Shown: piece after piece, positions 1-30,036 of the stretch | Layout of the letters: each line of letters starts with the position of its first letter | How positions within the stretch are numbered: the stretch's first letter is position 1 | Origin: a virus | IMG/VR virus record: IMGVR_UViG_3300025151_000193 | Span: 1 to 30,036 of that record | Strand: one strand, 5' to 3' | Length of the DNA: 30,036 nucleotides | Notes under the pieces: generated by a model | Told to the model about the DNA's origin: nothing | Database searches by the model: none | Seen by the model: the letters and a program-made list of their open reading frames with translations, nothing else | Position numbers and translations under genes: made by a program

Positions 1-87
1 CGTATAAGATCTTATCTTATTTGTTTCAGGGCTATGCAATACATTAGCATAGCAATGAGCTAATGGGCTTTTGTTTGGATCTCTCAT
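1..87 (-). CDS. Partial small gene cut by the left window edge
   Basis: An open frame starts with ATG at 87-85 and stays open for 29 codons to the window edge (begins MRDPNKSPLAHCYANV). Its start overlaps the stop of the preceding 79-aa gene as ATGA, the coupling seen repeatedly in this cluster, which is the main reason to accept it. The product is not recognised and its C-terminus lies outside the window. It could be a small protein like its neighbours or the start of a longer one. Confidence 0.55.
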   Translation of the reverse strand, partial: MRDPNKSPLAHCYANVLHSPETNKIRSYT

Positions 88-323
88 TTTTTATCTAGTT
101 TTTTCATTGCTTTATTCCTAGCACACTTCATTTTCTTTGCGTACGTAGGATTTTTCTTACGATTAAATACTATTTGCTGGTTTAAACTACCAACTATTTT
201 CTTCTTATTTCCTTTACGACTTTTAATAAGCCAGTCAGCTAAAGCATCACAAGATAAATCTCTAAACTTACCTTTAGCATCTGGCGCGTCAGAGTCTTTC
301 CACTCAGGTCTTTTTTTTGCCAT
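84..323 (-). CDS. Small basic protein, 79 aa, unknown function
   Basis: The protein starts MAKKRPEWKD and is very rich in Lys and Arg, with Cys at residues 25 and 67. A GTG two codons upstream would also open the frame, but the ATG at 323 gives the MAKK start seen in the other small genes here. The start lies 20 nt inside the end of the upstream 59-aa gene; the stop overlaps the next ATG as ATGA. A central LADWLIKSRKG segment resembles LANWFINMQNC at the end of the 59-aa neighbour, so the two may be distantly related. No signal peptide or membrane segment is visible. A cytoplasmic nucleic-acid-binding role is possible from charge alone; no family was recognised. Confidence 0.7.
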   Translation of the reverse strand: MAKKRPEWKDSDAPDAKGKFRDLSCDALADWLIKSRKGNKKKIVGSLNQQIVFNRKKNPTYAKKMKCARNKAMKKLDKK

Positions 324-483
324 GTCCACAGTTTTGCATGTTAATAAACCAGTTAGCTAACTGCACATCTCGCTTAGTAGCTTCTTTACGTGACTTAAGT
401 TTTTTAACCTTACTACAAGTAACATCACCTCCGTATAGTTTATTTATACGAGCTTTTAAAACTCCTCTATACGCTTTAGCCAT
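304..483 (-). CDS. Small basic protein, 59 aa, unknown function
   Basis: Reading the minus strand gives MAKAYRGVLKARINKLYGGD... ending GHGKKKT and TGA. It is lysine- and arginine-rich, with Cys at residues 23 and 52. Its ATG shares one base with the stop of the upstream 46-aa gene (TAATG), a translational-coupling arrangement. Its end overlaps the start of the 79-aa gene by 20 nt. The LANWFI segment near the C-terminus echoes LADWLI in that next protein. No family was recognised. The case for a real gene rests on clean packing between two other small genes on the same strand. Confidence 0.65.
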   Translation of the reverse strand: MAKAYRGVLKARINKLYGGDVTCSKVKKLKSRKEATKRDVQLANWFINMQNCGHGKKKT

Positions 484-623
484 TACTTCTTTTTCTTCTT
501 ACCCATTTTACCAGGTCCACCAGCCTTAGTACAACGAACACCCCAACCCGAGGCATAAGCGCTAGGCCATACTTCAAACTTCTTTTTTGCTGCAGCTTTA
601 CAAGCTGGACTAATTTTTCCCAT
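483..623 (-). CDS. PSAYASG-motif small basic protein, 46 aa (paralogue 2)
   Basis: The frame encodes MGKISPACKAAAKKKFEVWP, then SAYASGWGVRC, a Gly/Lys tail and six terminal lysines. The core F-E-V-W-P-S-A-Y-A-S-G followed by a Cys is shared with the 45-aa protein at 3429-3566 (Y-K-V-F-P-S-A-Y-A-S-G), so the window carries two paralogues about 2.9 kb apart. The motif is familiar to me from marine phage and giant-virus small proteins of unknown function; a link to the DUF6321/DUF5872 group is only a recollection. Cys 8 and Cys 31 might bind metal. The stop overlaps the next start as TAATG. Confidence 0.75.
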   Translation of the reverse strand: MGKISPACKAAAKKKFEVWPSAYASGWGVRCTKAGGPGKMGKKKKK

Positions 624-634
624 AATATTTTATT

Positions 635-679
635 TTAGCAAAAGCCGCAGCTAATGCAAATTGGACAGATATTTTCCAT
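635..679 (-). CDS. Candidate 14-aa cysteine-rich micro-ORF (CPICISCGFC)
   Basis: An ATG 2 nt after the stop of the thioredoxin-like gene opens a 14-codon frame, MENICPICISCGFC, ending in TAA. Four of its last ten residues are cysteines with regular C-x2-C-x2-C-x2-C spacing (residues 5, 8, 11, 14). The next gene starts 11 nt after the stop, so the micro-ORF fills the gap almost exactly. There is no Shine-Dalgarno site, but neighbouring genes lack one too. It could be a metal- or iron-sulfur-binding peptide, a translational-coupling leader, or a chance frame. Coding status is uncertain because it is so short. Confidence 0.4.
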   Translation of the reverse strand: MENICPICISCGFC

Positions 680-681
680 AA

Positions 682-1092
682 TTAAAAATTTGATGCTAAA
701 TTAATTTCATTTATTGCTTCTTGTATTTCAGCCAACCCCACAGGAAGCGTAAGGTCAAGACCGGCTTTAAATATTTTTTCCATACTACCAGACTTAAAAA
801 TAAGAACAGTAGGTACCATTCGAACTCTATATTTCTTTTTAGCTTGTGGCGCTTTTGATATATCAACTCTATAATATGATGCATTCTTTATCTGTTTCCA
901 TTCATTAAAACAATTGGCTTCATTAAATTTAGCCCAGAATTCAACAACTATCGTTCCGTCGTTATCATCCCCAAAAGCATTATCATTACGTACAGTTTGA
1001 TCAAAGTTACTATCGTCAATCCAGTATTTTTCTGGAACATCTGACTGCGCGTATGTTAAAGCGCTGATTAATAATAGGATTAAATTTTTCAT
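682..1092 (-). CDS. Exported thioredoxin-fold protein lacking the CxxC active site
   Basis: Residues 1-15 form a signal peptide (MKNLILLLISALTYA, cleavage probably before Q16), so the 136-aa protein should act in the periplasm of a Gram-negative host. The rest reads as a thioredoxin fold: VVEFWA at 49-54, a beta strand with YYRVDIS at 73-79, and the cis-proline loop RMVPTVLIF at 91-99 (Pro94). In thioredoxins FWA is followed by x-W-C-G-P-C; here the segment is K-F-N-E-A-N-C, so both catalytic positions are Asn and a single Cys61 follows. Classical disulfide exchange is therefore unlikely. The gene overlaps its upstream neighbour as ATGA and sits beside lysis genes. Function is unknown; a scaffold, chaperone-like or host-interaction role is possible. 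Confidence 0.8.
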   Translation of the reverse strand: MKNLILLLISALTYAQSDVPEKYWIDDSNFDQTVRNDNAFGDDNDGTIVVEFWAKFNEANCFNEWKQIKNASYYRVDISKAPQAKKKYRVRMVPTVLIFKSGSMEKIFKAGLDLTLPVGLAEIQEAINEINLASNF

Positions 1093-1373
1093 TGATTTTT
1101 TCTTATTTCATATAAACGTTGATCTATTTTTTCTAACTCTTCTAAAATTTTATCAACATCATCTTGTGTGTCCATTATTGTTTGGCGCACTAACTCATCT
1201 TTTAAATCATACTCTGTTCTTGAAATCACCGGCTCAGGAAGTTCTTTAGCAAGAGCTATATCAGATTTTAAAGTAAAATATGTTGTAGCAAGTGATATAG
1301 TAAATCCTATAATTATACCTATTGTCTTCAAATCAAGAGTTACCTTAGTGCTTTCTCCTATTTGTGTAGCCAT
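1089..1373 (-). CDS. One-helix membrane protein with coiled coil, spanin- or holin-like
   Basis: The 94-aa protein has a short N-terminus, one hydrophobic segment at about residues 17-35 (TIGIIIGFTISLATTYFTL), then a charged helical region from about 50 to 92 with heptad-like spacing (DDVDKILEELEKIDQRL). One N-terminal transmembrane helix plus a periplasmic coiled coil is the layout of inner-membrane spanins; some small holins look similar. It lies two genes downstream of the M15 endopeptidase, where a lysis partner is expected. Start and stop are coupled to neighbours (TAATG at 1373, ATGA at 1092). No lipoprotein outer spanin was found beside it, so the lysis role is inferred from position and topology. 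Confidence 0.65.
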   Translation of the reverse strand: MATQIGESTKVTLDLKTIGIIIGFTISLATTYFTLKSDIALAKELPEPVISRTEYDLKDELVRQTIMDTQDDVDKILEELEKIDQRLYEIRKNQ

Positions 1374-2542
1374 TATCTAAATGTTATATTGATTCCAAAA
1401 TTAGAGTTAAATATTTCTGAGTCCCAAAATCTAGTATATTCACCCTCTACAAATATTCCTATTGATCTAGTTACTTTCCATCCAAACATTAATCCTGCTT
1501 GGTAGTCGTCCCATTGCTCACCGCCTAGTAAATCGTTGTGACCGCCTTTACCCCAGCTGTTACGATGCAGATAACTAAAATCTTCGTTACCTTCTACATA
1601 ACTGTGATGAGGCATGATCCAGTTACCATATGCGTGTAGCCAAAAATTATTTTTATAATGATAAAAATCAAAACCAACAATTGGTGCTATCTCAGCAAAT
1701 GGATCAAGTTCTGCCCACGCTTCCCGGTTAAACCGATTCATTAAACTACCGTATATACGATCTCTAAAATCTTCGTCGGTATAAGCAACTATATTACCTT
1801 GTGGATCTCTCCAACACCAATGATACATTATTTCATTAGTGTTTAAGTTTTTATGTTCTATTAGTTCATCTACAAACCCGTACTCATAACCTAAGGTCCA
1901 CCATGGATGTAAAGCATTTCCGTCAGCATCCATTTCATTTAACCATATTTCAATAGGATTGTAACCGTATGCTTTTTGATGTGTGCGATATATAATACCT
2001 GCAGATATACTTAATTTATTTCCTATAGGTAATCTAGCTCTTACTTCGCCAGACATATATTCAAACCCAACATTACCAGATTCTCTAGACTCAAATTTAC
2101 CTATATGATATTTACCAGTGTGTCTTATGAATAAACGTCTATTATCAAATTCGTTTCCGTCTACTCTTTGTTTTTCCCAGTGCAATAAATATTCTAAACC
2201 TTTTACTGCAGCTGTAGGCGCAGATAAACCTACGTTGTTTTCTGTACCGTTATAAAAATTTGGTTTGCTTTCATAGCCAAACCTTGCTAGCTTACGTAAA
2301 CCAACACCAAAACGATAGTTATTTGGATGATATGTTGTTTGATCTATAACGCGAGGGATATCGTACAAGTTATCAGGGTTAGTTCTAACAAAATACTTTG
2401 CTTGCTCTAATTTAGCATTACCCACATTACCTGCAGCATATACGGTGCCATACTTTAAAAAGTCATCGTATAAACCTTTAAGAAACTGTGATTGCACATT
2501 AAAGGATAATAGCACTGCTATAAGCAGAATTAATTTTTTCAT
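1373..2542 (-). CDS. Secreted outer-membrane beta-barrel-like protein, 389 aa
   Basis: The protein begins with a clear signal peptide (MKKLILLIAVLLSFNVQSQ, cleavage near residue 17-19) in the style of Bacteroidota exported proteins. The mature part is rich in Tyr, Trp, Phe, Gly and Asn, with many short alternating segments such as KLSISAGIIY and QAGLMFGWKV. It ends in a strand, FGINITFR, with aromatic and charged ends like a terminal barrel strand. I infer an outer-membrane barrel or a surface-associated beta protein; the exact family is not recognised. It lies between the M15 lysin (ATGA overlap at 2542) and the spanin-like gene (TAATG at 1373), suggesting a role in late outer-membrane disruption or in modifying the infected cell surface. 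Confidence 0.7.
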   Translation of the reverse strand: MKKLILLIAVLLSFNVQSQFLKGLYDDFLKYGTVYAAGNVGNAKLEQAKYFVRTNPDNLYDIPRVIDQTTYHPNNYRFGVGLRKLARFGYESKPNFYNGTENNVGLSAPTAAVKGLEYLLHWEKQRVDGNEFDNRRLFIRHTGKYHIGKFESRESGNVGFEYMSGEVRARLPIGNKLSISAGIIYRTHQKAYGYNPIEIWLNEMDADGNALHPWWTLGYEYGFVDELIEHKNLNTNEIMYHWCWRDPQGNIVAYTDEDFRDRIYGSLMNRFNREAWAELDPFAEIAPIVGFDFYHYKNNFWLHAYGNWIMPHHSYVEGNEDFSYLHRNSWGKGGHNDLLGGEQWDDYQAGLMFGWKVTRSIGIFVEGEYTRFWDSEIFNSNFGINITFR

Positions 2543-2997
2543 ATTACTTCGTATTTCGTTTTGTTGTTTGAATCTCTATAAGCTTTTAAGCATCTGTTTC
2601 TATTAGAGTCAGGAGATACATAACTAACATGTACCCAATCAGGGTTGTTATCTGTTCCAAACTCCCATATGAGCTGATCAAAATCAAGATTGTTTTTTAT
2701 GTAATTATACATTTCTGCGTTTGTTTTGTGACCATATGTGTCATCAATATCAATTGCACGGCCTTCACAATGTTGTGATTTTGAACTACCTCCGATTGCT
2801 TTATTAAGCTCAACCGAACGAAAAAATGAATTAATTTTTATAGGGCCACCTACCCATTTGCGTAGTGGCTCAAATATGTTTTCTGCAATAACCTGCATAT
2901 TAGTCTTCTCATACTCGTTAGGTATATTGTTTATACCCCTTCTTTTGGCTGTGTATGAAAGCGTAGCTTCTTTATAACTAATGTGATCGCTTATCAT
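2539..2997 (-). CDS. M15-family peptidoglycan peptidase (probable endolysin)
   Basis: The 152-aa protein carries the D-Ala-D-Ala carboxypeptidase/L-Ala-D-Glu endopeptidase signature. It has SFFRS at 57-61 (normally S-x-YRS), an SQHCEGRAIDID block at 74-85 giving His76 and Asp83 as zinc ligands, Glu112 in IWEFG as likely catalytic acid, and WVHVS at 121-125 giving His123 as the third ligand. All key residues are present and the length fits a single catalytic domain. There is no signal peptide, so it would need holin-assisted release to cleave the peptide bridges of peptidoglycan. It overlaps both neighbours as ATGA and heads the lysis-type cluster. Some virion-associated M15 enzymes exist, so a tail-associated role cannot be excluded. 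Confidence 0.88.
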   Translation of the reverse strand: MISDHISYKEATLSYTAKRRGINNIPNEYEKTNMQVIAENIFEPLRKWVGGPIKINSFFRSVELNKAIGGSSKSQHCEGRAIDIDDTYGHKTNAEMYNYIKNNLDFDQLIWEFGTDNNPDWVHVSYVSPDSNRNRCLKAYRDSNNKTKYEVI

Positions 2998-3269
2998 TTT
3001 CTTCTCTTTACAGATTTAACACGACGAGGCTTACCGGCTGGCTGGCCTAATCTTTTCTTTTCAGCTATTTTTTTACGCTTTTCAGAAGAAGACATTTCAG
3101 ATGCTGTTTTAGGTGTAGCGCTAGATACACGCTTTTTAGGGCGGCAATATGGCACACCTCTTTTTTCGCCTTTTCTTCTACCACATGGCTTACCTGTACG
3201 AACGTCAACCCATTCTTCTTTAAACCATCTACGTAGAGCAGCACCCTTTTTAGTTTTTCTTACTGCCAT
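2994..3269 (-). CDS. DUF5872-like small basic protein, 91 aa
   Basis: The sequence has KKGAALRRWFKEEWVDV at 7-23, then TGKPCGR, a Cys-containing VPYCRP segment, and RVSSATPKTASEMS at 47-60, ending in a Lys/Arg-rich tail. The W-x5-WVD...GKPCGR...CRP...TPKT order matches a small-protein family I recall from marine phages and giant viruses, annotated as DUF5872; this is memory, not a search. Cys29 and Cys42 could bind a metal. No biochemical function is known to me. The start is TAATG-coupled to the upstream 52-aa gene and the end overlaps the lysin start. The high charge suggests nucleic acid binding. Confidence 0.78.
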   Translation of the reverse strand: MAVRKTKKGAALRRWFKEEWVDVRTGKPCGRRKGEKRGVPYCRPKKRVSSATPKTASEMSSSEKRKKIAEKKRLGQPAGKPRRVKSVKRRK

Positions 3270-3427
3270 TATTTAGGTTTCTTATGACCACATCCTTTTT
3301 TCTTCAAAGCAATATGCTCTGCAAATGTTTTAGCTTTAAAAGCTTTTCCTTTTTTTCCACAGTACATCATATGAGGCTTAAAATCTTTTTCCTCTTTTTT
3401 CATGTACATTTTTCCTTCACCTGGCAT
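3269..3427 (-). CDS. Small Lys-rich Cys/His protein, 52 aa
   Basis: I chose the ATG at 3427 (MPGEGKMYMKKEE...), not an in-frame start 14 codons upstream, because it lies 1 nt after the stop of the preceding 45-aa gene, whereas the longer form would run back into that gene. The protein is strongly basic. It contains His19, Cys23 (MYCGKKGK), His38 (FAEHIA), Cys46 and His48 (KGCGHKK), a spacing that could form a small zinc site. It ends in TAATG overlap with the DUF5872-like gene. The YCGKKGKAFKAKTFAEH arrangement occurs in my memory of other marine phage small proteins, but I cannot name a family. Confidence 0.7.
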   Translation of the reverse strand: MPGEGKMYMKKEEKDFKPHMMYCGKKGKAFKAKTFAEHIALKKKGCGHKKPK

Positions 3428-3428
3428 C

Positions 3429-3566
3429 TTATTTCTTTTTAGATTTATTACCCCAATTTTTTGCCCCAACCTTACGACATTTACTTAGCGCTCCACTTGC
3501 ATATGCAGACGGAAACACTTTATATCTTGCTTTTACTTTATGATAACACGCGTCTTTTTTTGCCAT
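3429..3566 (-). CDS. PSAYASG-motif small basic protein, 45 aa (paralogue 1)
   Basis: This gene starts at ATG 3566-3564, sharing one base with the stop of the 2203-aa protein (TAATG). It reads MAKKDACYHKVKARYKVFP, then SAYASGALSKCRKVGAKNW and a Lys-rich end. The Y-K-V-F-P-S-A-Y-A-S-G-A-L-x-K-C-R-K-V-G-A-K-N-W core is a recurring small-protein motif in marine phages as I recall, with no assigned function. Its second copy in this window is at 483-623. Two cysteines (7 and 30) flank the motif, again with a Cys soon after PSAYASG. Without this gene there would be a gap of about 140 nt in an otherwise tightly packed operon. Confidence 0.8.
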   Translation of the reverse strand: MAKKDACYHKVKARYKVFPSAYASGALSKCRKVGAKNWGNKSKKK

Positions 3567-6500
3567 TACTTTAATGATTTACGTTTTATAGATTTTCTTT
3601 TAATTCCTTTTGGCTTTTTCTTTTCGTTCTTAGTGTCTTCTTCAATTAATCCAACATCCCATTTGCTATAACCTAAAGCTAAAGATATAGCTTGCCAATT
3701 CTCAACGTCCTGACGCACAGGTGTAGTAAGGTTATCTAATTTACGTATTACGCGATCTGCTGGAATATTAGTAGTCGCAGACACAATTTGTCCAACCGCC
3801 ATATAAGCGGGGTTATCTAATGTAAAGCCTGCTTCAGACATTTTTTCTCTTGTGTTTCTATACGTGAATGCTCTACCTGCAGATGCTAGCTTAGTTATTT
3901 TAGAGCTAATAGGAGGGGATAGCTTTAATGCTTCATATGCTACTTTTTCATAATTAGGCCTACCTAACTTAGATTGTCTAATACCCTCAAGCACCATATT
4001 TTTTAATGTTGAAACAACTGCTCCGCCAAAACCTAAACCTCTAAGCAAACCATCAGCTGAACTATTTGCTACTCTAAAATATCGGTTGCGTACTTTTTCC
4101 TCTTCCTCGTCATCATCAAAAGCCATTGCAAATAAAGCAGATTGCAAAGAAGAAAATATAATGTTTTGTACAGCGCCGTAATACATTAATTTACTAAGAT
4201 TTGTTTTCCAATCACCTCTACCATAAGCTAAATCTAAGGCAGCCTTTTTTGTTAAGCGAGCGTATTGCATAGGTGTGTTAGCAAAAGCTAATATAATGCG
4301 TCCTAAACCGCTTGCTTGCTGCATAGATATGCGGTCTGGACGTGAAGATTGCTGTGACTCTTCTGCTATTTCTTGAAAATCTAAAAACGCTTGTTGCTGT
4401 GCGTCTTCCATTTTCATTCCTTCTTTCATATATCGATTTAATCTATTGCGATAAAACGATGCGCCACCTATAGCTATTGCATGCGAGTCTGCAATTTGTG
4501 TTGGCAAAAAACCTTTTTTAAGAATGGATGCAATAACTGATCTGATTGGATTTCTACCGTCTTCTGCTGCTTTTGCAATTTCATCTGCGTTTACATCTGT
4601 TTTCAAGCCCGAGCGACGTTCTTTTAAAAAGTCGGAGTTAAATAACATAGTGTAATCATCCCAGAATTGATCGCTATTCATAAATGCATCTGCCGCTGCA
4701 AGAGGATTGTTATCACTAAAGTTTATAAAGTTAACAAAAGACAATTGCTGTAATAATGCAGATCTAGTGTTAAAGAACATAATAGCACCAACAGAATCAT
4801 TTACCCAGTTTATAAATTTATTTGTTAATCTATTACCGCCTGTAATTCTACGTCTACCTGTTTTCATTCTATATAGAACATCGCTTAATGCTTCTATATA
4901 TCCATCACCAAACGCAGCTCGCAATCTGTTTGCTGTTTCGCCTTCTATTTCACCACTTTGCCCAAACTTACCAAATATTTCTTCTGCGTTAGAAAGATAT
5001 TCTGCTAAAAACTTTTCTCTTGACGATGTATTAAGGTAATCCAAGATATCCGTAGTTAGCGTGCCTCCATCCCAACTTTTTTCAACCTCTGGTGTTTCAG
5101 CAAAATTAGTTAAGTTTAATACTTGTCCAGCAAAGTTTTTAAGAGCGGTATTTGAAGACACTATTTTCGTTAATTCTTTTACTTCGGTTTCAGAAAGCCC
5201 AGGTATTTCCATACCTCTTTTCGTCCATATATAAACTCTTATTGCTGTTTCATTTGAAAAACCGGTTTCATTTGCTGCTTTAAGTTTTATATTCTGACCT
5301 CTTAATATTTTTTTCATTTGTCTAAACTGTCCCATAACAGTTTGACGATATGTTGTAAAATCATTTACGCCTTTCGCAAACGGGTCAAATAAGTTTTGCT
5401 TAAACCAGGCTAAGTCAGCATCACCTTGTTTTCCAGAGCCAACCATATAATACATAAGACCTGCAAAGTCATCAGCTGATGGCGGTATAAAGAATTTCCA
5501 CTTACCTTTGTTTTTGCCAAGCAATCGCGCTTTCTTTTCAGATATTTCAACATTTGCATCAATTTCTGATTTGTTACTAATCTTTTGAGCTATATCTGAA
5601 CCTAAACTAAATTGAACACCAGGAGCTATCATTCCGTTATCTTGCATTCTGTCAAACACTTGTCGCCTTTGTTCAGGCGTTAATGACTGATAACTACCGC
5701 GCGGTTGATTTGCAGATTGAGGAAACATTTGTCTAGTAACGGTTTCAAGCATGTCAAACTGGTCCTCAGCTTTAATTTTATTATAAGCTTTTTCGTTTGC
5801 TTTTATTTTATCATAAAATTCATTAGCTAAGTTAAATTGAATTTTACCATTTTTATATATTTTACCTTTGCTATTCTTTTTTAACCATCTTTCTTTATCT
5901 TCATATGTTGCAGTTTTACCAACGCCACCCTTGCTACGCGGCTTGTCCATAGCTTTTGCGTCTTCTAAAGATATTAAAAGAGTACGAGAAACTATAGGGG
6001 AATGTTGGCCTAGTACAACATTAGAAAAGCCTTTAGATGCAACTCTAACGCTAGGATCCATATGTTCATGCCTCCAATTTGTTACAACTTCATCATAAAT
6101 AATGCCCCCCTCTAAAGTGCCTAAAGATTTTTCTCCATTTATTATTTGAGAATTTGCACCTGCTAATTGTTTAGAAAAAATTAATCTATTCAGTCTTTCA
6201 AGGCTTCCTTTCTTTTCTTGATTTACAAAATCAACCTCTAAAGATTTTAACAAATTAAATAATTTTTGTCTAATTAAATTTGCATTTTTGTTGGACTGTA
6301 TGTCAAATATAGCTTGGTTGTCTTTTGATATACTTAAATTGTCTTTTATAGTTGTTAAATTATTAGAGCTTAATAATTTAGGACTTTCAGATTTAGTAGC
6401 TTCTAAAAGATCATTAAGTAAATCTCTACTTGTTTGTGAATATTTAGCAATATCTGGGGACGTTGAATAAACAGAATTTCTATAAGCAGCTTCAAATCTT

Positions 6501-9500
6501 TCTTTTAATTCTAAAGCCTCAGGGCTATTCTCATTCAACACGGTCCCGTCCCTTAGTTGCAATTTTTTTATGTGTGTTGGCTTGAATGTAACGCCATAAG
6601 AATTAACTCTATAATGATCACCTGAGTAACTATTTAAAAGACCATATAGTCCGTATTGAAAAAGCTCGCTTGGCATAAATAACCTAAACTGATCTTGCAT
6701 ATCTAAGAAGTCTTTCAAATCTTCATATATAAAAGTTTGATTACCGCTGCTTTTATCTGCAATTAAAATAGAAGTTTGTTGCAATTTTTGTATTTGGCTA
6801 TCGCTCAGGCCGTGAATACTTTTTAGTGCTTGTTTATTATTACTAATAACACCATCTAATGATCCTTGATATGTTTCTGCTGTTTCATAACTTAACTGCA
6901 AATCTGATGTCCCTGCTCCAATGTTTAAATTAATAACACCCGCTTTATCATTTTGTAGTTCTATTAAACTTCTTACTGTAGTATTAGTCATTAGCTTACC
7001 GGCTAAACGAATCATAGCTAGCATAGATTGAGCTTGTGGCGACTGACCACCAACAGGTATAAATGTACCATCAGGTCTTATACCAAAAGGTTTATAAAAA
7101 TCTTGAACAGTTAAGTTTTTCTTTAATTCAAAAGGTATTAGCCCCGCGCCTTTAGTTAATCTTTCTTGTTGAGTGTAAAAAGCCTGCTGCAGCTTTCTAG
7201 GTACCATTGTGCCTGTATTAATAAGCTTTTCTGATGCTGCTTCTTTTATAGAGCCGTCAGGCAACAACGCTAGCAATATTTTTGCATTGTCTTTTAATAT
7301 TTGCTGAACGCCGGGTATTTCTTTTTGGTTCAAGTTTTTTGTTGCTTGCTGCACTTTAATTGTTGGTATGCCAAAAAATTGACCTGTTATTTCAGGTGCT
7401 AAATCATTAAGTTTTTTAAACGTAAGATTGTTTACATCAAGATCTTTTAAAGCTTCTTTTACAGCGTCTATATAGGCATTTTTTAAATCATTAGGCAATA
7501 TATCTAATGGGTTTATTAAGCTTTCTAATCTTTGGTTTTCAGCTGCAATAAGTTCCGACATATCACCAATTTCTGTATTGTCAAATTCAACCCTTTCTTC
7601 AACCTCAGATATATCTGTTGTAAATTGTTGTTGAGTTGCTTCGCCTTTTTTAAGTACAGAATTTATTTTGTTTTGCAGCTGTGAGTTAACCCAGCCTGAA
7701 AGATTGTCATTAACTTCAGGATTGAAATTACGAATATGAGGTATTAATTCTCCAATGGCATCCATAATAAAATCTTCTTGATTAAAATCAGGAAGTTGCC
7801 TCATCTGAGGTGTTATTTTGCTGCCTATAAGCTTTTCAAATGTGCCTGCAGTATACATTTTTTCAATAGCAACTTCAGAGCCTTTTTGTTTCCACTGTTG
7901 CAAGGTTTGATTTGCGCCAAGCTCCTGCACAAAACTTTGATCAGCAGTACTAAATTGCAAGGTTGCTTGCTCTGCTGTTATTGGCCCGCCGATTGCCTGT
8001 AGAGCTGCTTTGGATAGTTTACCTTTTTTAATACTTTTATTGTATTCTTTCATAAAGTTATAAACACCTTTACCGTCTTTAAAACTTATATTTGTAAAAC
8101 CTAAAGGTCTTAAAAGAGAAACAATAAAATCACCTATTTTTGTAAATAAGCTATCTTCAAATTTTATTTGTTTTTTCGTAATAGCATCAGAAAATACAGT
8201 TAAATATTCAGTATTGTATTGATCTGGCCCATATTTTTTCATCAATTTTTCCATAGTGTCTCGCTGTTCACTTGACAATCTTTGTTTAAATTGAGAAACA
8301 ATCTTACCTTGCTCTTTAGAATTACCTATTTTGGCATTTAATATTGGGTGTAAAATTTCGTGAGCGCCAACATTAATTTGACCGTATTTTGCAGCAGCCT
8401 GTTTATCAATATATATTCTGCCATTAAATACCGCACCGCCTACTCTGCCTGAATTTATTTTTGCTAAATAATCAGGCGTTATTGTAACATTATCTTCTTT
8501 AAGCTTTGCTAAAAGCTCTTCTTTGTTATTTACTATAGAAGGGTCTTCAAGGTTTAATTGTTTAGCCGCTGTTGTTGCAAAATCAGTTGTTTTTTCTAAT
8601 AAACTAGATCTTACTCTATCTATAATTGACGCTGTAAGCTCATCTTGCTGCTGTGCTATTTGAGAAATTTGTTCGTTTGTTTGAGCGTCTCGTCTTCCAG
8701 GTTTGATAAACTCTTGTTGAATTATATCAATTTCTGAATTAATTTCTTTTTTTCTATTTTGAGCGGTCCTACTATTGTTACCCTCAAGCTTTTGTTTTTC
8801 AAATTCTAATTCAGCTATAGCTGTTCTTTTAGAGTCATCTGTAATTCTTTTATCAACCTGAACTTTATTAGTTGCTATTCTGGTTTTTCGATTAGCTTTT
8901 TCCTGCAGTGTATTGTCATTTTTAATTGACAATGATATTTTTGCTAAATCAATTCCTTCGTTATCGTCAATAAAATTATTAATATCTTGTCTAGAAACTT
9001 TTTGATTTCCAATTTTATATTCAGGTTTTTTAACAACGTTTGCAATGTTTCCTGCTTGCATTACAGAGACTGGGCTTAGCCCAATAACTTCTAATACACC
9101 TTCTTTTAAATCAATTTCATCTCCCGAAAAAGATTGTGCGGCAATTTCACCCGTAAATTCACTAGTGCTACCAACAGCAGTAACACCAGCCCCTGAAACA
9201 ATAGCTCCTGCTCTTTGGCTACCACCTAATTCTAAAACTTTTTTATTTGTAAAGCCAGCAAGTTTTTTAGCGCCAACCCCTCCTATTAGATTAAAAAGCG
9301 TTATAGTACCTGATCTTGTTACAGCTCTATTTCTTGCTTTTCTCATTGCCTCTTCATCTTTGAAGAAACTATCTATATCTTCTTGAGTATAATTTTCGGG
9401 TAATTCTCGCTTTATGCTTTCAGCCATTGATCCGAAAAGCTCAGCGCCTGCTCCAACTCCAGTAAAAAAACCATAGGCGCCCTGTGCCGCTTTCATTCTA

Positions 9501-10177
9501 GCGTCTCCTTTGCCGTACGTATAACCTAATGTGCCGCCTCCCGCAGCGTAAGGCAATACTTCTTTTGAAAATTGTCTAGCTGTACTTCTCGCGCCAATTA
9601 AAAAAAGATTATCTACGCCTTCTTCAACAGTAGCTCGAAGCGCTGCATATATAAAATCAGGCATATATTTACTACCTTCTTTTTCATATTTATCATAAGC
9701 GTTATTCCAAGCAGCTTCTCCCGGCGTTTGAGAATAAAGATCTTCTTTTTTAAATAATTCAAAAATTTTTGCAAGATCCTCTTCAGGAACATTTTTAGAA
9801 TATTCTGATGAATACAATGCTTTTTGCATAAACTCATCATACTCCGCACCCACGCTGCCGCCTTTCCATGCGTCACCTAATTGTTTAAAAAAGCTTGGCT
9901 CACTTTGTAATTCCAAAGAACCATTTGCCGAATTTAACTCCGTATTGTTTTCGGGTGCTACAATTTCCTCCACAGCCACACCCGGAACTGAGGGAATCGC
10001 CTTTCCCAGGCTAAACTGGTTTTGAAAGTCTGCATATTCTTTTGTGTACAAACCATCATTTGATAAGTTTTGAAACAAAAGTTTAGCGTTTTCTTGGCTA
10101 TTAAATTGCTTTTGAAATTCTTCAAATGACTTTGTGTAGCGGCCATCTGAAAAAAGCTGATTATATAATTCTTTCAT
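3566..10177 (-). CDS. Giant internal virion/ejection protein, 2203 aa, with zinc-protease motif
   Basis: At 2203 aa this is the largest gene here. Residues about 1-60 hold two tandem copies of an LYNQLFSDGRYTKSFEEF-type motif (second copy LFQNLSNDGLYTKEYADF). Residues about 180-390 contain Gly/Ala-rich hydrophobic stretches. Residues 606-610 are HEILH, a gluzincin-type zinc motif, with Glu657 (NTEYLTVFSDA) a candidate third ligand. Residues about 810-845 (RNFNPEV...LSGWVNSQLQNKI) weakly resemble sigma-70 region 2. Residues about 1890-2025 have a SSRPDRIS...GRIILAF...TPMQYARL block and a hydrophobic segment before DDDEEEE, typical of very large phage ejection or polyvalent proteins. Its position after two other internal-protein candidates supports packaging in the capsid and ejection into the host. 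Substrate and processing are unknown. Confidence 0.8.
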   Translation of the reverse strand: MKELYNQLFSDGRYTKSFEEFQKQFNSQENAKLLFQNLSNDGLYTKEYADFQNQFSLGKAIPSVPGVAVEEIVAPENNTELNSANGSLELQSEPSFFKQLGDAWKGGSVGAEYDEFMQKALYSSEYSKNVPEEDLAKIFELFKKEDLYSQTPGEAAWNNAYDKYEKEGSKYMPDFIYAALRATVEEGVDNLFLIGARSTARQFSKEVLPYAAGGGTLGYTYGKGDARMKAAQGAYGFFTGVGAGAELFGSMAESIKRELPENYTQEDIDSFFKDEEAMRKARNRAVTRSGTITLFNLIGGVGAKKLAGFTNKKVLELGGSQRAGAIVSGAGVTAVGSTSEFTGEIAAQSFSGDEIDLKEGVLEVIGLSPVSVMQAGNIANVVKKPEYKIGNQKVSRQDINNFIDDNEGIDLAKISLSIKNDNTLQEKANRKTRIATNKVQVDKRITDDSKRTAIAELEFEKQKLEGNNSRTAQNRKKEINSEIDIIQQEFIKPGRRDAQTNEQISQIAQQQDELTASIIDRVRSSLLEKTTDFATTAAKQLNLEDPSIVNNKEELLAKLKEDNVTITPDYLAKINSGRVGGAVFNGRIYIDKQAAAKYGQINVGAHEILHPILNAKIGNSKEQGKIVSQFKQRLSSEQRDTMEKLMKKYGPDQYNTEYLTVFSDAITKKQIKFEDSLFTKIGDFIVSLLRPLGFTNISFKDGKGVYNFMKEYNKSIKKGKLSKAALQAIGGPITAEQATLQFSTADQSFVQELGANQTLQQWKQKGSEVAIEKMYTAGTFEKLIGSKITPQMRQLPDFNQEDFIMDAIGELIPHIRNFNPEVNDNLSGWVNSQLQNKINSVLKKGEATQQQFTTDISEVEERVEFDNTEIGDMSELIAAENQRLESLINPLDILPNDLKNAYIDAVKEALKDLDVNNLTFKKLNDLAPEITGQFFGIPTIKVQQATKNLNQKEIPGVQQILKDNAKILLALLPDGSIKEAASEKLINTGTMVPRKLQQAFYTQQERLTKGAGLIPFELKKNLTVQDFYKPFGIRPDGTFIPVGGQSPQAQSMLAMIRLAGKLMTNTTVRSLIELQNDKAGVINLNIGAGTSDLQLSYETAETYQGSLDGVISNNKQALKSIHGLSDSQIQKLQQTSILIADKSSGNQTFIYEDLKDFLDMQDQFRLFMPSELFQYGLYGLLNSYSGDHYRVNSYGVTFKPTHIKKLQLRDGTVLNENSPEALELKERFEAAYRNSVYSTSPDIAKYSQTSRDLLNDLLEATKSESPKLLSSNNLTTIKDNLSISKDNQAIFDIQSNKNANLIRQKLFNLLKSLEVDFVNQEKKGSLERLNRLIFSKQLAGANSQIINGEKSLGTLEGGIIYDEVVTNWRHEHMDPSVRVASKGFSNVVLGQHSPIVSRTLLISLEDAKAMDKPRSKGGVGKTATYEDKERWLKKNSKGKIYKNGKIQFNLANEFYDKIKANEKAYNKIKAEDQFDMLETVTRQMFPQSANQPRGSYQSLTPEQRRQVFDRMQDNGMIAPGVQFSLGSDIAQKISNKSEIDANVEISEKKARLLGKNKGKWKFFIPPSADDFAGLMYYMVGSGKQGDADLAWFKQNLFDPFAKGVNDFTTYRQTVMGQFRQMKKILRGQNIKLKAANETGFSNETAIRVYIWTKRGMEIPGLSETEVKELTKIVSSNTALKNFAGQVLNLTNFAETPEVEKSWDGGTLTTDILDYLNTSSREKFLAEYLSNAEEIFGKFGQSGEIEGETANRLRAAFGDGYIEALSDVLYRMKTGRRRITGGNRLTNKFINWVNDSVGAIMFFNTRSALLQQLSFVNFINFSDNNPLAAADAFMNSDQFWDDYTMLFNSDFLKERRSGLKTDVNADEIAKAAEDGRNPIRSVIASILKKGFLPTQIADSHAIAIGGASFYRNRLNRYMKEGMKMEDAQQQAFLDFQEIAEESQQSSRPDRISMQQASGLGRIILAFANTPMQYARLTKKAALDLAYGRGDWKTNLSKLMYYGAVQNIIFSSLQSALFAMAFDDDEEEEKVRNRYFRVANSSADGLLRGLGFGGAVVSTLKNMVLEGIRQSKLGRPNYEKVAYEALKLSPPISSKITKLASAGRAFTYRNTREKMSEAGFTLDNPAYMAVGQIVSATTNIPADRVIRKLDNLTTPVRQDVENWQAISLALGYSKWDVGLIEEDTKNEKKKPKGIKRKSIKRKSLK

Positions 10178-11703
10178 TATTGTCCTAAATTATCGTAAGA
10201 TCCTCCAGCTGAAGATTGATTTGTTGACATTCTTTGACGTGTGTTATTAACTATAGATTTTCTAGCCTCAGGAGTAGCTCCTCCAAGTCTTAAATAAGCA
10301 TCTAGTATAGAAGCAGGGTCTGTCATATCAACATCTATTCCTCCACCTTTATTAAAGCCCTGACCGGTATCATAATAAAAAGGGTAATTACCAAATTCTT
10401 CTATAAACTCATTAAATCTTTCTTCTGTAGGTTCAACTGCTTCAGTAACTTCTTTATCACCTACAAACCAATTCCCTTCTTTAATATATGTATAATTACT
10501 TAAAAACTTATCATAAAGATCATTTTGAGTAATAATTTTATCTTTATCTTTATAATCCATTTCGCTTGTTATAAGCTCAAGAACTTGGCTTGTTGCCATT
10601 TCAGGGTCTTTGCTATTTAATACGTTATTAGATATAGTGTTTAGTTTATCAATAAAGTCTTGCCCTTCACCTTGATTATACCATGTCTGAAGATCGTCTC
10701 TTGTGCTTTGCCCATATTTATATGGTTTACCCGTAGCAGGGTCAATAGATGCTCCCGTGCCAGTTCCTGTTGCTTTTTGTTTAGCAGAGTATTGGCTATA
10801 CCCATCTTTATTAACATTAAGAAGGTGATCCATTATACCATCAAGAATCATTGATTTTGCTTCGCCATGTCTGCTAGGATCGTTTGCGATTTCAGGCGGT
10901 ATATTAGCGAGCTTAAAGCCATCAAATATTTCATCATTCATTAAAGAAAGCAATGTTTCCTCACCACCTTTATCTAAAGCGTTTTCAAATTGAAATCTTA
11001 ATAATCTTTGAGCTGACTCATTACCAGCCAAGCTAACTCCTTTCATACCGTTGCTATACATGGTTTGAGCCTGCTTTAAAATTTCTGTAGTAAACGAAGA
11101 GTCTTTTAAAAAGTACTTAGATATATCTTCTTGCCTAAGGGTGCCGTGTGGCGTTTGATACATAGGCCCTTCAGGTGTAACCACATACTTATAATTATTG
11201 TTAACAAATATAGAATCTAAAGCCGCCACGCGCTTTACAGGCATACCCTTAGACATATTTTCCCTGTTATCAACATATTCATTGGTTAGTTCTTGCAACT
11301 CTTTTAATGAATTATTTACAACGTCTAACTGATTTTTTTGTGCATTCATTAAATCCAAAACTTTAAAATATTCTGGAGTTCCTGATTGATTGTTTTGTTG
11401 CATTTGAGCAATTTGCCTAGCATAAGTTGCGTAATTTTGCCTTGCACTCATAACAACAGGCTGAACAGATGCTTTTACCTGAGGTGGCAATTTTTGTGCG
11501 CTCCAATCTTCAGGCAGGTCGTTTATTTTTGTTAAAACAAAATTATCAACGCTACGTCTAGAAAGCTCATTTTTTTGTTGATTTCTATATCTTCGTAACT
11601 GATCAAACCTATTTTCTTTTGGAGCATCTAAATTAATGGTAGGATTTTTGTATGCCTGAGCCGTTTGCCCCGTAATATTATATACTGCTGTGTTTACTGC
11701 CAT
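10177..11703 (-). CDS. Probable internal virion protein, 508 aa
   Basis: The protein is hydrophilic with no signal peptide or membrane helix. It begins MAVNTAVYNITGQTAQAY; residues about 30-160 are predicted helical and Gln/Asn-rich (YRNQQKNELSRR, ARQIAQMQQNN). The end is Gly/Ser-rich and disordered (NQSSAGGSYDNLGQ). It lies between the Ala/Gln-rich 233-aa protein and the 2203-aa protein, and its stop overlaps the latter's start as TAATG, so the two are probably made together. In short-tailed phages this position usually holds internal core or cargo proteins. I recognise no domain; the call rests on context. Confidence 0.6.
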   Translation of the reverse strand: MAVNTAVYNITGQTAQAYKNPTINLDAPKENRFDQLRRYRNQQKNELSRRSVDNFVLTKINDLPEDWSAQKLPPQVKASVQPVVMSARQNYATYARQIAQMQQNNQSGTPEYFKVLDLMNAQKNQLDVVNNSLKELQELTNEYVDNRENMSKGMPVKRVAALDSIFVNNNYKYVVTPEGPMYQTPHGTLRQEDISKYFLKDSSFTTEILKQAQTMYSNGMKGVSLAGNESAQRLLRFQFENALDKGGEETLLSLMNDEIFDGFKLANIPPEIANDPSRHGEAKSMILDGIMDHLLNVNKDGYSQYSAKQKATGTGTGASIDPATGKPYKYGQSTRDDLQTWYNQGEGQDFIDKLNTISNNVLNSKDPEMATSQVLELITSEMDYKDKDKIITQNDLYDKFLSNYTYIKEGNWFVGDKEVTEAVEPTEERFNEFIEEFGNYPFYYDTGQGFNKGGGIDVDMTDPASILDAYLRLGGATPEARKSIVNNTRQRMSTNQSSAGGSYDNLGQ

Positions 11704-11709
11704 CTTTTA

Positions 11710-12411
11710 TTAATTTCCAAATTTCTTTTGCCCTGTTATACCGGACATAACAAGATCCCCAAATGACAGCGGAACATTATTGTTTGCTCCAGTCATTCCT
11801 CCTGTATTTTCCATCCCCGCGCTAGCTAAATTACCAACTGCTCCAATAGTCTGAGTTAATCCGCCTACAACATTTTGTGTTGCTTGCGCTCTAGCTGCTT
11901 TTGCAGCGCCCAGCCTTTGGCTAGCCATACCAAGCAGTTGTGAAGTTTTAGCCGCTTCCATCTGTCTTGATTGCATTTCACCTGCTGCTACCATTTGCTG
12001 ACGTTGTTGTTCACCTTGAGCTGCTAATTGCTGATTCCTTGCTTCTTGTTGACCTATAGAAGCTGAAGCTGCCGCTGCTTGCTGAGCTTGCGAATTTGCT
12101 AAGCTTTGCGCTAATGCCGCTATGCCAGACCCTCCAGCCGCAGCTCCTAAACTGCCCATAATGTTTGCGGCCGACTGTTGGCTTTGCTGGGCCGCAAAAT
12201 CTGCTGCTTGTGTGTTTACAGTTAGGTCTTCATATGCGTTACCCATGTTTTCATAAGGGTTAGATGTGTCTAATTGAGAATAGCGATCTTTCATAGCATT
12301 AAACTCAGCTTGCGCTCTACGCTCTTCTCGTCGTCTTTTTCTGCCGCCTATAAGACCAGCGCCCATTTTTATTATACCGCCAACCGCGGCCGCCGTTGCT
12401 ATTCCTGCCAT
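11710..12411 (-). CDS. Ala/Gln-rich internal virion protein (gp14-like role), 233 aa
   Basis: The N-terminus has a Gly/Ala hydrophobic segment (ATAAAVGGIIKMGAGLIGG, residues about 5-24) followed by an RKRRREERR basic cluster. The middle is a long Ala/Gln/Ser helix (residues about 70-170) and a second Gly/Ala stretch lies near 180-205. Such amphipathic Ala/Gln-rich proteins with glycine-zipper-like segments are usual for ejected internal proteins of podoviruses, such as T7 gp14, which insert in the host outer membrane. Homology to gp14 is not claimed. The start overlaps the cupin-like gene by 13 nt, and a 6-nt gap leads to the 508-aa gene. Confidence 0.62.
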   Translation of the reverse strand: MAGIATAAAVGGIIKMGAGLIGGRKRRREERRAQAEFNAMKDRYSQLDTSNPYENMGNAYEDLTVNTQAADFAAQQSQQSAANIMGSLGAAAGGSGIAALAQSLANSQAQQAAAASASIGQQEARNQQLAAQGEQQRQQMVAAGEMQSRQMEAAKTSQLLGMASQRLGAAKAARAQATQNVVGGLTQTIGAVGNLASAGMENTGGMTGANNNVPLSFGDLVMSGITGQKKFGN

Positions 12412-12881
12412 AATTTTTCTTTTTTCTCGTACTCTTCAGCGGTTATGGAATACAATGCTTCCTCAACCTCTTTCATGTCTTGTGTGTTTGTAGGATTCTT
12501 ATGCACATTTATAAACAAAGAATCCTCTAAAGATAATATTAATCTTTTTGCTCCTTTTATAGATTTTTCATAACAAGGAGCTATATGTTCAACTTGTTCA
12601 CCATCTGTTGTAACAAGTATTCTTCCTTTTAATAAAAACCAAAAATGCTCTGTATGATGCTTTGCGCTAATTACAACACATTCTTTAGGCATATACATTT
12701 TACGCATATATAATTGATCTGAAAACTCATTTTCAATACGAAATACGTCATTATTTACTAAGTTTTCGCCATCACCATACACGCCTTCTATATGGTTATT
12801 TTCTATAAATACATTTTGTAAAGCTTCTAAATCTGAAGCGACTAATGATTTTTTATTTAATTTAATAGGGGTTTTAGACAT
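12399..12881 (-). CDS. Cupin-fold-like protein, 160 aa
   Basis: The centre of the protein resembles a single cupin domain. It has a strand MPKECVVISAKHH (64-76), then His75, His76, Glu78 and His79 placed like the HxH...E metal ligands of cupin motif 1, followed by FWFLLKGRILVTTDG with the conserved glycine (86) and turn. A second-motif candidate His127 follows (SLFINVHKN). An N-terminal VFIENNHIEGVYGDGE segment and a C-terminal acidic helix flank it. Metal binding or enzyme activity is inference; in a virion gene block it could equally be a structural decoration with a jelly-roll fold. The next gene starts inside its last codons. Confidence 0.6.
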   Translation of the reverse strand: MSKTPIKLNKKSLVASDLEALQNVFIENNHIEGVYGDGENLVNNDVFRIENEFSDQLYMRKMYMPKECVVISAKHHTEHFWFLLKGRILVTTDGEQVEHIAPCYEKSIKGAKRLILSLEDSLFINVHKNPTNTQDMKEVEEALYSITAEEYEKKEKLWQE

Positions 12882-12902
12882 ATAATTATAATTACATGTT
12901 TA

Positions 12903-13238
12903 TTAACTACTTAACACAACCTCACTGCCTACAGCATATAATTCCTTTTTATCAGTGGAGGTTATTTCCATATCAACAACCGCATGATAACCTATAATTC
13001 CCGATGTGTTTGCTCTAGCACTCTTTGCAAAAAATATAAAATCACCCGCTGTAGGCCTAGTTGAACTGCTTGTTGTTTCGCAAACTAAACTATTACCGGT
13101 TATTGATTTGCAAGGTCCTATTTTATATATATTGCTACCGCTTTTAAAGTATACAATATCAGCTCTATCGCTGGCTGTGCTGTCTGCTTGTATAGAAACG
13201 TTAAGCGGATTTTGAAAGTTTAATGTTATATCTGGCAT
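12903..13238 (-). CDS. Small beta-rich virion-associated protein, 111 aa
   Basis: The protein begins MPDITLNFQNPLNVSIQA and reads as short beta strands joined by Ser/Thr-rich turns (YFKSGSNIYKIGPCK, TTSSSTRPTAGDFIFFAK, YHAVVDMEIT). There is no signal peptide or membrane helix. It follows the fibre gene with a 9-nt gap. Its size and composition suit a small structural or fibre-accessory protein, though nothing specific identifies it. I do not recognise a named family. Confidence 0.55.
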   Translation of the reverse strand: MPDITLNFQNPLNVSIQADSTASDRADIVYFKSGSNIYKIGPCKSITGNSLVCETTSSSTRPTAGDFIFFAKSARANTSGIIGYHAVVDMEITSTDKKELYAVGSEVVLSS

Positions 13239-13247
13239 TTTTTATGT

Positions 13248-16200
13248 TTAATCTCGTTCGAATGGAAGTATCTGGCTGGGGTGCATTTTTCGTAATTGAA
13301 CGGTTACAGGCGCATAATCAAGAATATGAGTATATGCACTATCTAAATTAAGCTGAATCCTTAATTGTAATCCATAATAATAAGTTCCCGCAGGCAATTT
13401 AACAAATGCTAATCTGGGGTAGGCTCCATATATAGTTCTTTGTTCAGCCCTCTGTTCATATATTGATAGAGATATACCATCAGAATTATCTTCAACATAC
13501 ATTCTTCTATACCCCGTCGATCCTTTGGTTAGATAAAACGGCATACGCTGTCTGTGATATAAAAAACTTCCGTTAGAATAATTACTTAATCTTGCAACCT
13601 GCCCGGACATATTACTTGTAACTCTATGTGATTGCCTCGTGTTTTGACTATTGCTTGTTCCCATTGCAAACTGCTCAAAAGCGGTTTTAAAAGCATCTCG
13701 TTGATTGATTGTTTTAAAAAGCCTAAAATCTATATATGAAAAACGAGCGCCATCTTGCCAATATGTATTAGGAACTCCCTGCTGTAATTCCGCCGTACCT
13801 TCCATTTCAGGAATTGATAAATTAAGGCCTAAAATAGCTCCTCCTGTTCCAACTACTAGCCTTCCCGCCTGATTACCTATTGATGAATAATTAACAAACC
13901 AATCTGGTATTCCCCCAACCGTATAAATAGGCGATGCATTAAGACTAATATTATAAAAACCCAGACTTTCTAGCGAGCCGGTGTCAGCTCCCCTTTCCAA
14001 AGTTCCTAAATAGTCCGCTACTGGTGGGGTATTTACGGTTATATCAACTGTTTCGCCTCCACCACGTGCGCCGTGCTCATCTATTGGTATGTAAATAAAT
14101 GTGTCATCAACACCTGCTGCAGGGTTAGCTGAATTATTTTTATAAATTACATTAGAACCGCTTAAAGAATAAGGAACCCTAACAATACCCGTTCCATTAG
14201 AGTCAGTTAAAGTGCCGCGAAGAGGTAGTTTTTGGATTTCAAAACTTACAGTATCAGACTCGGCGTCAGTAGCTGTTAAAGTTATTTCTTCGCTATCACC
14301 TTCGTCTATTGTAAGTTGATTAAAAGTAGCAATAGGCGCGGTATTTACATTAATAGTGACTGTTACCTCGGTGCTATCATTTTTACCGTCGCTTGTTTTA
14401 AATCCAAAAGAAGTGCTACTATAAGATCCACTGCTATAAAAGAATACTACAGTATTTTTGGAATGTCTCCCTCCTTCTATGCCTAAGACTCTAGGTGTTT
14501 GATCTATAAGCCTATCTGAGCTGTAATCATTATAATAATAACTTGGAGCAGAAGCTATACCATAAGGGTCGGAGCTGCTTAAGCTGTTTACTAAAAGAGC
14601 GTTAAATAATTTACCGTTGCTAGGTATTGATGTTATTTTAAAATCAACTTCAGCGCCTTCTGGATCTGAACCGGTTAAAGTTATAGCAATCCAGCCATGC
14701 TGATTAACTTCTACGGTTTGAGGATCTGCGGAAGGCGGGTTATTTGTAGCTGCAATAGTACCCGTTACAGTACACTCACTGTTGCTATCCTGAAAGCTAT
14801 CATTAGCTTTATATTTAAAAGTAGGTGAAAAATTCGTTGAGTTGTCATGCTTAAACCTGACTTTATTTTTATTACCATCTGTTAATAAATGAGGCGCATT
14901 TATAGGTGTTGAAAATGTAACGTCATCTTCCTCATATAAATCACCAAAAGTAACATTTTGAGTTATTTTAAAAACAAGTGTGTCATTATCAGGGTCTGTG
15001 CCTGTTAAGGTTATAACCTTACTAGAGCCCTGCTGCCCATTAAAAGCTTGTGTTGAACTTACAGATGGTGCTCTATTTATTAAATTATCTAAATTTAAAT
15101 TTGAAAATACGTCAGTTGCCCCTACTATTAAAACAGAAAATTTTGCACTTATGGTTATTTGATTTGTACCGTCGCCAGAAATATTCATGTCTCGAATATT
15201 AAACAAAGTACCTCCGTTTGAATCTTGAACAGAATTTGTAAAATCGCTTTCATTTGAATAAGCTGATGAAAACTCTACCTCTTTTCTTACATATAAATTA
15301 GTTGTTCCATTTATTACTATTGAAAGATCTTCCTCTTCAAATGTATCACCGGTTTCATCAGAATAATCAGCCCCTAATTCACCTATCAAAGAATTATTCG
15401 TAATATTAACAGAGTTTATTAAAGATGCAACATTAGTATAAGCCGCGCCTATTACAACTGATATTAATTCTGCAGCTTGTATTTCCCAAGTAAATGGATC
15501 ATTATTAGTTAGACCATTTTTTGTGGTTACAGACGAAGGAGAAGTGCCACCCTGTAAGCTTAGTTGGTATTTTTCTTTGCTTATAACCGCAGGAAATTCT
15601 ATATCAATTTGTTCAAATTTTCCAAATTCATCTAAAACATCAGACAGATTCGTAGGGGAGGAAGTAAATTCATTTAATTCAAAGTCGTATGTATAATTAT
15701 TATCATTAGTTATTGAAAATAGAAACGAAGCTCCAGGAGTTCCTGTTATTGTAATGTCTCTAACAGCACCATTTTTAGGTATTATTGAAGTGTCCATTTC
15801 AAAATTATCTATAGCAAATAAAGGTGTGGTTTCTTCTATTACATTTGGATAAAATACTATATTGTGTTCAGATAGGTTTTGTTTTAAAAATTGCCATTCA
15901 ACTTTTATTTTAACAGATGTTAGATATCCATCTGTATATACCCTATCAAAAGCAGTAAAAATATAGTTATCACTATACGATTCACCTACTAAAATTTCAT
16001 AATCTGGGACATCGTTTAAATAATAACCTGTGGACGTAGCGAAAGTTAATGTGAATAACGTTTTTATTTCATTATTTTTACCAATAGCAGAGTAAGAGCT
16101 AGAAGAAGGGGTTATTGATATATTACCTTGCTGCTGAAAATAATAACTACCTGCTATTGAAAACGTAAGATCGTTTACATGAATTGCGCTACCGTCTATA

Positions 16201-16514
16201 TCAATTGTTAATTCTGTATTAGAAGACGGGGAAAATGTATCTAACAAATCTATGTCTATTTGAACTCTATTGTCAGACGCATACGCTACGGTAGTGTCGC
16301 TAAGTTTAATTCCATTAACAAAACCATTACTATTATTGCTGGTATTTATATAAGCACTTAGTCCAGAAGTATTATTTTGAAAATCTGCAGCGGCTACAAT
16401 ATAGTTTGAATCAATAGGATCAATAAACATTACTGCATCTGTACTGCCTAAATTCTGGTCTTTTGAAACCGTAATTGAAACATCTGATATTTTTTTACAG
16501 TTTGTTAATGCCAT
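13248..16514 (-). CDS. Tail/adhesin protein with cadherin/Ig-like repeats, 1088 aa
   Basis: Three tandem beta-sandwich repeats of the bacterial Ig/cadherin-like (Big_9 or VCBS-type) class lie at about residues 480-590, 593-700 and 725-830. Their hallmarks are SSKVITLTGTDPDND, WIAITLTGSDPEG and SEEITLTATDAESD, each followed by a VxFxI strand and a GxL turn; the acidic loops could bind calcium. Residues 1-470 are Ser/Asn/Thr-rich beta structure, and 850-1088 form a distinct C-terminal domain rich in Tyr and Arg with no repeat. Lying after the muzzle gene, it is the best receptor-binding candidate in the window, perhaps recognising host surface glycans. No coiled coil, collagen or chaperone signature is seen. 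The start is 1 nt after the previous stop. Confidence 0.72.
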   Translation of the reverse strand: MALTNCKKISDVSITVSKDQNLGSTDAVMFIDPIDSNYIVAAADFQNNTSGLSAYINTSNNSNGFVNGIKLSDTTVAYASDNRVQIDIDLLDTFSPSSNTELTIDIDGSAIHVNDLTFSIAGSYYFQQQGNISITPSSSSYSAIGKNNEIKTLFTLTFATSTGYYLNDVPDYEILVGESYSDNYIFTAFDRVYTDGYLTSVKIKVEWQFLKQNLSEHNIVFYPNVIEETTPLFAIDNFEMDTSIIPKNGAVRDITITGTPGASFLFSITNDNNYTYDFELNEFTSSPTNLSDVLDEFGKFEQIDIEFPAVISKEKYQLSLQGGTSPSSVTTKNGLTNNDPFTWEIQAAELISVVIGAAYTNVASLINSVNITNNSLIGELGADYSDETGDTFEEEDLSIVINGTTNLYVRKEVEFSSAYSNESDFTNSVQDSNGGTLFNIRDMNISGDGTNQITISAKFSVLIVGATDVFSNLNLDNLINRAPSVSSTQAFNGQQGSSKVITLTGTDPDNDTLVFKITQNVTFGDLYEEDDVTFSTPINAPHLLTDGNKNKVRFKHDNSTNFSPTFKYKANDSFQDSNSECTVTGTIAATNNPPSADPQTVEVNQHGWIAITLTGSDPEGAEVDFKITSIPSNGKLFNALLVNSLSSSDPYGIASAPSYYYNDYSSDRLIDQTPRVLGIEGGRHSKNTVVFFYSSGSYSSTSFGFKTSDGKNDSTEVTVTINVNTAPIATFNQLTIDEGDSEEITLTATDAESDTVSFEIQKLPLRGTLTDSNGTGIVRVPYSLSGSNVIYKNNSANPAAGVDDTFIYIPIDEHGARGGGETVDITVNTPPVADYLGTLERGADTGSLESLGFYNISLNASPIYTVGGIPDWFVNYSSIGNQAGRLVVGTGGAILGLNLSIPEMEGTAELQQGVPNTYWQDGARFSYIDFRLFKTINQRDAFKTAFEQFAMGTSNSQNTRQSHRVTSNMSGQVARLSNYSNGSFLYHRQRMPFYLTKGSTGYRRMYVEDNSDGISLSIYEQRAEQRTIYGAYPRLAFVKLPAGTYYYGLQLRIQLNLDSAYTHILDYAPVTVQLRKMHPSQILPFERD

Positions 16515-16515
16515 A

Positions 16516-19500
16516 TTAATCGTTATTTTCTTTAATTGTTATTGTAACTTCTGTTTGACCAACCGTATCTTCTATTGACTGCAATGTGTCTATACCTTGT
16601 GTTGAAAATTCTTTAGTGTCTAGCCCTCCTGTTTGTGTAATATCATTCCAAGAGTTTTCTATACCTTTGATAAAATTGTAATATTTACCCTCTTCTTCTA
16701 TAAACGTTGATACATCGCCATTTTGTTGATCAGTTATTATTGATGAGCAAGTCCAACCAGTGTCCCCCTCATAATTAACAGTTTTGTAATTTTTAATTTC
16801 TGAAGGATTTGAATTTAGTATTAATTTAACTGAAGACTTTTCTGCTGACCCTCCATAGAATGTATTACGTGTTTCATTATTATGTGAATATAGTTCGCCA
16901 TTTTTAAAAGTATAGTAAATACTGTTCAATGATAAACCCGACTCTGGTATATAAGATTTTCTACTTGGCCAACCTTGAGCTTCCTCTTTATAGCTAACAG
17001 TATCTAATGATTCTAAAATTTCACCATCATTACTTTCTTCTACTAATGTTAAATTATAATTTCCTTTTCTAACATCAAATGTTCCAATTATTCTATTTGA
17101 TAAATTTAGCTTATCATAAAAATAACTTTGCATTCCTTTTGCTGAAATAGATTCAAGTCCATTTCTGGAAAGCCTCATTACCATTCCTCTAGATTTATCA
17201 GCAAAGTACATTCTGTAACCATAAGAAGCAAAGCTTTCAGGGTTTTTAGATATACCAAATTCTCCTACAAACGGTATAGCTTGCCCTAAGACTGCTGCAT
17301 TTGAGGTAACATTGGCATTTCCATCTGCATTAAACAAAGCGTCTTTTTGCGCTAGTACTTTTAAAACTTTATCTTCGCAAAATGTTATAAGATCTGTGTC
17401 TCTTGTATGAAGCTTTTGAATTGAACCATATTCAGGGTTTAAATCTTTAGTTATGTTTTCAGCTGCAATAAACTGATTTAATCGGTTTATACCGCTTGTA
17501 GAATTAAATATACCTGAAAATATTAATCCATTTTTACGTCTTTCTTCTTTATATTGTTCGGCAAGAGGTGCGGAAACTTTTACACCCTTAGAAATAATTG
17601 GAGCGTTAAAATCATCTCTAATCCTGTTTGATTCAACACCATTGCCAAATGAAAAACAATTAAACCAATCTAATTCTTGGGTACCTCCATGCTCGCTTAT
17701 AGGTAGAGCATTGCTAGCTTCATAATATATATCTATATCAACGGCCTCTTTTGGTTCTGTTTCAAATATTGCAGGGTTAAAACTTCTAAATTGTTGTTCG
17801 CTAGAATATTCTTGCAATATTTCTATATTAAACTCTTTATCTTTGCCTATTCCAAATTGCAGTAATGCAGCGTCAAACTTATTTTGACTAGTTGCGTCTA
17901 CTTTAAAATTTTTAATTCTTTTATCAAGCTCAAAAACAAATAAGATTTGCATATTAGATTTCCAATCTAGCTTTCTGTTTACATTTTCTTTAGCCATTGC
18001 GCGATAAGCGTAGTTCTTAATTGTGTATACATTTTTTTCAGGGTCTTGTGAAAACCTAATTTTTGTTCCCTTAGTAGTCATAGCGGTAAGAAAACTTTGG
18101 TATCGCCCTTGCGAATCAGCTTTTGCATCGGCTAAAGTATGAGCTGAAACGTATTGTAAGCATATTTTATTTCTTCCGGGACCTATAGGCTGATCAACCC
18201 ACCAGCTATAATATTTATTCCCACTAGGCATTAGAGTTAATTTAGTTCCTTTTCTATCACCCATCCATTTTCTTGGACGATGCTGATCCACAAAAAATCT
18301 ATTATGCCCCCTGTCTTCTCTCCAATGCCTATACGCCGACTCATCACCTCCAAACCCAAACCTATTTAAAATAGCGGTTGACTCTACTATAGAATATTCA
18401 TCTTCTGTAAAAACATTTGTTATATTTTCATTTATAACGCCGTCTCTATGTACCTTTGCAAAAAACCTACCCAAGAATTCTTTTTTATTTTTTAGTTCAC
18501 GCTTAAAAAATTCGACACCTACGCTTGGAGCCCCTTCCGTGCTTCCTGAGTTAGTTCCAGTAGGAAAAAAAACGTTAAGATCTTCTCCAAATTTTTTTTC
18601 AATATTTACAGTATAAACATCTTGTTTTGAGGCGGACCCAAAAGGCTTAGCTATTGACGATATCTCATAAAATTGTGTTTTTCCAAGGGAAGGCGCGTAT
18701 ATTTTTAAATATCTGCTAGAGTCTAGCAATAAATTTGTTGATTCACCAAAAACTTCGTTAAATGAATCTTCTCTTATTTCAAAAAAAGTAGCATCTTTTT
18801 TAGGAAAATTAATATCATCAAATATATTTTGTCCGGTTGTTGGGCTTTGCACAACTCCATAAGAACTATAAAATAATTTTAATTCTTCCGGAGCTTCATT
18901 TTTAATATCTATAATTTTATATTTTGCAGTATCTGTTATTAAATTATCTGAGTTATGTGCTTTTTTAAGTATTATAAAAGTTTCTTCATCAACTTTATTT
19001 CTTTCAGATGATGGAAAGCTAAGCCAAATATTTCCGTCTTCCGCGTCATACCAGCGGTCCATAGCAAGGTTATAGTATTGATTGCTTGTTTCTTTTATGT
19101 AATATTTAAAATTTGTTGCAAATACAGGGGGATCATTATTTACGGACACTTCAAAACCGCTATATTTATTTGAATAATCTTTATTTAGCCTCAATACTCC
19201 AGAATCATCAGTTTGGATTGGGGTTTCACGGCCGTACTGGTCTAAATAAGTTACACCTAGCTGGTATGTCCGCATTGATTTTATAGATTTACCATATTTT
19301 TCCTCTCCTTCAGGCTGAAACCTAGAACTGTTAGCACTGCAGGAAAATTGCATTGCTATATTTTTATTTAAATTGTCTATTAAATTAAAATTTTGTAAAT
19401 AATTACCATATATTAATCTATTGGCAACAATTTCTTGAGCTTTTGCTTTTTTAGGAACGTTATCATATGGCCTTAACAACTGATTAGCAGGTAATACTTT

Positions 19501-20736
19501 ATGTATTAATTCAGATTCAATTTCATAAAAATTTTCTTTCCATTCTTGATCAGAATATTCAAAGGATTTTATACTATATATATTGGTGCTAGAATCTTTT
19601 TTAAACAATATCTCTACTTCAGTAACTTGGCTAGGTATATATGAATTAATAAAATTTGATATTTTTAAATATCTTAAATTATTTGACATACCTGTATTAA
19701 ACCCTCTTGCTGAATCATATTCAAAATCTCCAGGTACGAAAGCAGACTGTGTGAAGGGGCTCATTGGAGAGTACTCCCCGTCTTTGTACTTATACCTATA
19801 AGCAAACCTTACAAACTCTTTTTCAAATAAAGGATCCTCTTGCACAAGCTCAAAAACATATAATTTTTCTGAAATAGGAGTATTTTCAGAAATGGAATCT
19901 ATTTTAAAGCTATAAGTGTAACCAGTTTGAGGGGCGCTCCTGCAAATAGCATTAATTTCTACACCTATTTCTTCATCAGAAACTTCTTCTGATAAAAATA
20001 TTTTTATTTTGTCATTTCTCTTAAAATTTGGTTTAGCCAAAAGATCCACACTAAAAGAAGAGTAACTTGTACTGCTTCTAAGTGTGCCACCAACTGAAAA
20101 ATTAACTATCGCTGATGCTGTTATTACAGAGGGGGTGCCATCTCTTTCAAACCTATTGGTGCTTGCTATTGTAAGTGTAGGAGCTTCTGTAGGTCCACAT
20201 TTTATAACCGTTATATCTTTTTCTTCAAAATCGTATTCGGTACCGTCATATTTTATAAGCTTAGTGTGCGTGGAAAAATCTTCACTGCCTTCTTTGCAAT
20301 CTTCTATGTTTATTTTTTTAGGCTCAGAATTGTCATCTGTAAAAAATAATAATCCGTCAATTATATTAACACCTGTTATTAATTTTGATTTATCAAATTT
20401 TAAAACATCTGAAGTATCTACCAATACAGGGCTAACAATTCTAGTTGACTCGTCATACTCGGCAATAGCATCAATATCGTCTCCAGCTATAAACCAATAT
20501 ATTTTATTATTTTCTGTGTCTGCTATTGATCCAATACATTTACCGCCTGTGATGTTTATAGCTGAATTATAAGCAAGCTTATTACCTAAAACATTTTGCA
20601 TAACACCAATATCCGAACCATCAGATGTTGATATTTGCACATTTAACGCATCTCTATATTCGCCATTAGGAACTATTCTTTCATCAAGGTCTTTATTCAT
20701 TTTACCTTTGATGAATACGTTTTTGGTTATTGGCAT
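16516..20736 (-). CDS. Muzzle/tail stabilisation protein, 1406 aa
   Basis: The N-terminus carries the conserved opening IKGKMNKDLDERIVPNGEYR, then DALNVQISTSDGSDIG and a VLGNKL turn. I recognise this from proteins annotated as stabilisation protein in Bacteroidota podoviruses, including crAss-like phages, where the counterpart is the muzzle that closes the tail tube. NRLIYGNYLQNFN near residue 435 is another recurring element. The rest is mostly beta-rich, consistent with propeller and sandwich domains, without a transmembrane segment. Length fits the muzzle class (about 1.3-1.5 thousand aa). It follows the two ring/adaptor genes by 3 nt. The tail role is well supported by position; the structural assignment is inferred. 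Confidence 0.75.
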   Translation of the reverse strand: MPITKNVFIKGKMNKDLDERIVPNGEYRDALNVQISTSDGSDIGVMQNVLGNKLAYNSAINITGGKCIGSIADTENNKIYWFIAGDDIDAIAEYDESTRIVSPVLVDTSDVLKFDKSKLITGVNIIDGLLFFTDDNSEPKKINIEDCKEGSEDFSTHTKLIKYDGTEYDFEEKDITVIKCGPTEAPTLTIASTNRFERDGTPSVITASAIVNFSVGGTLRSSTSYSSFSVDLLAKPNFKRNDKIKIFLSEEVSDEEIGVEINAICRSAPQTGYTYSFKIDSISENTPISEKLYVFELVQEDPLFEKEFVRFAYRYKYKDGEYSPMSPFTQSAFVPGDFEYDSARGFNTGMSNNLRYLKISNFINSYIPSQVTEVEILFKKDSSTNIYSIKSFEYSDQEWKENFYEIESELIHKVLPANQLLRPYDNVPKKAKAQEIVANRLIYGNYLQNFNLIDNLNKNIAMQFSCSANSSRFQPEGEEKYGKSIKSMRTYQLGVTYLDQYGRETPIQTDDSGVLRLNKDYSNKYSGFEVSVNNDPPVFATNFKYYIKETSNQYYNLAMDRWYDAEDGNIWLSFPSSERNKVDEETFIILKKAHNSDNLITDTAKYKIIDIKNEAPEELKLFYSSYGVVQSPTTGQNIFDDINFPKKDATFFEIREDSFNEVFGESTNLLLDSSRYLKIYAPSLGKTQFYEISSIAKPFGSASKQDVYTVNIEKKFGEDLNVFFPTGTNSGSTEGAPSVGVEFFKRELKNKKEFLGRFFAKVHRDGVINENITNVFTEDEYSIVESTAILNRFGFGGDESAYRHWREDRGHNRFFVDQHRPRKWMGDRKGTKLTLMPSGNKYYSWWVDQPIGPGRNKICLQYVSAHTLADAKADSQGRYQSFLTAMTTKGTKIRFSQDPEKNVYTIKNYAYRAMAKENVNRKLDWKSNMQILFVFELDKRIKNFKVDATSQNKFDAALLQFGIGKDKEFNIEILQEYSSEQQFRSFNPAIFETEPKEAVDIDIYYEASNALPISEHGGTQELDWFNCFSFGNGVESNRIRDDFNAPIISKGVKVSAPLAEQYKEERRKNGLIFSGIFNSTSGINRLNQFIAAENITKDLNPEYGSIQKLHTRDTDLITFCEDKVLKVLAQKDALFNADGNANVTSNAAVLGQAIPFVGEFGISKNPESFASYGYRMYFADKSRGMVMRLSRNGLESISAKGMQSYFYDKLNLSNRIIGTFDVRKGNYNLTLVEESNDGEILESLDTVSYKEEAQGWPSRKSYIPESGLSLNSIYYTFKNGELYSHNNETRNTFYGGSAEKSSVKLILNSNPSEIKNYKTVNYEGDTGWTCSSIITDQQNGDVSTFIEEEGKYYNFIKGIENSWNDITQTGGLDTKEFSTQGIDTLQSIEDTVGQTEVTITIKENND

Positions 20737-20739
20737 ATA

Positions 20740-21885
20740 TTAGTGTTTAATCCATTTAGATTTTCCTCGTAGCGTTTGCGTAAGTTCTTCTGTTTTTAAA
20801 TTTGACAGTCGCAGCTTAGCCTGCCTTACAGCTGCAAATCTTTCTTTTTTAAATCTTGCTACAAGATATTCGGGTGTGTTTTGCCTAGTTGATAGTATTG
20901 CATGAGCTATGCTTTTGTACATTGCCTCTTCGGCAAATTTATGCACAAGCTTTTCTTCTTCAGTTGCAACCCCATCACTTATGTATTTAAGCGTTATAAT
21001 ACGTCCCGAGACATGGCTTGAAAAGAATATTTTACCTCTAGCGTTATCTATAAAAAATAAACCGTTAGAGTTCATATGTTCGGGCGAAGAGCCAAACCGT
21101 TGGCCATAAAGTACTTGAAATGTATTATTTGTTTCTGTATAAAAATCATTTTTAGCTTCTTCGGAAAAGTCTTGATTTTTAAATTTTTTCCATGTTTCGG
21201 AAGGTGTTGCTGTTAATAGATTACCCTCACTGTCAAAAAGATAATTGTAATTGTCATCTTGTAGCAGTGGAGTAGGGTTACTTGTTTTAATTGCAGGATA
21301 TAGTGTTCTTTCTACACCTCCGTCATCAACCCAGCTTAATTTAACGTAGTTTACGTAGTCGTGAGGAAGTTTCATTTGCAAATCAGTAGGAACTTCTATC
21401 TCTTGTGATTTCTCGCTCTTAAACGTGTCGTAACTCAATTCTTGAATTGCTCTTTGAGCAAAGAACAATACGTTATTTCTTTTAACCTTTGGTATAATTT
21501 TTTCTTCACCTACGTAAGCAACCATAAAGTTGTTTATAATATCTTTTAGTTTTATAAACTGATAGCCACCTAATTTATCTTCAGCATTTATTTGAATTAC
21601 TGTTATTAACAAACCATTTTTTGGTGCACCTAAATTTGGATCCCCTTCTAAAACGTTTGTATTATTTGTATTTCCAGAAAAAGTTACAATGCCTGTATTG
21701 CCATCATAAGCATAATTTTCTATGCTTATTTCTTTGCCGTTTACATATACATCAATATCCGCTTTTTTTGCTGGTATAGGATCTAGCGCAGCGGTAGTGA
21801 TAGTAAATGTTTTCGTTGTGCCATCACCGGTAAAATTAACGCTGTTATTATAATAACGTTCGTGTGTAATGTTAAATAATGCCAT
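20740..21885 (-). CDS. Ring/adaptor-type tail protein with fused N-terminal fibre-like module, 381 aa
   Basis: Residues about 1-100 form a beta module of the kind found at the N-terminus of T7-like fibres: VNFTGDGTTKTFTITT, then IDVYVNGKEI and TGIVTFSG. Residues about 110-380 look like a ring or tail adaptor protein, with a helical start (NNVLFFAQRAIQELSYDT) and the element LPHDYVNYVKLSWVDDGG typical of ring proteins of crAss-like and related phages. The C-terminus is helical and basic (RLSNLKTEELTQTLRG). It would sit between portal-adaptor and muzzle; the fused module could anchor a fibre. Gaps to both neighbours are 3 nt. The domain split is read by eye. Confidence 0.68.
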   Translation of the reverse strand: MALFNITHERYYNNSVNFTGDGTTKTFTITTAALDPIPAKKADIDVYVNGKEISIENYAYDGNTGIVTFSGNTNNTNVLEGDPNLGAPKNGLLITVIQINAEDKLGGYQFIKLKDIINNFMVAYVGEEKIIPKVKRNNVLFFAQRAIQELSYDTFKSEKSQEIEVPTDLQMKLPHDYVNYVKLSWVDDGGVERTLYPAIKTSNPTPLLQDDNYNYLFDSEGNLLTATPSETWKKFKNQDFSEEAKNDFYTETNNTFQVLYGQRFGSSPEHMNSNGLFFIDNARGKIFFSSHVSGRIITLKYISDGVATEEEKLVHKFAEEAMYKSIAHAILSTRQNTPEYLVARFKKERFAAVRQAKLRLSNLKTEELTQTLRGKSKWIKH

Positions 21886-21888
21886 CTA

Positions 21889-22656
21889 TTATGCTTTTTC
21901 TTGTTGAACGTCTTTTGCTTCTTCGGCAGAACCAACTTGATAAACACTCGGGTCTTTAATTGATACACCTGCTAGTTGTAATATTTTTATTACAAGATCA
22001 GTTTCTTCTGAATCATGCAGTTCAAAATTTACAGAGCCTGTTGCATTGTAAAGTAAATCGCCGTTTACTTCATAGTAATTCCAAACAACCTTGGCTGGTT
22101 TTTTAATATAATTAAAACTAACTAAAGGATTGTGTTGATCGTTTAATAGATCTGTAGAATTTTCTGAAACAATAGCGCTGTTACCATATATTTTTACGCC
22201 ATTGGTATCTCTAGTATATATAGGAAAATCGTCTGTTGGTTTTGAAAGAGGTGAAGATGTAATGTATAAATATTCGTTTTTATTAACGTGCTCGGCTTCT
22301 ACACCATTATACATTACAGCGCCTAATCTATATAAATCAGATGGAATGGTAAAGTAACCATTAGAATACTGAATTAATTCTGCGTCACTAGGTAGATTAG
22401 AGGGCTCAGTATCAGACACTTTGGTAGTTTCAAATATACTTATTTTTTCTTCAAGTATATCAACCATGTCGGAGTATTCTGTGCTGTTGCCCGGTAATCT
22501 GCTAAACTGATTTAAATCGTAAAAATACTGCTCGAATATATCTAGCTGCGCTTGATTAGCAAATAAGTTATACTCAACTGGCGCTAAGTAACCGCGTTGT
22601 TCTTTATTAAGTATTGCCAATACTCTTTGATATACTGTATCTACACTTACTGCCAT
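21889..22656 (-). CDS. Head-tail adaptor/ring protein, 255 aa
   Basis: The N-terminus is helical (MAVSVDTVYQRVLAILNKEQ, then YLAPVEYNLFANQAQLDIFEQYFY), the arrangement of gp4/gp8-type adaptors that dock under the portal. The middle is beta-rich (YFTIPSDLYRLGAVMY, a common ring-protein strand), and the helical end is VIKILQLAGVSIKDPSVYQ. There is no signal peptide. The gene is first after a strong terminator-like hairpin and starts with an A/T leader (TATTAATATG), so its expression may depend on read-through. Adaptor function is inferred from order and secondary-structure pattern; I could not identify a named family with certainty. Confidence 0.62.
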   Translation of the reverse strand: MAVSVDTVYQRVLAILNKEQRGYLAPVEYNLFANQAQLDIFEQYFYDLNQFSRLPGNSTEYSDMVDILEEKISIFETTKVSDTEPSNLPSDAELIQYSNGYFTIPSDLYRLGAVMYNGVEAEHVNKNEYLYITSSPLSKPTDDFPIYTRDTNGVKIYGNSAIVSENSTDLLNDQHNPLVSFNYIKKPAKVVWNYYEVNGDLLYNATGSVNFELHDSEETDLVIKILQLAGVSIKDPSVYQVGSAEEAKDVQQEKA

Positions 22657-22670
22657 ATTAATATTTTAAT

Positions 22671-22698
22671 AAAAAGGCCCACAAAGCTGTGAGCCTTT
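22671..22698 (-). terminator. Intrinsic terminator after the 252-aa head-region gene
   Basis: On the minus strand the RNA reads AAAGGCTCACA, loop GCTT, TGTGGGCCTTT, an 11-bp stem with one mismatch, followed directly by TTTTTATT. The arms are 22673-22683 and 22688-22698. The plus-strand reading has no T-tract, so the signal belongs to minus-strand transcription. It lies 8 nt after the stop of the 252-aa gene and 15 nt before the adaptor gene's start. Confidence 0.8.
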
Positions 22699-22706
22699 CA
22701 CAACTT

Positions 22707-23465
22707 TTAAGCCAAACGTTTTTCTATTGTTTGGTAAACTTCAATACCTTCGTCAGTTTTAAACCATGCGGCTAACGCTGAATAAGGGTTTTCATCAAAT
22801 GGTACAGTTAAAAGTTTTCTGTCATTGCTAGCCCATTTAAATGTTCGTTGATCGTTTGATAATTTTATAATGCCTTGCTCCACAGCTTTAATTCCCATGT
22901 TACGTATATTGACATTTTCATCTTGCGACAATTCTAAGAATAAATAAGGATTTGATCTAGCAAATAATAACAAATCTCTTTTGAGCTCTTTAGATGTCAT
23001 GGTAGAAACTTTATTTCCAAGCTCAGCTCTTAATATCGCTTCTGCTCTATCAACGTCAGTTTGCGACGCCACATTCAAAGCTTGAATTTCCATTTCTAAA
23101 TAATCTATATCGTTTTCAGCTATTTTAACAGGATTATATTCTTTATAAACTTTCCCGTTATCTGGATGATATAGTGATAATATTTTTTGTAGAATTACTT
23201 TTTCTCTAGGAACAAACAACTGGCCATCTCTAAATATAATATGCCCAAGCCTTGCATTACCTTTAAATTCATCTACAAAAACAGTTTTTTGATTTATGGT
23301 ATATTTTATTTCTCTTTCATATCCCATATCCTCATCGAACCAATAAATACCTTTGCTTTTTAACATATAAACAATAGGTCTTTTATTTCCTTTTAGTTCG
23401 TACAATCTGTCTTTTATTTCCCATTTTGGAGCAGCTTTTACCGCTGCCTTTTTTTCTTTTGCCAT
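22707..23465 (-). CDS. Head-region protein of unknown function, 252 aa
   Basis: The N-terminus is Lys/Ala-rich and probably disordered (MAKEKKAAVKAAPK). It is followed by a compact beta-rich part (RPIVYMLKSKGIYWFDED, KTVFVDEFKG, GHIIFRDGQLFVPREKVI) and a helical C-terminal half with LSLYHPDNGKVY and RDLLLFARSNPYLFLEL. It occupies the slot right after the major capsid gene, where head completion or decoration proteins are usually encoded. It is flanked by terminators on both sides (23479-23523 and 22671-22698), so it may be expressed at a level between capsid and tail proteins. I do not recognise the family. Confidence 0.6.
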   Translation of the reverse strand: MAKEKKAAVKAAPKWEIKDRLYELKGNKRPIVYMLKSKGIYWFDEDMGYEREIKYTINQKTVFVDEFKGNARLGHIIFRDGQLFVPREKVILQKILSLYHPDNGKVYKEYNPVKIAENDIDYLEMEIQALNVASQTDVDRAEAILRAELGNKVSTMTSKELKRDLLLFARSNPYLFLELSQDENVNIRNMGIKAVEQGIIKLSNDQRTFKWASNDRKLLTVPFDENPYSALAAWFKTDEGIEVYQTIEKRLA

Positions 23466-23478
23466 GATATAATATAAT

Positions 23479-23523
23479 AAAAAATTTAAAAAAGTAAACC
23501 CGAGGTGGTATAACCACCCCGAG
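23479..23523 (-). terminator. Intrinsic terminator after the major capsid gene
   Basis: The minus-strand RNA reads CTCGGGGTGG, loop TTATA, CCACCTCGGG, a 10-bp G+C-rich stem with two G-U pairs (arms 23514-23523 and 23499-23508), followed by TTTACTTTTTTAAATTTTTT. It starts 15 nt after the capsid stop. It is by far the most G+C-rich short element in this A/T-rich region and is placed as expected for a highly expressed capsid mRNA. Confidence 0.85.
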
Positions 23524-23538
23524 TGTTACATAACTAAT

Positions 23539-25035
23539 TTAGCTCTTGAAAAGAACAAAGTTGTTAGCCGCTTGAGTGACCAAGCATCTTTCAGATAGAT
23601 AGTGAATCTCCATCTTGTCAATGCTTGAACTTGTAGGCCCACCAACTGAACCAGTAACCCAAGATTTCATTCTTCGGTCATCAGCTTCAGACGCACGGTA
23701 ACGTACGTGAAGGAATGGACGTCTTACATTTTTTCCAAGCTGTTGATCATATACAGATGAAGTTCCTGCTGGAGTAAGAACACCAGAAAGACCACCTACA
23801 AGACCACGAGTGGAAGCATCGTTAAGATATTTCCAGTCAGTTTTGTAGAAGTCATAAGATCCACGGCGGAATCCTGTGAAGCCAAGATTCAATGCCATGT
23901 CTTCTGAGTTTTCAAACACCCCGTAAGCAGTACCACCTTGTGAACCCGCAGAAAGACCAGCTAAAAGATCATCAATATACAAGTTAGCATCTCTGTTTAA
24001 GAAAAGTAAATTTTCTTCGATAGCACCTTGCTTATCAAGTTCTTTTAATAGCTTGTCAAATTCATCAAGCTGATCAGCATCTGTAGTAGCTGAATCAAAT
24101 TGATTTTCTGAAACAATTCCGCGAGACTCGATAGCCGCAAAAAGTCCCTCAGTGCCCTGCAACAAGTTACCTTCTGCATCAGCAGCAGCAGAGATTCCAG
24201 TTCCTGTGTCAACAACTCCGTCGCTATTAGCATCAGTTCCAAATCCTACAGCTTTTTCAGCTTCAACCATAGACATTTCTAAGTAATCTTCAAACCGAAC
24301 GCGAGTATCGCCCTCAGCTTTCATATACCACAAATATCCTGTTTGTCCAGCTTCTCCAGAAACTTCAACCCAACCAATCTGAGCAGTGTCAGAACCTGAA
24401 ATCTCAAAGTGATCTTTGATGATAATAGGCTTGTTGGTAAAGCTTTTGAATGTAGGCTGAACAGCGCCGGCCATAGTATCTGTACCTTTGTCATATTCAG
24501 AACCGTAAACAAAGAACTTAATAACTTGATCATCGGTATCAGCTATACCTGCTAAGTCATCTACATTTTCTCCGCCGTAAGGCTTGATTGTCAATTGACT
24601 AGTGCTAGCCTCAGAACCAGCCGTAACAATAGCTTTGAATACAACGCTATTTACAGTAGCTACAACAGTTGCTCCTTTTCTAACAGCGTGAGCTTCAGTT
24701 GTACCTGAATCAATCCCTGTGATTGTATCGATCACACCTGTAGTTGGATTAATCTGACCGTTATAAGCCAAGTGAAGACGACCCTGCTCAGACCAAATAA
24801 CTTGATCAGAAGCCATAGGCATTTCTGCACCTACCATACGTAGGAAAGATGAAATCGAACGGTTTCCATAACGCTCTACTTCTTGTTGGTAAAGCTCTGG
24901 AAGATATTGTTGCGACCAGTTTGCACCACCTGTACCGTGAAAGTTTAGGTAGTTTGTGTTAAGAGTAGCTTTTTCCACGGAGGGGGTTACAATCCCACCG
25001 GTTAAGCCACCAAATTGGACATTATTTTCTGCCAT
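23539..25035 (-). CDS. Major capsid protein, 498 aa
   Basis: This gene sits immediately after the scaffold-like gene (2-nt gap) and before a strong terminator, the standard place for the major capsid protein. The length suits an HK97-fold capsid of crAss-like or T7-like size. The N-terminal part (GTGGANWSQQYLPELYQQEV, then SSFLRMVGAEMPM and DQVIWSEQGRL) resembles the N-arm/E-loop region of capsids I recall from marine and Bacteroidota phages. The C-terminus includes RPFLHVRYRASEADDRRMKS. Codon use differs from its neighbours: the end of the gene favours GAC, AAG, CAC, AAC and TTC over the AAT/AAA/TTT usual here, as expected for strong expression. The HK97 fold is inferred. Confidence 0.82.
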   Translation of the reverse strand: MAENNVQFGGLTGGIVTPSVEKATLNTNYLNFHGTGGANWSQQYLPELYQQEVERYGNRSISSFLRMVGAEMPMASDQVIWSEQGRLHLAYNGQINPTTGVIDTITGIDSGTTEAHAVRKGATVVATVNSVVFKAIVTAGSEASTSQLTIKPYGGENVDDLAGIADTDDQVIKFFVYGSEYDKGTDTMAGAVQPTFKSFTNKPIIIKDHFEISGSDTAQIGWVEVSGEAGQTGYLWYMKAEGDTRVRFEDYLEMSMVEAEKAVGFGTDANSDGVVDTGTGISAAADAEGNLLQGTEGLFAAIESRGIVSENQFDSATTDADQLDEFDKLLKELDKQGAIEENLLFLNRDANLYIDDLLAGLSAGSQGGTAYGVFENSEDMALNLGFTGFRRGSYDFYKTDWKYLNDASTRGLVGGLSGVLTPAGTSSVYDQQLGKNVRRPFLHVRYRASEADDRRMKSWVTGSVGGPTSSSIDKMEIHYLSERCLVTQAANNFVLFKS

Positions 25036-25037
25036 TT

Positions 25038-26276
25038 TTAATAATTTTTAAGTTTAAGTTTTAATTTTGAAGTATCATCTCCTAAAACTCTTGCTTTTAT
25101 TCCGCTTGTATCATTAGTTTTGTTATGAACCCCTCTCGGGTCCATGTTAATGTTTTTAGCAGACTTCATACTCTCTTTTATTGCATCGGATTTACCCTGC
25201 TGATAAAAATGATTAGCAATTGCATCCGGATTCATAGCAGCAAACAAGGATTTGTGATAACCTTTAGCGTCATCCATAACATTATCTTCATTTAAAAACT
25301 TTTTAACGAAATTATTAATGTCGCTTTGGTTTGTTTTTACCTCATTAGCATTTTTTACATTAAATCTATAGCGTTTATCTGCAACCTTGAACTCAAAACC
25401 TTTGAATTCATCATTAAACACTTGATCTGTTTTTTGTAAAAACACATTCTGAGCTTGTTTGGCTATTTTTGATGTTTCTTCGTTTTCTTTGGTATATCTA
25501 TTAAAGAAATCTACAGCTTTTTGTTGATCTGGTGTGAGCCTAGACCCCGCTTTAATTTCTTCATAGTATTTGGTTTTAAGACCTTCAAGTTCAGATTTAG
25601 CACTTGCTACTTCTTCCTTGAAAGCCAGCTTTTTTCTTTTGATGTCTCTTTCATCGTCGACTTCTTCATCAAATGTAAATTTATCTTCAATAAGAAAATC
25701 AATCTCATCTGATGACAAGTGCGGTTTAGATTGTTGATAATATTCTCTAAGTAACGCAAGATCATCTACATTTGAATAATCTTTATTAAGCGCTACATAA
25801 TCTTCAAGCGATCCGCCTGTTTCATTTATAAAATCAACAACTTTTTGAATATTTTCAGGAAGCTCTATACCCTGCTCCTCTTCTTTTTGAAATGCTTCTT
25901 CAACTTCTTCCGCAAGATTTTCTACTTCTTTAATGGTTTCTTCTTGCGTTTCTTCAACTTCTGGAAGTTCTTCTAAAACTAATTCCTCAGCTTTTTCTTT
26001 TACTTCTTCTTCTTGTCGTACTTCTTGCAGTTCCACTTTGGCTTCTTCCCCTGCTTCTTCAGCCGGTTCATCTCCGCGTAACACGCTGCCCTCTGCTTCT
26101 GGTTCTTGAATGGCATCTTCTGTTTGTTCAGTTTGTTCTGCAGGTGGTTGAGTTAAATCAACCTTGTACATACCGTCTTCAAATACGGCCCCTGCTTTTT
26201 CTTGTACAAGTTCTTCTTTTTCTTGTATTGATAGCTCTTCGCTTTCAACGACTTTTGCTTCAACGTTTTCAGACAT
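25038..26276 (-). CDS. Acidic scaffolding-like protein, 412 aa
   Basis: Residues about 40-150 are extremely Glu-rich (runs such as EEAGEEAKVELQEV and VEETQEETIKEVENL) and probably disordered or coiled. Residues about 220-260 form a charged helix (KKLAFKEEVASAKSELEGL). The C-terminus is basic (DDTSKLKLKLKNY), which in many phage scaffolds is the capsid-binding end. Position between portal and capsid is diagnostic. No protease motif is seen, so a fused prohead protease is not supported. The repetitive GAA/GAG codons create a low-complexity tract at about 25880-26100 that is composition, not a repeat element. Confidence 0.78.
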   Translation of the reverse strand: MSENVEAKVVESEELSIQEKEELVQEKAGAVFEDGMYKVDLTQPPAEQTEQTEDAIQEPEAEGSVLRGDEPAEEAGEEAKVELQEVRQEEEVKEKAEELVLEELPEVEETQEETIKEVENLAEEVEEAFQKEEEQGIELPENIQKVVDFINETGGSLEDYVALNKDYSNVDDLALLREYYQQSKPHLSSDEIDFLIEDKFTFDEEVDDERDIKRKKLAFKEEVASAKSELEGLKTKYYEEIKAGSRLTPDQQKAVDFFNRYTKENEETSKIAKQAQNVFLQKTDQVFNDEFKGFEFKVADKRYRFNVKNANEVKTNQSDINNFVKKFLNEDNVMDDAKGYHKSLFAAMNPDAIANHFYQQGKSDAIKESMKSAKNINMDPRGVHNKTNDTSGIKARVLGDDTSKLKLKLKNY

Positions 26277-26285
26277 AATAAAATA

Positions 26286-26321
26286 TTATAAGATTATACA
26301 CTATACATTACTTGGGTTCAA
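26286..26321 (-). promoter_or_regulatory. Candidate sigma-70-like promoter upstream of scaffold and capsid genes
   Basis: On the minus strand TTGAAC (26321-26316) and TATAAT (26298-26293) are separated by exactly 17 nt, with predicted initiation near 26286, about 10 nt before the scaffold ATG. The -10 box is a perfect consensus and the -35 matches four of six. In such A/T-rich DNA a chance match is plausible, and Bacteroidota hosts usually use a different promoter (TTTG / TAnnTTTG), which I do not see here. Confidence 0.3.
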
Positions 26322-28731
26322 AAGAACCTAAGTCAAAATCACCGCTAAGTATATCATTTCCTGCAGATTCAAATACTTTTGGCGGTAAATTATTTTTTCT
26401 TTGATTTATAAGCTCACTCTGCTGTGAGGCTTGTATTTTTGTTCGCTCGTCTTTACGGTCTTCTTTTTCTTTTATAGCAGACTTAGCACTTTCAACTTCT
26501 AATCCTTTGAGCTGCATGTTCATTTGAAACTCAAGCTTCATTAACTCTTTTTTCAAATTAGCCTCATTACTTAATTTTTGCATTTCAAGCTGAGACTCTA
26601 ACTGTTTTAATTGTGCTTTTTGGCCTGTTAATGCTTGCTGCTTTTGCACTTCCGCCTGAGCAGCAACTTGCTGCGCTTGCGCGTTCGCTTGTGCTTGTGC
26701 TTGTATATTTTGCTGTTGCATTTGTTGATCGCGTTCAAGCTTTTTCTTGCGACGTACTTTTAACATTTCGTTTGCTAATTGAACATTTTTTATTTCTCTA
26801 AGATCAATAGCGTCTTCTAAATCAACAAGACCACCGCTTAATGCAGCTTGTATATTATTTTCAAGCTTTTGTTTTTCCTCTTCATCTGGCATTAAATCAA
26901 TAAATATACCAAAATCATGCAAGTGCAGCTCTCCCAGTTCGGCTAACACAGATACATTATGAATACCTATTGCTTGTATAAATGCTTCTCTAGCCGGTGA
27001 ATACTCTATAACATCAGATATTCGTAATGATATTTTTTCAGCTGTTTCGGCTGTTAAGAATAAACCACTTTGCAATATATGTCTTGTAGCTGTATTACTG
27101 TTAGCGGCTGCTAGTTTTTGCACACCTACCAATGCTTTTGGATCAGGCGATGTTCCGTCTCTTGCTTCATTTAGACCGGTAGCATCTCTCATCATTTGTA
27201 AATAATAGTTGTACGTGCTTACAAGCGAAGCTATCTTATTGCTACCGCTGTTTGAATTGATTTCTTGAATAGGCACTTTACCTGGGTTCATATCACCATC
27301 AGACGTAAATGATCTGCCAATTACAGAACCAGTTTGAAAGAACATGTTTAATGCTTCTTGTGGATTGTAGTTTGTACCATTACCCAAATCAATTTCAGCA
27401 AGACCGTCTGCATCTAAATAAACACCGTCTGGCACCATACGCGACATTACTTGCTGCAATTTTAAATGCGTAATTTGAATCATATCAGCAAAGCTGGTAA
27501 TTCTACTAACTAATGACTCAATGCGACCATTATACATTCGAGGCGCTACTACCGAATAATTCATTCTAACCTTTGCAGCATCACTTTTAGGGCGTAACAT
27601 ATTTTCGCACAATTCCCATTTTAGCAGCATATTAGCTCCCGGCACATAGACACCATCATATAACACCTCTATATTTCTAGCTATTCTTTCAAATCTAGCG
27701 CGGGGATCTATTGGCGGGTTAAAGTTTTCATCTTTAACTATAACTTTTTCAGCTCCTGTTACGGTATTTTTAACTTTATAAACTTCATTGTGAAAAGTTT
27801 TATAATTAAAATATAATACATCAACAGTGTTATTATCGTCTCTGTTTTTTGTACTTGTAAACTTATTATAAGCTTTATAATTAGAATAAGATCCGCCTGA
27901 TAGTTTTTCCAAATCTTCGTTTGTTAAATTTGGAAATTGTTTTTTCAGTTCATTAATAGGTATTGTTTTTATTTCGCCTATATAATATATGTCTTCAAAA
28001 TACGGAGAATCTGTATATGAATAAACTAAATTACTAGGATCAACGTAGTCTATTGTTATCCCTTCCGAATCAGTATATGTTGTTTTTACAGCTCCAATAC
28101 CTAAAACAGCTAGGTCATAATATATACGCTTTTTAGTAAGCTCATACCTATTTTTTTCAAATGTTGTTGCAATTGCCTGCTCTTCGGCTATTTCAATAGC
28201 CTCCTTGTAGTTTAGTTGCATGTGCAAATCTAGCTCGTCCTGGTTAGCCGGTAAATCTGTTATACCGCTTTGGCGAGTGTTCATTTGAAATTCTTGTTGT
28301 ATAAACTGATCAAGCTCTTTAGCAGCCATATCTCTCAATATATTTTCCATATACTGAGTTCTTTTGTTTACACCAAACGGATCCTGCGAATATGCTTTTA
28401 TATCGTAAGTTCTATTTGCCATACCATTTACAACTATATCTACAAATTTAGGTATAATAGGAACTGGCTTCCAATCTAAATTAAGATAAGACAAATCACC
28501 GTTTATTGACAATTCATCTTTATATTTTTGCACAGATTGCTCACCACGTGCATATAATCTTAATTTGTGAAAATGGTTTTGATTAATATAAAAACGGTTT
28601 CCAGCAGAATCTTTTTTAAACCATTCATGCTCTATTGCTCTAGCAACGTCTTTCCCGAACTTCGGGCTAGCTTTTTCTGCATCGCTAAGCGTTTGGCTTG
28701 GAAAATAACCTTTTACAACTGATTCAGCCAT
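26308..28731 (-). CDS. Portal protein, 807 aa
   Basis: The gene follows TerL (8-nt overlap) and precedes the scaffold, the classic portal position. Residues 1-100 hold an opening typical of podovirus portals (YFPSQTLSDAEKAS, then LRLYARGEQS and LDWKPVPIIPKFVDIVVNGM). At about 515-545 is the block DATGLNEARDGTSPDPKALV, a stem/crown helix element I recall in portals of Bacteroidota phages. Residues about 655-780 are a long Gln/Ala/Lys coiled coil (QQNIQAQAQANAQAQQVAAQ) that may form a barrel inside the capsid. Twelve copies would form the DNA channel and motor dock. Portal is the firm call; subfamily is not tested. Confidence 0.85.
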   Translation of the reverse strand: MAESVVKGYFPSQTLSDAEKASPKFGKDVARAIEHEWFKKDSAGNRFYINQNHFHKLRLYARGEQSVQKYKDELSINGDLSYLNLDWKPVPIIPKFVDIVVNGMANRTYDIKAYSQDPFGVNKRTQYMENILRDMAAKELDQFIQQEFQMNTRQSGITDLPANQDELDLHMQLNYKEAIEIAEEQAIATTFEKNRYELTKKRIYYDLAVLGIGAVKTTYTDSEGITIDYVDPSNLVYSYTDSPYFEDIYYIGEIKTIPINELKKQFPNLTNEDLEKLSGGSYSNYKAYNKFTSTKNRDDNNTVDVLYFNYKTFHNEVYKVKNTVTGAEKVIVKDENFNPPIDPRARFERIARNIEVLYDGVYVPGANMLLKWELCENMLRPKSDAAKVRMNYSVVAPRMYNGRIESLVSRITSFADMIQITHLKLQQVMSRMVPDGVYLDADGLAEIDLGNGTNYNPQEALNMFFQTGSVIGRSFTSDGDMNPGKVPIQEINSNSGSNKIASLVSTYNYYLQMMRDATGLNEARDGTSPDPKALVGVQKLAAANSNTATRHILQSGLFLTAETAEKISLRISDVIEYSPAREAFIQAIGIHNVSVLAELGELHLHDFGIFIDLMPDEEEKQKLENNIQAALSGGLVDLEDAIDLREIKNVQLANEMLKVRRKKKLERDQQMQQQNIQAQAQANAQAQQVAAQAEVQKQQALTGQKAQLKQLESQLEMQKLSNEANLKKELMKLEFQMNMQLKGLEVESAKSAIKEKEDRKDERTKIQASQQSELINQRKNNLPPKVFESAGNDILSGDFDLGSFEPK
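26311..26332 (-). other. Hairpin spanning the end of the portal gene
   Basis: The minus-strand RNA CTTAGGTTC, loop TTTT, GAACCCAAG forms a 9-bp stem with one mismatch across the last portal codons. No T-tract follows, so it is a poor terminator. It could be an RNA stability or processing element, or incidental. It overlaps the -35 of the candidate promoter. Confidence 0.35.
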
Positions 28732-30036
28732 AATTATTTATTAATTTTGATTTCATGCCTTCGTTTTTATATTTAGCTATATTAAAACTTAGACTTAGTT
28801 TTTGTCTTTCTTGTTTAGGTGAATACAAGTGCCTGTTGCATGCCATAATAGCCAATCCTGAGCTAATTGCTGCGTCAAACTTTGTTCTTTTGTTTAGATC
28901 GAACTTAGCCCAATCGTTAAGTGTACCATTAAAATACATTTGGCCATATGTTCCTTCATCTGTTAATCCTACATACTTTTGTATGTATGATTCTATTGCA
29001 GCTGCATGAGCTTGCTTAATATCTTCACTTGAGTTTGGCATTCCGCCAATTTCTTTTTCAGCAGTAGATAACTTGTTAAAAGTTTTGTCAGGTCTATTAA
29101 TTGAAAACTTTCTATAACCTCTACGCTTTAAATAATATAATAATCTAGGTTTATTGTTTTCTGCAAGTATTGGCATACCATAAAAATGTAATGCCATTAA
29201 CACATCTTCAAAAAACATTTCAGCTGTTTGTGGCCGCGCAATATATTCAAGAAAAAACATATTTGCAGGAGCCTCTTCCATACTAAATTTAGTTAATCCA
29301 TGCAATGCACCCTTTGAGCCTTGCCCGTCCGTTGTTCCTGATATATCGTATGAGTCACAACCAAAAGCGCCTATGTGTTCGTTCCCAGGATATAACACCC
29401 CTCTTTTCTCTATTACGCGGTTTTGAAGATTTGCAGGCGGCACCCAACTTACTTTAAACCTGCCGTTTGGGTTTGGAGTAAATACAACATTGCTATCTTT
29501 TATTCCGTTTTCCCAGCTAAAACTTCCTTGTGTTACGCCTGCTGATGAATATATATCGTCATTGTAATCTATTTGTTCGTATATTTTTGCAAGATTAAAT
29601 ATACTATTTTGTGTTTCATCTCTAAAAGCGTGTTCTTCTGTACGCGGAAACTGCCTATACATCTCGTTTAAGGCATCCTGGTCTCCTTTTAAGCCATCAA
29701 CTTCATTGTTCCAATGATCTATAACTCCGACCTCAATAAGGTCTCCATACGGGCCTTCAATTGGTTTTTGCGGCGTATCAAAGACAGGGTTTCCAAAAGA
29801 ATCAATGAATCCTTCGTAGTTCCATTCCATAGGTATGAACAAAGAATATAATCCTGAGCGAGTCTGTCCATTGGCGTTTCGTTTTGTAACGTCCGAATCA
29901 TAATACAGTTTTTTAAAGTTTTCGCCACCTTTATCTAAAGCATTGCTTGTAGATCCCATCATACATTTACCAATAACTCGACTACCTAACCTTAATGTTG
30001 TTTTCGTGACTCGCCAGTTGTTGAGGATGTTGTCCG
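28724..30036 (-). CDS. terL: Terminase large subunit, C-terminal part (cut by the right edge)
   Basis: The frame is open to the window edge, so the N-terminal ATPase (Walker A and B) lies outside; an internal ATG at 29962 is not the start. The visible part begins DNILNNWRVTKTTL and contains GKCMMGSTSNALDKGG, where GST matches the ATPase coupling motif. The RNase-H-like nuclease follows, with Asp in FGCDSYD (near 29352), the ILAENN motif II acid (near 29165), and a final Asp in KFDAAIS (near 28875). These residues cut concatemeric DNA during headful or site-specific packaging. It overlaps the portal start by 8 nt (ATGGCTGA). The identification is secure; packaging type cannot be read from this half. 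Confidence 0.88.
   Translation of the reverse strand, partial: DNILNNWRVTKTTLRLGSRVIGKCMMGSTSNALDKGGENFKKLYYDSDVTKRNANGQTRSGLYSLFIPMEWNYEGFIDSFGNPVFDTPQKPIEGPYGDLIEVGVIDHWNNEVDGLKGDQDALNEMYRQFPRTEEHAFRDETQNSIFNLAKIYEQIDYNDDIYSSAGVTQGSFSWENGIKDSNVVFTPNPNGRFKVSWVPPANLQNRVIEKRGVLYPGNEHIGAFGCDSYDISGTTDGQGSKGALHGLTKFSMEEAPANMFFLEYIARPQTAEMFFEDVLMALHFYGMPILAENNKPRLLYYLKRRGYRKFSINRPDKTFNKLSTAEKEIGGMPNSSEDIKQAHAAAIESYIQKYVGLTDEGTYGQMYFNGTLNDWAKFDLNKRTKFDAAISSGLAIMACNRHLYSPKQERQKLSLSFNIAKYKNEGMKSKLINNYG

Follow-up and report, generated by a model that had tools for sequence, protein, structure and literature searches.

The window, which denotes the whole 30,036-nt stretch of DNA analysed here (IMG/VR virus record IMGVR_UViG_3300025151_000193, positions 1 to 30,036), belongs to a marine phage that groups with podoviruses of Flavobacteriia in the MCP comparison. 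Its MCP is 39–47% identical to those of an uncultured podovirus genome, Maribacter phage Panino and the Flavobacterium 'elemo' phages, and Cellulophaga phages are related as well. The late region includes a single ORF of 2203 aa (3566-10177), far larger than its neighbours. The minus strand carries a late block with the following features in order of reading.

2539-2997, minus strand: endolysin (PHROG 894)
1373-2542, minus strand: OMP-like secreted protein of 389 aa; in the window copy the micro-gene is not nested
1089-1373, minus strand: 94-aa protein, hydrophobic near its N-terminus and perhaps holin-like (weak PHROG holin match only)
682-1092, minus strand: exported pseudo-thioredoxin of 136 aa that retains the cis-Pro but has NxxN where CxxC is expected (Pfam PF00085, PDB profiles, AF2/Foldseek)
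635-679, minus strand: tetra-Cys micro-gene of 14 codons plus stop, MENICPICISCGFC (ORF and relatives)
671-681, minus strand: flanking repeat 1, TTATGGAAAAT, at the start of the micro-gene, resembling 614-625
614-625, minus strand: flanking repeat 2, TTATGGGAAAAA, at the start of the gene for the 46-aa protein
483-623, minus strand: basic protein of 46 aa, MGKISPACK..., which directly follows the pseudo-thioredoxin in L004 and L005

The pseudo-thioredoxin ORF scores 30 bits against the Pfam Thioredoxin profile (cut-off 23.5), PDB profile searches likewise give a thioredoxin fold, and the AlphaFold model (pLDDT 82.5) has thioredoxins of the PDB as its Foldseek matches. The protein possesses the thioredoxin fold (PF00085) and the cis-Pro loop with P94 and lacks the redox-active CxxC: within the active-site stretch FWAKFNEANCF both catalytic cysteines are replaced by asparagines (N57 and N60), and in the profile alignment to 6ali WCGPCR pairs with FNEANC. 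An earlier sequence-only reading, which had described an exported thioredoxin-fold protein devoid of both catalytic cysteines and had proposed a structure prediction, is borne out in this respect. Its further thought, that relatives with an intact CxxC would mark the cysteine loss as a private mutation, does not apply, the motif being present in none of 144 distinct sequences of clade relatives. Asparagine occupies the first position in 97% of the relatives and the second position in 99%, two very diverged versions included, and the cis-Pro is invariant (141 of 141 aligned), while the single cysteine of the window protein is lysine or alanine in many of them. Judging from these alignments, NxxN is a conserved, clade-wide non-redox site and an old state. 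A second, diverged paralogue occurs on two contigs (L098 and L116). Among public phage records the pseudo-thioredoxin only weakly matches one ssRNA phage protein (E 6e-3, 26%), encoded at 109-426 of NC_073930.1, a phage from activated sludge.

Two bases past the TAA of the pseudo-thioredoxin gene lies the ATG of the micro-ORF, which reads from 679 to 635 on the minus strand and encodes MENICPICISCGFC, just as the sequence-only reading had it. The same peptide is present identically or nearly so in L006, L007, L008, L009 and L011, most of the DNA differences being synonymous. At about 50 of 80 thioredoxin loci the thioredoxin gene is followed by a peptide ORF of 11–14 aa with four, rarely five, cysteines, which starts 2, 3, 4, 5, 6 or 11 bases beyond the thioredoxin stop and in all three frames; these varied distances and frames rule out that the ORF extends the thioredoxin by readthrough or frameshifting. 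The types at this slot include MENICPICISCGFC, MCPFCPICICK, MCPICNGYCGLC and MCELCGGHCGLC, and further MCGIPNCPFCIGC, MCDFNCPFCTGC and MCEYCNGNCFC; MENCPLCGGYCGLC and MCPFCEICICK are further tetra-Cys micro-peptides. Over all sites the peptides measure 11–19 aa. The core of the window peptide, CPICISCGFC, has CxxCxxCxxC spacing, and other alleles display CxxCxxxCxxC, CxxCxxCxC or Cx3-4CxxCxxC.

Short ATG-started ORFs with at least four cysteines number about 105 in 1.09 Mb of related loci, many of which are near-copies of one another and some of which were retrieved by Cys patterns, compared with 4 in shuffled sequence; the thioredoxin-conditioned and OMP-conditioned locus sets provide cleaner tests. 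An RNA element was considered as well and rejected, seven copies showing no stable structure (z-scores -0.4 to 1.7), and the window contains no Rfam match. On comparative grounds the tetra-Cys micro-ORF is very probably a genuine gene and is presumably translated. No such peptides were described in the literature searched, the small-phage-gene predictions of Fremin et al. 2022 standing outside this comparison.

A search of 2.9 million viral contigs with the pattern of one allele family gave 93 matching stretches, nearly all of them ATG-started tetra-Cys ORFs, and the MCP family of the window was found in 48 of 50 carriers tested. In 85,000 bacterial and archaeal genomes there were five matches, four of which lie on phage contigs of the clade that are apparently misbinned into MAGs. 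These contigs (L347, L348, L349 and L350) sit in MAGs labelled Woesearchaeota RS366 and Maricaulis IN14. The Xanthocytophaga match lacks an ATG and is probably fortuitous; a host origin is rejected, all genuine genome matches being misbinned phage contigs. As far as these sequence searches reach, they show the micro-gene to be restricted to one phage clade. No tetra-Cys ORF was found in the stretches examined of MW202828, which is itself uncultured, of Maribacter phage Panino and of elemoF, and the OMP has no match among public phage records.

The micro-gene is most often found in the slot just behind the pseudo-thioredoxin, that of very diverged NxxN versions included, and this preference implies no functional requirement. 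At the 31 thioredoxin loci without a micro-gene in this slot no degenerate remnant is left there, and about half of these loci have a copy at another site of the late region. Other copies are located after the OMP, the endolysin (L066, for instance, directly after it) or a basic protein, or beside a lipoprotein or YfiM-like gene. Four contigs of 52–68 kb (G007, G009, G014 and G018) contain the thioredoxin without the micro-gene, and one 60-kb stretch (G044) the micro-gene without a recognisable thioredoxin. Since the micro-gene is missing from these four long contigs and also from some of the nearest relatives of the window (L001-L005 and L010), it is dispensable.

Copy number was assessed in 80 loci gathered by OMP similarity, so as not to condition on cysteines. 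One tetra-Cys ORF is present in 61 of these, none in 19, several of which are truncated, and two in no case. The copy is nested in the OMP gene at 25 loci, located elsewhere at 36, and never found at both; under independence such zero overlap has P = 4e-9, and 7e-6 when the set is collapsed to 49 OMP groups, both values ignoring the relatedness that remains. The genomes thus carry about one copy each. Only one genome was seen with two micro-ORFs, MCPICNGYCGLC and MENCPFCGSCTCN (L105 4057-4095, minus strand, and L159 6542, minus strand); L105 is an exception from outside the OMP set.

At the 25 nested OMP loci the micro-gene lies out of frame inside the OMP signal peptide, with its ATG 7 bases ahead of the OMP start. 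Homologous nested DNA is found in the signal peptides of three unrelated secreted proteins, namely the OMP, the YfiM-like protein and the lipoprotein. The lipoprotein, of 140–150 aa (MKIWKIALYVVAIAAFASCG...), is seen in L257, L259, L261-L263, L270 and others, where its signal peptide and lipobox are encoded in the next frame of the micro-gene. When the frame moves one base on, a TGY codon for cysteine becomes GCN or GTN, an alanine or valine codon, and for this reason Cys-rich DNA is hydrophobic in the next frame. The +1 frame is rich in Ala, Val and Phe, and the same DNA can therefore serve as the hydrophobic core of a signal peptide.

Relocation of the micro-gene is seen in the pair L300 and L301, whose OMPs are 89% identical: in L300 the copy is nested in the OMP gene, in L301 in the signal peptide of a lipoprotein. 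At the old OMP site of L301 the micro-ATG and three of the four Cys codons are absent and the signal peptide is intact (MKKILTLLFIAIFIISANAQ); the change was presumably a loss in L301. In L004 and L005 the unit that the window holds between the repeats TTATGGAAAA and TTATGGGAAAA is missing. Whole alleles are exchanged as well. The flanks of L025 and L023 are identical to 99.95% over 3,637 bp upstream and to 100% over 4,943 bp downstream, and between them one contig encodes MCPFCEICICK and the other the unrelated allele MCELCGGHCGLC, this second allele in the shared background resting on one contig and possibly being a mis-assembly. On the thioredoxin tree the allele type changes at least 11 times, or 20 times with absence counted as a state.

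Selection was examined on minimal trees of 36 distinct free-standing copies, which show 22, 14 and 44 changes at codon positions 1, 2 and 3, respectively. Copies were detected by their cysteines, so that Cys conservation is partly ascertained, and the Cys codons were omitted from the synonymous test. In the remaining codons of free-standing copies 50% of changes are synonymous compared with an expected 23 ± 6%, a value reached in none of 1000 simulations. The ATG and stop are kept in these copies and the comparison indicates that their Cys frame is under purifying selection; the conservation with synonymous change and Cys retention that the sequence-only reading had proposed to look for is thereby found, in free-standing copies and in relatives of the window. 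In nested copies the share is 29% versus 23% (82 of 1000 simulations), which is not significant, as mutual constraint between the two frames would lead one to expect.

The reading preferred here, tentatively and just short of an even call, is that of a micro-gene mobile within the late or lysis region of this phage clade, which would encode a cytoplasmic soft-metal tetrathiolate peptide of 11–19 aa. The four cysteines would jointly ligate Zn, Cu(I) or an Fe-S centre late in infection. Inheritance would be as a cassette of about 40–60 bp, moved by recombination at its short A/T-rich flanks, and the same cassette DNA would double, via the +1 frame, as the signal-peptide core of a downstream gene. 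Metal binding is suggested by the maintenance of four cysteines through four spacings and by the likeness to the ferredoxin CxxCxxC (PMC3320576); with little else conserved, a tetrathiolate ligand would fit best. The variable spacing counts against one precise metal site. A bolder proposal, held slightly less probable, is that the cassette represents a new kind, in which an allele-swapped tetra-Cys effector or metal micropeptide is combined with a next-frame signal-peptide core, insertion being harmless and the number held at about one copy per phage.

Among the alternatives, an effector directed against host or competitor, such as an inhibitor of a host enzyme, an anti-defence or a superinfection factor, with the thiols serving disulfides or target binding and alleles swapped in an arms race, is unlikely yet has the most in its favour. 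Replacement of a whole allele inside a near-identical 8.6 kb, repeated type switches and the variable presence among close relatives would all agree with it. No target or defence-island context is apparent, however, and retention of the Cys pattern while all else changes speaks for a role of the thiols and not of a recognition surface. Distinctly less probable is a dithiol redox carrier of the glutaredoxin or thioredoxin kind, acting in virion assembly or nucleotide reduction through CPxC/CGxC pairs. Most copies do contain two CxxC-like pairs, many of them CPFC, CPIC or CPLC together with CGLC or CGFC, but the second pair is broken in the CxC and CxnC forms, there is no fold to tune a redox potential, and four cysteines are retained instead of two. 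No better placed is a leader-like role, in which translation of the micro-ORF would control the following, often nested, gene, either through translational coupling or as a sensor of cysteine supply. The starts 2–11 bases past the upstream stop or 7 bases ahead of the OMP start would suit such a role; against it, the peptide stays constant while the downstream gene varies (OMP, lipoprotein, YfiM-like protein, endolysin, small basic proteins), and the non-Cys residues are constrained in free-standing copies too.

It is very improbable, and disfavoured here, that a mobile signal-peptide cassette is selected for its +1 frame, with an incidental Cys frame and free-standing copies as relics. The homologous DNA in three unrelated signal peptides would be accounted for, but none of the 36 distinct free-standing copies overlaps a long ORF, their Cys frame shows purifying selection, the sites are mutually exclusive, and at the old site in L301 the cysteines were lost with the signal peptide intact. 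The split thioredoxin of the sequence-only reading, in which pseudo-thioredoxin and tetra-Cys peptide would act as a single unit, is favoured by the commonest site of the micro-gene and is nevertheless rejected as the least credible explanation, because the two genes occur apart, each being found alone; many micro-gene copies also lie elsewhere and the micro-peptide has no signal sequence. Delivery of the peptide by the fold fares no better given the copies at OMP, endolysin, lipoprotein and YfiM-like genes and inside signal peptides, and a fixed docking partner is unlikely because the Cys spacing varies too much. The pseudo-thioredoxin itself is best explained as a conserved non-redox protein independent of the adjacent micro-gene.

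A gene of 11–19 codons normally escapes annotation; here comparative evidence by itself indicates selection on the ORF, and the approach offers a way toward other hidden micro-genes. Compared with thioredoxin (PF00085) and its non-catalytic relatives, the window protein shares the fold, the cis-Pro and the domain match and differs in being exported and in having NxxN for CxxC across a phage clade; with its conserved NxxN site and its presence throughout the clade, this pseudo-thioredoxin is a further gain of the analysis. With metallothioneins and other Cys-rich metal-binding peptides the micro-peptide has in common a very high Cys content, tolerance of spacing and no evident fold, while it differs in its 11–19 aa with four cysteines, in being phage-borne and nested in signal peptides, and in that its metal binding is only predicted; metal or redox studies could draw on it as a naturally occurring tetrathiol peptide. 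The ferredoxin CxxCxxC...C motif and the synthetic ferredoxin maquettes (PMC3320576, PMC10946529) are matched by CPICISCGFC of the window in its CxxCxxCxxC spacing. The micro-peptide is, however, free and not part of a ferredoxin fold, for which it is too short, and of the 4Fe-4S motif, a CxxCxxC with a distal CP, the CxxCxxC run is found in some alleles only, that of the window included, others being spaced differently. Alleles of the CPLCGGYCGLC type resemble two zinc-ribbon knuckles (CPxCG), here without the surrounding fold and 3 residues apart. Overlapping or overprinted genes of phages and bacteria (PMC4683798) likewise encode a second protein in another frame, as does the nested micro-gene. 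In contrast to these, the micro-gene cassette occurs free-standing as well and lies repeatedly within the signal-peptide DNA of three unrelated gene families, one short stretch of DNA thereby being used in two frames and by three unrelated secreted proteins.
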